A stretch of DNA of 64,000 nt from Alphaproteobacteria bacterium. Its GTDB lineage: Bacteria > Pseudomonadota > Alphaproteobacteria > TMED109. The position numbers were made by a program, and so were the translations under genes. Location: positions 1-64,000 of the forward strand of contig JAJDZX010000124.1 in NCBI GenBank assembly GCA_022824395.1. The letters run 5' to 3'. This document shows, piece by piece, positions 1 through 64,000 of the stretch; within the stretch, counting starts at the first letter, position 1; each line of letters starts with the position of its first letter. Under the pieces are notes generated by a model. The model made no database searches, was not told where the DNA came from, and saw only the letters and a list, made by a program, of their open reading frames with translations.

Positions 1-456
1 CGCCAGCATCGCCGCGATCAGCCCCTCCTCCGCCTCCAGCTCCGCCACCGTCGCCAGGAAGCGCGTGAAGTTGTACGCCGAGGGCACCCCGTCGCGGAAC
101 CGCGCCGGCTCGAACACCACCACGTTGGCCCGCCCGTCCGGTCCCGTCTCCCGCCGGCACCGCGGCCGACCCTGCCGGCCGAGCGCGTCGAACCCGCACA
201 GCTGCAACAGCGCCGGGTTGCGCCGCAACTCCCGCACCAGCGCCTCGAGCGAGGGGTGCTGCAGGACGATCATCGCCACCACCGCCCGCCACATCGCCCG
301 CACCGGGTAGTCGTCACGGCCGCGACCGCGGCGCTTCTCCAGCGCCGCCACCAGAGCCTCGTCCGGCAGCGCCTCCAGCGCCAGCCGCAGCCGCTCGAGG
401 TCCCCCAGCCGGTCGACAGCGTCCCACGAGAACAATAGATTCTGTCCGGTCGCCAT
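1..456 (-). CDS. Transposase, N-terminal part (runs off window start)
   Basis: The minus strand is open from ATG at 456 to the window edge (152 codons). A GGAGGA ribosome site lies about 6 nt before the ATG. The protein begins MATGQNLLFSW and carries the helical N-terminal domain of the DUF772-type transposases (IS5/IS1182-like DDE enzymes): residues 45-85 include RDDYPVRAMW and LVRELRRNPALLQLCGF. The DDE catalytic domain would lie outside the window, so integrity and exact IS family cannot be judged. Its presence marks the left edge as a mobile-element insertion beside the housekeeping yqeY-dnaG-rpoD operon. Confidence 0.8.
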   Translation of the reverse strand, partial: MATGQNLLFSWDAVDRLGDLERLRLALEALPDEALVAALEKRRGRGRDDYPVRAMWRAVVAMIVLQHPSLEALVRELRRNPALLQLCGFDALGRQGRPRCRRETGPDGRANVVVFEPARFRDGVPSAYNFTRFLATVAELEAEEGLIAAMLA

Positions 457-849
457 GGCGCTTCCTCCGGGGAGCCCGGTTGCTTGCTTTCGAACCTTCA
501 ATCGTACGCCATGGCGACCGCTTCCGCCACGGATAACGCCTCTTACATCCTGAATCTGTAAACGTTCCCGAAGACGCGGTCCGCCGACCGGGAACCCCGG
601 GCTCGCATCGGGCCCTGGGGTGGAATCCGCCGAAGCCGCCGCTCCGCCCACCCGAAAGCCGCTGCTTTCCTCACCCCCCGTGGGGTACTGCCGTCAGACC
701 CTGTCGCGTAAACACTTACACGACAACAGGCAAGTCACAGCGCAGGCGGCTCGGAGAAAGCGCGGATCGGGCATTCGGACAGGGCTGGCTGTATAATGCA
801 GGGTTCAGGCTGTCGCCTGCGGGCGCTGAACGTTGTGGGCCGCCGCACC
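457..849. other. Gene-free stretch between transposase and yqeY
   Basis: No credible coding region. It should contain the outer end of the insertion sequence and the promoter of the yqeY-dnaG-rpoD operon. A perfect TATAAT hexamer sits at 792-797, about 50 nt before the chosen yqeY start, but no good -35 hexamer is seen at 16-18 nt, so no promoter is called. I could not identify the terminal inverted repeat of the IS. Confidence 0.5.
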
Positions 850-1317
850 ATGCAACAATCGAATGTTCGCGGACGCCTGCGAGCCGATCTCAAGGCCGCG
901 GTACGTGCGCAGGATAGCGCGCGGGCTGCGACGCTTCGGCTCGTGCTCGCCGCGATCGATGACGCGGAAGCCGATCTGCCGGACGGTGAGGCCGGCCTCG
1001 ATGACGCTGCCGTCCAGGACCTGATCCGGCGACTCCACTGTCACTGTGAGGAAGCCGCCGGAGCGGCGGGAGGCGTGGACGGCGATGCCCAGGTCCGTGA
1101 GTTGCGGCGCGCGGAGCGGGCCGTGCTGGCGGAGTACCTCCCCGAGCCGATGAACGAAACCGAGATGCTGCAAGCGGTCGAGCAGGCGCTCGGGGCGGCG
1201 CAGGCACGTTCCATCCGGGACCTGGGCCGCACGATGGCGGAGCTGCGCAAGGTTTGCACCAATGCCGAGGACCTGGCGCGAGCACGGCGCGAGGCCCGTC
1301 GCCGGCTCGGGGCCTGA
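850..1317 (+). CDS. yqeY: GatB/YqeY domain protein
   Basis: A 155-aa YqeY-family protein, the stand-alone relative of the C-terminal tail domain of GatB. The exact role is unsettled; it is thought to touch tRNA or tRNA-dependent amidation. Visible family features are the N-terminal LRADLKAAVRAQDSARAATLR, a central helical stretch and the C-terminal RDLGRTMAELRK segment. ATG at 850 fits the family N-terminus; an upstream in-frame GTG at 835 is possible. It lies 12 nt before dnaG, the usual alphaproteobacterial yqeY-dnaG-rpoD order, so co-transcription is likely. Confidence 0.85.
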   Translation: MQQSNVRGRLRADLKAAVRAQDSARAATLRLVLAAIDDAEADLPDGEAGLDDAAVQDLIRRLHCHCEEAAGAAGGVDGDAQVRELRRAERAVLAEYLPEPMNETEMLQAVEQALGAAQARSIRDLGRTMAELRKVCTNAEDLARARREARRRLGA

Positions 1318-1329
1318 GCCGGGCCGGTT

Positions 1330-3180
1330 GTGGCGAGACTGTCCGACAGCTTTCTCGAGGAACTGAAGTCCCGCGCTCCCATTGCCTCCATCATCGGACA
1401 GACCGTCCGGCTCAAAGCGGCGGGTGCCGGAAAGTACAAGGGCCTGTGTCCGTTTCACGACGAGAAGACCCCGTCCTTCCACGTCGACGAAGCAAAGGGC
1501 CTTTACCACTGTTTTGGCTGCAAGGCGTCGGGGACCGCCGTCAATTTCGTGATGGCGGCCGAGAACCTCACCTTTATGGACGCGGTACGGAAGGTGGCGG
1601 CACATGCGGGCATGGAGGTACCGCGCACCGGCGCCCGGGTGGACCCGGAGCGTGAGCGTCGGCGGCGACGGGCGCGCGAGGCACTTGACGCGGCCCAGGC
1701 ATACTTCGAGACCGAACTCCGGGCGCCGAGTGGAAGCGCGGCCCGGAAGTATCTCAAGGCCCGGGGAATTCAGGGGGCGGAAGCGAAAGCATTCCGGCTT
1801 GGCTACGCGCCGCGGCACGGCGGCGACCTTGCCAAGCGCATGCGGGCGGCGGGAATCTCGCACGAAGCGCAGCTTGATGCAGGCCTCCTCGGTCGCGACG
1901 ATCGCGGACGCACCTACCCCTTTTTTCGCGATCGCGTGACGTTCCCGATCGCCGACCGACTTGGCGAGGTCGTGGCGTTCGGCGGACGCGCGCTTGATCC
2001 CAAGACTCCGGCCAAGTACCTGAATTCAAGAGAGACTATCGTTTTCGAGAAGGGCCGCACGCTCTACAACCTGCATCAGGCCCGACAGGCCGTGCGGGCG
2101 GCGGGCGCACTTTACGTGGTTGAGGGCTACATGGATGTGATCGCCCTCTCGATGCACGGATTCGAGGCCACGGTCGCCCCTCTGGGGACCGCCCTCACGA
2201 GTGACCAGATCCGCGTCGCGTGGCAGTTGCACGATGAGCCCGTGCTCTGCATGGATGGCGACGCCGCCGGCCGGGCGGCTGCCGTTCGGGCCATGGAGAC
2301 CGTCCTGCCGTCGCTTGCGGCGGGCCGTTCCCTGCGCTTCGCGTTCCTGCCCTCGGGCGAGGATCCCGATTCGCTGGTGCGCAGCCGGGGTGCCGACGCG
2401 TTCCGGGAGGTCGTCGGGGATGCGCGGCCCCTGGTCGACTTGGCCTGGGAAACCGAATTCGCCCGGGAAGGGCTCGATACCCCGGAACGCAAGGTCCATT
2501 TTCAGGAGCGGCTGAATCGACTGGTCCAGGCGATCGAAGATCGCGCGGTCCGCGATGCGTACCACGAGGAGTTCGCGCGCCGCTATCAGGAGACCTGCCA
2601 GGGAACGCTGGAGCCTCGCGCGCTGGCCGGCGGTACCGCACGCCGGGCAACCGGCCAATCCGGACGATTCCGCGAACGCTTCGCGAAGCGCGGCCCGGAC
2701 GGGCTGGTGACCGAGCGCCATCGCGACGCGCAGTTGAATCCGGGAGCCGCCCGCCGCGAACGGTCCATCGTGCAGGCCGTCATCAACGTGCCCGAATTGC
2801 TCGACCACGTCGAGGAAAAGTTCGCCGAAGTGCCGTTCCGCGCGGTTCCGGGCCTTGACGCAGTGCGCACTGAACTCCTAAATAGACATGCACACAGCGA
2901 CCCCGTTGACCCGTCGAGTGTCCGTCCGTGGCTGGAAGGCCGCGGTCTTGCCGGGCTTCTCGACGAAGGAGCCTCGTCCGACCGTTGGGATAGCCGCCGT
3001 GTCGTGGAGCCGTTTGTGCTCCCCGACGGCGGCCTCAACGCTGCGCTAGCGGGTTGGGAGGCCGCCGTCGAAATCCAGTTCGCCTGGGTGCACCGCCATG
3101 ATCCCCCTCCGTCGGCGACGACGGACCAGGCGGTTGCGCCGGGGCCCGACGAAGAGATCCCGTGGAGCCCACAGCCATGA
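1330..3180 (+). CDS. dnaG: DNA primase DnaG
   Basis: Synthesises RNA primers for replication, working with the DnaB helicase. 616 aa with GTG start. Domain order is normal: N-terminal zinc-binding CHC2 domain with C40-x2-H43 and C61-x2-C64, then the catalytic core with a TOPRIM fold (EGYMD near residue 264 and the DGD acidic motif near 302), then a helicase-interacting C-terminal region that looks diverged. It sits between yqeY and rpoD and its TGA overlaps the rpoD start (ATGA), indicating translational coupling. Confidence 0.95.
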
Positions 3181-5036
3181 GTAAAGCCGACACCAGTGCC
3201 GCGGCGACCCGGGAAGCAGGGATGGAGGCGGTGCGCGCCCTGATTCAGAAATCGATGGCGCGCGGCTGGGTCAGTACGGAAGAGATTGCGGAGGCCGTAC
3301 CGGCCGATATGGTCGAGAATCTCGACAAGATTCACGGCTACTTCACCGCGAGTTCGATTCGGGTGCTGAAGCCGAACGAGGTCCCCAGCGAGAAGAGCGC
3401 ACCGCTGTCGGGTGGCGTGATCGACTCGCCGGCGCGTACCCCGGCGCAACCGAACGAGATCACGGGACGGACCGACGATCCCGTACGGATGTACCTCCGG
3501 GACATGAACGGTATCGACCTGCTCACGCGCGAGGGCGAGATCGCGATCGCCAAGCGGATGGAGATCGGTCGCAGGAAGGCGGTCGAGGCCTTGGTCGAAA
3601 GTCCGCGGACCCTCGACTGCGTGATCGAGTGGCAACGGCAGATCGAGGCCAAGGAAGTCCCGTTCCGTGAGGTGATCGATCTCGAGGCGACCCACGCGCT
3701 CATGTCCAATCGGGCTTCGCCCGCCGCCCCTTCGACCAAGGACGGCAAACCAACACCGACCACCGGCGGCGCCAAGCAGTCGGTGGCGTCGATGGAAAAG
3801 ACGGTCCGGCCGGCCGTCATGACCATTTTGGCGGAACTCGGGGAGCTCAAGGTTGGGCTGGACAAGGTGCATGCGCGCCGGATCCGCTACGCGGCCGAAG
3901 GGAAGCCGCTTCCGAAGACCACCGAGCTGCGCTGCCGCCGTGCGCGCGCTCGTTCGGTGGCGCTGCTGAGCGAGTTCTTCCTCATGCCGGCCAAGACGCG
4001 GGAGCTCGCCGACGAGCTGTACGATTGGAACCGCGCACTTACGCGTGCCGAAGGGAAGCTGCGTGCCCTCGTCGAGCAGAGCGGCACTACCCTGTCGGAA
4101 TTCCTCCGGCAGTACTCGGCCAACGAACTGGATGTTGCCCAGCTGGCGAAGCTCATTCGGGTGAAGGACCCGGAAGCGCGCGAGCGGGCGACGGAACGGC
4201 TGCAGGCCTCCTGTGCGGCCATTCGAACTGTGGCCGAAGAAAGCAAGCTGGTCCCGAAGGAGTTCCGGGCCATCGTGGGGCGCGTGCACCGGGCGGAGCA
4301 CGAATCCGAGCAGGCAAAAGGCGAGATGATCGCCGCCAACCTGCGGCTCGTCGTGTCCATCGCCAAGAAGTACACCAACCGCGGCCTGCAGTTCCCGGAT
4401 CTCATGCAGGAAGGCAACATCGGCCTGATGAAGGCGGTGGAGAAGTTCGAGTACCGTCTGGGGTACAAGTTCTCAACCTACGCGACCTGGTGGATTCGGC
4501 AGGCGATCACGCGCTCGATTGCTGATCAGGCGCGGACGATCCGCATCCCCGTGCACATGATCGAGACGATCAACAAGATCATCCGGACCCAGCGTCAGAT
4601 CCTGCATGAAAGTGGCCACGAAGCCTCGCCGGAAGAGATCGCCGAAAAGCTCGGCATGCCGCTGGAGAAAGTCAGCCGGGTGATGAAGATCTCGAAGGAG
4701 CCGATCAGTCTCGACAAGCAGGTCGGCGAGGATGAGGACACCAACTACGGGGAGTTCATCGCCGACGAGAATGCGATGATGCCCGACGAGGCCGTCGTAC
4801 GCGCCAAGCTCGGCGAGCAGGTGTCCTGGGCACTGTCATCGCTCACGCCGCGTGAGGACCGGGTGATCCGCATGCGATTCGGCATCGGCACCCAGACCGA
4901 CCACACGCTGGAAGAGGTCGGCAAGCAGTTCAACGTCACGCGCGAGCGAATCCGCCAGATCGAGGCCAAGGCTCTCCGGAAGCTGCGACACCCCTCCCGG
5001 CGACAGAAGCTGGAAGGCTTCCTTGACGACCGGTAA
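3177..5036 (+). CDS. rpoD: RNA polymerase sigma factor RpoD (sigma-70)
   Basis: Primary sigma factor. 619 aa from the ATG at 3177, which overlaps the dnaG stop as ATGA; an in-frame GTG five codons upstream is less likely. Region 1.1 is at the N-terminus, region 1.2 carries [10 protein letters not shown], and the non-conserved insert has an Ala/Pro/Thr-rich stretch. Region 2 ([19 protein letters not shown], then the [17 protein letters not shown] helix that binds the -10 element), region 3 and region 4 ([20 protein letters not shown]) are all intact. Size and layout match alphaproteobacterial RpoD. Confidence 0.97.
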
Positions 5037-5048
5037 ATGATTCCTGCG

Positions 5049-5125
5049 GGGCCCGTAGCTCAATTGGTCAGAGCTGACCGCTCATAACGGTTAGGTTGCA
5101 GGTTCGAGTCCTGCCGGGCCCACCA
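5049..5125 (+). tRNA. tRNA with CAU anticodon (Ile2 or elongator Met)
   Basis: 77-nt cloverleaf including encoded CCA. The acceptor GGGCCCG pairs with CGGGCCC, the D-arm is GCTC..GAGC, the anticodon arm is GACCG-CTCATAA-CGGTT (anticodon CAT at 5083-5085) and the T-loop is TTCGAGT. It starts 12 nt after rpoD. A CAU anticodon is shared by initiator Met, elongator Met and lysidine-modified Ile2. The 1:72 G-C pair excludes the usual initiator. The GGGCC acceptor resembles tRNA-Ile2, but identity is not certain. Confidence 0.92.
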
Positions 5126-5133
5126 CGTGGGTG

Positions 5134-5964
5134 TCAGCGTCCGTGGTAGGCGCCCGGACGTTTCTCGAAGAACGCTGCGAGGGCTTCGTGGTGGTCATCC
5201 GTCTGGTGGGCCACGCCCTGGTACACGGCACAAGTGTCCAGGAATTGGTCGAGCGGCATGGATTGTGCCATCCGTAGGAGCCGCTTGGCGTACCGGAGCG
5301 TAACGGGCGGCTTGGCTGCGATGGTGGCCGCCAGTTCAAGCGCTCGATGCCGGAGTTCATCATCCGGCACCACTTCGAGCAGCAGACCGACGGCGAGAGC
5401 TTCGGCGGCCCCCACCGTGCGTCCGGTGAACGTCATCTCGGCCGCCCGCTGCACGCCGACGACGCGCGGCAGGAACCACGCGCCGCCGTCGCCGGGGATG
5501 ATGCCCAGGTTCACGAAACTCTCGGCAAATCGCGCGGAATCGCCGCCGATCCGGATGTCGCACATGCAGGCGAGATCGCAGCCGGCGCCGATCGCCGGAC
5601 CGTTCACGGCGGCAATCACCGGCACGTCGAGGTCCGAGATCGCGCGCGGCATCTGCTGAATGCCGTGCCGGTATGCATGTTCGATGTCCTGCACGGGACC
5701 TTCGAAGTCGCCGGACCGGTCGCGCATGTCCTTCACGTTGCCCCCGGCCGAGAACGCGCTCCCGTTGCCGGTCAGGACCAGAACGGAAACGGCCCGTGAC
5801 CGGTTGATCCAGGCCGTCACGGCCAGCAGGTCTTCCAGGATCTTCGTACCCGTGAGCGCATTGCGCACATCGTGGCGGTCGAATGCGAGAAGAGCGGCGC
5901 GGCCCTGAATCTCGAGCGTGCAGTTGGAGACGGCAGGAGGGTTCGTCGGCGTCTGATGGTCCAT
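5134..5964 (-). CDS. Enoyl-CoA hydratase/isomerase (crotonase) family protein
   Basis: 276 aa from the ATG at 5964; an upstream in-frame start at 5988 would add 8 residues. Crotonase-fold oxyanion-hole segments are visible: SAFSAGGNVKDM and GPAIGAGCDLACMCDIR. The usual second catalytic Glu region reads GIIPGDGGAWFLPRVVG, the GDGG variant with Asp in place of Glu, so the precise reaction (hydration, isomerisation or thioester chemistry) is uncertain. It is convergent with the upstream tRNA and monocistronic. A role in acyl-CoA degradation is inferred from family only. Confidence 0.85.
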   Translation of the reverse strand: MDHQTPTNPPAVSNCTLEIQGRAALLAFDRHDVRNALTGTKILEDLLAVTAWINRSRAVSVLVLTGNGSAFSAGGNVKDMRDRSGDFEGPVQDIEHAYRHGIQQMPRAISDLDVPVIAAVNGPAIGAGCDLACMCDIRIGGDSARFAESFVNLGIIPGDGGAWFLPRVVGVQRAAEMTFTGRTVGAAEALAVGLLLEVVPDDELRHRALELAATIAAKPPVTLRYAKRLLRMAQSMPLDQFLDTCAVYQGVAHQTDDHHEALAAFFEKRPGAYHGR

Positions 5965-6314
5965 GGGTCGGTGTCCTGAGCGGGTCACGAGGCCGGTGCG
6001 GTGCCGTATCCTACGCGGAGCGACTTCGATCGTACGTCTGAGTTCACAGGCACCGCTGGCTGACCCGGCGTCCGACCTGAAGTCGATGCAGCGCCAGTGG
6101 TCGAGCCAATTGAGGTCATGCTGGCCGGTACACGGGCGGCCGGAATTGCTGTCCTGCGTGTACGCCCGTGCAGGTGATTGCGAGAGCCAACCTGATCGGG
6201 TCGGGCACTTTCCGCATCGAACCGGGACCTGAGTCGGGAGGCGTAAACGAGGTTTGACGGAGACGCACGGGATTGGAATGATGCGATGACGTTCTCCCTG
6301 TCTGTTGACCTGCC
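5965..6314. other. Intergenic, divergent promoters
   Basis: Lies between the divergent enoyl-CoA hydratase and HEAT-repeat genes, so it should carry both promoters. No gene is recognisable. An imperfect inverted repeat with arms near GTACACGGGC (6129-6138) and GTGTACGCCCGTG (about 6158-6170) could form a hairpin, but nothing ties it to a function. Confidence 0.4.
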
Positions 6315-7688
6315 GTGCCTCGAGTCTTCCAGGCCCTGTTGCCCCTTGCCGTAGTCCTTGTCTCGGCGTGGCCTCCGCAGGCGGCGACGCTGGACGAGGT
6401 ATCGGCCTTGATATCCGAGTTGCAGGCTGCCACCACCCACGATCGCGCCGGCGCTGCAGTCCGGCTGGGCGAGCTCGGATCCAACGCCAACACCGCCATC
6501 GACGCGCTGATCGGGTCGGCGTTGCACGATTCGGACCATGTCGTTCGCATTCGCGCCATTCGCGCGCTTGAACGCATCAGTGGTCAGGCAAACGTGACGA
6601 TCACTGCCCTGATCGAACTGCTTGACGATCCGCACCCGGAGATTCGGTGGGCGGCGGCGGGCGCGATGGAAAGCTTCGGCCTCAAGGCGGTAGTGGCCAC
6701 ACCGGCGCTGGTCGGCTTGTTGGACGATCCCGACCCGGCAGTTCAGGCGTCCGCGGCGTCGACCCTCGGCAAGATGGGACCGGTCGCGGTTGCCGCCCTG
6801 ATGCAGGTCTTGGACGATCCCGACCGCGTCAAGAGGATGAACGCGCTGAAGGGCCTCGCCGCGCACGGTGCCCGCGCCGGAGTCGCGGTTCCGCGTGTCA
6901 CGCCAATCACCCGGGATCCCGATCCGGAGATGCGTGCTCTGGCACTTCTGTGCCTCCGCCGCATTGCCGGGGACCGGAATTGGCCCGGCGAGTCCGGCTG
7001 GCTCACCGATCCGCAGGCGGAAATCTGGCCCAAGGCGATGACATCGGCGGAACGCCTGCGGGGATATCCTTCGCTTCGGCGGGCGATCGTGGAAGCATCC
7101 CTGCAGGTATTCGGTGAGCTGGTGGCCGATCCCGATCCGAGCGTGCGTTACGAAGCGGTCAAGGGTTTCGCGGATCTTGGTGAGGACGGGCAGTCGGGGG
7201 CGCAGCTGGTGGCCCCGCTGCTGCGGGACCCGGACTCGCGCATCCGGCGCGCGGCGGCGGATGCACTAGGGGGAATGGGATCCGAAGCGGTTGTCGATCT
7301 GGTCCCCGAGCTGGTTTCGGCGCTGGCAGATCCGGACGAGAACGTTCGCTGGGCGGTCATCCAGGCATTACGTAACGTGGGAGCCAGCGCGCTGACGGAA
7401 CTCGCCATTGTCCTGGAATACGGCGATCGCCTCCTGCTCCCCGGCGTGCTGGCTACCGTGATCGAACTTGGCCCGGTCGCAGCAGACACCGCCGTGTTCC
7501 TGTTGCCGTACCTCGCGGCCGAGGATTCGGGGGTCCGAGCGCTGACGGCCGAAGCACTGGGGAGCGTCGGCGCCACCCAGGCCGCCGATGCGCTGCATAC
7601 GGCGCTCGATGACCAGGCCGAAGAGGTCCGCCTGGCGGCGGCGTGGGCACTGGCCGCGCTCGGCACGGATGTGCCGGTAGCGCGATGA
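6315..7688 (+). CDS. Secreted HEAT-repeat protein
   Basis: 457 aa with a GTG start and a Sec signal peptide (cleavage near PPQAA, about residue 24). The rest is a solenoid of at least nine HEAT/PBS-lyase-like repeats, each with a D-D/P-D-P turn followed by an Ala-rich helix, for example DDPHPEIRWAAAGAMESFG, ADPDPSVRYEAVKGFADLG and RDPDSRIRRAAADALGGMG. A central insert (about residues 215-255) breaks the periodicity. Such solenoids are protein-binding scaffolds, here presumably periplasmic. The stop overlaps the start of the next gene (ATGA), so the two products probably work together. Confidence 0.8.
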   Translation: MPRVFQALLPLAVVLVSAWPPQAATLDEVSALISELQAATTHDRAGAAVRLGELGSNANTAIDALIGSALHDSDHVVRIRAIRALERISGQANVTITALIELLDDPHPEIRWAAAGAMESFGLKAVVATPALVGLLDDPDPAVQASAASTLGKMGPVAVAALMQVLDDPDRVKRMNALKGLAAHGARAGVAVPRVTPITRDPDPEMRALALLCLRRIAGDRNWPGESGWLTDPQAEIWPKAMTSAERLRGYPSLRRAIVEASLQVFGELVADPDPSVRYEAVKGFADLGEDGQSGAQLVAPLLRDPDSRIRRAAADALGGMGSEAVVDLVPELVSALADPDENVRWAVIQALRNVGASALTELAIVLEYGDRLLLPGVLATVIELGPVAADTAVFLLPYLAAEDSGVRALTAEALGSVGATQAADALHTALDDQAEEVRLAAAWALAALGTDVPVAR

Positions 7689-8422
7689 AGCGCTGGTGGG
7701 GCCTGCTGGCCGTTGCCGTCCTGGCGGCAGCCGAATGCGCAACTGCTGCGGAAGCGGTGGACATGGAGCTGATCATCGCGATCGACGTTTCGTCGAGCGT
7801 GGACGAACGGGAATACCGCCTGCAAATGGGGGGGATCGCCGCTGCGTTCCGCAATCCGTCAGTGCTCGACGCGATCCGCTCGGTCGGGCCGGGGGGATTG
7901 GCGGTGCTCGTGATGCAGTGGTCGGACAACCGTGAACAGACGCCGGTGACCGGCTGGCGCGTGATCCGGAGTACCGGGGACGCGGTGCGATTCTCGCGTG
8001 AGTTGCGCGCGGCGCCCCGGGCGATACCGGGCGGTCAGACCTCCATCGCCGGTGCGATCGAATTCGCCATGGGGGAATTGGCCACCAACGGATTTGAAGG
8101 CAACCGCCGGGTGATCGATGTATCTGGTGATGGCCGCGCTAACAATGGCGTGCATCCCATGGCGCTCCGCGATCAGGCGATCGAGCAGGGAGTGACTGTC
8201 AATGGCCTCGCGATCCTGAACGAAGAGCCGTTTCTCGATGACTACTTCGAGCACAGCGTCATCGGCGGTGCCGGTGCCTTCCTGATGGTGGCGGACGACT
8301 ATCGGGATTTCGCTGCAGCGATCCAGCAGAAACTGCTACGTGAGATCGGTTTGCCCGTCGCCATGCAGGATCGTCCGGCCGGGGGGACGACCGCGTCTTC
8401 GGGACGTTTCGAGACCTTCTGA
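7685..8422 (+). CDS. DUF1194 secreted VWA-like protein
   Basis: 245 aa with signal peptide (MKRWWGLLAVAVLAAAECATA). This is the DUF1194 family, a von Willebrand factor A-type fold common in alphaproteobacteria. The metal-binding MIDAS-like motif DVSSSVDE follows the signal peptide, and later segments such as GGQTSIAGAIEFAM and RRVIDVSGDGRANNG fit the family. Translationally coupled to the upstream HEAT-repeat gene. Likely a periplasmic, metal-dependent protein-binding module; its substrate is unknown. Confidence 0.85.
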   Translation: MKRWWGLLAVAVLAAAECATAAEAVDMELIIAIDVSSSVDEREYRLQMGGIAAAFRNPSVLDAIRSVGPGGLAVLVMQWSDNREQTPVTGWRVIRSTGDAVRFSRELRAAPRAIPGGQTSIAGAIEFAMGELATNGFEGNRRVIDVSGDGRANNGVHPMALRDQAIEQGVTVNGLAILNEEPFLDDYFEHSVIGGAGAFLMVADDYRDFAAAIQQKLLREIGLPVAMQDRPAGGTTASSGRFETF

Positions 8423-8511
8423 GCCCGCCACACGGAGAGTGACGGGCGCCGGGGATGGGCTCGGCTGCGATAGCTAAGGGAGCACTGCCCGGGTGCCGAA
8501 CGGGCCGGCCA

Positions 8512-8991
8512 TTACCGTTGCGCTTCCTCCACGATCGGGTTGTAGCCTTCTTCGAACTCGCCTCCGGCGACCCGATCCTTGTACTCCTTACGCAGGTAAG
8601 CGATGATCGACCAGATGTCGTCGTCCGAAAGGGTGCGCGAAAATCCACCCATCTGCGTGGGACGGCCGTTGATCGTAAGGCCGCCGGCGATCACGGAATA
8701 AATGTCGAGATTCCTGCCGCCGCCCTTCTTGAACTTGTTGCAGCTGAGACAAGGCCCCTTCGCGCCGATGCCGCGGCTTCCGTGGCAGAAACCGCAACGG
8801 GCGCCGTAGCGCTCCTTGCCGTGCTCGATCGCCGCCGCGTCGCCTTCCAGCGGGTTCTCGATGTCGTCTTCGCCGCCATAGCCGAGGTCTTCGGCAGCAA
8901 CCGCGTTCTGCGCCAGCAGCAGGCAGGCGGCAACCGCGCAGACAAGAAACAGGGGGGTGCGGCGTGGGAAGAGTGAATCCATGGAAATCAT
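8512..8991 (-). CDS. xoxG: Cytochrome c, electron acceptor of XoxF (XoxG-like)
   Basis: 159 aa with signal peptide ending near NAVAAED. A single class I c-type haem site CGFCH at residues 66-70 and a likely distal Met in PTQMGGF (residue 114). An extra CLSC pair (81-84) is present. XoxG accepts electrons from the PQQ/lanthanide methanol dehydrogenase XoxF in the periplasm. It is the last gene of the minus-strand xoxF-xoxJ-xoxG run, 16 nt after xoxJ. Either ATG at 8991 or the one three codons later may be the start. Assignment as XoxG rests on context, since small cytochromes c are hard to tell apart. Confidence 0.82.
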   Translation of the reverse strand: MISMDSLFPRRTPLFLVCAVAACLLLAQNAVAAEDLGYGGEDDIENPLEGDAAAIEHGKERYGARCGFCHGSRGIGAKGPCLSCNKFKKGGGRNLDIYSVIAGGLTINGRPTQMGGFSRTLSDDDIWSIIAYLRKEYKDRVAGGEFEEGYNPIVEEAQR

Positions 8992-9007
8992 CCAGGCCTA
9001 GCCGGCG

Positions 9008-9832
9008 TCAGCCAGGGAACGGCGCGAAGTAGGGAATCTGATAGCCGGTGACGATCGACTCGATGGTGCCGTCGGCCAGCATAGTCGCCAGTTGGGAATT
9101 GATCAGATCGATCAAGCGGGTTTCGCCGTTTGGGATGGCGGCACCCACGTTCCAGCGGAGCCCCGAGATCGGCTCGAAAGCATCAATCAGCGAATAGTTG
9201 ACGTTCTTGTGCCGTCGGCGTTCGATGGCAAGGGCGGGTGCCCACACCATGGCGGCCTTGGTCTCGCGGTTGCGCAGGCCGTCCAGGACCCGCCGGTTGC
9301 CGAGATAGAGCTCGCGCTCGATGCCGTTGTCGATGAGGTAACCATCCATGGCAGTCGACATGGCCACCCCAATGTCGGTGTGCTGGGCGATTTCCTCAAG
9401 GGTGGCAACATTCGCGAGTTCCGGGTCGACCACCGGGATGTACGCGAGTCCGACGTACGGTGCCGAAAAGACCAGGCCCTTTTCACCGATCTCTTCGACG
9501 TTGTCCGGATGGACCGCAATGCCCGCGAAGATCTGGCAGCGCCCCTTGGCAATCGAATTGCGCAACGCCCTCCCTAGGCCACCCCGGGTTCCGGTGTTGG
9601 ACCAGTAAATTTCGGTCTGCCAGCCGTTGTTGGCAGCGATCTGCGAGAAGATCTCGACGTCGAAGCCGCGTGGATAGTCGGTCGACGAACTGTGTGGCCA
9701 GTTGTAGGGGTCGGCGCAGATGGTAAGCACGCCGCGCGCCTCGATCTTGCCGAGTGCGTCTTCGGCTTGGGCGGGCGTGCTCATGACGAAAGCTAGCGCG
9801 CCGACGGCGGCGCAGATGGAAAACAGTTTCAC
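9008..9832 (-). CDS. xoxJ: Periplasmic binding-protein-like XoxJ
   Basis: 274 aa with signal peptide (cleavage near STPAQAED). The extracellular solute-binding fold begins ARGVLTICADPYNWPHSS, typical of the quinoprotein-dehydrogenase-associated MxaJ/XoxJ group rather than an ABC transporter receptor. XoxJ is thought to activate or assist maturation of XoxF. It lies between xoxF and xoxG on the same strand. The 111-nt gap from xoxF contains a strong terminator hairpin, so expression may be lower than xoxF or use its own promoter. Confidence 0.85.
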   Translation of the reverse strand: MKLFSICAAVGALAFVMSTPAQAEDALGKIEARGVLTICADPYNWPHSSSTDYPRGFDVEIFSQIAANNGWQTEIYWSNTGTRGGLGRALRNSIAKGRCQIFAGIAVHPDNVEEIGEKGLVFSAPYVGLAYIPVVDPELANVATLEEIAQHTDIGVAMSTAMDGYLIDNGIERELYLGNRRVLDGLRNRETKAAMVWAPALAIERRRHKNVNYSLIDAFEPISGLRWNVGAAIPNGETRLIDLINSQLATMLADGTIESIVTGYQIPYFAPFPG

Positions 9833-9883
9833 GGGGGCGACTCCGGATTAAAGGCGGATCAGTCCAGTGCAGATATATAGGTG

Positions 9884-9919
9884 GAAGAAAAGGGGGAGGG
9901 CAGCGCGCTGCCCTCCCCC
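9884..9919 (-). terminator. Intrinsic terminator after xoxF
   Basis: A perfect 28-nt palindrome spans 9892-9919 (arms GGGGGAGGGCAGCG / CGCTGCCCTCCCCC). Read on the minus strand it starts 24 nt past the xoxF stop and is followed by TTTTCTTCC. Stem plus U-rich tail is a classic Rho-independent terminator. It sits before xoxJ, so it would cap most xoxF transcripts and set a xoxF-high, xoxJG-low ratio. Confidence 0.85.
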
Positions 9920-9943
9920 GGAAGAGTCGCGGATGCGAACTAC

Positions 9944-11659
9944 TTAGTCGAGGCCAAAGGCGAACATGCCGCCACCCTTGGTGTGGTTCTGGAGCCACTC
10001 GCCGAAGGTGAGCGGCCAGATGCCACCACCACCCGCACCGACGACAATCGTGACGTACTGCTTGCCACGAGCGGTGAAGGAGGTCGGGTTGCCGTGCACG
10101 CCGGTGCCGACGTTGAAGGACCAGAGCTCTTCACCGGTGTCGTCGCGGACCGCGTGGAAGAAGCCTTCGGCGTCGCCGTAGAAGACGAGACCGCCGGCCG
10201 TCGCCATCATGCCGCCGGTCGCGGGCGTGCTGTGCGGACGGATCCAGGTCAGCTCACCGGTCGAGGCGTCGTACGCCTTCACTGCGCCGTTGCCCTTGTT
10301 GAAGGTCAGGACCTTCGCGCCCAGGTACCATTCGCCGCGACGCCATTCCATCTTCTTCGCCTGGAGGTCCATCGAGAAGTTGTAGGTCGGGACGTAGACC
10401 ATGTTTACGCGCGGGGAGTAGGCCATCGGGTGCCACTCCTTGCCGCCGTCAAGCGAGGGGGCAATGTCGTTGGTGCGACGGTCGTAGACCACGTCCATCG
10501 CCGGGTCGCCACCCTCTTCCCAGGCCATGATCGGACGGCAGTTGTCCTTGAAACCTGTGGTCCAGTTGATCCGGCCGAGCGGCACCACCCAGTTGCACTT
10601 CCCGTTGGTACGGTCGATGGAGTAGAGGTGGCCGTTCCGGTCGCCGTGCAGCCAGACCTTCTTGCCGTCGATGTCGGCCAGGATCACCTCGTTCACGCCG
10701 TCGTAGTCATACGGGTCGTTCGGGGTGTACTGGAACCAGAACTTGAGCTCGCCCGTGTCGGGATCAAGCACGATAGTGGAGTTCGAGTACAGGTTGTCGC
10801 CAAGGCGGACGTGACGGTCGAAGTCGGGGCCCGGGTTGCCGACCGGCCAGTAGAGCAGGTGCAGGTCTTGGTCGTACGAACCGGTGATCCACGTCGAACC
10901 GCCGCCGTACTTCCAGGATTCGCCGGCCCACGTGTCGTTGTTGGGCTCGCCTTCAGCCGGAATGGTGTAGGTGTTCCAGATCGTGTCGCCGTTCTCGTGG
11001 TCGAGGGCGCGGACCCAACCGCGGACGCCGTACTCGGCACCGGCGGTGCCGATGATGATCTTGCCGTCGAGCGCCATCGGCATGAGAGTGAACGTTTCAG
11101 CGTAGGTGTAGTCACCGACGGTCTTGTCGAAGACGACGTCACCGGTTGCGTTGTCGAGAGCGACCAGGTGCGCGTCGAGCGTGGCGAGGTAGACGTTGTC
11201 CTTGTACGGGGCGACGCCACGGTTTACGACGTCACAGCACAGCTGCGGGTACACGTCGGCCGGAAGCTCGCGCTCGTACTTCCACTTGATCACGCCGGTC
11301 TCACCATCGGCCGCGATCACGCGGTTGAACGACGTCGTCACGTAGAGGGTGCCGTCGACGGCGATGCCCTGGCTGTCCTGCCCTTCAAGGGTTCCGAACG
11401 ACAGGTACCATTCAGCCTCAAGGTCCGCGGCGTTGTCCTGGTTGATCGCTGTCTGCAGCGCGTACCGGGTGTTCTCGTAGTCGCGGCCGTAATGGAGCCA
11501 GTTCATGGGGTCCTTGTCGGCGTTCATCAGCATGTCGTCCGACACGTAGTTCGGCTGCTGCTTCGGTGCCGCAAGGATGTCGATCCCCTGAGCGAATGCA
11601 GACGTCGCGAACCCAAGGCTCACCAGCACGCCGATCGTCAGTTTGGTTAGGAGATGCAT
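9944..11659 (-). CDS. xoxF: Lanthanide-dependent PQQ methanol dehydrogenase XoxF
   Basis: 571 aa with signal peptide (cleavage near SAFA-QG). Oxidises methanol (and often formaldehyde or other short alcohols) in the periplasm, passing electrons to a cytochrome c. It is an eight-bladed quinoprotein propeller with the adjacent-cysteine pair C141-C142 over PQQ. The decisive feature is Y317-D318-Y319-D320: D318 is the catalytic Asp, and D320 is the extra Asp that marks lanthanide-binding XoxF, where calcium MxaF has Ala. E209 (GAEYGVRG) and N275 (PVGNPGPDF) fit the other metal ligands. The minus-strand start has a GGGAGG site 9 nt upstream. It heads xoxF-xoxJ-xoxG. Confidence 0.96.
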   Translation of the reverse strand: MHLLTKLTIGVLVSLGFATSAFAQGIDILAAPKQQPNYVSDDMLMNADKDPMNWLHYGRDYENTRYALQTAINQDNAADLEAEWYLSFGTLEGQDSQGIAVDGTLYVTTSFNRVIAADGETGVIKWKYERELPADVYPQLCCDVVNRGVAPYKDNVYLATLDAHLVALDNATGDVVFDKTVGDYTYAETFTLMPMALDGKIIIGTAGAEYGVRGWVRALDHENGDTIWNTYTIPAEGEPNNDTWAGESWKYGGGSTWITGSYDQDLHLLYWPVGNPGPDFDRHVRLGDNLYSNSTIVLDPDTGELKFWFQYTPNDPYDYDGVNEVILADIDGKKVWLHGDRNGHLYSIDRTNGKCNWVVPLGRINWTTGFKDNCRPIMAWEEGGDPAMDVVYDRRTNDIAPSLDGGKEWHPMAYSPRVNMVYVPTYNFSMDLQAKKMEWRRGEWYLGAKVLTFNKGNGAVKAYDASTGELTWIRPHSTPATGGMMATAGGLVFYGDAEGFFHAVRDDTGEELWSFNVGTGVHGNPTSFTARGKQYVTIVVGAGGGGIWPLTFGEWLQNHTKGGGMFAFGLD

Positions 11660-11826
11660 TAGGTGTCCTCCCGTTCAGCATCTTTGCTTAGGACGGGACC
11701 ACAACCCAACTGACCGGTCGCGCTTGCGCGCCACCGGCCTCGATCGCTCGTGCCACGCCGCAGCGGCGGCGGGAACTGAGAGGCCCGTCCTTCAGTGCGG
11801 CGGACTATAGGCGTTTACGGAACGGT

Positions 11827-11843
11827 GCGCCACCGCGTGGCGC
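11827..11843 (-). terminator. Hairpin past the fusion gene (weak terminator candidate)
   Basis: A perfect 7-bp stem with a 3-nt loop (GCGCCAC-CGC-GTGGCGC) begins about 12 nt after the stop of the cytochrome c/NosR-like gene. No U-run follows on the minus strand, so it is not a canonical intrinsic terminator. It lies between that operon and the xoxF promoter region (11660-11826). Confidence 0.35.
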
Positions 11844-11854
11844 CAAACGGGCCT

Positions 11855-14800
11855 TCAGCCGCCTGGCGAGCTGCCGGGAGCGAGTGATCGCCGCAACTGA
11901 ACCAGCGGCGGGCACCGCCGGTCGTCGTGGTACTCGACCTGGCAGTCGAGGCACTGGAAGCACTCGTTCATGTTGATGGCGCCGCTCGCATGGATGGCCT
12001 GGACCGGGCACGCCCGTTCACACAGCTGGCAGGGGTTCCCGCATTCGGTGCGGCGGGCCAGGTTGCCGAAGATTCGGACCTTGCCGAGGACGGCGACCGC
12101 CGCCCCGAGGGGGCACAGGAAGCGACAGTAGAAGCGCTCGACAAAGAGCCCCAGCGCCAGCAGCACCCCGGCGTACAGGACATACGGAAGGCTGCGGTCG
12201 AACCGGAGCGTGATGGCCGTCTTGAACGGCTCCACTTCGGCGAGGGCCTGGGTGGTGCCCATCCCCTGGGTCACGGTGCTGCCGACCAGGACGGCGAGCA
12301 CCACGTACTTAAGTGCCCACAGCCGTTCGTTGGCCGTCTCGGGGATGGGCAGGGTGGGCAGCCGTACGGCGCGCGCCAGCCGCGCCAGCAGCTCCTGCAG
12401 GGCGCCGAACGGGCACAGCCATCCGCAGAACACACCGCGCCCGAGCAGCACCAGCGACACCAGTGTGTAGCCGGCAATGATGACGATCAGCGGTTCGTAG
12501 AGAAAACTGGTCCAGCCGCCGGTGACGACGGCCTGGGCATAGGTCAGCACGTTCACGATCGTGAGCTGGGCGTTGGCGACCCAGCCAAGCCAGCCGATCA
12601 CGACCGCGAGAAAGACAAGACGGGCCCACTGGTGGACCCGGCGGTTTCGCGAGATTGCGTCGGGCCAGGCCAGGAGCACCGAGAGCACGGCGAGCAGCAG
12701 CACCAGCCCCATGATCGCTTCGTCGTGCTCGGCCCAGACCCGCTGCCAGCCGTCGAGGGCACTGGTTCTGACGAACCCGAGGTAGGCGGTCTGCACGGGT
12801 CGGAGGCCGGCGTCCTCCAGGGCGATGGGATCGCCGCCGATGAGTTCCTGCGGCAACGTGTACGCCAGGTCGACGCCGCCGCCGCCCGCCTCCGGCGGGA
12901 CGCGCAGCTCGATGGTCCAGGGCTCGAGCGGGTCGAATTTCCAGTCGCGCGGAATCCGGAACAGGCCGGTCTCGGCAAATAGGGGTCGCCCCTCGGCGCG
13001 GACGGCGGTGGCGGTGAGCGATTCCGATTTCGTGAAGTTGAAGGACTGATCGCCCTGGACTAGGCGAAGCCGGTCATACTGCCCGGTTCGCCGGACGGCA
13101 TTCCCCCGCCACGAGATACGGCCGCTTCCGAGCACGGCGAGGAGCTGGTCGCCGTACCCGATCTGCGAAATGTGGTGGTTGAACCACTGGCCGCCGAACA
13201 CGTTGCGGCCGACTTCGGCGGGCGTCGCGAGCGCGGCGTAGAACGACAGCGCCGGCTCCCCGGGGCGGTCGGTGTCGTCCGCGATGCCCAGGTCCGCGGC
13301 CGTGAACTCGCCACCCACGACTCCACCCCAGTCCAGCAAGTCCTGCCAGCTTCTCGGCTCAAACCGGTCGACGTCGAGTTGGAACGGGCCGGTGTCCTCT
13401 TCCTCGCCCAGGAGGCCCTGGATGCGGGCCATCTTCCGTGCCGAAAGGACAATGGCATTGTAGGTCAGGGTGGCGCTGATCGTGGCACCTCGGACCCCGT
13501 CCACGCCGCGTCCGGTGAACCGCACGGGGCGGCGCACATCGAGGTTCCGGAGCCCTTCGAACAGATCCTCGAGCTTGGTCTGCGGGATCAGGCTCGGCCC
13601 CACCATGGGCTCGTGCAGCTCGAGGACCGCCGATCCGGTGATGCGGCCGGCGTGATCGAGGCCCACGATGATGTCGAACGGCTCGCCGGAATAGCCGCGC
13701 GGGTTGACAGTCTCGAAGGTCGAGAACAGCCACCCCTGTACCGAAGCACCGTCCCGCACGGTTGCGGCCGGCGGCGATCCGGCAGGCGACTGCACGTCGC
13801 CTGCCCCGGGGAACGTCTTCGCCACCACGCCGGGTGTGAGACGGGTCGAGAGCGGGTCGTACATGTCGGCGTGGGCGTGGTCCGCCGTCGCCAGCCACCC
13901 GGCCAGGATGGCCGCGGCGCCGGCCCCGGCCCCCGCGGCCGCGCGTCCCGACCGGCGCGCCGGCTTTACCTCGGGGCAGAAGCCGGGGTCGAAGTACGCC
14001 TCCTGGCAGCGCAGGCACTGTATGCACTCCGAGTGGTCGATCGTGCCGTCGGTCCGGATAGCGCGCGTCGGGCAAACCGGCTCGCACTTCGAGCAGGTAG
14101 TGCCGCAGGCGCGCCGCCGGCGGAGCCAGTCGAGCATCCGCAGACGCCCGCCGAGCCCCAGCGCGGCGCCAAAGGGGCAGAGGTACCGGCAGAACGCCCG
14201 CTCGGTAAAGACCGCGATGCCGAGGCAGGCCAGAGCCCACACCACATAGGGCCACGGCCGCAGGAAGGCATCGCCGATCGCGGTCCCGAACGGTTCGGCA
14301 GCCAGCGCGGTGTCCAGCATGGCCGGGACGAAGACGGCCACGGCCACGATGCCAGCGAGCACCGCGTACTTGAGATACCGAAGGCCGCCGTGCAGGCGCG
14401 CCGGCGGTTCGTACCGCGGCACCCCGAGCAGGCGCGCGACCCGGTGGATGAAGTCCTGCAGGGCGCCGAACGGGCACAGCCATCCGCAAAAGGCACCGCG
14501 TCCCCAGAGGAGCAGCGCCACCAGGGTGAAGACGGCGACCAGCACCAATGCCGGGATGCCGAGCAGCGGGCGCCAGTCGCCGGCGTAGGTCGCGCTCCGG
14601 GCGGCGTCAGCGATCTCCTGCAGGCCGGGCTGCACGCCGAACCAACCGCCAAGCCCGATCAGCGTGGCGGCGAGCAGCCCGCCACGCACCACCCGGTACA
14701 GGCGCGGGCGCCGGGTCAGCGGGTCCGCCAGGACGATCGTCGCGGTCACGGCCCCAATCAGCAGGACCACCGCGAGGACGCTGAGGCCGGACGTGTGCCA

Positions 14801-15349
14801 GACGCGTTTCCAGGGAGGCCCCCAGGCGTCGACGAAGCCCTGGCGGTTCGGCATTTGCACGGCGGGCAGCGTGACCGCATCGAGGACCAGGTCGCGGTCG
14901 ATGATCCGGTTGGTCCAGAGCAGGTAGGCGGTCACCGCATAGGTTTCATCGTCGGTCAGCGTGAGCGGCGCGTTGTGCGGCATCGCGCGGCGGATGTAGT
15001 CGAAGAGGGTGGTGGCATAGGGCCAGTACGAGCCCACCGTCTTCACGGGCTGGGCCGTCCCGAGCGTGCCGACGCCCCCGGTCAGCATGTCGGCGTCCGC
15101 CCCGTCTCCCTGCGCGCCATGGCAGACCAGGCACTGTGCCTGGTAGACCGCCTCGCCGGCCTCGACGGTGCCGGTACCGGCCGGCAGGGTGGCGCCGTCG
15201 GGTCCGACGGAGATGTCCATCTGCCGAACGATTTCGTCCGGCGCCTCCCGCCCGAGATCGGGCGATGCGGGCGGTTCGGCGGCTTGGCCCGGTGAGGCGC
15301 AGGCCAGGACCAGCAGCAGGAGCCGGAAGAAGGCGACGGGTCGGATCAC
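11855..15349 (-). CDS. Cytochrome c - NapH-like polyferredoxin - NosR-like fusion protein
   Basis: 1164 aa, far longer than NosR (about 700) or NapH (about 290). Order: signal peptide (1-23); class I cytochrome c with CLVCH at 73-77 and candidate distal Met123; a NapH-like membrane polyferredoxin (about 185-460) with FCGWLCPFG (287-295), CRYLCPFG and two ferredoxin clusters (C415, C419, C422, C426; C442, C445, C448); a second translocation segment (about 470-493); a NosR-type FMN-binding domain (about 535-640) with D617-GVRGA-T623, where Arg620 replaces the usual Ser/Thr; a periplasmic region; then a second membrane polyferredoxin (about 878-1150) with CGWLCPFG, CRFLCP and two more clusters. 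It should carry electrons between quinol or cytoplasm and the periplasm. It follows the SoxC-like gene by 21 nt. No nosZ is in the window. Confidence 0.85.
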   Translation of the reverse strand: MIRPVAFFRLLLLVLACASPGQAAEPPASPDLGREAPDEIVRQMDISVGPDGATLPAGTGTVEAGEAVYQAQCLVCHGAQGDGADADMLTGGVGTLGTAQPVKTVGSYWPYATTLFDYIRRAMPHNAPLTLTDDETYAVTAYLLWTNRIIDRDLVLDAVTLPAVQMPNRQGFVDAWGPPWKRVWHTSGLSVLAVVLLIGAVTATIVLADPLTRRPRLYRVVRGGLLAATLIGLGGWFGVQPGLQEIADAARSATYAGDWRPLLGIPALVLVAVFTLVALLLWGRGAFCGWLCPFGALQDFIHRVARLLGVPRYEPPARLHGGLRYLKYAVLAGIVAVAVFVPAMLDTALAAEPFGTAIGDAFLRPWPYVVWALACLGIAVFTERAFCRYLCPFGAALGLGGRLRMLDWLRRRRACGTTCSKCEPVCPTRAIRTDGTIDHSECIQCLRCQEAYFDPGFCPEVKPARRSGRAAAGAGAGAAAILAGWLATADHAHADMYDPLSTRLTPGVVAKTFPGAGDVQSPAGSPPAATVRDGASVQGWLFSTFETVNPRGYSGEPFDIIVGLDHAGRITGSAVLELHEPMVGPSLIPQTKLEDLFEGLRNLDVRRPVRFTGRGVDGVRGATISATLTYNAIVLSARKMARIQGLLGEEEDTGPFQLDVDRFEPRSWQDLLDWGGVVGGEFTAADLGIADDTDRPGEPALSFYAALATPAEVGRNVFGGQWFNHHISQIGYGDQLLAVLGSGRISWRGNAVRRTGQYDRLRLVQGDQSFNFTKSESLTATAVRAEGRPLFAETGLFRIPRDWKFDPLEPWTIELRVPPEAGGGGVDLAYTLPQELIGGDPIALEDAGLRPVQTAYLGFVRTSALDGWQRVWAEHDEAIMGLVLLLAVLSVLLAWPDAISRNRRVHQWARLVFLAVVIGWLGWVANAQLTIVNVLTYAQAVVTGGWTSFLYEPLIVIIAGYTLVSLVLLGRGVFCGWLCPFGALQELLARLARAVRLPTLPIPETANERLWALKYVVLAVLVGSTVTQGMGTTQALAEVEPFKTAITLRFDRSLPYVLYAGVLLALGLFVERFYCRFLCPLGAAVAVLGKVRIFGNLARRTECGNPCQLCERACPVQAIHASGAINMNECFQCLDCQVEYHDDRRCPPLVQLRRSLAPGSSPGG

Positions 15350-15370
15350 GGGTAGCGGGCGTTGCGGGGA

Positions 15371-16618
15371 CTAGAGGTAGACGTTCGTGACGCTGCCATC
15401 GGCTTCGATCCGCCAGCTCTGGATGGCGTTGCAGTGGTACAGGTGGCCGTGCGCGTAGCGGGCGGACCAGTCGGCCCGGGTCTCCTGACGATGCCCGGCC
15501 CGGTCGGTCGCGCGGGACAGCAGGGTCGTGGGCGCGCCGTCCCAGGTCCAGTTCATGCGGAACCGGACGGGTGCAAACAAGGGGGGCCGGCCGTCGAGTG
15601 CGGCGGTCTGCCAGGAGTTGCCGCCGTCGGTCGAGACTTCGACCCGGCGCACGGCACCGTGCCCAGACCATGCGAGCCCCGAGACGTGCTGGAAACCCGG
15701 GGCGATCTTCTGCCCGCCGCTCGGACGGGTGATCACCGATTTCACGTCCATGGGGAAGGTGAACTGGAGCGCCTTTCCGTCCAGGCGCAGGTCGCTGTAC
15801 TTGGAGGTCTCATCGCGGGCGTGGACCGGCTCCTCGACGACCTTGAGGCGGCGCAACCACTTGACGTTGAGGTTGCCCTCCCAGCCGGGGACCACCAGCC
15901 GCATCGGGTAGCCCTGTTCGGGCCGAATCCGCTCGCCGTTCTGGTACAGCGCCACCAGGACGTCATCCAGCGCCTTCTCCAGCGGCAGGCTGCGGCTCAT
16001 CGCGTTGGCGTCGGCGCCTTCCGCGATCAGCCAGCGGGCGCCCCGGCGGGGGCGAGCGTCGCCGAGCAGCAGCGACAGCGGAACCCCGGTCCACTCGGCC
16101 GTGGACACCAGTCCGTGGATCATGCCGCACGATTCATCGACGGCCAGCGGAAACGCGTTGGAATTGAAGAAGCTATTGCCGGCGCACTCGATGAACAGGA
16201 TCCGCGTGACCATCGGGTAACGCAGCAGGTCGCCCGGCGTGAACAGGAGTTTTCGCTCGACTTCGCCGTGGATCAGCAGTTCGTGGCGCAGCGGGTCGAT
16301 GGCGGGCACGCCGTTGTGGCTGCGCTCGAAATGCAGGCCGTTCGGCGTGATCGTGCCCTCGAGGTCCTCGAGCGGCGTCATGGCCACGCCGGCCCCGGGC
16401 GAGACGTCCTCGTACGGCTGCAGGATCTCCCGTCCGACGTCCGTCTCCTGGGGGGCCGGCGCCCCGTACTCCCGGAACGGGCGCCCAGGAACCTGCATCC
16501 AGTCGGGCGCGGCGTCGCCCGCCCGTGCCGCCAGCGCCGCGCCGGGAGCCAGGGTGCCGGCGGCCGCGCCGCCCAAGAGCACGCGCCGGTTCAGATGGGG
16601 GCCCCTCCGGCGCCGCAT
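15371..16618 (-). CDS. SoxC-like molybdopterin oxidoreductase (sulfite oxidase family)
   Basis: 415 aa from the ATG at 16618, whose codon overlaps the SDR stop (ATGA). Starts with a twin-arginine-type leader (RRRRGPHLNRRVLLGGAAAG), so it is probably exported folded with its cofactor. The molybdenum-binding domain contains IECAGNS with the cofactor-ligating Cys145, and the C-terminal dimerisation domain is complete. Closest in layout to SoxC, the sulfane/sulfite dehydrogenase subunit, which normally pairs with diheme cytochrome SoxD. No soxD or other sox gene is present. The gene just downstream instead supplies a cytochrome c domain fused to membrane polyferredoxins. The substrate cannot be read from sequence. 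Confidence 0.85.
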   Translation of the reverse strand: MRRRRGPHLNRRVLLGGAAAGTLAPGAALAARAGDAAPDWMQVPGRPFREYGAPAPQETDVGREILQPYEDVSPGAGVAMTPLEDLEGTITPNGLHFERSHNGVPAIDPLRHELLIHGEVERKLLFTPGDLLRYPMVTRILFIECAGNSFFNSNAFPLAVDESCGMIHGLVSTAEWTGVPLSLLLGDARPRRGARWLIAEGADANAMSRSLPLEKALDDVLVALYQNGERIRPEQGYPMRLVVPGWEGNLNVKWLRRLKVVEEPVHARDETSKYSDLRLDGKALQFTFPMDVKSVITRPSGGQKIAPGFQHVSGLAWSGHGAVRRVEVSTDGGNSWQTAALDGRPPLFAPVRFRMNWTWDGAPTTLLSRATDRAGHRQETRADWSARYAHGHLYHCNAIQSWRIEADGSVTNVYL

Positions 16619-17397
16619 CAGGCGACTCCCCCGCCAAAGCGTTCCTGCAGGCGCCGCATGCCGCGAAGCCACCGTTCGGGGTCAGCGGCCTTCCGGCGGA
16701 CGTACTCCGCGACATTCGGGTGCGGCAGAATCAGAAAGGTGCCTGCGGCCATGCCGTCGAACGCCGCCCGCGCGACGTCTTCCGGCTCGAGGACGCCGTC
16801 GAGGCCGGCCACGCCCCCGTCCTCGAGATCGGCGATCATGTCGGTGCGGACTGCCTGCGGACACAGGGCGGAGACCCCGAGGCCGCGTTCACCCCAGGCA
16901 ATGGACAGCCATTCGGCGTAGGCGAGGGCGGCATGCTTGGTCACTGCGTACGTCGCCGAGCCGATCTGCGACAGCAGGCCGGCTGCCGAGGCGGTGATCA
17001 GGAAGTATCCGCCCCGTTCGGCCATCGGTGCGGCCAGGCGACGCGTGGCGTAGGCGTGACTCATGACGTTGACGTCCCAGCATGTTTGCCAGTCGGCCGC
17101 ACTCGTGTTGACGCCGCCCGTGCGGTGAATCCCGGCATTGGAGCAATAGATGTCAATGGGTCCGGCGAATGCCTCGGCACCCTCGATGAATCTGCCGACC
17201 GCCTGATCGTCGCCCACGTCGGTTGCCCAGGCACGTCCCCCGCATGCATCCGCGCAAGCTTCAGCGGCCGCGCCATCGAGATCTGCCACAGCGACGGCCC
17301 GCGCGCCCCGGCGGTGCGCTTCCATCGCCAGCGCGCGACCGATCCCGTTGCCCCCGCCAGTGACCGCGACAACCCTGTCCTTCACGTCCATGCTCAT
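16618..17397 (-). CDS. Short-chain dehydrogenase/reductase
   Basis: 259 aa classical SDR: Rossmann motif TGGGNGIG near the N-terminus, NAG-type NxG segment (CSNAGI), catalytic Ser in ITASAAG and Tyr-x3-Lys in TYAVTKHA. NAD(P)-dependent oxidation or reduction of an alcohol/carbonyl; substrate unknown. Its start overlaps the methyltransferase stop and its stop overlaps the SoxC-like start (both ATGA), placing it firmly inside a four-gene coupled operon. Confidence 0.88.
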   Translation of the reverse strand: MSMDVKDRVVAVTGGGNGIGRALAMEAHRRGARAVAVADLDGAAAEACADACGGRAWATDVGDDQAVGRFIEGAEAFAGPIDIYCSNAGIHRTGGVNTSAADWQTCWDVNVMSHAYATRRLAAPMAERGGYFLITASAAGLLSQIGSATYAVTKHAALAYAEWLSIAWGERGLGVSALCPQAVRTDMIADLEDGGVAGLDGVLEPEDVARAAFDGMAAGTFLILPHPNVAEYVRRKAADPERWLRGMRRLQERFGGGVA

Positions 17398-18437
17398 TCT
17401 CCCCGGGGCGCCGCAATCAACTGGGTAAAGATCCCGCCGATGGTACTGCGATCGATGATCTCTAGATCAGCATCCGCGAGGAGGGCTTCCTGCTGCTTGG
17501 CGGTCGGCACCACGTTGCCCCAGGTCATTTCGTTGAACTGGGTCTGGACGGCGAGCGCGGCATCGGGATTCCGGAGATCAGCATCCTCGGGATAAGTTTC
17601 GTCCAGGATCACGAGTCGGCCGTTGTCTCGCAGCAGGCGTCGGCAGTGGCCGAGGACATGGGCCCTGGCGTCCTCGGGAATTTCGTGCAGCACTTCGACC
17701 ATCGTGATGACGTCGACGCTGGCGGTTTCGCCCTGCCATGCGTTCCCGTCGTGAAGCGTGACCCGATCGTTGAGACCGCTGGCCGCCACGGCCCGACGAG
17801 CCTGCTCGAGGCCGTCCTGGTGGATGTCCGTACCGGCGCACCGCGACTCCGGAAAGGCTTTGGCCACCTGGATGACGAAGCCCGCAACGCCGCAGCCGTA
17901 ATCCAGGAACGTGCCGCCGCCCTCGAGGGCGACGCGGACCTCGTCGATTCCCGGGAGGAGGCGGTGGGCCATCAGCGCGTGGAGCCCGGCAGTGGTATCG
18001 CCGATGGCCGCGGTGAAGGCGTGACCATGCTCCTGGAAGGTACGGATGGCACCGTCGGACATGGCTGCAGTGTGGGTCGCCAGGTCCGGCTGAAAGTGGT
18101 CGAGCGTGGCGACGACGTAGGGGAGGAGGAAACGCGGATCGCCTGGCTTCGCCAGGATGGCGTCAAGATGCGGTGCGAGTCGTGCCCGGCCGTCGTCCAC
18201 CGGGTCCAGGATTTCCCAGGCGATGGCGGTTTTCCACCAGATCCGGACAAATGGGAGATGGAGTCCCTTGGGGGCAGCGAGGTCCTCCGGTGTCAGGCCG
18301 CGGTCTCCGGCCTCCGCAAGGAGACGGAACCAGCCGAGGTCTGCGCCCGTGCGGATGAGATGGAGGACATGGAGGCCGCGGATGTGTCCCCAGAGCTTGT
18401 TGATCTGGGCTTCGAACGGGACATCAGGTGCTGGCAT
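17394..18437 (-). CDS. Class I SAM-dependent methyltransferase
   Basis: 347 aa. The SAM-binding motif I is FLDYGCGVAGFVIQVAKAF, followed by the acidic ribose-binding TDIHQDGLEQAR. An N-terminal winged-helix-like dimerisation segment precedes it, as in O-methyltransferase/MerR-like small-molecule methyltransferases. It is the first gene of the coupled minus-strand operon methyltransferase-SDR-SoxC-like-fusion protein. The substrate is not evident. Confidence 0.82.
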   Translation of the reverse strand: MPAPDVPFEAQINKLWGHIRGLHVLHLIRTGADLGWFRLLAEAGDRGLTPEDLAAPKGLHLPFVRIWWKTAIAWEILDPVDDGRARLAPHLDAILAKPGDPRFLLPYVVATLDHFQPDLATHTAAMSDGAIRTFQEHGHAFTAAIGDTTAGLHALMAHRLLPGIDEVRVALEGGGTFLDYGCGVAGFVIQVAKAFPESRCAGTDIHQDGLEQARRAVAASGLNDRVTLHDGNAWQGETASVDVITMVEVLHEIPEDARAHVLGHCRRLLRDNGRLVILDETYPEDADLRNPDAALAVQTQFNEMTWGNVVPTAKQQEALLADADLEIIDRSTIGGIFTQLIAAPRGE

Positions 18438-19108
18438 GCCGCATGCTCCCTGAGACGGAACACCACCGGGTGGCGTTTACCGGCACGCACTCTAAGGCCG
18501 TCGATACCAGGGCGCGCCGGACCATGTGAACGGCCCTTATAGCACCAAAGTTTGTCATGATTTGGGCGAGAGGACGGACGGTTGGTCGCTCCCGTGTCGT
18601 TCGGATTAGCAATTGGGCGTTTACCGACAGGGCGTTCGATGACAGGGCTCGCTTGGCGGTGGTCGACAGCATTCGCGTACGGCCGCGGCCCCGCGGCACG
18701 GAGAGGCTGCGAACCGGCTTGGCCATCGATGCGCTGGTTGACAAATCGCCGCCCATCCGGTGGCGGGTAGCGGCGAAGCAGAGCGTTCGCGTCGTTGGAG
18801 AAACCTAGACCAGCCGGTCCGGCAGGGTCGCCGACAACTCCGCTGACGGAAGCAGGAAGTTCGGACCCAGCCGTTGCGCAGGATCAGCTTGCCGGGTGGG
18901 CGGCGTTGGCGCGTTCCCGGTGCGCCCCTTCTCGTGACGAGAGGTTGCCGTCACCGGGGGCGGTGCTGGCCGGGCGCCGATTTGCGGTCGGAACACTCCG
19001 GCCAGCTGCCATGACGACTCGGAAGTATGGCGGAGCGAGCACTGCGGGGCCGGCCATCCACGAACCAACGTTACGTCAGTCGGTTCGAGGGTCTGTTGCA
19101 GTCGCCAA
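18438..19108. other. Gene-free stretch of about 670 nt
   Basis: Lies between the start of the methyltransferase operon and the 3' end of the next minus-strand gene. Several short open frames exist on both strands, but none has a credible start, a family match I recognise or sustained coding bias. It probably contains the promoter of the methyltransferase operon near 18440-18550. The remainder may be decayed sequence. Confidence 0.45.
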
Positions 19109-19897
19109 CTACAGACTCATGCCGCCATCGAGAAAGAGGGTCTGCCCCGTCATGTAATCCGACGCGGCGGAGGCCAGATAGAGCGCGAGATAACCCACTT
19201 CGCACAACTCGCCGTGGCGCAGCAAGGGAACGCTGCGGGCGGCCATGTCCCTGGTCCGCTGCATCCCGTCGTCGCCGACCGTTACCGGGTCCGGAAAAAT
19301 GCCCGGCGCGATGCTGTTCACGTGCACCCCGTACGGCGCCCATTCAAGCGCCTGCGCCCGGGTGAAGCCGGCCAGACCGGTCTTGGCAATCGAGTAGACG
19401 ACCATGTCGCCGCCGCCTTGCCGGGCGGTCCAGGACGAAATGTTGATCACCTTGCCGGAACGCCGCTCCAGCATGTGCGGCCCGACGGCTCGGGTGCACA
19501 GTATTGCCTCGGTCAGATTGACGTCGATGACCAGGCTGAGTTCCTCGTCGGTCAGAGCTGGGGTCGCCTCCCCGGGCAAGGCCACCAGCGGTTTCCGAAT
19601 GGCGTCTCCCAGATTGTTGACCAGGACGTCAATCCGGCCAAAGGTCTCCATGACCGTATCGATCGCCTGTTGCACGCCGGCGTTCCTGGTGACATCCGCG
19701 ACCACCGGGACCACCCGACGGCCGCTGGTCTCTGCGATCTCGGCCGCGACGCCTTCGACGTAACGCGGAGTCAGGGAATTGATTGCCACGTCGGCGCCGG
19801 CTTCGGCCAGCACCTGGGCAATGCCTTTACCGATGCCGCGTCCGGCACCGGTGATCAACACCACTTTGTCGGTCACATCAAAGGCGTCTGGCAGCAT
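19109..19897 (-). CDS. SDR-family oxidoreductase
   Basis: 262 aa from ATG at 19897; an in-frame ATG at 19933 would add 12 residues. Classical SDR motifs: TGAGRGIG, NNLG, Ser in NISSWT, and Tyr-x3-Lys in YSIAKTG. The C-terminal GQTLFLDGGMSL is typical of FabG-like enzymes. NAD(P)-dependent; substrate unknown. Separate from the upstream coupled operon. Confidence 0.88.
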   Translation of the reverse strand: MLPDAFDVTDKVVLITGAGRGIGKGIAQVLAEAGADVAINSLTPRYVEGVAAEIAETSGRRVVPVVADVTRNAGVQQAIDTVMETFGRIDVLVNNLGDAIRKPLVALPGEATPALTDEELSLVIDVNLTEAILCTRAVGPHMLERRSGKVINISSWTARQGGGDMVVYSIAKTGLAGFTRAQALEWAPYGVHVNSIAPGIFPDPVTVGDDGMQRTRDMAARSVPLLRHGELCEVGYLALYLASAASDYMTGQTLFLDGGMSL

Positions 19898-20023
19898 GAC
19901 GGGTCTCGTTTTGGAAGGGTGTCGCCGCTCCACGGCCCGGAAATTGTGATTGTCGAACTTTGCGGCCAGGTGCGGCGGCCGTCGTCGGTCGCAGCGGGCG
20001 GTGCGGGCCGCGCACCCGCAAGG

Positions 20024-21007
20024 CTAGGGCATCAGGACCGTTGAACCGGTGGTCTTGCGCGCCTCGAGGTCGGTGTGGGCCTGAGCCGCATCACTCAGTC
20101 GGTAACGCTGGTTGATTTCGACTTTCAGGACGCCGTCGGCGATCAGGCCGAACAGTTCCGCAGCGTTGCGTGCGCGCGCCTCCGGATCCTTGACGAAATA
20201 GTACAGGCCGCCGCGGGTGACGTTTTGCGCCTTCATGGCCAGGCGGGCGGTATTCAAGGCCGGGGCCGGGCCAGACGACTGGCCAAACGACACCATCCAG
20301 CCACGATCGGCCAGGACGTCGATGCCCTTGTCGAAGGTGTCCTTGCCGACGGAGTCGTAGACTACGTTCACGCCTTTTCCGTCGGTGAGTTCGCGCACCG
20401 CTTCACCGAAATCGACCTCGCGATAAAGGATCGAGTGGTCACATCCATGAGCTTGGGCAAGCGCCGCCTTTTCTGCGGTGCCGACCGTGCCGATCACGGT
20501 GGCGCCAAGGTGCTTCGCCCATTGGCATACCAGCAGCCCGACGCCGCCGGCAGCGGCGTGCACCAGCGCTGTGTCGCCGGGCTTCACCTTGTACAGATCG
20601 CGCACCAGGTAGTGCGCGGTCAGTCCCTGAAGCGTGGAGGCCGCCGCGACCTCTTCAGTCGTGTGGTCATCCAGCTTGATCAGGCGACTGGCGTCGATCA
20701 GCCGCTGTTCCGCATAGCTGCCGCGGTGCATGCAATAGGACACGCGGTCGCCGACCGCGAGACCGGCCACGTCAGGCCCGACCTCCTCGATGACGCCGGC
20801 GCCTTCCATGCCCAGAACGACCGGAAAATCCTTCATGGGATAGCCGCCGGACCGCTGTTGAACGTCGATATAGTTCAGCCCGACCGCGGTATGCCGGAGG
20901 CGCACTTCACCCGTGCCCGGATCGCCGATGGACACGTCTTCCCAGCGCATCACGTTGGGCCCGCCGGTCTGGTGAATTCGGATTGCTTTGACGGTTTTTG
21001 CGCTCAA
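20024..21007 (-). CDS. Quinone oxidoreductase / zinc-less alcohol dehydrogenase family
   Basis: About 327 aa. MDR-superfamily enzyme of the QOR type: N-terminal KAIRIHQTGGPNVMRWEDV, GroES-like domain, and NADPH-binding AAAGGVGLLVCQWAKHLGA. It lacks zinc-ligand cysteines. Reduces quinones or alpha,beta-unsaturated carbonyls. A TTG at 21007 is preceded at good distance by GGAAGG. The alternative GTG at 21016 abuts that site and is less likely. Divergent from the broken hydratase gene. Confidence 0.85.
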   Translation of the reverse strand: MSAKTVKAIRIHQTGGPNVMRWEDVSIGDPGTGEVRLRHTAVGLNYIDVQQRSGGYPMKDFPVVLGMEGAGVIEEVGPDVAGLAVGDRVSYCMHRGSYAEQRLIDASRLIKLDDHTTEEVAAASTLQGLTAHYLVRDLYKVKPGDTALVHAAAGGVGLLVCQWAKHLGATVIGTVGTAEKAALAQAHGCDHSILYREVDFGEAVRELTDGKGVNVVYDSVGKDTFDKGIDVLADRGWMVSFGQSSGPAPALNTARLAMKAQNVTRGGLYYFVKDPEARARNAAELFGLIADGVLKVEINQRYRLSDAAQAHTDLEARKTTGSTVLMP

Positions 21008-21095
21008 GGTTCTCACCTTCCGACAGCACCAGATTACTGGCCGAGCGGCCCTAATCTAGCTTCCCTTACCTCCAGCCAAAGCAGGTATCGTCATC

Positions 21096-21965
21096 ATGGC
21101 CAACCAGATCACTGTAGTCCCGCTTCTGGTGGCTGCGGGAATGCTCCTCCCCGCTCTTGGCGCGATGGCCTGTCCCGACGACCAAATCGTCGCTGCGACC
21201 GCCGAGGCCTTTCGCACGAAGACTCCTGGACCGGGGTTCCCCGACGGCACATCTCTGGAGGACGGCGACTGCGCTCAAGGCAAGTACCTGGCATTGCTTG
21301 CGGAGGAACTGGGTGAACGGGCGGGGTACAAGGCCGGCCTGACCAATCTGGCACTGCAAGAGCGATTCGGCGCTACCGAACCGGTCGGCGGCGTGCTGTT
21401 CGGGTCAATGTTGCTGCCATCGGGATCCGAGTTCGAGGCGGAGTTTGGCGTTCGGTCGGTTTACGAGGCCGACCTCATCATCACGGTCGCCGACGAACGG
21501 ATCAACGAGGCGCGTACACCGGAGGAAGCCGTCCGTTAACTGGGCGAAGTCATCCCATTCGTTGAATTGCTGGATCTGCTCGTAGCCGAAGGTGAGCCGC
21601 TCAACCTTGCGACGATCGTCGGCTACAACGTGGTGTCGCGCTAAGGCGTAGTGGGCGAGGGCATTCCCGTTGAGCCGACGCCGGCGTTCATCGAGGCGCT
21701 CGGGGATATGGAGTCCGTCACACTCGACGACACGGGCAGAGAAATCCAGCGCGCCAAGGGCACCACGATGATGGGCCATCCGTTGAACGTTCTGTTGTGG
21801 CTCGTCGAGCACGTCGGCGCCCAGGGGCAGCGGTTGCAGGCCGGGGATGTCCTCAGCCTGGGTGCGATCGGAACCTTCCACTCGACGGAAGCGGGGCGCA
21901 CCATCGCCGTGCGTTACACGGGGCTCCCGGGCGGTGACTCCGAGGCTGTCGTCACGTTTCGCTGA
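21096..21965 (+). pseudogene. 2-keto-4-pentenoate hydratase-like gene with two in-frame TAA codons
   Basis: One reading frame of 290 codons runs from ATG 21096 to TGA 21965 and is broken only by TAA at 21537-21539 and TAA at 21642-21644. The three pieces together read as a complete fumarylacetoacetate-hydrolase-fold hydratase of the MhpD/DmpE type, for example QERFGATEPVGGVLFGSM, GEVIPFVELLDLLVAEGE and MMGHPLNVLLWLVEHVG. The N-terminus has a signal peptide or lipoprotein-like leader (GMLLPALGAMAC). There are no frameshifts or deletions, so the decay is recent or the stops are sequencing errors or read through. Divergent from the quinone oxidoreductase. Confidence 0.8.
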
Positions 21966-22091
21966 GCGAAAACCGGAGCTTGGTCGGTTCTCCGGAGCGA
22001 GCGGAAGCGATGATGCGGCTTTGATTGCAGCCGAAGCCAAACGCTCAGCCGGTGCCATTTCGGATGACGTGATCCCGGTGCGGCCGAGTGG

Positions 22092-22394
22092 TGGTGCCGC
22101 CGGAGTGAATTGAACACTCGACCCCACCCTTCGCACCACTGCCGCTTTCGCGACCGCCATCTGCGCCTGTCGCGGCGCATCCGGCGTTTGGTGGTCCGGA
22201 CCATCCCTTGACCCGCGAGGGGTCCCGCCCGTCTGGTCTCTACACCTTCTCGCGCAAGCGCGAGCTTGGCTCGGGATTGGCATGGGCCTCCTGGCCCGCA
22301 GCGTTCCCCGAATTTGAGCGGTTCAGCCCCGGCGATCGCTCGCCGGGCAGGCAATTCCTACCAAGGGTGTGCTCTACCACTGAGCTACGGCGGC
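22092..22394 (-). tRNA. tRNA-Thr (GGU) interrupted by a group I intron
   Basis: On the minus strand the 5' exon is 22394-22360 and the 3' exon 22131-22092, with a 228-nt intervening sequence. Joined, they give a 75-nt cloverleaf with CCA. Acceptor GCCGCCG / CGGCGGC, D-arm GCTC/GAGC, anticodon stem CACCC / GGGTG and T-stem GAGTG / CACTC are all perfect. The loop is TTGGTAA with anticodon GGT (22362-22360). The 5' exon ends in the U of position 36 and the 3' exon starts at A37. The junction is read from base pairing; up to 1-2 nt of ambiguity exists from the repeated A/G residues. No other tRNA-Thr(GGU) is seen in the window. Confidence 0.93.
22132..22359 (-). ncRNA. Group I self-splicing intron in tRNA-Thr anticodon loop
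   Basis: 228 nt, no ORF. Core strands line up with the Azoarcus tRNA-Ile group I intron (IC3 type). P3: CCGCTC pairs with GA..GCGG. P4: the CGGGG strand pairs with the TCCCG strand. The joining segment CCGAGCCAAGCT is present. The P7 region reads GGTGTAGAGACCAGACGG with GACCA pairing later TGGTC, whereas Azoarcus has GACUA/UAGUC: a compensatory change. The 5' exon ends in U, which can form the conserved U-G pair with GCC about 7 nt into the intron (GGU/GCC P1). A strong P2 hairpin (GCCCGGCG/CGCCGGGGC) follows. The intron ends in G. It should be excised by guanosine-initiated splicing during tRNA maturation. Confidence 0.9.
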
Positions 22395-22770
22395 AATGAC
22401 GGCGAGCACCACGACCCGCAGCCATATCGAAGCCTAACATGGCTAGGGCGCCGGCGTCATGCGATCGTGATTTAACGCTCCTGCACGAACTGCGACCGCC
22501 TTCTTGACTCGTGTAGGTTGAATCGCCGCACGGAGACGAGCGGAAGATAAGGAGAAGGCGAGCGCCCGCTAAAGCCTTCCCCCGAACAGGGGCAGCAGCG
22601 AGAAAGCGTTGTTGCCTGATCCTCCTGGCTTGAGCGAATCCCACTCGTCTTCGTTGGAGGTGAAGAGCCCCCGCTGTGCTCGAGGCTCTGATTCGCCGTT
22701 TCGTTTGGTAGTGGCGATGGGGTAGGTCACCGGAACGTGGCCCAAACGTCGCGGTAAAGGAACATCGTCA
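22395..22770. other. Intergenic between tRNA-Thr and porin regulatory region
   Basis: Should hold the tRNA-Thr promoter (minus strand, near 22400-22460). No convincing gene on either strand. The rest shows no feature I recognise. Confidence 0.4.
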
Positions 22771-22848
22771 ATAATGCGAATAAGAATGCGTTGCATTCGC
22801 GTTGTATCTGTGATAGTGAAAATGCGAATGCGAGTCATTCTTACTCGC
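22771..22848 (+). promoter_or_regulatory. Two Fur-like palindromic sites upstream of porin
   Basis: Two AT-richer palindromic clusters precede the porin start. Site 1 has GAATGC-GTT-GCATTC at 22784-22798 nested within GCGAAT...ATTCGC (22776-22800). Site 2 has GAATG-CGAGT-CATTC at 22826-22840 overlapping GCGAGT...ACTCGC (22830-22848). The GCGAAT/ATTCGC pattern resembles proteobacterial Fur boxes. That would make the porin-FMN-PepSY genes iron-repressed. Assignment to Fur rather than another Fur-family repressor (Zur, Mur, Irr) is inference. Confidence 0.5.
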
Positions 22849-22865
22849 GGTACTGGGGTACCATC

Positions 22866-24116
22866 ATGAATACAATTCCGATCTTGCCCGCGACGTGCCG
22901 CGGCGCTGCGGTCGGCGCGGTGTGTGCCATCGTGATTGCGTTCGCGGGGGGCAGTGCTGCTGCGCAGGAGCTGCCGTCGACTGAGGAAATGTGGCGGATC
23001 ATCCAGCAGCAACAGCAGGAGATCGAGGCATTGAAGGAAAGGATCGGTGCTGGCGAGGCGCAGGTCGAGGAGACGACCCAGGCGATTGAGGCAGTGGTCG
23101 AATCCATGGATGCCGGAACAGCGGGAACCGGTTGGTGGGACCGCACCCAGATCGGTGGCTACGGCGAACTGCATTACAACATCAAAGAGGACTCATTGGA
23201 CAGGGTCGATTTTCACCGATACGTCCTGTTCTTCGGCCACGACTTCAACGCGACGACCCGGATGTTCTCCGAGTTCGAGCTCGAGCACTCGCTGGCCGGC
23301 GAGGGCAAGCCCGGCGAGGTCGAACTCGAACAGGCTTACATCGAGCGTGACTTCAGCGACTCCGTCACCGGGCGGGCCGGCATCATGCTGATGCCCGTGG
23401 GTCTCCTCAACGAAGTCCACGAGCCGCCGACCTTCTACGGCGTTGAGCGCAACAGGATCGAGAACGTCATCGTACCGACCACGTGGTGGGAAGCCGGCGT
23501 CTCCGGCACGATGACTACGGAGGCCGGCGTCCAGGTCGATGTGATGCTCCACAGCGGCCTCAAGGTGCCGACGGACAGCTTCAAGATCCGGAGCGGTCGT
23601 GGAAAGGTTGCGAACCACGACTTCGAAGACGGGGCTCTGACCGGTCGGATCCGCTACACGGGAATGCCCGGGGTCGAACTGGCCGCCGCGCTGCAGCATC
23701 AGGCGGACCTCACGCAAGGTAGCGACGCGAGCGGCACCCTGATCGTGGCCAACGCGGACGTGACCCGGCCGATCTCCGATTCGATGTCGTTGGGGCTGCG
23801 GGCACTCTACGCAGGTTGGGAGATCGACGGCGATGAAGCCGCAGCGCTCGGGGCTGACTCCCAGAACGGATGGTACCTCGAGCCGTCGGTCCGGATGGCC
23901 CTGGGCGGCGATGAATCGGTTGGTTTCTTTGCCCGCTACGAGACGTGGGACACCAGGGCCGGCAACAGCGCCGACACCGAGGAGAACCAGTGGGTCGTGG
24001 GGATCAACTACTGGCTGCACCCCAACGCCGTGCTGAAGGCCGACTACGCGACGCTCGAGAAGCCCGGCTCGGAAGACGCGAGCACGCTGAGCCTGGGCGT
24101 CGGCTACCAGTTCTAG
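22866..24116 (+). CDS. Outer-membrane porin (OprP/O-like)
   Basis: 416 aa from ATG 22866, with signal peptide (GGSAAAQE), a short coiled-coil segment (about residues 30-70, rich in Gln/Glu) and a beta-barrel of alternating residues ending in the outer-membrane signature GVGYQF. Resembles phosphate-selective/OprP-type trimeric porins that carry a periplasmic coiled coil. First gene of a porin-FMN-PepSY unit preceded by Fur-like palindromes, so a role in uptake of an iron-related or other scarce solute is inferred, not shown. Confidence 0.82.
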   Translation: MNTIPILPATCRGAAVGAVCAIVIAFAGGSAAAQELPSTEEMWRIIQQQQQEIEALKERIGAGEAQVEETTQAIEAVVESMDAGTAGTGWWDRTQIGGYGELHYNIKEDSLDRVDFHRYVLFFGHDFNATTRMFSEFELEHSLAGEGKPGEVELEQAYIERDFSDSVTGRAGIMLMPVGLLNEVHEPPTFYGVERNRIENVIVPTTWWEAGVSGTMTTEAGVQVDVMLHSGLKVPTDSFKIRSGRGKVANHDFEDGALTGRIRYTGMPGVELAAALQHQADLTQGSDASGTLIVANADVTRPISDSMSLGLRALYAGWEIDGDEAAALGADSQNGWYLEPSVRMALGGDESVGFFARYETWDTRAGNSADTEENQWVVGINYWLHPNAVLKADYATLEKPGSEDASTLSLGVGYQF

Positions 24117-24120
24117 GCAA

Positions 24121-24693
24121 ATGGGTTCGACGGCCCGCAGCCTGGCCTGCGGGCCGTCGTCCCCATTCCGGATCGCCTTGTCGCTTGCCGCCGGAATCCT
24201 GTCGGCTGTCCCCGCATGCGCGCTGGCCGAAGACATTTATCTCCCGCCGGCCGACTTCGTGGATTTGGCATTCGACGGCGAGCCGCCTTCCAGCAAGAAC
24301 CTCTGGCTGAGAGGCGGCATTCAGGACGACATCACGACCATTCTTGGCCACCGGTATGGCGGGTTGCGCATCAAGTACTGGCGGCACGGAGGTCGCACCG
24401 CCTGGATCCTGGAGGAGATCGGGAAGTACGAGCCGATCACCGCGGGGTTCATCGTCGATGACGGCAGGCTCGCCGAAATTCGAATCCTCATCTATCGTGA
24501 ATCCCATGGCTGGGAAGTTCGGTATCCGTTCTTTACCGATCAGTTTCGCGGCCTTGAGTTGAACGAGAACCGGCGCTTGGCCGGACCGATCGACGGAATC
24601 TCCGGCGCCACCCTGTCGGTCTCGTCGATTACCCGGCTGGCCGCTCTCGCCCTGTTTCTGGACGCGCGAGTTGCCGCCGATGCCGGAGGCTAA
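24121..24693 (+). CDS. Exported FMN-binding domain protein
   Basis: 190 aa with a signal peptide (hydrophobic ALSLAAGILSAVPACALA). The C-terminal FMN-binding domain carries D158-GISGA-T164, the ApbE flavinylation motif (Dxx[S/T]GAT), predicting covalent FMN on Thr164. Extracytosolic flavinylated proteins of this sort shuttle electrons. The gene begins 4 nt after the porin, and its 5' end overlaps a 13-bp hairpin, so the true start could be further in. It overlaps the PepSY gene by 14 nt, suggesting the two proteins form one redox unit. Confidence 0.85.
   Translation: MGSTARSLACGPSSPFRIALSLAAGILSAVPACALAEDIYLPPADFVDLAFDGEPPSSKNLWLRGGIQDDITTILGHRYGGLRIKYWRHGGRTAWILEEIGKYEPITAGFIVDDGRLAEIRILIYRESHGWEVRYPFFTDQFRGLELNENRRLAGPIDGISGATLSVSSITRLAALALFLDARVAADAGG
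24128..24159 (+). other. 13-bp GC-rich hairpin after porin stop
   Basis: Perfect inverted repeat CGACGGCCCGCAG / CTGCGGGCCGTCG with a 6-nt loop, 11 nt past the porin stop and inside the 5' end of the FMN-binding gene. No U-run follows. It could act as a 3'-end stabiliser or attenuator lowering downstream expression relative to the porin. Confidence 0.6.
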
Positions 24694-25459
24694 CGGAGCC
24701 AGGGCAAATTCTAGGAAGCGCTGGCGCCGGTGGGCGGCGACGGCACGCATCTGGCATCGCCGCATTGGACTGGCGATCGCGGCACTCGTGGCGGTGTTGG
24801 CGATCACCGGGCTGCTGCTGAACCACGGCGACCGTCTGGGCCTGGACCGAATCAAGGTCGTGACCGGCTGGGTGGTCGACTGGTATGGGCTGACGCCGGT
24901 CAACGACCCCGTCCACTTCCGTGCCGGCGAACATTGGGTGAGCTGGATCGACGGGGCGGTTTACGCGAACGGGAGGAGGGTCGGCGAAGCCAGGGGAGTG
25001 GCCCGGGGCGCCGTCGCGCTCGACTCACTGGTCGCGATGGCGACATCGGAGGCCCTCGTGGTCTTCACCGGTGACGGAGAGCTGGTCGAGCGCCTGGGTA
25101 CGTCGTTCCTGCCTGGTGCCATCGCGCGCGTCGGGACGGCGGCATCCCTGGACCGGATCGTCATTCGCACGCCGGAAGGCCAGTTCGCCAGCGATACCGA
25201 TCTGTTGACGTGGAGTCCGTTCGAGGATGAAGTTGTCTGGTCCCAGACCGGCACTCCGACCGAAGCGGTGCTGAACGTGCAGCTGGCGGCCTACCGGGGA
25301 CAGGGATTGCCGCTTAGCCGCGTCCTGCTTGACCTGCATTCGGGTCGGTTATTCGGATCAGTTGGGGCAGCCGTGATGGATGCGGCGGCGATCTTCCTGC
25401 TCGTGCTGGTTGCCACCGGGATCGTGAACTGGGCCGGTTTCCGGAGACCTCGCCGGTAG
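24680..25459 (+). CDS. PepSY-associated membrane protein
   Basis: 259 aa from ATG 24680. An N-terminal membrane helix is preceded by basic residues and WHRRIG (about residues 25-48), then a periplasmic domain, then a second membrane helix (AAIFLLVLVATGIVNWAGF). This two-helix plus periplasmic layout is that of PepSY-domain membrane proteins, several of which bind haem and pass electrons to flavinylated partners. Overlap with the FMN-binding gene supports a membrane electron-transfer pair, possibly a periplasmic (ferric) reductase; the substrate is inferred only. Confidence 0.78.
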   Translation: MPEANGARANSRKRWRRWAATARIWHRRIGLAIAALVAVLAITGLLLNHGDRLGLDRIKVVTGWVVDWYGLTPVNDPVHFRAGEHWVSWIDGAVYANGRRVGEARGVARGAVALDSLVAMATSEALVVFTGDGELVERLGTSFLPGAIARVGTAASLDRIVIRTPEGQFASDTDLLTWSPFEDEVVWSQTGTPTEAVLNVQLAAYRGQGLPLSRVLLDLHSGRLFGSVGAAVMDAAAIFLLVLVATGIVNWAGFRRPRR

Positions 25460-25550
25460 GCGCCTGTCTCCGTGCCCGGCTCCCTGTCAGCTGATGCGCC
25501 GCTTGCCGTCAAGGATCGGGGTGTTGTCGGCAGGACGCGGCAGCCGAGGT

Positions 25551-25976
25551 TCAGCCACCGAGGATCGCAAACCCTTCACGGGAGGCGGCCTCGTTCAGCC
25601 TGGCGTCAAAGCTGATGAAGCCGATGCTCGCTGGATCGTCGTCAGCTGCTGCCAGCGCGGCCGCCAGCTGCAGGGCGTCGGCGGCACGAAGCGGGTGCAC
25701 TCGAAGCAGTCGCATGGCGACGCTTTTGACCCGCTGGTCAGGCTGGACTTCGTACCAGGTTTGCGACAGTGCCCGGAGGCGCTCGAGGAGGCTTGAGACC
25801 TCGGTCAGCGTGAGGCTTCCCTCCCGTTCCCGCCGGGCAAGTGCCGCGGCATATTCGACCGTGGCGCCCCACCAGACCGCCATTCGGTCATCCCGCTCCA
25901 ACATTCGGACGGCAAGCTGTCGGTGAAGTTCGTCAACCTCGAGAGCGATGAGACCCGACGTGTCCCAGAAGTTCAC
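25551..25976 (-). CDS. vapC: PIN-domain toxin (VapC-like)
   Basis: 141 aa PIN ribonuclease. Acidic residues expected at the Mg site are visible in the N-terminal WDTSGL, VEYAA, LRAADALQLA and FISFDARL. Such toxins cut tRNA or other RNA when free of antitoxin. The start overlaps the antitoxin stop by 4 nt, and antitoxin precedes toxin, the normal order. Confidence 0.9.
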   Translation of the reverse strand: MNFWDTSGLIALEVDELHRQLAVRMLERDDRMAVWWGATVEYAAALARREREGSLTLTEVSSLLERLRALSQTWYEVQPDQRVKSVAMRLLRVHPLRAADALQLAAALAAADDDPASIGFISFDARLNEAASREGFAILGG

Positions 25977-26308
25977 CGGCGGCCGTCTCGTCGTTCTTCA
26001 GAACGTTCTTCGAGCAGGGCGTCCAGGATTCGGGCGCCCGTGGCGAACGGCTCGCCAAGTACGTTCAAGGGGCTCTCGGGACTGCGCCGCGACAGGGTTC
26101 CGGCGCGCTCCAACCGAGCGATCCTCGCGCTTTCGTCGACATCGTCGGTTTCGGGCGTGTTTTCCGGGCCCCGTGCGACCGGGACAATGCGGGCGACCGG
26201 AATTCTGCGGTCGAGAACCAGCACCGATTCCCCCGACCGGACCCGCCGGAGATAGGCGCTTAGCCCATTTTTTACTTGAGAGATGGTGGCCCGGATCAAA
26301 TCAGCCAT
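25973..26308 (-). CDS. Phd/YefM-type antitoxin
   Basis: 111 aa. N-terminal Phd-like DNA-binding fold (MADLIRATISQVKNGLSAYL, then GESVLVLDRRIPVARIVP) and a charged, flexible C-terminal tail that would wrap the PIN toxin. A GGCTAAG direct repeat upstream (about 26325-26355) may be part of its operator. Confidence 0.85.
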   Translation of the reverse strand: MADLIRATISQVKNGLSAYLRRVRSGESVLVLDRRIPVARIVPVARGPENTPETDDVDESARIARLERAGTLSRRSPESPLNVLGEPFATGARILDALLEERSEERRDGRR

Positions 26309-26416
26309 CCTTCATGCATATTGAAGGCTAAGTTAGCTATATTGCCCAGGCTAAGCAAGCGTAATCAATGCGCAAGTGGCGGCGGGCTCCTTGCAGTCGG
26401 TCCGTCGGGCCTCGGT

Positions 26417-27139
26417 TCAGCGCCCAACTACGTTGCCGATGCCTCCCGCCGGCTGTTCACGAAGGTGGGCAGACAGGCGGCGCTCAAGGCGACGTGACAC
26501 CAGAACGAATGTGTAGGTGATCACGAGGTAAATCAGGCCTGCCGTGATGTAGAGCTTATAGGGCTCGAAACTCTGGGCCACGATGATCCTGGCCACGCCG
26601 GTGAGGTCGAGCAGGGTGATGATCGAGACGAGGGACGTTGCCTGCAGCAGGAACACAGCCTCATTGGTATAGGCGGGCAGCGCCAGGCGGAGGGCCTTCG
26701 GCAGGATGATCCGGCGGAAGAGCAGCAGGCCGGACATGCCAAGCGAACGCGCCGCCTCCACTTCGCCGCGTGGCACCACGAGCATGGCGCCACGCAGGAT
26801 TTCGGCCGTGTACGCGGCAGTGTTCAGCGTGAGCGTGAAAACCGCACAGAAATAGGCTTCCCGGAACAGGAACCAGACGCCCACCTGGTCGAGAAACGGC
26901 TGGAACTGGCCCGAGCCGTAGTAGACGAGAAACAGCTGAACCAGGAGCGGTGTGCCGCGGAAGTACAGCATGTAGACATAGGCGGGCACCCGGAGCATTC
27001 GTCGGGGCGTAAGGCGAGCCATCGCCACGGGGACGGCCAGGCAGAAGCCGGCCAGGAGGCTCAGGAAAGTGATTTCGAGCGTGAGGACCGCGCCCTCGAG
27101 GAGGCGGGGGAGGCTTTCCCAGACGATCGCGAGGTCCAT
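26417..27139 (-). CDS. Polar amino-acid ABC transporter permease (HisM-type)
   Basis: 240 aa, five to six membrane helices, with the EAA-type cytoplasmic loop (GEVEAARSLGMSGLLLFRRIILPKALR). ATG at 27139 starts 1 nt after the stop of the companion permease, giving a heteromeric permease pair. Imports polar or basic amino acids with the adjacent ATPase and binding protein. Confidence 0.92.
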   Translation of the reverse strand: MDLAIVWESLPRLLEGAVLTLEITFLSLLAGFCLAVPVAMARLTPRRMLRVPAYVYMLYFRGTPLLVQLFLVYYGSGQFQPFLDQVGVWFLFREAYFCAVFTLTLNTAAYTAEILRGAMLVVPRGEVEAARSLGMSGLLLFRRIILPKALRLALPAYTNEAVFLLQATSLVSIITLLDLTGVARIIVAQSFEPYKLYITAGLIYLVITYTFVLVSRRLERRLSAHLREQPAGGIGNVVGR

Positions 27140-27140
27140 C

Positions 27141-27836
27141 TCAGCCCTGCCGGGAGCCGCGGTCGGCCCACGCTTCGATTCGTCCCTGAACCAGCATGGA
27201 GACGACCGTGATGCCGAGGTACAGCAGCGAGGCTGCGAAGAAGAAAGTGAACGGCAGCCGTGTGGCCCGGGCGGCGATGTCGGCACTGCGCATCAGTTCG
27301 TCGAGCTGGATCAGCGAGATCAGGGCAGTTGCCTTGATCAGGACCATCCAGACGTTGCCGAGGCCGGGCAGCGCGAAGCGCCACATCTGCGGTAGGACGA
27401 CGCGGCGCACCACGAGGACGTGTCCCATTCCGAACGCCCGGGCGGCTTCGATCTGGCCGCGCGGGATGGCGAGAAACGCACCCCGGAAAACCTCGGTGGC
27501 GAACGCGCCGTAGATCAGGCCGATCGTGATCACGCCGGCCACGAACGGATTGAGGTCGATGCGCAGATCGTGGCCGGCGCCGGCGGCAAGGTCCTGGACG
27601 AGGGTGGGCACGCCGTAATAGACGAGCAGGATCAGGATCAGTTCCGGCACGCCACGGACCACGGTCGTGTACAGGCCTGCGAACCAGCGTGCCGCCCGGT
27701 AGCGCGAGAACTTGCCCCACGCCCCGAGCAGGCCGAAGGCCACCGCGAGGCCCATGGCCGCGAGCCCGACCATGATCGTGCGTTCCAGCCCTTGCCACAG
27801 CATCCAGCCGTAGCCGTGCAGGTCGAGGCTCATCAT
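27141..27836 (-). CDS. Polar amino-acid ABC transporter permease (HisQ-type)
   Basis: 231 aa inner-membrane permease. The EAA loop reads GQIEAARAFGMGHVLVVRRVVLP. Partner of the HisM-type permease directly downstream; the binding protein gene ends 66 nt upstream. Order ATPase-binding protein-HisQ-HisM is typical of His/Lys/Arg/octopine-type importers. Confidence 0.92.
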   Translation of the reverse strand: MMSLDLHGYGWMLWQGLERTIMVGLAAMGLAVAFGLLGAWGKFSRYRAARWFAGLYTTVVRGVPELILILLVYYGVPTLVQDLAAGAGHDLRIDLNPFVAGVITIGLIYGAFATEVFRGAFLAIPRGQIEAARAFGMGHVLVVRRVVLPQMWRFALPGLGNVWMVLIKATALISLIQLDELMRSADIAARATRLPFTFFFAASLLYLGITVVSMLVQGRIEAWADRGSRQG

Positions 27837-27902
27837 CTTCTGCCCGGGATGGCAGCCCGAGCCACGGCGATCGGCCTGTGCCCGATGAGGCTGCGCGGCT
27901 GA

Positions 27903-28679
27903 TCAGTCGCCGTACACGTCGAAGGAGAAATAGGCGGCGTTGATGCGCTGGTAGGTGCCATCCGCCCGGATGTCTGCGATCGCCTGGTTCAACGCGGCCA
28001 GGAGGTCTGCGTCGCCCTTGCGCACGGCGATGCCGACACCCTCCCCGAACCACCGGGGATCCGTGAAATCGGGCCCGACGAATTCCGCCTCTTCGCCCTC
28101 CGGGGTGCTCAGGAAGCCGTCCAGGAGGACCAGCGAGTCGGCCAGCAGCAGGTCCACCCGCCCCGCCACAAAATCAAGGTTGGCGTCTGGCTGGGCCGGG
28201 TAGGTCTTGATCGAGACAATGTCTCCGTAGTTGTCGCGCAGGAATCTGTCGTGGACGGTCGCGCGCTGCACGCCGATCGTCTTGCCGGCCAGCCCGGTCT
28301 CCGAGATTTCGATGCCCGAGCCCTTCTTGCGGACGAACTTGGCGGGTGTGTTGTAGTACTTGGCCGTGAAGTCCACTTTCTGCCGGCGTTCCTCGGTGAT
28401 CGACATCGAGGCCACGATGGCGTCGTACTTCTTGGCCAGCAGGCCCGGGATGATCCCGTCCCAATCCTGAACCACCCATGAGCAGTCGAGGCGGGCCGCT
28501 GCGCAGAGCGCATTGCCGATCTCGACGTCAAATCCCTGCAGGTCCCCGTTCTCGTCGATCCAGTTGAACGGCGGGTAGGCGCCCTCCGTGCCCAGCCGGA
28601 CGGCCGAACGTTCGTCTGCGGCTGCATTCAGGGCCACGGTTGCTACCGCACAGACGGCGGCGGTTACGAGCTTCTTCAT
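27903..28679 (-). CDS. Polar amino-acid ABC transporter substrate-binding protein
   Basis: 258 aa periplasmic binding protein with signal peptide (cleavage near LNAAADE). Family signature GTEGAYPPFNWIDENGDLQG followed by FDVEIGNALC. The ligand-binding Asp/Arg pattern of the lysine-arginine-ornithine/histidine class looks present (WDGIIPGLLAKKYDAIVASM), but ligand specificity cannot be fixed by eye. Its start overlaps the ATPase stop by 4 nt. Confidence 0.92.
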   Translation of the reverse strand: MKKLVTAAVCAVATVALNAAADERSAVRLGTEGAYPPFNWIDENGDLQGFDVEIGNALCAAARLDCSWVVQDWDGIIPGLLAKKYDAIVASMSITEERRQKVDFTAKYYNTPAKFVRKKGSGIEISETGLAGKTIGVQRATVHDRFLRDNYGDIVSIKTYPAQPDANLDFVAGRVDLLLADSLVLLDGFLSTPEGEEAEFVGPDFTDPRWFGEGVGIAVRKGDADLLAALNQAIADIRADGTYQRINAAYFSFDVYGD

Positions 28680-29524
28680 CGTTTGTCGTCTCCTCCAATC
28701 AGGCGGGATCTTGCCCGGTCTCCGCCGGAACTGTTGGACAGGAACCGCTTGAGCCGGTCGGAGCGGGGGTGATCAAGGACCTGCCACGACGGCCCCTCCT
28801 CCGCAATCGTACCTTCGTGCAGAAAGATGGTGCGGGAGGATACGGCCCGCGCAAAGCCGATCTCGTGGGTCACGATCAACATCGTGCGCCCCTCCTCTGC
28901 GAGAGCGTCGATGACCTTGAGGACTTCGCCGACGAGTTCGGGGTCGAGGGCGGAAGTCGGTTCGTCGAGGAGCATGACCTCGGGTTCCATCGCCAGTGCC
29001 CGCGCGATCGCCGCCCGCTGTTCCTGGCCTCCGGAGAGATGGGCCGGGAAGGTGTCGCGCTTGTCGTGGAGACCGACCTTGTGCAGGAGATGTTCAGCGT
29101 GCGCGATCGCCTGGCGGCGCGGGATCCCTAGGACGTGGATGGGCGCCTCGATGATGTTCTGCAGGACGGTCAGGTGGGACCAGAGGTTGAAACGCTGGAA
29201 CACCATGCCGAGGCGGGTGCGGACACGGTCGACCTGGCGCCGGTCGGCCGGCCCGCGCTGCCCGCGCCGGTCGAAGGTCATGCAGATCAGTTCTCCGCCC
29301 ACCCGGATCTCGCCGGCGTCGGGGATGTCTAGGAGGTTGATGCACCGGAGCAGGGTGCTCTTTCCCGAACCGCTGGCCCCCATGATCGCAACCACGTCGC
29401 GCTCGTGCGCGGAAAGCGATACTCCCCTCAGGACGTCAAGCGCCCCGAAGCGCTTGTAGAGATCCGACACGCGGAGCGCCGCCACGGGCTGGTTCTCGTC
29501 ACCGGTCACGGTCGTCAGGAGCAC
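28676..29524 (-). CDS. Polar amino-acid ABC transporter ATPase
   Basis: 282 aa ATP-binding subunit. Walker A is GASGSGKST, the signature LSGGQEQRAAIARAL carries Glu where most have Gln, and Walker B is [13 protein letters not shown]. The Q-loop (VFQRFNLWSHLTVLQN) is typical of the HisP/GlnQ family. First gene of the importer operon. Confidence 0.93.
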   Translation of the reverse strand: MLLTTVTGDENQPVAALRVSDLYKRFGALDVLRGVSLSAHERDVVAIMGASGSGKSTLLRCINLLDIPDAGEIRVGGELICMTFDRRGQRGPADRRQVDRVRTRLGMVFQRFNLWSHLTVLQNIIEAPIHVLGIPRRQAIAHAEHLLHKVGLHDKRDTFPAHLSGGQEQRAAIARALAMEPEVMLLDEPTSALDPELVGEVLKVIDALAEEGRTMLIVTHEIGFARAVSSRTIFLHEGTIAEEGPSWQVLDHPRSDRLKRFLSNSSGGDRARSRLIGGDDKR

Positions 29525-29819
29525 CTCGCGCCAGGGTCGGGACAGGGCTGGCCGGTTGGGCAGATGCGCCCCACTTGGCGCAATAGATTGTAGCCGCTGC
29601 CATCAATGTCGGAGGGAGGTTGGAGACTTGGCCGTGCGCGGCGACGGGGATCGGCGGCGAAGGCCCTGCATTCGCCTGCCGTCACACCGGCAGCTTCCTG
29701 ATCGCGCGCATCCCGCCCATGGGCCGGGCCCAAGCCGGTAGGCGGCTGTATCCTTTTGCGAGACTTGGCGCGTTCATTCCTTGGACTGCGACGGCGGTGA
29801 CCGTGGAGGCTCGATTCAC

Positions 29820-31601
29820 GTGGTGACCAGCCCGCCCACCGGGCCGACGCCCGGGCGGCATCCGATCCGTCGCTTGATCCGACGCTGGGGGCCGTCGCAC
29901 GCTCGCACCTTCGTCATCGCCAACCTGCTGGTCATCGTGATCGCCGGGGCCACCGCCGGGTACCCGCTGCTGATCGATTACCTGGTGGACGCGCTGCAGG
30001 CCCGCGATCGCCTGGTGCTGGTCACGGTGCCGATCGCGGTTCTGCTGCTGACCCTCGCGAAGGGTGCGGCCCTTTACGTCCAGACCGTACTGGTCAGCCG
30101 CATCGCGCAGAGGATGATCGCGGACATCCGGACCGATCTCTACCTGGCGATCCTCCGGTTCGACCTGGGCGTGCTGGCCGACGACCGAGCCGTGAGCCTC
30201 CAGGCCCGGGTCCTCCACGATACGAATCTCCTGAATGTCGCCCTTGCCCAGATGGCCGGCCGGGTCATTCGGGACGCCGTGACTTGCGCGGCCCTGCTGG
30301 GTTCGGTCGTGTACCTGGATTGGGTGTTGTCGCTGATCGTCATCGCCGTCTACAGCATCAACGTGCGTCCCGTCCTCTCGATCGGCCGCCGCACGCGCAG
30401 CACCACCACCGACGTGCAGGCGCACTACGGTGCGCTGTCGTCCTTCCTTGCCGAGACCTTCCAGGGCATGCGCACGGTGCGGGCCTTCAATCTCGCCGCC
30501 GCGCGGAGCGAGCAGGGGAAGTCCCTGATCGAGCGGCTGTACGCGTTGCAGTACGCGATCGAGCGGCGACGGGCGCAGCTGTCGCCGGTTCTCGAGGTCG
30601 GCGGCGGGGTGGTGGTCGCCATCATCGTCGTCGTCGCCGGCTGGCGCATTCTGGAGGGCGTGAGCACGATCGGAGCGTTCTCCGGTTTCGTGAGCGCGGT
30701 GCTGCTGGCGCTGCGCCCGGCGCGGGCGCTGGCGAACTTCAGCGTGACGTTTCAGCAGGCCGCTTCCGCCGCCGAGCGCGTGTTCGAGAAGCTGGAACAG
30801 CCGCCCGGTCTCATGGACCGTCCGGACGCCCGCCCGTGTCCCCGGCCCGGCGGGGAGATTCGCTTCGAGCAGGTGGGCTTTCGGTACGCGGAGGGCGGGC
30901 CCGTCCTGCGTGACGTCGATCTCGTGATCCGGCCGGGCGAGCGGGTCGCGCTGGTGGGCCCGAGCGGCGCCGGCAAGACCACGCTGATCAACCTTGTGCT
31001 CCGCATGTTCGACCCCAGCGAGGGTCGCATCCTGCTCGACGGCACCGATATCCGGGAGTTCACCCTCGAATCGCTGCGGAGCCATTTCGGACTCGTGGCG
31101 CAGGAAGCCACGCTGTTTCACGGCACGCTCCGCGACAACGTGGCGATGGGCCGGCCGGGGGCGGACGATGCGGCTATTCGGGAGGCCTTGGTGGCGGCCG
31201 CGGCCGACTTCGTGGATGCCCTGCCCGACGGTCTCGACACCGTGGTGGGCGACGGGGGCGATCGGCTGTCGGGGGGCGAGCGGCAGCGGGTGGCGCTCGC
31301 CCGGGCGATCCTGCGCGATCCCGCCGTCCTGGTCCTGGACGAGCCCACCAGCGCTCTCGACGCCGAATCCGAGCATCGCATTCAGGAAGCGCTCGGCCGC
31401 CTGACGGCGGGACGGACAACGATTACCATCGCCCACCGGCTGTCGACGGTGGTGCGCGCTGACCGGATCCTGTTGATGGAGGAAGGCACGATCGTGGACC
31501 AGGGCACCCACGCCGCGCTGATGGCGCACTCGGCGCCGTACCGACGACTCGTCGAGCTCCAGGAAGTAGGGTCGGGGGAGCCCTCTCTTGGCGCGGCGTG
31601 A
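29820..31601 (+). CDS. ABC exporter, fused membrane and ATPase domains (MsbA-like)
   Basis: 593 aa half-transporter. GTG at 29820 follows GGAGG at 10 nt; an upstream TTG at 29781 lacks one. Six membrane helices (about residues 25-300), then an ATPase with Walker [10 protein letters not shown], signature [16 protein letters not shown] and Walker [15 protein letters not shown]. It fits the MsbA/LmrA-like exporters of lipids or hydrophobic compounds and should work as a homodimer; substrate not determinable. Its end overlaps a small basic ORF. Confidence 0.9.
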
Positions 31602-31764
31602 ATCGCGGGGCCCCCGGGACGACAAGCGGAGCGAACGCTTCGAGCGCGAGGCCCGTGCGCTCCGCGCGAACCTGCGACGGCGCAAGGAGCAGGCGCGTCG
31701 CCAGGCCTCCTCGAGCATTCGCGAACGACCGGCAAGGAACACGGAACAGAAGTCCGATGGCTGA
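31588..31764 (+). CDS. Small basic hypothetical protein
   Basis: 58 aa from TTG 31588, overlapping the ABC exporter stop and preceded by GGGGGAG at about 5 nt. Very rich in Arg/Glu (FEREARALRANLRRRKEQAR). Small basic proteins of this kind are common just upstream of murA in alphaproteobacteria; no function is known to me. Likely a real conserved small gene, but short and non-ATG. Confidence 0.55.
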   Translation: MARRESRGPRDDKRSERFEREARALRANLRRRKEQARRQASSSIRERPARNTEQKSDG

Positions 31765-31815
31765 GCGGACGCCAGGAAGGCAGCCGCGTCGGCCGTCAGG
31801 CGGGGAGCGGTCGCG

Positions 31816-32370
31816 ATGACGGTGATGCCGGACACCTGGATCCGCACGATGGCCCAGGAAGAGGGAATGATCGACCCGTTCGTCGAGGCGCAGCGGGCCG
31901 ACGGCGTGATTTCGTACGGTCTGAGTTCCTACGGTTACGACGCCCGCGTGGCGGACGAGTTCCGGGTGTTCACGAACGTGGACTACGCGCTGATCGACCC
32001 GAAGGACTTTTCCGAGCAGAGCTTCGTTGCCCGGTCGGCTGACACCTGCATCGTTCCGCCCAACAGCTTCGCGCTGGCGCGAACGGTCGAGTACTTCCGG
32101 ATTCCCCGGGATGTGCTGGTCATCTGCCTGGGCAAGTCCACCTACGCGCGCTGCGGGATCATCGTCAACGTGACGCCGCTCGAACCGGAGTGGGAGGGGC
32201 ACGTGACCCTCGAGTTCTCGAATACGACACCGCTGCCGGCCCGCATCTACGCGAACGAGGGCGCTTGCCAGTTCGTCTTCTTCAAGGGGGCCATGCCGCC
32301 GAAGGTCAGTTACGCCGACCGCAAGGGGAAGTACATGGGCCAGCGGCAGGTCACCCTCCCGAGGATCTGA
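31816..32370 (+). CDS. dcd: dCTP deaminase
   Basis: 184 aa. Converts dCTP to dUTP for thymidylate synthesis. Signature segments: [28 protein letters not shown] and the catalytic Glu region [21 protein letters not shown], which also shapes the nucleotide site. Length is normal for the monofunctional enzyme. ATG at 31816 follows GGGGAG; next gene murA starts 4 nt downstream. Confidence 0.95.
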
Positions 32371-32374
32371 GCCC

Positions 32375-33655
32375 ATGGATTGCATCCGTATCCGGGGCGG
32401 CCGGCCGCTCCGGGGAAGGGTCGAGATCGACGGGGCCAAGAATGCTGCGCTGCCGTTGATGGCGGCGTCCCTCCTGACCGACCAGCCGGTCACGCTGGCG
32501 CGCTATCCCGAGCTCGGGGACACGCGCTCGATGCTGGCCCTGCTGCGTCGCCTCGGCGTCGAGGCGACGCCCCCGGGGCCCTGCTCCCGCTCGCTGGCCC
32601 TGGTGACCAAGAAGGTTACCTCGACCACCGCCGACTACGACCTGGTCCGCCGCATGCGCGCGTCCGTACTCGTGCTGGGGCCGCTCCTCGTCCGGTCGGG
32701 TCACGCCGAGATCTCGTTGCCCGGTGGCTGCGCAATCGGCACCCGCCCGATTGACCTGCATCTCGGGGCCCTCGCCGACCTCGGAGCCGTCATTGACCTG
32801 GAAGGCGGCTATGTGCGTGCGCGGGCGCCCCGCCAGGGTCTGCGCGGCGCCCGCATCCGCTTCGCGCAGGTGTCGGTGGGCGCCACGGAAAATGCGCTGA
32901 TGGCGGCAGTGCTGGCACGCGGCGAGACTCGTATCGAGAACGCGGCCAGGGAGCCCGAGGTCACCGATCTGGTGCAGTGCCTGACGGCGATGGGGGCCCG
33001 CATCGAGGGAGCCGGCACCGGCACCCTTCATGTCCAGGGCGACGCGGTGTTCCGGCCCGCGTCGCACCGGATTCTCGGAGACCGAATCGAGGCCGGCAGT
33101 TACGCCGCCGGGGCACTGATCACTGGCGGCCAGATCGAGCTCGCCGGCGCCCCAGTCGACGCGATGACCGCAACGTTCGACGTCTTCCGGTCCGTTGGCG
33201 CCCGGATCGAGCTTTTGCCCGATGCCGTGGTCGTCGGCGGGTCGGGCGCGCTCACGGCAACGGAGATCGAGACGGGCGTATATCCCGCATTCCCGACCGA
33301 CATGCAGGCACAGTTGATGGCGGTCCTGTGCCTGGCGGAGGGGCGTTCGCGGATCGTCGAGAACATCTTCGAGAATCGCTTTATGCATGTCTCCGAACTG
33401 GTCCGCATGGGTGCCGGGATCAGGGTGAGAGGCAGAGTTGCCGAGATTGACGGTGTCCGGAAGTTGCTGGCGGCGCCGGTGATGGCGACGGACCTTCGCG
33501 CGTCCCTGTCACTGGTCCTGGCAGCACTCGCCGCCGAGGGCGAATCCGTGATCCGGCGGGTCTATCATCTGGATCGCGGTTACAGCCGGCTGGAAGCCAA
33601 GTTGCAGGCGGTGGGGGCCACCATCAGGCGCACGGCCGAGGACGGGAAGACGTGA
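32375..33655 (+). CDS. murA: UDP-N-acetylglucosamine 1-carboxyvinyltransferase
   Basis: 426 aa. First committed step of peptidoglycan synthesis: adds enolpyruvyl from PEP to UDP-GlcNAc. The fosfomycin-reactive catalytic Cys is present (C119 in PGGCAIGTRPID). GAKNAALPLMAA near the N-terminus and the EPSP-synthase-like two-domain fold are intact. Stop overlaps the DUF2948 start. Confidence 0.96.
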   Translation: MDCIRIRGGRPLRGRVEIDGAKNAALPLMAASLLTDQPVTLARYPELGDTRSMLALLRRLGVEATPPGPCSRSLALVTKKVTSTTADYDLVRRMRASVLVLGPLLVRSGHAEISLPGGCAIGTRPIDLHLGALADLGAVIDLEGGYVRARAPRQGLRGARIRFAQVSVGATENALMAAVLARGETRIENAAREPEVTDLVQCLTAMGARIEGAGTGTLHVQGDAVFRPASHRILGDRIEAGSYAAGALITGGQIELAGAPVDAMTATFDVFRSVGARIELLPDAVVVGGSGALTATEIETGVYPAFPTDMQAQLMAVLCLAEGRSRIVENIFENRFMHVSELVRMGAGIRVRGRVAEIDGVRKLLAAPVMATDLRASLSLVLAALAAEGESVIRRVYHLDRGYSRLEAKLQAVGATIRRTAEDGKT

Positions 33656-34101
33656 CGGCGCATCCGATCGAACCGGTGGACCCGCTGCGTCTGCGCGCCG
33701 CGGACGAGCAGTCGGTCGAGGTCCTGTCCGAGTGCCTGTTCGAAGCGGTCGTGATGGCGGCGGGCATGCGCTTTGACAAGGAAGCCGGTCGGTTCGTCAT
33801 GGCGTTGGAGCGTTTCACCTGGGAGGCCGCGGCCGGGGACGATGCGCGTCTGCAGCAGGTGCCCTGCGTGCTGACCGTCGAGCACGTCGTGCGGGTGGCG
33901 CAAACCGGGCTGGGGCCGCGTGCGCGCGGCCGGATCCTGAGCCTGTCGTCGTTCACGTTCGAAGCGGGCACCTTGCTGGTCGTGTTCGACGAGGGCGCCG
34001 CGGTCCGGATCGACGTTGAGGGAGTCGAATGCCGACTGGAAGACACCCGCCCGGGTCGGCTGCCGCCCGTGGTGCCGGGGCACCGGCGGGGGCTCGCGTG
34101 A
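33652..34101 (+). CDS. DUF2948 family protein
   Basis: 149 aa, GTG start overlapping the murA stop (GTGA). Conserved alphaproteobacterial family found between murA and hisG, begins PIEPVDPLRLRAADEQSVEVLSE after a short tail; no known function. Its stop overlaps the hisG start (GTGA). Cytoplasmic, no membrane segments. Confidence 0.9.
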   Translation: MTAHPIEPVDPLRLRAADEQSVEVLSECLFEAVVMAAGMRFDKEAGRFVMALERFTWEAAAGDDARLQQVPCVLTVEHVVRVAQTGLGPRARGRILSLSSFTFEAGTLLVVFDEGAAVRIDVEGVECRLEDTRPGRLPPVVPGHRRGLA

Positions 34102-34772
34102 ATCGCGACCGCACCGACGATGTCGTGCTGGCGGTGCCGCGCGGCCGCATCGCGCGCGAGGTCGTTCCACTCCTTGCGGACGTCGGCATCGAACCCGAAC
34201 CTGCGTTCACGGACCCCGATTCGAGGCGGCTGTCGTTCCGGACCAGCGTGGACGGCCTCTCGTTGATTCGTGTGCGCAGTTTCGACGCGGCGACCTTTGT
34301 GGCGTTCGGCGGTGCTGATCTCGGCGTGGTCGGGTACGACGTTCTCCTCGAGTTCGACTACGACGACCTGTACCTGCCCCTCGACCTCGGCATCGGCCGC
34401 TGCCGGCTTGCGGTGGCCGAACCCGCGGCCGTCGCATCAAGCGACGATCCGCGGCGCTGGAGCCACGTCCGAATCGCGACCAAGTACCCGGCGACGACCC
34501 GGCGGCACTTTGCGGCGCGAGGCGTACAGGCCGAGTGCGTGAAGCTGAACGGTTCGCTGGAGCTCGCGCCTCAGCTTGGTCTCTGCCGGCGGATCGTCGA
34601 TCTGGTGGATACCGGTTCGACCCTGCGGGCAAACGGTCTGGTCGAGGTGGAGAAGATCGCGGACATTTCCTCGCGGCTGGTCGTCAACCGCACGGCGATG
34701 AAGCTTCGCCCGGGCCTTCTCAATGCGCTGGTGGACCGTTTCCGGGAGGCGATCGATGGCGCTTCGGATTGA
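34098..34772 (+). CDS. hisG: ATP phosphoribosyltransferase, short form
   Basis: 224 aa, GTG start overlapping the DUF2948 stop. First step of histidine synthesis (ATP + PRPP). Signature LAVPRGRIAREVVPLL and the PRPP-binding DLVDTGSTLRANGL. The C-terminal regulatory domain is absent, so this is the short HisG that needs HisZ for activity and feedback; hisZ is not in the window. Overlaps hisD by 17 nt. Confidence 0.94.
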   Translation: MNRDRTDDVVLAVPRGRIAREVVPLLADVGIEPEPAFTDPDSRRLSFRTSVDGLSLIRVRSFDAATFVAFGGADLGVVGYDVLLEFDYDDLYLPLDLGIGRCRLAVAEPAAVASSDDPRRWSHVRIATKYPATTRRHFAARGVQAECVKLNGSLELAPQLGLCRRIVDLVDTGSTLRANGLVEVEKIADISSRLVVNRTAMKLRPGLLNALVDRFREAIDGASD

Positions 34773-36048
34773 CGCCCGGCGCGCGGACCTCGAGATTGCC
34801 CTGGCGCCGCTGCTGGCCGCCCGCGTGGCTGTGGAGCAGTCGGTCGGGGAGACCGTCCGCGACATCCTCGCTTCCGTGCGCGAGCACGGGGACGAGGCCC
34901 TGATCGAGTTGACCCGGAAGTTCGACCGGTACTCGATCGACCGGACGTCGATTCGCGTGGGTGCCGCGGCGCTGGCCGAGGCCCGCGCCGCATGCGGCGA
35001 CGACGCACTAGATGCACTGGCGCACGCGGCGGAACGGATTCGGTCGTATCACGCCCGGCACGTGCCGGCGGACACGTCGTACCAGGACGAGCAGGGTGTG
35101 ACGCTCGGCGAGTACTGGACGCCGGTTGACGCCGTGGGACTCTATGTCCCGGGCGGAACCGCAAGCTATCCGAGCTCGGTCCTGATGAACGCCATTCCGG
35201 CCAAGGTGGCGGGCGTGCCGCGGCTTGTGGCCGCAGTGCCGCATCCCGACGGCGAGGTCCTGCCGCTGGTGCTGGCTGCCGCCGAGTTGGCGGGCATCGA
35301 GGAGATCTACCGCGTGGGCGGCGCCCAGGCGGTCGCAGCCCTCAGCTACGGCACGGACACGATTGCCCCGGTCGACAAGGTGGTGGGACCGGGCAATGCC
35401 TACGTGGCGGAGGCCAAGCGCCAGGTTTTCGGTACCGTTGGCATCGACCTCATCGCCGGCCCGAGCGAGATCCTGGTGGTGTCCGACGCGGCCAGCGATC
35501 CCGAGTGGATCGCTCTGGATCTCCTGTCGCAGGCGGAACACGATCCCGCGGCGCAGGCGGTCCTGGTGACCGACGACGCCACGTTCGCGGATACCGTCGA
35601 GAGTGCCGTGGAGCGGTGCCTCGCGACGCTCCCTCGGCAGGAAATTGCCGGGGCGAGCTGGCGGGATTTCGGGGCCGTGATCGTGGTCGCGGATCTGGCG
35701 GATGCACCCGCGGTCGTCAATCGGCTGGCACCCGAACACGTCGAGCTCGCCGTTGCCGATCCGGCGGCCATGATGCGCGAGCTCCGCACGGCGGGCGCCG
35801 TGTTCCTGGGGCGGCACACGCCGGAAGCGATCGGCGACTACGTGGCCGGACCCAGCCATGTGCTGCCGACCTCCCGGAGCGCGCGGTTCTCGTCGGGCCT
35901 CTCCGTGCGGGATTTTCTCCGGCGCACGTCCGTGGTCGGATGCAGCGAGGACGGCCTGGCAGCGATCGGGCCGACGGCGTCCGTTCTGGCCGACGCCGAA
36001 GGGCTGGATGCCCACCGGCTTTCCGTTGATGTCCGCCTCGGGCGTTGA
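34756..36048 (+). CDS. hisD: Histidinol dehydrogenase
   Basis: 430 aa. Last two oxidations of histidine synthesis. Visible: VGLYVPGGTASYPSS, KVVGPGNAYVAEAKRQV, the zinc/catalytic residues in SQAEHDPAAQ, LAPEHVEL (catalytic Glu-His) and GPSHVLPT. Complete length. Overlaps both hisG and the UPF0262 gene. Confidence 0.95.
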   Translation: MALRIDARRADLEIALAPLLAARVAVEQSVGETVRDILASVREHGDEALIELTRKFDRYSIDRTSIRVGAAALAEARAACGDDALDALAHAAERIRSYHARHVPADTSYQDEQGVTLGEYWTPVDAVGLYVPGGTASYPSSVLMNAIPAKVAGVPRLVAAVPHPDGEVLPLVLAAAELAGIEEIYRVGGAQAVAALSYGTDTIAPVDKVVGPGNAYVAEAKRQVFGTVGIDLIAGPSEILVVSDAASDPEWIALDLLSQAEHDPAAQAVLVTDDATFADTVESAVERCLATLPRQEIAGASWRDFGAVIVVADLADAPAVVNRLAPEHVELAVADPAAMMRELRTAGAVFLGRHTPEAIGDYVAGPSHVLPTSRSARFSSGLSVRDFLRRTSVVGCSEDGLAAIGPTASVLADAEGLDAHRLSVDVRLGR

Positions 36049-36574
36049 ACGGCCACGCGCCGATCAACTGGTGCGGGTGGTCCTCGGGAACACGGGTACC
36101 GCACACGGAGCGACCGAGCTCGCCCGCGAGCGGCAGCTGGCGGTGCAGGATCTCGTGGAGTGCAACCGGTTCGTGCCCGAGAACGGCCCGCCGGGACCGT
36201 ACGCGGCGGAAATCTCGCTGCAGGGCGAACGGATGCTGTTCCTGATCACACCGGTGGACAGCGATTCTGAACCCACCCGCGTGGCGGTGCCGGTCGCCGA
36301 CCTGACCGGGCTGGTCCGCGACTACCACGCGATTTGCCAGAGCTACTACGACGCACTGCAGCGGGCGTCGGTGGGCAAGATCGAGGCCATCGACATGGGA
36401 CGAAGGGCGCTGCACGACGAAGGCGCGGGACTGCTTGCGGAATGTCTGAAGGGCAGGATCGCGACGGACTTCGACACCGCGCGCCGCCTGTTCACGCTGT
36501 TGTCGGTCCTGTACCTAACGGCGGACATGCGGTTCGTGCCGATCCGGCTGGCCCCGAGGCCGGGCGCGCGCTAG
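36029..36574 (+). CDS. UPF0262 family protein
   Basis: 181 aa, ATG at 36029 inside the hisD end. Family hallmarks: YHAICQSYYDALQ, IEAIDMGRRALHDEGA and DFDTARRLFTLLSVLY. Function unknown; the family is alphaproteobacterial and sits after hisD in the conserved murA-infA neighbourhood. Confidence 0.9.
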   Translation: MSASGVERPRADQLVRVVLGNTGTAHGATELARERQLAVQDLVECNRFVPENGPPGPYAAEISLQGERMLFLITPVDSDSEPTRVAVPVADLTGLVRDYHAICQSYYDALQRASVGKIEAIDMGRRALHDEGAGLLAECLKGRIATDFDTARRLFTLLSVLYLTADMRFVPIRLAPRPGAR

Positions 36575-36706
36575 AAGCCGACGGCGCAGCCGGCCGGTCC
36601 CGAGGCGGTGGCGTCGGCCGGCAGATCCCGCGAGTGGGCGCGATTTTCCTTGACCGCCATGCCTGCTATTCGCATGGTACGGGTCCCTGCCACCCGAGGA
36701 GTCACT

Positions 36707-36925
36707 ATGGAAAAGGAAGAATTCATGGAGTTTTTCGGTACGGTTACCGAAATTCTCCCCAATGCGATGTTCCGCGTCACCCTCGACAATGAACACAAGG
36801 TGCTGGCCCACACGTCCGGGCGAATGCGGAAGAACCGGATCCGCGTGCTGGCCGGTGACAAGGTGACCGTGGAAATGACTCCCTACGACCTGACCAAGGG
36901 CCGGATCACGTACCGCCACAAGTAG
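36707..36925 (+). CDS. infA: Translation initiation factor IF-1
   Basis: 72 aa S1-like OB-fold protein, ends [10 protein letters not shown]. Binds the ribosomal A site during initiation. The start has GAGGAG 5-6 nt upstream. The 130-nt gap before it, unlike the overlaps upstream, suggests its own promoter. Confidence 0.97.
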
Positions 36926-36948
36926 GTGTGATTGGCGCCGGTCGGCTC

Positions 36949-37551
36949 ATGCCCAGCCAGCGGCCGCCACAGCTGATCCTTGCCTCCCGCTCGCGGGCGC
37001 GGGCAGCCCTGCTCGAGCAGATCGGACGGAGCCCGGACGTCATCGCGCCGCAGGACATCGACGAGGCGGTTCGGCCGAGTGAGTTGCCGCGCCGATACGC
37101 CGCGCGCATGGCGCGAGAGAAGATGTGCTCGGCGGGACGACGTCACTCTGACAGCTGGATCGTCGTGGCCGACACGGTGGTCGCTTGCGGACGCCGGATC
37201 CTGGCAGCGACGGAGCAGGTCGAGATCGCGCGGCGGCACCTCCAGTTGCTCTCGGGTCGGGCCCATCGGGTCTGGAGTGCAGTCCGCGTTCGGGGACCGG
37301 CGAACAACGAGGCCGGCCGCCTGGTTTGCACCCGGGTACGGTTCCGCACACTGAGTGCGTTGGAGATCGAGGACTATCTCATGACCGGGGAATGGCGGAA
37401 CCGGGCCGGGAGCTATGCCATCCAGGGCCGAGGCGCCACCTTTGTCCGTGGCATCAACGGTTCGTTCGAGAACGTCGTCGGACTGCCGCTTGCCGAAACC
37501 GAACTGCTGCTCCGTGGGCTTGGAATGCCGCGGGCACCGGTCGGTCCGTGA
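36949..37551 (+). CDS. maf: Maf family nucleotide pyrophosphatase
   Basis: 200 aa from ATG 36949 (GTG at 36928 also in frame). Signature LILASRSRARAALLEQIG, the Asp in VVADTVVACG, and GSYAIQGRG near the end. Maf proteins hydrolyse non-canonical or canonical NTPs and affect division. Its stop overlaps the yacG start (GTGA). The rng gene often found between maf and yacG is absent. Confidence 0.92.
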   Translation: MPSQRPPQLILASRSRARAALLEQIGRSPDVIAPQDIDEAVRPSELPRRYAARMAREKMCSAGRRHSDSWIVVADTVVACGRRILAATEQVEIARRHLQLLSGRAHRVWSAVRVRGPANNEAGRLVCTRVRFRTLSALEIEDYLMTGEWRNRAGSYAIQGRGATFVRGINGSFENVVGLPLAETELLLRGLGMPRAPVGP

Positions 37552-37769
37552 CCAATCGGGAAGAGCGCGATGGCCGGCCTGGAGATGGCAGCGGACAAGC
37601 GGCACGCCCCCCGGCCCAACGGCTCCTTGCGTGCCCGGTCTGCGGACGCCCGGCCGTTTCGGGACCAGCCCGGTTTTGTAGTCCCCGTTTCCGCGATGTC
37701 GACCTGCACCGGTGGCTGAGCGGCAGCTACGCGATCCCGGGTGCGGAGGACCCGGGCGACGAGGAATGA
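37548..37769 (+). CDS. yacG: YacG-like DNA gyrase inhibitor, zinc site incomplete
   Basis: 73 aa. Small zinc-binding protein that can inhibit gyrase. The four-Cys site should read C-x2-C...C-x3-C. Here C29, C32 and C44 are present, but position 48 is Phe (FCSPRFRDVD) where the family has Cys, a one-base TGC-to-TTC change. The downstream DVDLHRWLSGSYAIPG motif is intact. Zinc binding may be weakened, or a nearby residue may substitute. Confidence 0.85.
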   Translation: MTNREERDGRPGDGSGQAARPPAQRLLACPVCGRPAVSGPARFCSPRFRDVDLHRWLSGSYAIPGAEDPGDEE

Positions 37770-37821
37770 CGAGAACGTTGGCCTAGACAGGACCCGTCCC
37801 GATCCCGTATACGGGGGCGGC

Positions 37822-37897
37822 GCCCAGGTAGCTCAGTTGGTAGAGCACGCGACTGAAAATCGCGGTGTCGGTGGTTCAATTCCTCCCCTGGGCACCA
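37822..37897 (+). tRNA. tRNA-Phe (GAA)
   Basis: 76-nt cloverleaf with CCA: acceptor GCCCAGG/CCTGGGC, D-arm GCTC/GAGC, anticodon arm CGCGA-CTGAAAA-TCGCG (anticodon GAA), T-loop TTCAATT. The T-stem GGTGG/CCTCC has a U-U mismatch at 51:63, where G-U is usual. It ends the conserved cluster and borders the accessory region that follows. Confidence 0.95.
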
Positions 37898-38448
37898 TCC
37901 CCGCGTCCGCCACGGTCCCCGTTGATCCGCCAGAGACCCAGAGAATTTGGGGGTGACTGGGCTTAAGTGATCCCTTGACGTCCCACGAGTCCCGCCAAGT
38001 TCCAACGAAGTACATGGGGAACATTGCGGGGAAGCACGAGCCCAGTTGACGGCTGCCACTGCAAGAACTCTCAGGACGCCGGACCTCCACGGCGACGCCG
38101 GGACGCTGCAACCGCACGTTGCTGCGGGTGGATCACAAAGCTGGAACCAGCGCATCACGTTCAGTGACCGGCGTCACGACTTCGGACGCAGTCCGTTCCC
38201 GGCGGCGGCCCGCCGCCTCCTCGTCAAGGTCGGGGGCGGCCCGCTGGCAGGCGGGCACCGGGCCCAGGTGCCGACGTTTCGCGAGGCGGCGGAGCGAACC
38301 CATCAAGCCAACTTGCTGCGCTAGCGGAGCCGAAAGGTTCCGTCCGCATGTGATATCGGCCGTCAAGAGCGCTCCGTCACCACCTGGACCGTCATTGAGC
38401 TCTCGTTTGGCCGGCCCCGTTTGTAGTACGCGCGTTTGATCTAACCAG
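37898..38448. other. Gene-poor stretch after tRNA-Phe
   Basis: No gene with a credible start or family match. Marks the passage from the conserved cluster into lower-GC accessory DNA. Decayed integrase or recombinase sequence might be expected here, but none is recognised. Confidence 0.4.
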
Positions 38449-38491
38449 TACGAATGTATGACAACGATCCAATTAGTACAAGTGTTTATTG
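38449..38491 (+). promoter_or_regulatory. Shared upstream element, copy A
   Basis: TACGAA at 38449-38454 followed by CAATTAGTACAAGTGTTTATTG at 38470-38491, 75 nt before the cytochrome b561 start. A near-identical block lies upstream of the inverse autotransporter (40319-40353). Repetition in front of two separate genes suggests a common promoter or operator. Confidence 0.45.
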
Positions 38492-38565
38492 CCGATCCGG
38501 CCATCCGAGACGAAGCTGATCATTCTGCATATTCCTTGGAGGGGTACGAGAAAGGTAGGCCCAGC

Positions 38566-39174
38566 ATGAGACGAGAACTTGCCGAGACAGGCCAGCCCGC
38601 CGACCGCTTTCGTTCCTTGGCCCCCGAGTCATTGCAAGGTGACCGGTGCACGCCGCCCCGTGCTGGCGGATACTCGCTCCGATCCATCCTGGTCCACTGG
38701 ATGTCGGCTGTAATGGTTCTGGCATTGTTCTTCACCCATGAGGGCGAGCCTGGCAGCACTGCTTACGTTTTCCACGTAAGCGGAGGTGCGATCGCTGGCT
38801 TATTTCTCCTGTGGCGGGTCTGGCATCGCATCCGAATCGGCGCCCCCGAAGCACCTGCGCAAGCAGTACTCTTCAATGTGTTGGCAAGGATTGTCCACTG
38901 GGGACTACTGTTGGCGATCGGCGTGGTTGTGGTCTCTGGGTATCTGCTGCCTTGGACCCTCGGGCAAGAATTGGATGTGTTCGGGATCGGCCTACCGTCC
39001 CCGATCGGGGCCAGCCAAAGTTGGCACGGATTAATGGAGCGCGTCCATGACGTCGCGGGTCATCTTTTCGTGCCGTTGCTCATCCTGCATGTCTTGGGGG
39101 CCATGAAACACGCTGTCCGTGACCGGCGGGGTGCGGGAATGCGAATGATCAAGCCCGTTGCTGGCGGTCGTTAA
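38566..39174 (+). CDS. Cytochrome b561 family membrane protein
   Basis: 202 aa from ATG 38566; an upstream in-frame ATG at 38458 is less likely. Four membrane helices with the histidine pattern of bacterial di-haem b561: SILVHWMSAVM, VFHVSGGAIAG with RVWHRIR, RIVHWGLLLAIG and DVAGHLFVPLLILHVLGAMKH. Transfers electrons between quinones and small periplasmic acceptors, or scavenges superoxide. Stands alone at the start of the island; preceded by the shared TACGAA/TTAGTACAA element. Confidence 0.85.
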   Translation: MRRELAETGQPADRFRSLAPESLQGDRCTPPRAGGYSLRSILVHWMSAVMVLALFFTHEGEPGSTAYVFHVSGGAIAGLFLLWRVWHRIRIGAPEAPAQAVLFNVLARIVHWGLLLAIGVVVVSGYLLPWTLGQELDVFGIGLPSPIGASQSWHGLMERVHDVAGHLFVPLLILHVLGAMKHAVRDRRGAGMRMIKPVAGGR

Positions 39175-39383
39175 CTTCGAACGGAAAGAAGGCACGGGCA
39201 GTTTCGTGGACCGAAACAATCAACACCATTTCTCAATTCAGACGGGAAATCGGTCGTTCTGAAGAAGGACCTACCTATTTGAACTGGCGCAAGGACCCGT
39301 TGGCGGCGGAAGGGACGGTGTTGCTTCGGCACAGTCGCGGTCGTGACCGTCCCAGCCCCGGAAGTCAGATCAATTTATGGGAT

Positions 39384-40193
39384 TTATATGCCCTGACTAC
39401 CCGACAGCCTGGCGGCTGTCCTGGAATCCGGCATGCGTTTCCGCGTCCTGCCCCGCCACCGCGGCGGCATGCCGATACGCCCTATCCCCGGACGCGCCGG
39501 GACGGGGCGACGCCGCGACCGTCTCCGGTACCGGCGCCGCTCCGATGTCCCACCCGGCAACCGCGCTGGCGCGGTTGAGGATATTCGCCGCCGCGTTGAC
39601 GTCGCGATCCAGGGACAGACCGCAGTTTCCGCAGCGAAACTCCCGTACGCAGAGCGACATGGGCTGCACGCGGCCGCGGCGCCATCGGGCAGTTCCATCA
39701 CCAGATGCACGGACGTGCGAAGCGCGGTGCGCACGATGCGCGCCTGCCGGACGACGCCCCCGGGCATCACGGCGAACCGGATGTCGCCAACCCCCTTCAC
39801 CGACAGCGCGTACCGCCTGCCCTTGCGCCGGATGGCCGGATTCCACACCTCGAACGAATGCACGCCGCGATGCCTGCTCTTGAAGCGGGGAAACCCCGGC
39901 TTCCCGCCCGCCTGCACGCGCCGGAAGAACGCCTTGAACGCCCGGTCGAGACGGTGCAGCGGGCTGCGCTGGGCGTGCACGGAAAAGCGGCGAAACGACT
40001 CGTCTTCGCCCCGGATGATCGTCAGGGACCTGCACTGGTCGTAGTAGCTGATGGCGTCGCCGGCCCGGCGGTACGCTCCGATCCGTTCCTCCAGCGCACC
40101 GTTCCACAGGTCCGTCAGCTGGTGCAGCAGATCGTCCAGCCGGCGATGCTGCGATGGCTTCAGATGCACGGGCTGGACAGACGTTCGCAACAT
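39384..40193 (-). pseudogene. Decayed IS200/IS605 TnpB
   Basis: N-terminal half (about 190 codons from ATG 40193) is TnpB-like: LWNGALEERIGAYRRAGD, SPLHRLDRAFKAFFRRV, GKPGFPRFKSR. The frame then shifts, and the C-terminal zinc-ribbon/RuvC-III end (FRCGNCGLSLDRDVNAAANI) continues in another frame near 39665-39680, ending at 39397. The central RuvC I and II regions with the catalytic Asp and Glu are missing, so the protein cannot be an active guide-RNA nuclease. ATGCCCTGA occurs at both ends (39388 and 40192). No tnpA is present. Confidence 0.85.
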
Positions 40194-40318
40194 GCCCTGA
40201 ATGATACACTACTAGAACATAAAGGCATTATTATGGGTGAGTAAGTATATAAGCCCCCAATTCATCGAGTTGAACGGTCCGCACAGTATCGCGAAACCGT
40301 CAAGTTATCTTACAAACG

Positions 40319-40353
40319 TACGAAATCCTTCAATTTAGTACAAATGTCTATTG
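40319..40353 (+). promoter_or_regulatory. Shared upstream element, copy B
   Basis: TACGAA at 40319-40324 and CAATTTAGTACAAATGTCTATTG split over 40331-40353, about 60 nt before the inverse autotransporter start. Matches copy A upstream of cytochrome b561 except for a shorter spacer. Could be a -35/-10-like promoter or the operator of a common regulator. Confidence 0.45.
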
Positions 40354-40413
40354 TCGCCGCCGACGCCAAGCGTGAATCTGACCATCGTAGTCTGCAAACT
40401 CGGTGGCGGAATC

Positions 40414-41838
40414 ATGACCCATCGAACAGTGGCTTCGGTGTCATCGGGGGTTCGGAGCTCACGTCAGTGGGTCGTGTCATCCGGGAGGTCAAACGCATTC
40501 TGCCGAATCGGCATCCTGCTCTCTGCTGTGTGGGTCGTGGCCGTCATCGTAACGCCAGCCATCGCCGTGTCCGCCGACCCACATGGGGACGACCGTCGGC
40601 AGTTCGAGGCGATGAAATGCCTGTACAGCGGTGCGCTAGAGGAACGACCATCGTTCCAGGGCAGCACATTCACAGGAGTCTCGCATTGCCTCATCAATCG
40701 GGTTGCGAATACGATTTTGGGCCACGGTTTCGTTGTCGGCCAAGAGCTTCTAGGGAAAGAAGCGAGGTATTTTGGTCGAATGGGTTGGGATTACGAGGAG
40801 GGGTTCCGGGGCGAATTGGACACGGTCGTGCCGCTGACGACCTCCCCGGCATCTGCGCAGGGGCTGCGTCCTCCCGGTCGACTTTCTCGGGCATTGTTCC
40901 TCCAAACCGGTGTAACGACCTGGAGGGATGACGGCACCCATCGTGCCGATGCGCGCATGGGATTCATTTATCGATTTGGGTTGTCGGATGACCTAAAGGC
41001 CGGTGTAGTTGGCGCGATGACATTCCTGCAGGAGGATCTTCGCACCAATCATCGTCGATGGGTAACGGGACTCGACTACCTGACGCGACGATTATCCGGC
41101 TCGTTTCACTACTACCTGCCGATGACAGACTGGAGGATCAATCGAGACGGCCTTGAGCAGCGACCGCTTGCCGGCATGAAACTGGATTTCCGGGCCCGCC
41201 TCCTGCCCAACATCCATGCCAAGACGTCGTTCAGCCGTTGGGAGACCAGTGACGGACAGCGCTGGGATACCGTAAGTAGTTTGGCAGTGGCGTGGCACCC
41301 GTCACCATGGTTCCGGGTGTTTGGCCGTTACGGCTGGAAGCGTGATGACGGCGACGAAATGGTGGGCGGGATTGCCGCGACGGTCTCGTTTGGAGGCGCA
41401 AAACGACGGTACGGTCGTCTCTCCGGCTTGGTTCGATTGGCCGACGATGGAAAGCAGACCGGCCCGGATGCACTGTGGCGTCCAGTTGAGGCACTTGAGC
41501 CCATTCGCTACGCGGAACGATCACGAGGCGATGAAAATTGCGCTGACGGTGACGCTGGCGCCAGTCTCAGCTTCACCCAGGGTGCGGCCAACACCGGTGA
41601 CACCATCGGTTTAGAAGCAGAACTTCCGGCGCCTTCGTGCGATGGCCTGACGGTGACGGCGAGGCTCATCCCTGGTGCAGGAAGCAACCCTGCTGCGCCC
41701 GGCGTGGATTACGACGACCGCCCCATCGATATCACGATCGTGAAAGGCCGGCGGCGAGGCGTGGCCTATTTCACGCTTCTGAACAACGCAGCACTTGCCG
41801 AGGAGCGCTCCTTGAGCGCTGAAATTGTCTCATTCTGA
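40414..41838 (+). CDS. Inverse autotransporter (intimin/invasin-type) beta-barrel protein
   Basis: 474 aa from ATG 40414. A long N-terminal region leads to a membrane/signal segment (about residues 32-55, ILLSAVWVVAVIVTPAIAVSA). Residues about 60-360 form a beta-rich barrel of the inverse autotransporter type: GMKLDFRARLLPNIHAKTSF and WFRVFGRYGWKRDDG. A short Calx-beta/Ig-like passenger follows (about 390-474: DAGASLSFTQGAANTGD, then VDYDDRPIDITI). The passenger is short for intimin/invasin. It precedes the poly(Gly-Asp) lipoprotein by 13 nt, so the barrel may anchor or export a partner. Confidence 0.72.
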   Translation: MTHRTVASVSSGVRSSRQWVVSSGRSNAFCRIGILLSAVWVVAVIVTPAIAVSADPHGDDRRQFEAMKCLYSGALEERPSFQGSTFTGVSHCLINRVANTILGHGFVVGQELLGKEARYFGRMGWDYEEGFRGELDTVVPLTTSPASAQGLRPPGRLSRALFLQTGVTTWRDDGTHRADARMGFIYRFGLSDDLKAGVVGAMTFLQEDLRTNHRRWVTGLDYLTRRLSGSFHYYLPMTDWRINRDGLEQRPLAGMKLDFRARLLPNIHAKTSFSRWETSDGQRWDTVSSLAVAWHPSPWFRVFGRYGWKRDDGDEMVGGIAATVSFGGAKRRYGRLSGLVRLADDGKQTGPDALWRPVEALEPIRYAERSRGDENCADGDAGASLSFTQGAANTGDTIGLEAELPAPSCDGLTVTARLIPGAGSNPAAPGVDYDDRPIDITIVKGRRRGVAYFTLLNNAALAEERSLSAEIVSF

Positions 41839-41851
41839 CTGGTGAAACACG

Positions 41852-42421
41852 ATGAGAGCCATCAAGAAAAAAGCGGAAACTTTCTGGAGCGAATTCAGCC
41901 AGGCAACTGCTTCTAAGTTTTCGTTTGTCGGGAAAGCTTTGATGGCGTTGGCGGTCGCTGCTTGCGGTTCCGGCGGGGGAAGCAAACCAACAATCAACAC
42001 GGCGTCAACACCGCCTCACTTGGCGATTGTTCCTGCCGGCAACGGTGGCGACGGCGATGGCGACGGCGATGGCGACGGGGATGGCGATGGCGATGGCGAC
42101 GGCGATGGCGACGGGGATGGCGACGGGGATGGCGATGGCGATGGTGACGGCGACGGAGATGGGGATGGCGGCGGCGACGGGGATGGCGACGGGGACGGAG
42201 ATGGCGATGGCGACGGGGATGGCGATGGCGACGGCGACGGGGATGGCGATGGCGACGGGGATGGCGACGGAGATGGCGACGGTGGCGTCGTCGGGGATGG
42301 CGATGGCGATGGTGACGGCGACGGGGATGGCGATGGCGATGGCGACGGCGACGGCGATGGGGACGGCGATGGGGACGGCGACGGCGATGGGGACGGCGAT
42401 GGGGACGGCGACGATGATTAG
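41852..42421 (+). CDS. Poly(Gly-Asp) repeat lipoprotein
   Basis: 189 aa. N-terminus: basic, about 26-residue leader, hydrophobic segment and lipobox VAAC with lipidated Cys38, then a Ser/Pro linker (about 39-64). From residue 65 to the end it is almost pure Gly-Asp repeat, broken only by GGGDG and GGVVGDG. About 60 Asp residues give an extreme negative charge and likely Ca2+ binding. Gly codons vary (GGC, GGG, GGA, GGT) as do Asp codons (GAT, GAC), so the peptide, not just the DNA repeat, seems conserved. No family is known to me. Sits between the inverse autotransporter and an Asp/Asn hydroxylase. Confidence 0.75.
   Translation: MRAIKKKAETFWSEFSQATASKFSFVGKALMALAVAACGSGGGSKPTINTASTPPHLAIVPAGNGGDGDGDGDGDGDGDGDGDGDGDGDGDGDGDGDGDGDGDGDGGGDGDGDGDGDGDGDGDGDGDGDGDGDGDGDGDGDGDGGVVGDGDGDGDGDGDGDGDGDGDGDGDGDGDGDGDGDGDGDGDDD
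42048..42418 (+). repeat. Hexamer repeat GGNGAY
   Basis: About 370 bp of tandem 6-nt units encoding Gly-Asp. The unit is a multiple of three, so gain or loss of units changes protein length without a frameshift. Variation among units is at third codon positions. Confidence 0.9.
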
Positions 42422-42485
42422 GCTGTTCCAGCTACGTGACGATTACTTCCAACTTGGCGTGTCTTAGTCGATGGGAAGGCACGGC

Positions 42486-43100
42486 ATGCTGAATTTCACA
42501 CGGATCGTAGAGAAGCTGGATACCGGGTCAGTCCTCGATGAACTGGCTGCGGCGTCCAACGCTTGGGATGTCGATACCAGCCGCCAGCGCAACGTGCGTT
42601 GTCAACGCCACACTCGGAATATCTTCTTGCGAGCGCCCGTGAAGCCGTTACCTCCCGGTGAAAGGAACTCAAACAACGTGCACGAGAGCCGCCTGACACG
42701 GCAGGCGCAGTACTTTCCGCAAACGCTTGCATTGTGTCGGGGAGTGGCGAAACAACGGGGCGGGGATCTGGGGCGCGCGATGTTGGTGGCTTTGCTACCT
42801 AAACGGAAAGTCACGGCGCATGTCGATGTAGGGGCTTACTATCGCATCAGAGACCGGTTCCATCTGGTGTTGACGAGTATTTGCGGGAGTCCGGTCACTT
42901 CCGGAAACGAGACGGTTGTCATGCGTCCGGGAGAACTGTGGGCATTTGACAACAAGAAGAGGCACTGGGCACTTAATCCGTCAGATGAACCTCGGGTGCA
43001 TCTGATCTTCGATGTACTACCGTTGCCAGGACTAGGGCTCTACGTTTACCCGAAGCCGGGGGCACAAGATGATGGAGCCAGGATCGTCGCGGCCGGATAG
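42486..43100 (+). CDS. Aspartyl/asparaginyl beta-hydroxylase family dioxygenase
   Basis: 204 aa from ATG 42486, which follows GGAAGG; an ATG at 42471 lacks a site. Fits the PF05118 cupin: HVDVGAYYRIRDRFHLVL, then GELWAFDNKKRHWALN and EPRVHLIFDV. Likely Fe(II) ligands are H126 and H160, and R170 should bind 2-oxoglutarate. These enzymes hydroxylate Asp/Asn in proteins. Immediately follows the gene for a protein made of about 60 Asp residues, which is an obvious candidate substrate. Confidence 0.83.
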   Translation: MLNFTRIVEKLDTGSVLDELAAASNAWDVDTSRQRNVRCQRHTRNIFLRAPVKPLPPGERNSNNVHESRLTRQAQYFPQTLALCRGVAKQRGGDLGRAMLVALLPKRKVTAHVDVGAYYRIRDRFHLVLTSICGSPVTSGNETVVMRPGELWAFDNKKRHWALNPSDEPRVHLIFDVLPLPGLGLYVYPKPGAQDDGARIVAAG

Positions 43101-43220
43101 CAGGTCTCGTGTAGCCAGCTGTCCATTGGATGAGAGTTGGGATTAGGTCAGGAAGAACTTTGCGGGAGTCTCTATGACTAAAGTGTCAAGCGACCGAGGG
43201 TACGGAACTACCGAAGAGGA

Positions 43221-43236
43221 GCCTGTAGCGACAGGC
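43221..43236 (+). promoter_or_regulatory. Hairpin between GAGGAG site and LuxR start
   Basis: GCCTGT-AGCG-ACAGGC lies 8 nt before the regulator's ATG. The best ribosome site, GAGGAG (43216-43221), is 23 nt upstream, too far if the RNA is open; folding the hairpin would bring it to a normal distance. It could also be a DNA operator. Confidence 0.4.
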
Positions 43237-43244
43237 CGGACCGC

Positions 43245-43787
43245 ATGAGCAATCATTCGGAAAAGAAAGTGCGACAACACCAGATGGGCCTTGCCGCGCT
43301 GGGCATAGCAGTTGTGTTCTTTGTGTATGACCTTGCTGAGGATGCATTTTGGGCCGGCGAGTTCGGCTCGGTTCACTTCACCATTGAGACGGTCGTGTTT
43401 GTTGGCCTATCGGTGGCGCTCGCCATCGGTGTGCGGGATTTACGCCGTTTGCGGGTGGATTTGGAACGAGAAGAGAAACGTAACGAGATGTTCTCGGAGG
43501 TGCTCGTTGACAACATCGACGCATTGATGGACGAGTGGCGAATTACCAAGAGCGAGAAGGACATAGCCTGGTTGATCATCAAGGGATACAGGTTTTCGGA
43601 GATTGCCAGGGCGCGTGGAGTGAAGGAAACCACCGTTCGGCTGCAGGCTGCATCGCTCTATTCGAAGGCCGGTGTGAGCGGGCGCGCGGAGTTTGCCGCC
43701 GAGATTATCCTGCCCCTGCTGACGGCAGCGCCCATCGACGCCGTGCTGGGAGACCAGCAGACCACTGCTTCGTCGGAGCTGAATTGA
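43245..43787 (+). CDS. Membrane-anchored LuxR-type regulator
   Basis: 180 aa. Two N-terminal membrane helices (about 14-35 and 46-63), a basic/coiled linker, and a C-terminal LuxR HTH (WRITKSEKDIAWLIIKGYRFSEIARARGVKETTVRLQAASLYSKAG split across the recognition helix region). No receiver or autoinducer domain. Likely senses an envelope signal and controls neighbouring surface genes. Its stop overlaps a TTG start of the next gene (TTGA). Confidence 0.85.
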   Translation: MSNHSEKKVRQHQMGLAALGIAVVFFVYDLAEDAFWAGEFGSVHFTIETVVFVGLSVALAIGVRDLRRLRVDLEREEKRNEMFSEVLVDNIDALMDEWRITKSEKDIAWLIIKGYRFSEIARARGVKETTVRLQAASLYSKAGVSGRAEFAAEIILPLLTAAPIDAVLGDQQTTASSELN

Positions 43788-45403
43788 GCGGATGGCGCCA
43801 ACCGAGTGGCACCACGTGGTACTGCATCAGGCGGAATGGCTGTGCAGGGCGTAGCGGCTGGATCAACTACCGGTCACTGAGCGGTCTGCGTAACCGTGTC
43901 GGTGCGGGGGCGGATGAGTGGGTAGAAGCTTGTGTGGCTCATAGCTTTCGCGAGGTCCCGGCGGATCGATTTGCGCGTGTATTCCTGCAACGTGCACGCG
44001 GGGTAATCGGAATGGAAGTCGCCTACGGGGGGGAAGTGGGCAGGATTTCCCCTACCAGAATGCTTGCGGGCAACTTGCGCTTCCGGCGTGCGTTGGAGAG
44101 GCGCTTAGCGGAAACACCAGTTAGTATCGAGGACTTTTTTCGTGCTGGCCGCCTTCGAACATTCTCTGCCCGACAGTACCTCTTGTCCGACGATCCCAGT
44201 TGCGACCCGATGGAGCTCTATCGCGGCGCTCCGCTTGTCAGCCCGACGCGATCGCTTGACAAGGAGAGAACTGCAGATCTGGCTGACGGTATCGGACGCT
44301 GGATGCTTCACAATCAGGCGGCGGATGGTTCGCTGCCATACAAGTACTGGCCTAGCCGTGGCAGCCAATCACATGCGGACAATGCCATCCGACGCTTTCT
44401 GGGGTCATTGGCAATGTTCCGCCTCGCGGAATTGCGGAGGAGTTCGGCACTCCTCGAGGCAGCTAGCCGGAATCTGCAATACAACCTGGATCGGTACTTC
44501 CGGCCAACGATGGAAGGCTGCGGCGTGATTGTCGAGCGTACAGGCGCCAAATTAGGGGCTGCGGCGGTCGCCGGGCTCGCGATTCTGGCACACCCGGCAC
44601 GAGAGGAATTTTCCGAGCAGCTGGCGATGCTGTCCAAAGCCATCGAGTCGCTGGCGGATCCCGAACTGGGGTTCAGAACGTTCTTTTTTCCCCGTAGCCG
44701 GGATGGAGACAACTGGAACTTCTATTCCGGCGAGGCCTTGCTGTTTTGGGCGGAGTCGGTCCGGCAGGGACTGCCACACGCGCCGTCCGTAGGGCGCTGC
44801 ACAGCTGCTTTCCGGCGCTGCCGAGCGAGGCATCGGCAAAAACGAAACCCCGCATTTGTACCTTGGCACACGCAAGCCTGTGCGTCTTTGTATGCGACGA
44901 CGGGTCGGCAGGAATTCGCAGATTTCGCGTTCGAGATCAGCGACTGGCTCTTACCGATGCAGCAGTGGGACGATGCATTGCCCCCCGATCTTGCCGGCCG
45001 CTTCTACAACCCCCGTCGCCCTGATTTCGGTCCTCCCCATGCGGCGTCGACAGGAGCCTATATGGAGGGACTTGCCGATGCGTTTGCTCTGGCTCGGGCA
45101 ACTGGAAATCACGCTCACGCAACACGTTATGAGCGTGCCCTGGCACGAGGGCTACGATCGCTCCGACAATTGCAATTCCGGGGCGATCAAGACACGTTTT
45201 ACATATTCCGAAAGCAGCGAGTGCTCGGTGCCCTAAGAACTGAGGTTTATGACAACTCCATCAGGGTCGACTCGGCAGCACATGCCCTGCTCGCTGCCGT
45301 AAAGATCCTGCAGCCGCTCAATTTTCCGCCGCGTCAGCCTGCAAGCATTAGGGACTTGTATACGAAAGCGCCATCAAGTCAGGCGGCTTCCGATACCGGT
45401 TGA
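43784..45403 (+). CDS. Unrecognised alpha/alpha-toroid-like protein
   Basis: 539 aa from TTG 43784, which overlaps the LuxR stop and follows GGAG at 5 nt. The first 160 residues are not recognised. From about 170 on, repeated helical segments with W-G/N patterns (MLHNQAADGSLPYKYWPSRG, DNAIRRFLGSLAMFRLAEL, FYSGEALLFWAE, PWHTQACASLYATTGR) resemble alpha/alpha-toroid folds of glycoside hydrolases, epimerases or terpene-cyclase-like proteins. No signal peptide is obvious. Position after the surface-protein genes suggests a role in their modification or glycan chemistry, but this is inference. Confidence 0.62.
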   Translation: MSGWRQPSGTTWYCIRRNGCAGRSGWINYRSLSGLRNRVGAGADEWVEACVAHSFREVPADRFARVFLQRARGVIGMEVAYGGEVGRISPTRMLAGNLRFRRALERRLAETPVSIEDFFRAGRLRTFSARQYLLSDDPSCDPMELYRGAPLVSPTRSLDKERTADLADGIGRWMLHNQAADGSLPYKYWPSRGSQSHADNAIRRFLGSLAMFRLAELRRSSALLEAASRNLQYNLDRYFRPTMEGCGVIVERTGAKLGAAAVAGLAILAHPAREEFSEQLAMLSKAIESLADPELGFRTFFFPRSRDGDNWNFYSGEALLFWAESVRQGLPHAPSVGRCTAAFRRCRARHRQKRNPAFVPWHTQACASLYATTGRQEFADFAFEISDWLLPMQQWDDALPPDLAGRFYNPRRPDFGPPHAASTGAYMEGLADAFALARATGNHAHATRYERALARGLRSLRQLQFRGDQDTFYIFRKQRVLGALRTEVYDNSIRVDSAAHALLAAVKILQPLNFPPRQPASIRDLYTKAPSSQAASDTG

Positions 45404-45509
45404 CCAGTCTGTGGAGTGGCCAGCGCCAATGTTCCTCGAATGAGGCAGATCCCGGCACAACCAAGAAGGAATACGCGAAGATCAGGAATTGAATGCGGGA
45501 TACCCGGAA

Positions 45510-45614
45510 GCACGCTGTCGAGGCCACTGGCGCCACATGGAGGACCCGTTCGGCGCCATCGAACCCCACGAATGCCGACACTACATCCTTAACTCCGGGA
45601 ACGATTCCATGTAA
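45510..45614 (+). pseudogene. IS630-family transposase C-terminal remnant
   Basis: The frame ending at TAA 45612-45614 reads WRHMEDPFGAIEPHECRHYI and then LNSGNDSM, which matches the W-x-R-I-G...P-x-E-C-x-N-Y...A-G-Y end of IS630 transposases. Only the tail is present and the preceding sequence is in another frame, so it is a dead fragment. Confidence 0.45.
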
Positions 45615-45626
45615 GGCACATGCGGT

Positions 45627-46049
45627 CTAAGTGGCGATCCTTAGGCCTTCTCGTTCAGCTGCCAATGCCAAGCGAGCGTCCAGACACGCGAACGTGAGCG
45701 GCCCTGCAAGCTGCTCTTGAACCAGCAGCGCGGTGCCGAGTTGACCGGCGTCAGCAGCTCGGAGTGGGTGCCTTGCGAGCAGTGCATTGGCACGGGTTCG
45801 TGCAGCAAGCACCTCGGTGATCTCGTCCCAACTGTCGGCGAACCGGTCAAATCGCCCAAGCGTTTCCCTGCGCTGCGTCCGGGATAGCACTCCGTCACGG
45901 GTCCGGCGCTCGATGGCGCTTGTGATTTCGGTCCGAGTCCATGCCCAGGTGACAATGTGATCGTCTTCCGACAGCCATGCGCGGACCGTTTCGGTGTTGG
46001 GCTCAGCGACAACCAAGGGCACCAATGCGGAGGCGTCCCAGTACCTCAC
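45627..46049 (-). CDS. vapC: PIN-domain toxin (VapC-like), second copy type
   Basis: 140 aa PIN ribonuclease: WDASALVPL, TRTEITSAIERR, PLRAADAGQLGTAL, CLDARLALAAEREG. Acidic site residues retained. Antitoxin upstream overlaps its start by 4 nt. It resembles the 25.5-kb toxin in layout, but the sequence is clearly different. Confidence 0.88.
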   Translation of the reverse strand: MRYWDASALVPLVVAEPNTETVRAWLSEDDHIVTWAWTRTEITSAIERRTRDGVLSRTQRRETLGRFDRFADSWDEITEVLAARTRANALLARHPLRAADAGQLGTALLVQEQLAGPLTFACLDARLALAAEREGLRIAT

Positions 46050-46327
46050 AGCCGGTCAGTCCGATCCTCGGCCAAGGCTTCGGACAGGCTTACCGGCAAC
46101 TTCAACGGCGGCTGGTCCAGCACGGTGGCGGCGCTGCCGTTGCCCGGCCGCATCAGGCCAGCAGCGATCAGCCGGCTGCGAATCCCGTCGTCGTCGATTT
46201 CTGCGGGGGGGACCAGCCTCGCGACGGGGGTTCCGCACTCCAGCACCTGAATCTCGCCCCCACGGCGAACCTCCCGGAGATGGCGGGAAAGATTCGCCTT
46301 CAGGTCTGAGATGGATACGGCCGTCAT
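46046..46327 (-). CDS. Phd/YefM-type antitoxin, second pair
   Basis: 93 aa from ATG 46327 (MTAVSISDLKANLSRHLREV). Phd-like DNA-binding N-terminus followed by a toxin-wrapping tail. Pairs with the adjacent PIN toxin. Lies at the right end of the accessory region. Confidence 0.85.
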   Translation of the reverse strand: MTAVSISDLKANLSRHLREVRRGGEIQVLECGTPVARLVPPAEIDDDGIRSRLIAAGLMRPGNGSAATVLDQPPLKLPVSLSEALAEDRTDRL

Positions 46328-46633
46328 GATGACTATTTTGGTCTCTTGCACAGGACTAACCAAGTCATAAAGGAACTTTGGCAGACACAAAGGGGGCCGC
46401 CAAAATCCAAAAGTGAAGGAGACCCCTGCGTTGCGGCGGTTTCGGGGGCACGTTCCCTGCAGGCCTCGGCGGCGTGCTCCGGCCGCGCGCTACCTGGTGC
46501 GCCCGGGGCGAATGCTCTCCGCGCCTGCCCCTTGCGTGCGTCCTCGACGCGTCGTGGCGATGTCGGGTTCAGGGACTGCCCGCGTCCAGGTCGATGTCCA
46601 TCGCCGCGAGGGCAGGAACCTTGCCGGGCGGCC
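46328..46633. other. Intergenic stretch, right edge of accessory region
   Basis: Contains the antitoxin promoter (AT-rich near 46328-46380). The rest is GC-rich with no coding frame I recognise. A direct repeat of the tRNA-Phe 3' end, which would mark an attR, was looked for and not found. Confidence 0.4.
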
Positions 46634-47956
46634 CTATTGCCCGACCGGGAGGGGGCGGGTTCCAAGGGGCACCGCGCTTGATTTCAGATGGAGATCGCGT
46701 TGCGGGAACGGAATTTCGATCCCATGTGCATGGAAGCCGTCCCATACCCCGAGCAGCACTTGGTCAATGACATTGGCGCGCCCTCGTTGCGGGTCGTCAA
46801 TCCAGATTCGGAGCTCGAGGTTGACCGAGCTGTCGCCGAAACCCGTGACGAGGCACCGCGGCTCCGGATTGACCAGCACACGCTCCACGTCTTGCGCTGC
46901 CCGGAGGCATATTTCGATGGCGCGGCGCAGATCGGACCGGTAGGAGACCCCGATCGGAACCTTGAGGCGCACGACCTGATCGCTGTGCGACCAGTTCTCC
47001 ACCCGTTGCGTTATGAGTTCCTCGTTCGGGATCAGGTGCTCGGTGCCGTCGCGGGTCCGCACCGAGACATACCGGGCTCCGAGCGATACCACCCAGCCGT
47101 AGGTCCCGTTCACGGCGATGACGTCGTTCGGCTTAATGGATTTGTCCATCAGCAGCAGCATCCCGCTCACGAGATTGGCAATGACCTTTTGCAGGCCGAC
47201 CCCGACCCCCAGACCGAGCGCACCGCCAAAGACCGCGAGCGCCGTCAGGTCGATCCCCAGGCCGTTGATAACCAGGAGAATTGCGACCGCGACGAGTACG
47301 ATCTTGACCAGCTTTGCGGTGAGCACCCGCACCGATGGGCTCAAGCTCTCCGTCCGCTCTATGCGCCGCTCCAGCAAGTTGGAGACGAATACGGTCGCCC
47401 ACAGCAGCGCGGCCAGCGCCAACACTCCTTGCACCACCGTCAGCAGCGAAATCCGCACATCGCCGACGTGCAGGGCCAAACCGTCAAGCAATCCGATCGT
47501 GGCGTCGAACAGCCCGAGGGCGACGAGCGCAGCCATCCCCCAGACGAACCAGGCGACGAAGCTGGCTACGACCTCGTTTCGGATTGCTCTCGACGCCATT
47601 CGGATGACGATCCAGGCGGTGAGCAGGCTGGCCACGGTTCGTACGATCTGATGGCCGAACAGGTCCGTCTGGGCGCTTGCCTCGGCGGCAAGCCAGAGCA
47701 GCAGCACGATCGCCGCAGGCGGGACCAGGTCGGCGAGGCGGGACGCGACGCTCCGGAGATCTGGACGCCACGACCGGCGTTGCAAGGCGCTCAGCGTCAG
47801 TGCCCGTCCGCGAGAACCCACCCAGCGCCCGACCAGCAGCGCCAGCGCGACCAGGCCAAGCTGGATCGCGTTGTCGAGCGACAGCACGTGGCTGGCGAAC
47901 CAGGCTTCTAGGGTCTGCAGGTATTCCCCGAGAGGGATTGCTCGAATCGATTCCAT
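46634..47956 (-). CDS. MscS family mechanosensitive channel
   Basis: 440 aa from ATG 47956 (an in-frame GTG/ATG up to 48055 exists). Five or so N-terminal membrane helices, then the MscS pore helix and beta domain: LTALAVFGGALGLGVGVGLQ, KSIKPNDVIAVNGTYGWV, LIPNEELITQRVENWS. Releases solutes on hypo-osmotic shock. Monocistronic. Confidence 0.9.
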   Translation of the reverse strand: MESIRAIPLGEYLQTLEAWFASHVLSLDNAIQLGLVALALLVGRWVGSRGRALTLSALQRRSWRPDLRSVASRLADLVPPAAIVLLLWLAAEASAQTDLFGHQIVRTVASLLTAWIVIRMASRAIRNEVVASFVAWFVWGMAALVALGLFDATIGLLDGLALHVGDVRISLLTVVQGVLALAALLWATVFVSNLLERRIERTESLSPSVRVLTAKLVKIVLVAVAILLVINGLGIDLTALAVFGGALGLGVGVGLQKVIANLVSGMLLLMDKSIKPNDVIAVNGTYGWVVSLGARYVSVRTRDGTEHLIPNEELITQRVENWSHSDQVVRLKVPIGVSYRSDLRRAIEICLRAAQDVERVLVNPEPRCLVTGFGDSSVNLELRIWIDDPQRGRANVIDQVLLGVWDGFHAHGIEIPFPQRDLHLKSSAVPLGTRPLPVGQ

Positions 47957-48350
47957 GTCGGGTCGATCGCCCAGGCTGCCTCGCGTGATCATAGTCCGCG
48001 CATCCCGGTCCCGGGCAGGAAACGCCGCTGCTGCGCGGGTACTGCTATTCGGCACTGGTCCGGGGCGGGCGGTGGGCAGCTGTCGGGTTCGACGCCTGCC
48101 GGGCGCATTGCGTCAGGCGGACAGGAAATGGGCCCCGCCCATGCGCAGTCCTGCCGAGGGAACTGACGCATCGGTCGGGTGGGGTGCCCCCACGCACTGT
48201 TGCCTCGTGGAGAGTGGTGCCGCGTCGATATGGCGGACGGTTCCGGCGGTGGTCCTTGCCGCCCCATTCGCGGCGGCCGCTCCGCCGGATAAGGTGGGGC
48301 CCCCGCCGGCGGGTCTCCGACCGACGTTCGAACATCAGGAGCAAAGAACC
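47957..48350. other. Divergent promoter region
   Basis: 394 nt between divergent mscS and the 2-keto-3-deoxyarabonate dehydratase-like gene. No gene, RNA or strong palindrome seen. Confidence 0.4.
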
Positions 48351-49265
48351 ATGGCGAGACCCTATCGCGGCGTATGGCCGGTCGTGCCGACCATCTTCAC
48401 CGAGACTGGCGACCTCGACCTCGAGGGGCAGCGGCGGGTGATCGACTGCATGGTGGACCAGGGATCGGACGGGCTCTGCATCCTCGCCAACTATTCCGAG
48501 CAGTTCCTGCTGTCCGACGAGGAACGCGAGCTTCTCGCCCGCGTTTGCATTGAGCACGCAGCGGGCCGCATCCCGGTCATCGTGGCCGCTTCGCACTACT
48601 CGACCAGGATCGTCTCGGAGCGCTGCCGGAAGGCCGCGGAGCTCGGGGCGTCCATGATGATGCTGATGCCGCCCTACCACGGGGCGGGACTCAAGGGCAC
48701 CGAAGATCAGACGCGCGGGCAATTCGCCCGGGCCGCTGAGGCCGGCCTGCCGATCATGGTGCAGGACGCGCCGCTCTCCGGCGTGGAACTCAGCGTGCCG
48801 TTTCTGGTCCGCCTCGCCAATGAGATCAGGGAGGTGGCGTACTTCAAGATTGAGACGGCGCAGGCGGCGGCGAAGCTTCGTGCTCTGATTCGGACCGGCG
48901 GCGAGGCGATCGAGGGTCCGTTCGACGGTGAGGAGGCAATCACCTTGCTGGCCGACCTCGATGCGGGCGCGACCGGCACGATGCCCAGTGCGCTCGTTCC
49001 GGACCTCCTCCGACCGATCGTGGAGGCACACCGCGACGACCGGCGGGAGGAAGCCGCCGCGGCATATGCCCGCGTGCTGCCGCTCATCAATTTCGAAAAC
49101 CGCCAGTGCGGCCTGCGGGCGTGCAAGGCGGTCATGCAGGCGGGCGGAGTCATCCGTTCGGACCATGTGCGCGCCCCGCTCGCCCCGCTTCCGCCCGAGG
49201 TCCGGGCGGGACTGATGGAGCTTGTTGCTCCGCTCGATCCGGTCGCGCTCCGCTGGGGCCGTTGA
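48351..49265 (+). CDS. L-2-keto-3-deoxyarabonate dehydratase homologue (DapA family)
   Basis: 304 aa TIM-barrel aldolase/dehydratase. N-terminus ARPYRGVWPVVPTIFTETG and SDGLCILANYSEQFLLSDEE match the Azospirillum brasilense L-KDA dehydratase type. The Schiff-base Lys lies in VAYFKIE. IMVQDAPLSG replaces the YNxP motif of true DapA. It would convert 2-keto-3-deoxy-L-arabonate to 2-oxoglutarate semialdehyde. Other arabonate pathway genes are not adjacent. Confidence 0.82.
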   Translation: MARPYRGVWPVVPTIFTETGDLDLEGQRRVIDCMVDQGSDGLCILANYSEQFLLSDEERELLARVCIEHAAGRIPVIVAASHYSTRIVSERCRKAAELGASMMMLMPPYHGAGLKGTEDQTRGQFARAAEAGLPIMVQDAPLSGVELSVPFLVRLANEIREVAYFKIETAQAAAKLRALIRTGGEAIEGPFDGEEAITLLADLDAGATGTMPSALVPDLLRPIVEAHRDDRREEAAAAYARVLPLINFENRQCGLRACKAVMQAGGVIRSDHVRAPLAPLPPEVRAGLMELVAPLDPVALRWGR

Positions 49266-49637
49266 GGCGTCGGTTGGCCGGCCGCACGGGCCCGAGGTTG
49301 CCAGGTCCCCGTTTGGCCATCGTCTCCGCGGATCCCGGCCTGGCGAAGCGAGTTGTCCGGCAGGCTGCTGGATGAGGACGCGGAACGGCTCGGCCGGCGG
49401 CGTGCTGGGCATCGCCATCGGGCAGCGGCGCTGCGGTCTGCGTTGGTTGGCCACACCGTCGCGGGCTGGAGGGCATACCCTCCCCACGGGCGGTTTCCGG
49501 GGTAGAGTCGCGGCGGAGGCATCTGTGTCGATGGGCCATCTCATTCCGACGGCGTCCGACCGTGAAACCGCACAGGCACGCTCCGGTGGAGCGGGATTCG
49601 GGCCCGCGCACTGCGATGCCGTGCCCTGGCCCGGGCC
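49266..49637. other. Intergenic, no feature recognised
   Basis: 372 nt between the dehydratase and the acyl-CoA-dehydrogenase-like gene. No open frame with coding character and no structured RNA seen. Confidence 0.4.
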
Positions 49638-50855
49638 GTGACGTCGCGCCCGGAACTCGCCCTGGCGCCAGCCTCTGCGGCGTGCCCGGACTCAACCGCC
49701 CGGCCGCATCTCGTCCGGTCCCGCTCGGCCGCTGCCGTGATCGCAGCAGCCGCAACGCGTATCGAGCAGGAAGGCCGGCTCCCGGCGCCGGTGCTGACGG
49801 CGATGCACGATGCGGCGTTGTTTCGGCTGAGCCTCCCTGCCTGGCTGGGTGGCGCCGAGTTGCCGCTCGCCGAGCTAGCCGAGATTTCTGAGATGATTGC
49901 CGGGGCGGATGCCAGTGCCGGATGGTGTCTGGGGCAGGCGCTCGGATGCGCCACCGCGGCCGCGTATCTCGATGGGCGGGCCGCCGAGGAGATGTTCCGG
50001 CCGTGCGATGCAGTGCTGGCCTGGGGCGCCGGAGCAGTCGGGACGGCGGTGCCGACCGACGGCGGATATCGCGTCAGCGGCACATGGCGCTTCGCCAGCG
50101 GCAGCGACCACGCGACCTGGCTAGGCGGCCACTGCACGGTCAAGGAGCGGGACGGGACCTCCCGTACTGACGCGACCGGGCGGCCGGTCACCCGCACGGC
50201 GCTGTTTCCGAGGAGCGCTGCCGAGGTCCACGACGATTGGCATGTGGTGGGACTTCGCGGGACACGGAGCGAGGGGTACACCGTGGATGACCTCTTCGTC
50301 GAGGACGCCTTTACGCTGAACCGGGATTCGGCGGCCGACCGTCGGAGCGATGCCACGCTCTTTCGGTTCCCGGTGCTCCACGTGTACGCGTCCGTGTTCG
50401 CGGGTGTCGCGGTCGGCAATGCCCGGGCCGCCCTCGACCGGCTGGTCGAGCTGGCGCAAACGAAGACCGCGCGCGGCGCCCCGACGGCGATGCGCGACAG
50501 CGCGGTCGTGCATTCACGCCTTGCCGAGCTCGAAGCCCGCCTCGGCGCCGCCCGCGCCTTCCGCGCCCAGGTGCTTGACGAGGTCTGGCGGCAGGTCGAG
50601 ACGTCGGGCGAAGTTACGCCGGCCGAGCGGGCGCCGCTTAGGCTGGCGACGACGCACGCGATTCACGAGGCCACACGGGTGGCGGAACAGGCCTACCGAA
50701 TGGCGGGCGCGACGGCGGTGTTCACCGACCGGCCGTTCGAGCAGCGTCTTCGCGACGCCTACGCGATTTCACAGCAGGTCCAGGGGCGTCACGAGAACTA
50801 CGAGCTGGTGGGCCGGCACCTCGTCGGTTTGCCCGTCGATTCCATCTTCTTCTGA
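49638..50855 (+). CDS. Acyl-CoA dehydrogenase-fold flavoprotein
   Basis: 405 aa, GTG start. The acyl-CoA dehydrogenase-fold three-domain layout is visible: N-terminal helices, beta domain (RVSGTWRFASGSDHATW) and C-terminal helical domain ending YELVGRHLVGLP. The motif set resembles flavin-dependent monooxygenases (HsaA/DszC/HpaB-like) more than true acyl-CoA dehydrogenases. It would use reduced flavin from a partner reductase; one is encoded at 59.2 kb but not linked. 16 nt upstream of formate dehydrogenase beta. Confidence 0.75.
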   Translation: MTSRPELALAPASAACPDSTARPHLVRSRSAAAVIAAAATRIEQEGRLPAPVLTAMHDAALFRLSLPAWLGGAELPLAELAEISEMIAGADASAGWCLGQALGCATAAAYLDGRAAEEMFRPCDAVLAWGAGAVGTAVPTDGGYRVSGTWRFASGSDHATWLGGHCTVKERDGTSRTDATGRPVTRTALFPRSAAEVHDDWHVVGLRGTRSEGYTVDDLFVEDAFTLNRDSAADRRSDATLFRFPVLHVYASVFAGVAVGNARAALDRLVELAQTKTARGAPTAMRDSAVVHSRLAELEARLGAARAFRAQVLDEVWRQVETSGEVTPAERAPLRLATTHAIHEATRVAEQAYRMAGATAVFTDRPFEQRLRDAYAISQQVQGRHENYELVGRHLVGLPVDSIFF

Positions 50856-50871
50856 GCGGCGACGGGCACGG

Positions 50872-52563
50872 ATGGTCAGACGTCACCCTGGGGCCGGCGG
50901 CCGGCGAGGGCGTTTCCGGCCCAAGGGGCGCGCCGTTGAACCGAAGGCCCTGGCCGAAGTGCGGGCCGTTCTCGGAGACCGGCCCCGGCGCCGGGACCTG
51001 CTGATTGAGCACCTCCACCTGTTGCAGGACCGCTACCGGGGGCTGGCGCCCTCCCATCTTGCCGCCCTGGCCGACGAGATGCGTCTGTCGATGGCCGAGG
51101 TTTATGAGACCGCCACCTTTTACGCGCACTTCGATCTCCTGGACGAGGGTGAGCGGCCGGCTGAGACGACGGTGCGCGTGTGCGATGGCCTCTCCTGCGA
51201 GCTTGCCGGGGCGCTCGAACTGAATTCTGCGCTGCGGGCGGCGGCGGACGCCAGCGTGCGCGTGGTTCGCGCTCCCTGCATGGGGCGTTGCGATCGTGCA
51301 CCGGTGGCCGAGGTCGGGCACCGGCATGTGGATCGCGCAAGCGCCGATGCGGTGCTCGCGACGGTGCAGGGTGGGGAGCGGAGCCCCTGCGTGCCAGCTT
51401 ACCGAGGTTTGACCGCCTACGTTGATGACGACGACGGCTATCGGGTCCTGAACGCCTGTCTTGGCGGCATGCGTCCGTTCGAATCGGTGGTGGAAGCGCT
51501 GGACGAAGCAGGCCTTAAGGGACTGGGCGGCGCCGGTTTTCCTACCGGCCGCAAGTGGCGGATCGTGCGCGGCCATCCCGGCCCGCGCCTGCTGGCGGTC
51601 AACGCCGACGAGGGTGAACCCGGGACCTTCAAGGACCGGCACTTTCTGGTGACGGATCCGCATCGATTTCTCGAGGGTGTTCTCATCGCCGCTTGGGCGG
51701 TCGAGGCGGAAACGTCCTACATATATCTCCGAGACGAATACCCGGACGTGCGGGAACTGCTGCTGAAGGAAATTGACCTCATCGAGGCGCGCGGGCTGAC
51801 GCCGCACACGCGCTTGGAGCTGCGTCGGGGTGCCGGTGCCTACATCTGCGGCGAAGAATCCTCCATGATCGAATCGCTCGAGGGCAAGCGCGGACTACCG
51901 CGCCACCGCCCCCCGTACGTGGCCGAAACGGGCCTGTTCGGCCGGCCGACGCTGGTGCAGAACGTGGAAACCCTGTTCTGGGTGCGGGACATCCTGGAAA
52001 AGGGGCCGTCGTGGTTCGCCAACTACGGGGGCAGCGCCGGCCGCGGGCTGCGGAGCTACAGCGTCTCCGGCCGGGTGCGGAACCCCGGCGTGAAGGTGGC
52101 CCCGGCCGGGATCACGGTGCGCGAGCTGATCGACGGACATTGCGGGGGCATGGCCGAGGGTCACGCTTTCCGGGCCTATCTGCCCGGCGGGGCATCGGGC
52201 GGCATCCTGCCGGCGAGCCTGGCCGAACTGCCGCTCGACTTCGGGGAGCTCGAGGCCCACGACTGCTTCGTGGGATCACACGCGGTCGTGGTACTGTCCG
52301 ATCAAGACGACATGCGTGCGGTCGCCCTGAACCTGATGCGCTTCTTCGAAGACGAGAGCTGCGGGCAGTGCACGCCGTGCCGGGTCGGCACCGAGAAGGC
52401 GGTGAAGCTCATGGAACGGGAACGCTGGGACGAGCCGCTGCTGCGGGAGCTCGCCGAAGCGATGGCCGACGCGTCCATCTGCGGGCTGGGGCAGGCCGCT
52501 GCCAATCCGCTGACGTCGGTGCTCCGGCATTTCCGCGAGGACGTGGAACTGGGCGATGGGTGA
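50872..52563 (+). CDS. fdsB: NAD-dependent formate dehydrogenase beta subunit, NuoE-NuoF fusion
   Basis: 563 aa. Residues about 25-165 are NuoE/FdsG-like with [2Fe-2S] Cys in CDGLSC and CMGRC. The rest is NuoF/FdsB-like: GLKGLGGAGFPTGRKW (NADH), NADEGEPGTFKDR (FMN), and [4Fe-4S] ligands in ESCGQCTPCR and later SICGLG. Passes electrons from formate to NAD+. A fused two-subunit enzyme matches Fdh1 of Methylorubrum extorquens rather than the three-part FdsGBA. Overlaps the alpha gene by 8 nt. Confidence 0.92.
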   Translation: MVRRHPGAGGRRGRFRPKGRAVEPKALAEVRAVLGDRPRRRDLLIEHLHLLQDRYRGLAPSHLAALADEMRLSMAEVYETATFYAHFDLLDEGERPAETTVRVCDGLSCELAGALELNSALRAAADASVRVVRAPCMGRCDRAPVAEVGHRHVDRASADAVLATVQGGERSPCVPAYRGLTAYVDDDDGYRVLNACLGGMRPFESVVEALDEAGLKGLGGAGFPTGRKWRIVRGHPGPRLLAVNADEGEPGTFKDRHFLVTDPHRFLEGVLIAAWAVEAETSYIYLRDEYPDVRELLLKEIDLIEARGLTPHTRLELRRGAGAYICGEESSMIESLEGKRGLPRHRPPYVAETGLFGRPTLVQNVETLFWVRDILEKGPSWFANYGGSAGRGLRSYSVSGRVRNPGVKVAPAGITVRELIDGHCGGMAEGHAFRAYLPGGASGGILPASLAELPLDFGELEAHDCFVGSHAVVVLSDQDDMRAVALNLMRFFEDESCGQCTPCRVGTEKAVKLMERERWDEPLLRELAEAMADASICGLGQAAANPLTSVLRHFREDVELGDG

Positions 52564-55315
52564 GCGGGTCCGGTTCACGCTGGACGGGGCGGCGGTCGAG
52601 GCCGGCGCCGGCGAGACGCTGTGGGAGGTTGCCCGCCGCCGGGGCGTCGACGTGCCGCATCTGTGCCTGTCCGAAGCCCGTGGCTACCGCCCGGACGGAA
52701 ACTGCCGGGTCTGCATGGTCGAGATCGAGGGCGAACGCAGGCTCACGGCTTCGTGCATCCGCCGGCCGGAGCCCGGCATGGTGGTTCACACCCAGAGTCC
52801 GCGGGCCAGCCGCGCCCGCGCCATGGTGATGGAACTGCTCGTTGCGGACCAGCCCGCCCGGGCCGAGGCGCCGGACCAGGAGGCGCCGATTTGGCGCTGG
52901 GCGGATCGCATGAAGGTGTCCGGCAGCCGCTTTCCTGCGGGCGCCAGACCGGCGGCCGATCCAAGTCATCCTGCCATGCGGGTACGGCTGGACGCGTGCA
53001 TCCACTGCAACCTGTGCGTGCGCGCTTGCCGCGAGGTGCAGGTCAACGACGTCATTGGCATGGCGCAGCGAGGCTCCCAGTCCAAGATCGTGTTCGATTT
53101 CGACGATCCGATGGGGGACAGCACCTGCGTGGCCTGCGGCGAGTGCGTGCAGGCCTGCCCCACCGGGGCGCTCATGGAGGCGACCCGGGTCGACGCAGAC
53201 GGCACCGACCGCCGGCTCGCGCTCGAGGAGACGCACAGCGTCTGTCCGTACTGCGGCGTGGGCTGCCAGATCACGTATCAGGTGGCCGACGGCGGCATCG
53301 TGGCCGTGCAGGGCCGGGACGGGCCGGCCAACCAGAGCCGCCTGTGCGTCAAGGGACGCTTCGGGTTCGACTACGTGAGCCACCCGGACCGCCTCCTCCG
53401 GCCGCTGGTCCGCCGGGACGACGCCCCGCCCAAGGGCGCGGATACCGAGGTGGACCCGCGCGCGCCCTGGACTCATTTTCGCGAGGCTTCGTGGGACGAG
53501 GCCCTGGATCGGGCCGCCGCCGGCCTGACGCGGATCCGCGACCGGGCGGGCCCGGGTGCACTCGCGGGCTTCGGCTCCGCCAAGGGCTCCAACGAAGAGG
53601 CCTACCTGGTCCAGAAGCTGGTGCGGCAGGGGTTCGGCACCAACAACGTCGACCACTGCACCCGCCTCTGCCACGCATCGTCGGTGGCCGCCCTCCTCGA
53701 GGGCATTGGCTCGGGGGCGGTCACCGCGCCCTTCACGTCGGTTGCGGAAGCGGACGTCGTGGTCGTCATCGGGGCCAATCCGACCGAGAATCATCCGGTG
53801 GCCGCCACGTTCTTCAAGCAGGCGGCGAGGCGTGCGTCGCTCATCGTGATGGACCCGCGCGGCCAGGGACTGGCGCGCCACGCCAGGCACATGCTGCGGT
53901 TCCGGCCCGGCACCGACGTGGCCCTGCTGAACGCGCTCCTGCACGTGATCATCGACGAGGACCTCTACGACCCGCAGTTCGTGCAGGCGCGGACCGAGGG
54001 CTTCGACCGCCTGACCGCGCACGTCAAGGCGTTCTCGCCGGAGGCCATGGCCCCGATTTGCGGCATCGATGCCGACACCCTGCGGGCAGTGGCACGGAAG
54101 TATGCGCAGGCCGAACGAGCCATCATCTTCTGGGGGATGGGCATCTCCCAGCACGTCCACGGCACCGACAACGCGCGCTGCCTGATCGCGCTCGCCCTGA
54201 TCACCGGGCACATCGGGCGGCCCGGCACCGGTCTGCACCCGCTCCGCGGGCAGAACAACGTGCAGGGTGCCTCGGACGCCGGACTGGTGCCGATGGTGTA
54301 TCCGGACTACCAGCCGGTGGATACCGATGCGATCCGCCAACGCTTCGAGCTCCTGTGGGGGCGCCCGCTGGACCAGGCGCGCGGTCTCACGGTCGTGGAG
54401 ATCATGAATGCCATCCACGACGGGGCGATCCGCGGGCTCTACGTCATGGGCGAAAATCCGGCGATGTCCGACCCCGACACGGCGCATGCCCGAGCGGCGC
54501 TCGCCGAGCTCGAGCATCTGGTGGTCCAGGACCTCTTTCTCACCGAAACGGCGTGGCACGCGGATGTCGTGCTGCCGGCGTCGGCCTGGCCGGAAAAGGA
54601 CGGGACGGTGACCAACACGAACCGGCAGGTGCAGCGCGGCCGGCCGGCCCTGCCCTTGCCGGGAGCAGCGCGGCAGGACTGGTGGATCGTGCAGGCGATC
54701 GCTCGGCGCATGGGTCTCGACTGGCACTACGACGGGCCGGCCGATGTTTTCGCCGAGATGAAATTGGTGATGGATTCGCTCGACCACATCACGTGGGAGC
54801 GGGTGGAGGCGGAGAGCTCCGTCACCTATCCGTGTCCGGCGCCGGACCAGCCGGGCGAGGACATCGTGTTCGCGGACCGGTTCCCGACCCCCGACGGTCG
54901 CGGCAGGCTGGTTCCCGCCGGGCTGGTGCCACCCGACGAGAGCCCGGATGCGGACTTCCCGCTGGTGCTGATGACTGGCCGCCAGCTCGAGCACTGGCAC
55001 ACTGGAGCCATGAGTCGGCGCTCGAGCGTCCTGGATTCGCTCGAGCCCGAGGCGGTCGCGAGTCTGTCGGTTGCGGAGCTTGCCCGCCTGGGCGCCGAGC
55101 CCGGCGGGCGCGTGCGGCTCGCCACGCGGCGCGGCTCGGTCGACCTGACCGCGCGGGCAGACGATGCAGTGCCGGACGGCGCCGTGTTCGTCCCGTTCGC
55201 CTTTGCGGAGGCGGCTGCCAACCTGCTCACGAACCCCGCACTCGATCCGGTGGGCAAGATTCCCGAATTCAAGTACTGCGCCGTCCGCGTCGAGGCGCTG
55301 GCGGAACCGCGCTAG
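52556..55315 (+). CDS. fdsA: NAD-dependent formate dehydrogenase alpha subunit (Mo/W)
   Basis: 919 aa. NuoG-like N-terminus with [2Fe-2S] (C37, C50, C53, C67) and two [4Fe-4S] clusters (C148/151/154/158 and C191/194/197/201). Then the formate dehydrogenase domain with a [4Fe-4S] cluster (C230, C233, C237, C264) and the metal-ligating Cys372 in HCTRLCHASS, where some enzymes have selenocysteine. bis-MGD domains complete. Oxidises formate to CO2. No fdsC, fdsD or fdhD in the window. Confidence 0.94.
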   Translation: MGERVRFTLDGAAVEAGAGETLWEVARRRGVDVPHLCLSEARGYRPDGNCRVCMVEIEGERRLTASCIRRPEPGMVVHTQSPRASRARAMVMELLVADQPARAEAPDQEAPIWRWADRMKVSGSRFPAGARPAADPSHPAMRVRLDACIHCNLCVRACREVQVNDVIGMAQRGSQSKIVFDFDDPMGDSTCVACGECVQACPTGALMEATRVDADGTDRRLALEETHSVCPYCGVGCQITYQVADGGIVAVQGRDGPANQSRLCVKGRFGFDYVSHPDRLLRPLVRRDDAPPKGADTEVDPRAPWTHFREASWDEALDRAAAGLTRIRDRAGPGALAGFGSAKGSNEEAYLVQKLVRQGFGTNNVDHCTRLCHASSVAALLEGIGSGAVTAPFTSVAEADVVVVIGANPTENHPVAATFFKQAARRASLIVMDPRGQGLARHARHMLRFRPGTDVALLNALLHVIIDEDLYDPQFVQARTEGFDRLTAHVKAFSPEAMAPICGIDADTLRAVARKYAQAERAIIFWGMGISQHVHGTDNARCLIALALITGHIGRPGTGLHPLRGQNNVQGASDAGLVPMVYPDYQPVDTDAIRQRFELLWGRPLDQARGLTVVEIMNAIHDGAIRGLYVMGENPAMSDPDTAHARAALAELEHLVVQDLFLTETAWHADVVLPASAWPEKDGTVTNTNRQVQRGRPALPLPGAARQDWWIVQAIARRMGLDWHYDGPADVFAEMKLVMDSLDHITWERVEAESSVTYPCPAPDQPGEDIVFADRFPTPDGRGRLVPAGLVPPDESPDADFPLVLMTGRQLEHWHTGAMSRRSSVLDSLEPEAVASLSVAELARLGAEPGGRVRLATRRGSVDLTARADDAVPDGAVFVPFAFAEAAANLLTNPALDPVGKIPEFKYCAVRVEALAEPR

Positions 55316-55327
55316 CGCCCTCCTGCT

Positions 55328-55765
55328 TCAGCGCAGGGAATCCAGAAACCCCTGCAGCATCCAGACGGCCGATTCCGCGTCGATGCCGCGGCGGCGGCGG
55401 GCCCGCGACACGTCCGCACTAATCAGTGCGCGCTCGACCGCGCGCGTGGACAGGCGCTCGTCCCAGAGGGCGACCGGGAGAGCAAGGGCGTCGCCCAGCA
55501 TGCCGGCGACGCGGCGGGCGCTCTGGGCGCGGGAGCCGGCCCGGCCGTCAAGATGCAGCGGCAGGCCGACCACGAGGCCGACGGCGGCCCGTTCGCGCGC
55601 GAGGACTTCCAGGCGCGGCAGGCCGGCGGTGGGTCGCGTCACGCGGATCGTTTCGACCGCCACGGCAAGCTGCTGGGCCCGGTCGGAGACCGCAACGCCC
55701 ACGGTCCGGGCGCCGAGGTCAAGGCCGAGCAGCGGGCCGAGCTCAGGAAGGTGCGAAGGCGTCAT
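55328..55765 (-). CDS. ruvX: RuvX/YqgF pre-16S rRNA nuclease, RNase H fold
   Basis: 145 aa. LLGLDLGARTVGVAVSD carries the first catalytic Asp, WDERLSTRAVE the second acidic site, and IDAESAVWMLQGFLD the last. Processes the 16S 5' end in E. coli (formerly called Holliday resolvase). Convergent with fdsA, 12 nt apart; divergent from gatC. Confidence 0.92.
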   Translation of the reverse strand: MTPSHLPELGPLLGLDLGARTVGVAVSDRAQQLAVAVETIRVTRPTAGLPRLEVLARERAAVGLVVGLPLHLDGRAGSRAQSARRVAGMLGDALALPVALWDERLSTRAVERALISADVSRARRRRGIDAESAVWMLQGFLDSLR

Positions 55766-55945
55766 CGGCGGGGCGCGGGTTCAGGGCAGAGTCCGTTGGG
55801 AACCGAACATGGTAGTTTGCGCTGGCGCCCCGGGCGGCCGAGCCGCCGGCCCCGGGGAAGGCGTACCCCTGGGCTCGGCGGGACGGTGGCGGCAGGCCGC
55901 CTCGACCGCCTGCCGCAACCCCCGTCCCGGCCTGGAACTGAAAGC

Positions 55946-56233
55946 ATGGCGCTGAGCGACGACGACGTCCGCCGCGTGGCGGAACTGGTGCGGATTGGCC
56001 TGGACGAGTCCGAGGTCAAGCCGCTGGGCGAGGAGTTGTCGCGGATCTTCAGCTGGATCGAGGCGTTGCGGGAGGTCGACGTCGCGGGTGTCGCGCCGAT
56101 GACGAGCGTGGTGGAGATGCAGCTCCGGGAGCGCGACGATGCGGTGACGGACGGAGACTGCCGGGACCGGATTCTCGGCAACGCCCCGGCGGCGGACGAG
56201 GGACACTTCGTCGTGCCGCGGATCATCGAATAG
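55946..56233 (+). CDS. gatC: Asp/Glu-tRNA amidotransferase subunit C
   Basis: 95 aa. [18 protein letters not shown] and [16 protein letters not shown] typify GatC, which wraps GatA and GatB. ATG at 55946. Heads gatC-gatA-gatB with 2-nt spacing to gatA. Confidence 0.94.
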
Positions 56234-56235
56234 CA

Positions 56236-57708
56236 GTGCCGTCGGACCTCCATCGACTCGGGGTGGCCGAGGCGGCTGCCCGGATGGCAGCCGGCGATTG
56301 CTCCGCGGTCGAGCTCGTGGAGGCATGCATCGCCGCCCAGGGGGCCGCAGCGGATCTCAACGCGGTGGTGGCAGCTACCGCCGAGCAGGCGCGCGCCGCC
56401 GCCCGGCATGCGGATCAGCGGCGCCACCGGAACGAGGCGCGCCCGTTGGAAGGCATCCCCGTCGCAGTCAAGGACATTTTCTGTACCCGGGGTGTCGCGA
56501 CCACCGCCGGCTCGCGAATTCTCGACGGGTTCGTCCCGGCATACGAATCCACGGTTGGCGCCAAGCTGTGGGACGCCGGGGCGATTCTCCTCGGCAAGAC
56601 CAACATGGACGAGTTCGCGATGGGCTCGTCCAACGAGACGAGCTGGTGGGGGCCGGTCCGGAACCCGTGGAGCCCGGCCGCCGGCCCGTCACTGGTACCG
56701 GGCGGCAGCTCGGGCGGGTCGGCAGCCATTGTCGCGGCCCGCGCGGTGCCGGCGGCGCTCGGGACCGACACGGGAGGGTCGATCCGCCAGCCCGCGTCGT
56801 TTTGCGGGGTCGTCGGGCTCAAGCCCACCTACGGCCGGTGCTCGCGCTGGGGCATCATCGCGTTCGCGAGCTCGCTCGACCAGGCCGGCCCGCTCACGCG
56901 ATCGGTCGCGGACGCGGCCCTGATCCTGCAGCACATCGCGGGCTTCGATCCCAAGGATTCCACCTCGGCGGATCTGCCCGTCCCCGACCTCCACGCCGCG
57001 CTGCACGGCGACGTCAAGGGCCTCCGGGTGGGCATCCCGGCAGAATACCGGCTGGACACGCTGCCCGTTGCCGTCGGCGACCTCTGGGAGCAGGGGATCG
57101 CGTGGTTCCGTGCAGCTGGGGCGGAGCTGCTCGACGTGTCCCTGCCCCATACGCGCTATGCCCTGCCGGCCTACTACATCGTGGCGCCGGCCGAGGCGTC
57201 TGCCAATCTGGCCCGCTACGACGGCGTGCGGTTCGGGCGACGGTCCGCGGGCAGGGATCCCGATGACCTTTACACGCGAACCCGCCGTGAGGGATTCGGG
57301 GAGGAAGTGCGCCGCCGCATCATGATCGGCGGTTACGTGCTCTCCGAGGGCTACTACGACGCCTATTACCTGCGCGCCCAGCAGGTGCGGACACGGATTG
57401 CCGAGGACTTCCGGACGGCGTTCCGGGAGGTCGACGTGCTGCTGACCCCCACGGCGCCGAGCTCTGCATTTCCGGAAGGGGCCAAGACCGATGATCCGCT
57501 GGCCATGTACGTCAATGACATCTTCACGGTTCCGGCGAGCCTCGCGGGACTGCCGGCCATTTCGGTGCCGGCCGGCCTGGACGACGATCGCTTGCCGCTG
57601 GGCCTGCAGCTGATCGGGCGGGCATTCGACGAGGCCACGCTGCTGCGGGCGGCAGCAGCGCTGGAGAACGCGGTGGGCACGTTGCCGTCGCCGATGGGGT
57701 CGGCATGA
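56236..57708 (+). CDS. gatA: Asp/Glu-tRNA amidotransferase subunit A
   Basis: 490 aa, GTG start. Amidase triad K79 (PVAVKDIF), cis-Ser158 (GGSSGGS) and nucleophile Ser182 ([12 protein letters not shown]) all present. Releases ammonia from Gln or Asn for misacylated tRNA-Gln/Asn. Overlaps gatB (ATGA). Confidence 0.96.
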
Positions 57709-59177
57709 CGGGCGCGCGGACGATCGTCGGCGCCACGGGCGAGTGGGAACTCGTGATCGGGCTCGAGGTCCACGCGCAGGTGGCGACCCGGTCGAAGCTG
57801 TTCTCGGGGGCCGCCACGGCATTCGGGGCGGAACCCAATGCCCAGGTCAGTCTGGTGGACGCGGCCATGCCCGGCATGCTCCCCGTGATCAACCGTGCGG
57901 CGGTGGACCAGGCGATCCGTACCGGGCTGGCGCTGGGGGCTGAGGTCAACCGGTTCTCGGTGTTTGACCGGAAGAACTATTTCTATCCCGACCTGCCCCA
58001 AGGTTACCAGATTTCGCAGTACCGGCACCCCATCGTGGGAACGGGGGAACTTCGGGTCGACCTGCCGGATGGCCGAACCCGCGTCGTCGGCATCGAGCGC
58101 CTGCACCTCGAACAGGATGCCGGAAAGCTCGTGCACGACCGAAGCGCGACCGACTCCCACGTCGATCTCAATCGGGCCGGTATTCCCCTGATGGAGATCG
58201 TCTCCAGGCCCGACCTCCGTGACTGGGAGGAAGCCGGTGCATACCTGCGGAAGCTCCGGGCGTTGCTGCGCGCGATCGGCAGTTGCGACGGCAACATGGA
58301 AGAGGGGTCGCTGCGGGCCGATGCGAACGTGTCGGTGCGACGACCGGGCGCGTCCCTCGGCACCCGGTGCGAACTCAAGAACCTGAACTCCGTGCGCTTC
58401 CTGATGCGGGCGATCGAGGTCGAGGCCCGCCGGCAGGTGGCCGTCATCGAAGCTGGCGAGGCCGTGCGCCAGGAGACGCGCCTCTACGATCCGCAGCGCA
58501 ACGAGACCCGCGCCATGCGGAGCAAGGAGGATGCGCACGACTATCGCTACTTCCCGGACCCCGACCTCCTGCCGCTACGCCTCTCCGAGGCTCGCATCGA
58601 GCAGCTTCGGGACTCGCTGCCGGAACTCCCCGACGAGATCCGGGAGCGGCTGATCGGGGAGTACGGATTGACCCCGTACGACGCGTCGGTGCTCGTCGCC
58701 GAACCAGGTGCGCCGGGGTTCTTCGAGGCGGCGGCGCGGGGCAGGAGCGGCAAGCGGGTCGCCAACTGGATCGTGACGAACCTGTTCGGGGCTCTGAACG
58801 AGGCTGGACGCCCGCTGGCGGAATCACCCGTGTCGGCCGAGACCCTAGGCCAGCTGGTCGGCCTCATCGAAGACGGGACTATTTCCGACCGGATCGCACG
58901 CGACGTCTTCGAGGAGATGTTCCGAACCGGGGCATCACCCCAGTCAATCGTGGATGCGCGGGGGCTTCGTCAGATCCAGGATACGGACGCCATCGACGCG
59001 GCCATCGATGCCGCGCTCGCCGCCAATCCGGGGCAGCTCGAGCAGTATCATGCCGGCAAGACCAAGGTGCTCGGATGGTTTGTCGGCCAGGTGATGAAGG
59101 CCACTCGGGGTCAGGCCAATCCCGCTCTGGTGAATGCGCGGCTTCGACAGAAACTGGATGCCGATGGTGCCGGCTGA
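57705..59177 (+). CDS. gatB: Asp/Glu-tRNA amidotransferase subunit B
   Basis: 490 aa. [35 protein letters not shown] and the C-terminal YqeY-like tail ([19 protein letters not shown]) are classic GatB. Transamidation of Glu-tRNA-Gln/Asp-tRNA-Asn; its tail relates to the stand-alone YqeY at 850. Confidence 0.96.
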
Positions 59178-59237
59178 GCACGTGCAGACGTGCCGGCTAT
59201 CCTGTGATCGCTGACCCCCGTATCCGGATTCGCGCCC

Positions 59238-59861
59238 GTGTTCTACCGAACCGATGTCAATGACCATGGCCTGCCGCACGACCCCTTCAAGGCGTGCGTG
59301 GTACCTCGTCCAATCGGCTGGATTAGTACCCTCTCGCCGGCCGGCGTCCATAATCTTGCGCCGTACAGTTTCTTCAACGGCGTGGCGACCGCGCCGCCCA
59401 TGGTGATGTTCGCTTCGAACGGACGACAGCCGCATGGCGCAAAGGATTCGCTGGCCAACGTAGAAGAGACCGGTGAGTTCGTCGCCAATCTTGCGACGTG
59501 GGACCTGCGCGACGCGATGAACCGAAGCAGCGCACCCCTGGGGCCGGACGTCGATGAGTTCGCGTTCGCCGGGCTGGAGGCACTGCCGGCAACGCTGGTT
59601 CGTCCCGCGCGAGTGGCCGGCGCGCCGGTTCACCTGGAGTGTGTCCATCATCAGACGGTCGATCTGCCCTCGAATGATCCGGGCGGGCGGAATGCCATCG
59701 TGATCGGACAGGTGGTGGGCGTGCACATCGACGACAGCCTGATCTCCGATGGCATCCTCGACCTGTCCCGCGTGCAGCCATTGGCCCGGCTGGGCTACTT
59801 CGACTACACCGTCGTGAATGAGATGTTCTCGATTTCTCGGCCGAAAGCGCCGCAATCCTGA
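59238..59861 (+). CDS. Flavin reductase-like domain protein
   Basis: 207 aa, GTG start. FMN-binding split barrel: VVPRPIGWISTLSPAGVHNLAPYSFF. Reduces or binds FMN; often partners flavin monooxygenases. Followed 10 nt later by a glutathione transferase gene. Confidence 0.85.
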   Translation: MFYRTDVNDHGLPHDPFKACVVPRPIGWISTLSPAGVHNLAPYSFFNGVATAPPMVMFASNGRQPHGAKDSLANVEETGEFVANLATWDLRDAMNRSSAPLGPDVDEFAFAGLEALPATLVRPARVAGAPVHLECVHHQTVDLPSNDPGGRNAIVIGQVVGVHIDDSLISDGILDLSRVQPLARLGYFDYTVVNEMFSISRPKAPQS

Positions 59862-59871
59862 GAGGCTTCCG

Positions 59872-60504
59872 ATGATCGATCTCTACACCTGGTCCACGCC
59901 CAACGGCCGCAAGGTCTCGATCTTCCTCGAAGAGGCCGGGCTGGACTACGAGGTCCACCCGATCAACATCACCAAGGACGAGCAGTTTGCTCCCGAGTTC
60001 CTTGAGTTCAGCCCGAACAACAAGATCCCGGCAATCGTCGATCGCGAGTCCGGGGTCCGCATGATGGAGGCCGGAGCAATCCTCCTTTACCTCGCCGAGA
60101 AGACCGGCGCGTTTCAGCCGTCCGATGCCGAGGACCACTGGCAGACCATGCAGTGGTTAATGATGCAGACTGGATCGGTGGGCCCCATGCTCGGACAAGC
60201 GCACCATTTCCTGAAGTTCAACCGCGGGGTGTCAACCTACGCCGAGCAGCGCTACGGCAAGGAGACCCGACGGATTTACGGCGTACTGGACCGCCGGCTG
60301 CGCTCGACGGCCCATCTGGCCGGAGCGAAGTACGGAATCGCAGATATTGCCACCTGGCCCTGGATTGCCAGGTTCGAGTGGCAGGACATCGATCTGCATG
60401 AATTCCCGGGCGTCCTTCGTTGGTACCGCGAGATCGCTTCGCGCGAGGCCGTGCAGCGGGGGTATGACGTTCCCAAGATCAACGCGACAGTGCCGGTTCC
60501 CTGA
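59872..60504 (+). CDS. Glutathione S-transferase family protein
   Basis: 210 aa. Thioredoxin-fold N-terminus MIDLYTWSTPNGRKVSIFLEE, cis-Pro segment NNKIPAIVD and glutathione-binding MEAGAILLYLAEK. Resembles YfcG/YghU-type disulfide-bond oxidoreductases. Likely cotranscribed with the flavin reductase. Confidence 0.9.
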   Translation: MIDLYTWSTPNGRKVSIFLEEAGLDYEVHPINITKDEQFAPEFLEFSPNNKIPAIVDRESGVRMMEAGAILLYLAEKTGAFQPSDAEDHWQTMQWLMMQTGSVGPMLGQAHHFLKFNRGVSTYAEQRYGKETRRIYGVLDRRLRSTAHLAGAKYGIADIATWPWIARFEWQDIDLHEFPGVLRWYREIASREAVQRGYDVPKINATVPVP

Positions 60505-60519
60505 GTTCGGGTACGAGCG

Positions 60520-61065
60520 GTGCCCCGCCTGTTCGTGGCGTTACCGGTACCGCCGGAGTGTGCGGACGATCTGCTGGAGTTCAGAACAAGCGTGCCTGGC
60601 GTGCGCTGGCTGGCTCCCCGAACGCTGCACCTGACGCTGCGCTTTCTCGGCACGGTGGATGGCGCTGACCTCCCGGAAATAGACGAAGCGCTGCACGAAG
60701 TCCGGCACCAGCCTGTAGCCGTTCGATGCCTCGGATGGGATGTATTTCACGGAGGGGGCGGGCAGCCCCGGGCAATCGTCCGGGCGGTGGAACCTCAGGT
60801 GAGCTTGACCGGGCTGCAGCGCGCCGTCGAGCAGGCACTGGGCCCGTACGTTAAGACCGGACGCCGTCGCTTCAAGCCGCACGTCACCCTGGCGCGGATC
60901 AACCGCTCGGTCAGGTCTTCAAGGCTGCAATACTGCCTGGAGGGCACAGGCCTGCTGGAGCCGCTGTCCTGGGTCGCCGACAGCTTTTCGTTGTACTCGT
61001 CGCATCTCGGGCGCCAGGAAGCGGTCTACACCACCGAGGCAACCTATCCCTTGACGCCTCGATAG
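60520..61065 (+). CDS. thpR: RNA 2',3'-cyclic phosphodiesterase
   Basis: 181 aa, GTG start. The two HxTx motifs of the 2H phosphoesterases are H37-LT and H121-VT. Opens 2',3'-cyclic phosphates of RNA/tRNA to 2'-phosphates. Starts 15 nt after the GST gene. Confidence 0.92.
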   Translation: MPRLFVALPVPPECADDLLEFRTSVPGVRWLAPRTLHLTLRFLGTVDGADLPEIDEALHEVRHQPVAVRCLGWDVFHGGGGQPRAIVRAVEPQVSLTGLQRAVEQALGPYVKTGRRRFKPHVTLARINRSVRSSRLQYCLEGTGLLEPLSWVADSFSLYSSHLGRQEAVYTTEATYPLTPR

Positions 61066-61297
61066 CACGCGTGCCCGCTCGATGCATCGCGCCAGCCCGG
61101 TTCTCGGGCGGGTTCGGGCGACTTCCCTAAACGGACTGCCAATTATGCGGTTCGACGGGCTCTCCAAGTGGAAATGGCGCAGTCTTTGTGGTTTGCTACC
61201 GGGAATCGGCGTCCGGTTTGGCAGGGACTTGCCCGGTTGCCGGCGATGCGGAGCCCCGTGATGAGCGTCGCCCCGGTACGTTACGCGAGATAGGTGC

Positions 61298-64000
61298 ATG
61301 CCCCTTAGCTCCCGCTCGGTTGCCGTCGGCGCGGCCGTCGCAATCGCATTGGTCGTTCTTGGAATGTCGGCGCTGTACGACATGGCCAGGGAAGACGCAC
61401 GGGCCCGGGTCGCGGCCCTGATTGCGGAACAGCAGGTTGGGCAAGCGCAAGAACAAGCAGGCGAATCTGCTGATCCATTGAATGCGGGCAGCTCCGATGA
61501 TGCTGCCAGCGAAACCATCGTGTCCGACCGAGAAGTTGCACCGGCGCCGATGCAGGCAGAGGGCGAGCAGGACCGCGTGGACGGCCAGGCGGCGGCCGGT
61601 GCAGACGTCGAGGCAACTCCGCCGTCTCCCGCGGGCGAAGAAGCCGCCGGAGGCAAGGCACCGGCGGAATTGGCCGCCCAGGACGAGAGTCCCGAAGAGA
61701 CCTCGCCAGCTGCGACGGCAGAAGAAGAACCCGTTTCCGAGCTAGGCGCGGCTGACGGCGCGCCGAGCGAAGAGGAAGTGGTCGGCCCGGCTGGGGTCCA
61801 GGCCGATGCCCTGCAGGCTGAGTCTCCTGCACCGCGAGGTAGTGCGGTCGAGGCGGTCACCCCGCTGGAGGAAGTGGCAGTACCGCCGAGCGGCCAGGAG
61901 ACACCGAGCCTGCCGGCGGCAGCTGATTCCGATGACGCCGGGGCGGAGGCGGATCCTGCGGTTTCGGTCGCCTCGGACGTCGAGGACCCCCCGGCATCGG
62001 CAGGACAGGACGTCGAAGAGCCCGCGCCGGCTGTGGCAAGTTCCACCGGGTCTGCCGAGGATTCGGCGGTGCCATCGACCATGGTCGAATCCGATGATGC
62101 CGGAGATGCGGACACGTCGGCAGCGCCGGCTTCTGCGGAGGAGGAGGCTCCCGCGCCGCTGGCGGAGGAGGTCGACGAAGCCATGCCGGTGGTGGCTCCG
62201 CCGTCCGTGCCCGTGGAGGACCCGGCGGCGCTGACGATGACCGAGTCCGAGGAACCTGCCGGAGACGCGGATGCGCCGGCAGCGGCGGCTCCTGCGGAGG
62301 AGGAGGCCCCCGCGCCGTTGGCGGAGGAGGTCGACGAAGCCATGCCGGTGGTGGCTCCGCCGTCCGTGCCCGTGGAGGACCCGGCGGCGCCGACGACGAT
62401 GGCCGAGTCCGGGGATCCCGCCGGAGACGCGGATGCGTCGGCAGCGCCGGCTCCTGCGGAGGAGGAGACCCCCGTGCCGTTGGCGGAAGAGGTCGACGAA
62501 GCCATGCCGGTGGTGGCTCCGCCGTCCGTGCCCGTGGAGGACCCGGCGGCGCCGACGACGATGGCCGAGTCCGGGGATCCTGCCGGAAACGCGGACACGT
62601 CGGCAGCGCCGGCTCCCGCGGAGGAGGAGGCCCCCGCGCCGTTGGCGGAGGAGGTCGACGAAGTCATGCCGGTAGTGGCTCCGCTGTCCGTACCCGCGGA
62701 TCCTGTATCTCCTTCGGCGCCGGTCGGCTCCGAGGAAGTCGCCGGAGATACGGATACGGTGGCAGCACCCGCATCTGCAGCGGAGGAGGCCCCCGCGGCG
62801 GTCGCGGAGGAAGCTGACGAGTCCGCGCCGGCGGAGCCGGCCCTGTCTGTGCCCGCAGCGGATCCAGCGCCGCCGACTGTGACGTCCGAAACCGAAACCC
62901 TCATGCCGCCAGCGGAAGCTGCGCCCGCCTCGACTGCCGAGTTGCAAGCCGCCGATGCGGCCGCTGCAGGGTCGGACGATGCCGCTGACACGCCGGTCGG
63001 GGAGGCCGTCCTCCCGGAGCCGGCGGACTCGCCGACGTCCCGGCCCGTGGTGGCCGACCAGGAGGATTCTCCCGTGCGGGCGGAGCCAGTGGCTACGTCG
63101 GACCCGTCCGAGCCAGCCCCCCCGGCGGGTGCTGACACCGACGGTGTCACCGAGAGCCAGCGCGGAGCGCCCGCGGGTGATCCGGATGAGCCAGTCGTTG
63201 CGGAGGCGCCGGCTCCGGTCAGCGTGGAGAGCGCCCCCGGAGGCTCGGCTAACGAAACGGAATCCGTCGCTCCAGCGCCGGAGAACGGGCCGGTCGGGCA
63301 AACGGGCGCAGTCGACGACCCCGATGACGGTGTCGCTTCCGCGCCGGCGGACGCTCAGCAGGTGGCAGCGCTGCCGGACACGGTGGTCGATGATCCTGCC
63401 CCTGACCGTGTGCCCGCAACTGTTCCCGAGGAGACCCCGTCTCCTGATCCGGCCAGGCCCGTGGCGCCTGCCGATGTCGCGCAGTTTGACGTGGTCCAGG
63501 TGTCTCCCGACGGCACGGTTGTCGTCGCGGGCCGGACACGACCGGGTTCACGCGTTGAGCTCGTGATCGACGGTGAAGTCATCACGTCGGCAGACACCAA
63601 CCGCAACGGCGAATTCGTGTTCGTGCCGGACGTGCAGTTGCTCCCCGGCGTTCGGGAATTGTCGGTCGCAGTGCTGCCGCCGGATGCGCAGGACCGTCGG
63701 CTGGCGTCGCGCATCGTCGTGGTGCTCATACCGGACCGGGAGATGCTTGCAGCCCGCGCCACCGAGCCGGCAGAGAGCGTACCGAGCGAGGCACCGATCG
63801 CCCTGCTCGTCGACGAGCAGGGCGAGACGGTAGGGGTCATCCAGCCCAGTCCCGAGATGACCGATCCCGACACCGTGCTCTCACTGACCGCGGTGACGTT
63901 TGATCAGGAGGGCTATGCCTCGATCACCGGCGGGGGTGAAGCAGGGCTAAGGATCACCGTCTATCTGGAGAATGAGGCGATCGGCTCCGTGATCGTCGGC
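61298..64000 (+). CDS. Long repeat-rich envelope protein with Ig-like domains (runs off window)
   Basis: 901 codons open to the edge. One N-terminal membrane helix (SVAVGAAVAIALVVLGMSAL), then about 650 residues of Ala/Pro/Glu/Asp-rich, disordered-looking sequence with 53-54-residue tandem repeats, then beta-rich modules from about residue 725 (VVAGRTRPGSRVELVIDGEV; later TAVTFDQEGYASITGGG). The layout resembles alphaproteobacterial proteins that end in a LysM domain, but the end lies outside the window, so LysM is inferred. Probably a periplasm-spanning, peptidoglycan-associated protein. Confidence 0.68.
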   Translation, partial: MPLSSRSVAVGAAVAIALVVLGMSALYDMAREDARARVAALIAEQQVGQAQEQAGESADPLNAGSSDDAASETIVSDREVAPAPMQAEGEQDRVDGQAAAGADVEATPPSPAGEEAAGGKAPAELAAQDESPEETSPAATAEEEPVSELGAADGAPSEEEVVGPAGVQADALQAESPAPRGSAVEAVTPLEEVAVPPSGQETPSLPAAADSDDAGAEADPAVSVASDVEDPPASAGQDVEEPAPAVASSTGSAEDSAVPSTMVESDDAGDADTSAAPASAEEEAPAPLAEEVDEAMPVVAPPSVPVEDPAALTMTESEEPAGDADAPAAAAPAEEEAPAPLAEEVDEAMPVVAPPSVPVEDPAAPTTMAESGDPAGDADASAAPAPAEEETPVPLAEEVDEAMPVVAPPSVPVEDPAAPTTMAESGDPAGNADTSAAPAPAEEEAPAPLAEEVDEVMPVVAPLSVPADPVSPSAPVGSEEVAGDTDTVAAPASAAEEAPAAVAEEADESAPAEPALSVPAADPAPPTVTSETETLMPPAEAAPASTAELQAADAAAAGSDDAADTPVGEAVLPEPADSPTSRPVVADQEDSPVRAEPVATSDPSEPAPPAGADTDGVTESQRGAPAGDPDEPVVAEAPAPVSVESAPGGSANETESVAPAPENGPVGQTGAVDDPDDGVASAPADAQQVAALPDTVVDDPAPDRVPATVPEETPSPDPARPVAPADVAQFDVVQVSPDGTVVVAGRTRPGSRVELVIDGEVITSADTNRNGEFVFVPDVQLLPGVRELSVAVLPPDAQDRRLASRIVVVLIPDREMLAARATEPAESVPSEAPIALLVDEQGETVGVIQPSPEMTDPDTVLSLTAVTFDQEGYASITGGGEAGLRITVYLENEAIGSVIVG
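62139..62820 (+). repeat. 162-bp coding tandem repeats
   Basis: About four to five copies, with the GTCGACGA landmark at 62171, 62330, 62492 and 62654 (spacing 159, 162 and 162 nt); a fifth, diverged copy follows. Each encodes a 53-54-residue Pro/Glu-rich unit containing PLAEEVDEAMPVVAP. Near-identity between copies 2 and 3 indicates recent duplication. Confidence 0.85.

Follow-up and report, generated by a model that had tools for sequence, protein, structure and literature searches.

Group I introns are spliced by two transesterifications with an external guanosine. The intron of tRNA-Ile(CAU) in Azoarcus, a betaproteobacterial host, is a small group IC3 intron in the anticodon loop; in the group IC3 introns of bacterial tRNAs, GNRA loops on P2 and P9 make tertiary contacts, and an 11-nt tetraloop receptor in P8 is present in some members without strictly defining them. 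Paquin reportedly described, in 1999, the sporadic occurrence of introns in tRNA-Arg(CCU) and their transposition. In Alphaproteobacteria, group I introns of tRNA-Arg(CCU) have been described from Agrobacterium and from Bartonella bacilliformis (BbgpI), the latter being reported to be self-splicing in vitro and spliced in vivo (PMC7717549). The cyanobacterial 'group I introns' described for tRNA-Arg, tRNA-Gly and tRNA-Lys (PMC5733544) were considered as precedents and set aside, since a group I core does not fit into their 22-49 nt. Among the matches listed in the open-access literature, no group I intron of a bacterial tRNA-Thr was found; subscription papers may contain an earlier mention.

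The window (the whole stretch of DNA that was analysed, 64,000 nucleotides of contig JAJDZX010000124.1, assembly GCA_022824395.1) contains the only tRNA-Thr(GGU) gene found in its genome, and this gene is almost certainly interrupted by a small IC3-like, self-splicing group I intron of the bacterial tRNA type that has no room for the usual endonuclease gene. The tRNA-Arg(CCU) introns are its relatives within the same class of bacteria: the Arg(CCU) loci found here have the same insertion site, between tRNA positions 36 and 37, and a similar core, and a covariance model built in part from them finds the Thr introns. They differ in host tRNA and in the pairing of exon with guide, which is CCU with GGG in Arg(CCU) but GGU with GCC in Thr(GGU). 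The introns of tRNA-Leu(UAA), one of which (L068) is present in the same genome as the window, are also group I introns of the anticodon loop but are inserted between positions 34 and 35 and have the guide GAGU. The Azoarcus tRNA-Ile(CAU) intron shares the location in the anticodon loop and probably a similar core motif, in a different host tRNA.

An interrupted tRNA-Thr(GGU) gene

All features of the locus are on the minus strand, and its exons and intron were delimited with ARAGORN and by exon pairing. The 5' exon (22360..22394) comprises tRNA positions 1-36 and ends with the anticodon GGU; the intron (22132..22359), placed also by covariance model R2, is 228 nt long; and the 3' exon (22092..22131) comprises positions 37-76, including an encoded CCA. 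With introns allowed, ARAGORN reports a tRNA-Thr(ggt) with a 228-nt intron after position 36. The gene is absent from the plain ARAGORN output and from an Rfam scan of the window at gathering thresholds, which returned two ordinary tRNAs only. A preliminary description of this DNA had proposed that the anticodon loop of tRNA-Thr(GGU) is interrupted by a group I intron, and this is borne out by the sequence, by covariance models and by 45 homologous loci. Once the 228-nt block is removed, the two halves join as predicted: the acceptor (7/7), anticodon (5/5) and T (5/5) stems are fully paired with G-U allowed, and the joined exons fold as a cloverleaf with the anticodon GGU. The terminal nucleotides named in that description, U just before the 5' splice site and G as the last intron nucleotide, ahead of A37, are both in place, and so are its P2, P3, P4 and P7 pairings. 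The predicted fold of the window's pre-tRNA is more stable than that of 100 shuffled sequences (z -3.92, none as low), as computed with a program that cannot represent the P3/P7 pseudoknot.

The P2 hairpin (22328..22347), read from the sequence, is followed by the 5' strands of P3 (CCGCTC, 22316..22321) and P4 (22307..22311); the partner strands, placed with the covariation alignment, are at 22225..22230 (P3, GGGCGG) and 22271..22275 (P4). P7, the guanosine-binding helix, is formed by GACCA (22234..22238) and TGGTC (22199..22203, again from the alignment), and encloses a P8 hairpin (22210..22224) that is short in the window's genus. GNRA loops are present on both P2 (GCGA) and P9 (GAAA) of the window intron, and a simple rule finds them in 40 (P2) and 41 (P9) of 45 Thr introns. 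An exact-motif rule for the 11-nt tetraloop receptor of P8, applied to a P8 stretch that was excised too long in several rows, finds it in one of the 45 Thr introns and not in that of the window; the receptor is not counted as support. The designation IC3-like rests on features characteristic of that subgroup together with homology.

Covariance models and covariation of the core

Model R2 was built from the intron cores of seven tRNA-Leu(UAA) and three tRNA-Arg(CCU) genes of other genomes and contains no Thr intron. It matches the window at 22188..22321 with 113.9 bits (E 2.5e-27, the E-values of these models being rough), the next match in the window having 7.5 bits. The match is beyond chance, because a model without any Thr intron gives this E-value, and it shows that the intron is homologous to those of other tRNAs in the class. 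R2 also matches all 45 Thr loci found by a pattern scan (below), one of them truncated by a contig end. A second model, R1, was made from 33 cores including that of the window and was used for surveying.

The check with a covariance model that the preliminary description had suggested gave a divided answer: the independent model of alphaproteobacterial tRNA introns recognizes the intron, but the Rfam model Intron_gpI, which had been named for the purpose, does so only below its threshold. Searched within a 701-base stretch, the window copy receives 22 bits (E 0.0027), whereas the gathering score, which is a detection threshold and not a structural feature, is 50 bits; RF00028 has no match in the whole genome at E 0.001. 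Five of the 18 Thr homologues tested, out of 45, pass the Rfam cut-off. Another 18 loci (17 in tRNA-Leu, tRNA-Arg or tRNA-Lys and one in tRNA-Thr) include four that pass, 12 that fall below and two (L072 and L074) that are unmatched at E 0.1, so that a low score with Rfam is nothing unusual among these introns. The Rfam miss of the window intron, which by itself would have told against the proposal, was shown by the dedicated models to be a limit of sensitivity.

Covariation was assessed in an alignment of 33 cores (21 Thr, nine Leu and three Arg) on a structure comprising P3, P4, P5, P6, P7 and P8. Of 1025 cells, 97.4% are paired, compared with 85.2% in shuffled alignments and at most 48.8% when the structure is slid, a control over which the structure is favoured by having been drawn from the same sequences. 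Changes on both sides were found in 21 of 32 pairs; the covariation score is 0.361 versus 0.146, none of 500 shuffles scores as high, and none reaches any of five measures. P3, P4, P6, P7 and P8 covary across relatives: P3 is 100% paired, with four of six pairs changed on both sides as the preliminary description had anticipated; P4 has four invariant pairs of five and one changed on both sides; P7 has 99.4% of its cells paired and two of five pairs changed on both sides; and P8 has four pairs, three of them changed on both sides. The weakest helix is distal P5 (78.8% paired). The replacement of U-A by C-G that had been noted in P7 recurs among relatives, in which pair 149-208 is UA in 22 of 33 rows and CG in 11. 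The core thus has conserved P3, P4, P6 and P7 helices and a P3/P7 pseudoknot backed by covariation.

These results bear on whether something other than a group I intron interrupts the gene. tRNA genes are common integration sites, and the insertion could in principle be an integrated mobile element, an archaeal-type intron removed by enzymes or an artefact of assembly. Such an explanation is scarcely credible in view of the group I core recognized by covariance models and of the recurrence of junction and catalytic core in seven genus genomes and in all 45 contigs that the pattern scan yielded (five of these from the genus). Nor does the insertion have coding content of the kind expected from an element: the longest frame inside the intron is at most 75 codons, too short for the usual homing-endonuclease gene, and a Pfam scan at E 0.1 of three longer frames, which extend beyond the intron, gave no match.

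Distribution and copy number in Alphaproteobacteria

A genome collection described as covering 84,980 species was scanned for a tRNA 5' half ending in YTGGT and followed, 101-151 nt on, by the core motif. The scan yielded 45 contigs with an intron-bearing tRNA-Thr(GGU), of which 43 belong to Alphaproteobacteria and two are titled only 'Proteobacteria'; the pattern fixes part of the tRNA as well as the core motif, so that divergent cases can escape it and the result is no proof of restriction to the class. Five of the contigs are from genomes of the window's genus. Named orders among the carriers are Rhodospirillales, Hyphomicrobiales, Rhodobacterales, Acetobacterales and the SAR116 order, and carriers that are named isolates include Acuticoccus, Roseomonas acroporae, Crenalkalicoccus roseus, Pseudaestuariivita rosea and Alkalilacustris brevis. 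The survey of related genomes that had been proposed at the outset disclosed a pairing of intron and host that is wide in Alphaproteobacteria, a spread that could not be seen from the window.

All but one (L122, truncated) of the 45 scanned genes are complete. In all 45 complete genes (44 scanned plus that of the window), the intron ends with G, exon 2 starts with AA and the three stems are fully paired; the stem pairing is partly selected, exon 2 having been placed by ARAGORN, which seeks stems, but neither the G nor the AA was requested by the pattern or by ARAGORN. ARAGORN labels 40 of the 44 complete scanned genes as Thr(ggt) and the other four (L106, L111, L121 and L128) otherwise, though their exon 1 ends with TTGGT. 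The Thr(GGU) introns are 193-294 nt long (median 219).

Within the window's genus, all seven genomes analysed have the intron; in one of them (G003) the gene is divided between two contigs whose ends share 55 nt. All five of the genus loci compared have the upstream flank of the tRNA in common, and the other flank is shared by two. Among the 28 genomes of the window's family, an intact gene was found in five genomes of one other genus, and in 16 genomes even the 5' half is unmatched. A family member that carries an intact gene (L194) has, besides, a locus (L203, G017:C54:33127-33145) with a tRNA-Thr(GGU) 5' half that the following sequence does not complete, perhaps an integration site or a fragment. 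Elsewhere in the class, an intronless gene (L080, in G098) matches 74 of 75 bases of the window's joined exons and is a model of the empty site. Intronless relatives were also sought in the genus of Roseomonas acroporae, for which only that one genome was returned and recent gain or loss was not seen.

The preliminary description had named a second intact tRNA-Thr(GGU) in the genome as an observation that would count against its reading. No such copy was found among the tRNA hits or by an intact-gene pattern in this draft assembly, which is 92.85% complete and evidently has gaps, because its tRNA list contains no Ile(GAU), Ala(UGC) or Arg(CCU) either, so that a further copy may have been missed. 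Over a wider range, the pattern detects an intact tRNA-Thr(GGU) in one of 47 intron-bearing genomes (G411, the genome of L096) versus 75 of 96 sampled genomes of the class (Fisher p 6.6e-20, relatedness being ignored). Three of the 96 carry the intron, of which G000 and G003 are in both samples and G114 very likely is too; an additional, spurious match occurs in one of the 75 genomes; and the pattern misses genes, in that 21 of the 96 genomes have no match and only three of these have a known Thr(GGU) intron, leaving 18 with neither. In the carriers, the intron-bearing gene thus appears to substitute for an intact one. Because an intact copy is so much rarer in carriers than in the class, the gene probably must be spliced to be of use, and the cell presumably depends on the splicing of its tRNA-Thr(GGU).

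Such dependence would be illusory if the intron were dead, a decayed insertion in a pseudogene, and all threonine codons were read by Thr(UGU) and Thr(CGU). Genes for both of these tRNAs were found in the window's genome, and the low Rfam score of the window copy could be taken as a sign of decay. Dead copies, however, are expected to decay, whereas the exon stems are fully paired in every complete gene and the core helices covary; together with the failure to find an intact copy in 46 of the 47 genomes, this makes a dead intron very unlikely, and a gene that is still spliced remains the preferred reading.

Guide sequences, other hosts and origin

The proposed internal guide sequence of the window intron is GCC (22350..22352), and UGCC occurs within the first 26 nt of all 45 Thr introns. 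UGCC is absent from the same interval in all nine Arg introns but present in 13 of 18 Leu introns, and is therefore weak evidence by itself and not diagnostic. In the same first 26 nt, the match to the exon CCU, UGGG, is found in eight of the nine Arg introns but in a single one of the 45 from Thr genes; the match to the Leu exon, GAGU, is found in all 18 Leu introns and in two from Thr genes. The predicted guide thus varies with the host tRNA within the alphaproteobacterial set. The U that ends the 5' exon is present, and each of the 45 Thr introns offers a candidate G as its partner in P1. In the window intron two GCC registers are possible, the second giving an alternative, longer P1 that the folding program prefers.

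Splicing would most likely begin with pairing of the exon GGU (22360-22362) with the intron GCC, which would create a P1 helix whose U-G wobble marks the 5' splice site. A guanosine bound in P7 would attack after U36, and the freed U36 would in turn attack behind the G that ends the intron. Ligation of U36 and A37 would re-form the anticodon loop UUGGUAA, so that the mature tRNA-Thr(GGU) could read ACC and ACU codons. For the Thr introns this chemistry is inferred, as are its efficiency and any help from proteins.

A survey of 385 genomes of the class with R1 gave matches in 49. Thr(GGU) introns are present in at least eight of the 385, four of them in the window's genus, and the other hosts are tRNA-Leu(UAA), Leu(CAA), Arg(CCU), Lys(UUU), Lys(CUU) and, in two genomes, Thr(CGU); four matches (L183, L186, L189 and L190) were not assigned a host. 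The two tRNA-Thr(CGU) genes (L179 in G254 and L180 in G151, Thr cgt by ARAGORN) have a group I core within introns of 231 and 235 nt, apparently also between positions 36 and 37, and have a GCG that would fit CGU; they make a second threonine isoacceptor a host. Introns of tRNA-Lys follow position 34 or 35 in Lys(UUU) (L170, L173, L174, L175, L178, L181 and L182) and Lys(CUU) (L152, L167, L168 and L187), and all 11 have GGAG near the intron start. No tRNA-Lys group I introns of this kind were found among the matches listed in the open-access literature. Four tRNA-Leu(CAA) genes (L176, L177, L185 and L188) have introns of 274-431 nt, apparently after position 33, with provisional boundaries. 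As for the matches without a host, L189 (G263:C76) consists of a group I core followed by an apparent Leu-type tRNA 3' half, and L190 (G238:C1:392395-392471) is a core for which ARAGORN detects no split tRNA, the adjoining sequence looking protein-coding by eye.

For the intron tree, 87 introns were collected, of which L169, L176 and L182 were dropped for lack of a regular start of P3/P4, and L159 was entered 17 nt short (196 instead of 213 nt). Of 63 further loci considered, 21 were omitted: nine duplicates and 12 without a fitting boundary rule, four of the latter being extra Thr(GGU) copies. The free tree, from an alignment of 180 columns with an unsettled bootstrap and long branches, has five changes of the Thr label, at least three of them forced by well-supported branches; when all 45 Thr introns were constrained together, the likelihood was 4.2 units higher (AU p 0.544). 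Between one and several entries into tRNA-Thr(GGU), the tree neither shows nor rejects a single origin.

The tree bears also on whether the Thr intron of the genus arose as a local copy of the intron that its genome has in tRNA-Leu(UAA). The window's genome does have a Leu(UAA) intron of the same kind, and a clade of the Thr and Leu introns of the genus is not rejected by the AU test (p 0.327). That clade costs 10.9 log-likelihood units, however, and the free tree instead groups the Thr introns of the genus with those of other genomes (L119 and L128; support 99/88), which makes local transposition unlikely. A broader history is a serious possibility, if short of a probable one: a single family of alphaproteobacterial tRNA introns may have moved repeatedly between the anticodon loops of Leu(UAA), Leu(CAA), Arg(CCU), Thr(GGU), Thr(CGU), Lys(UUU) and Lys(CUU) by changes of three or four bases in the guide, after which the Thr(GGU) branch may have displaced the intact gene in many lineages and made the decoding of ACC and ACU dependent on a ribozyme. 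The movement could have been by reverse splicing, which is proposed because the Thr(GGU) introns have no room for the usual homing endonuclease.

The element is of a known kind but in a new host and lineage; it is commoner than could be known from the window, and adds tRNA-Thr(GGU) to the few host tRNAs reported for bacterial group I introns. Plain tRNA scanning missed the gene here and is likely to overlook it in many other species. Since relatives with and without the intron are available for one site, and guides fit their hosts, the spread of endonuclease-free group I introns between tRNA genes becomes directly testable.
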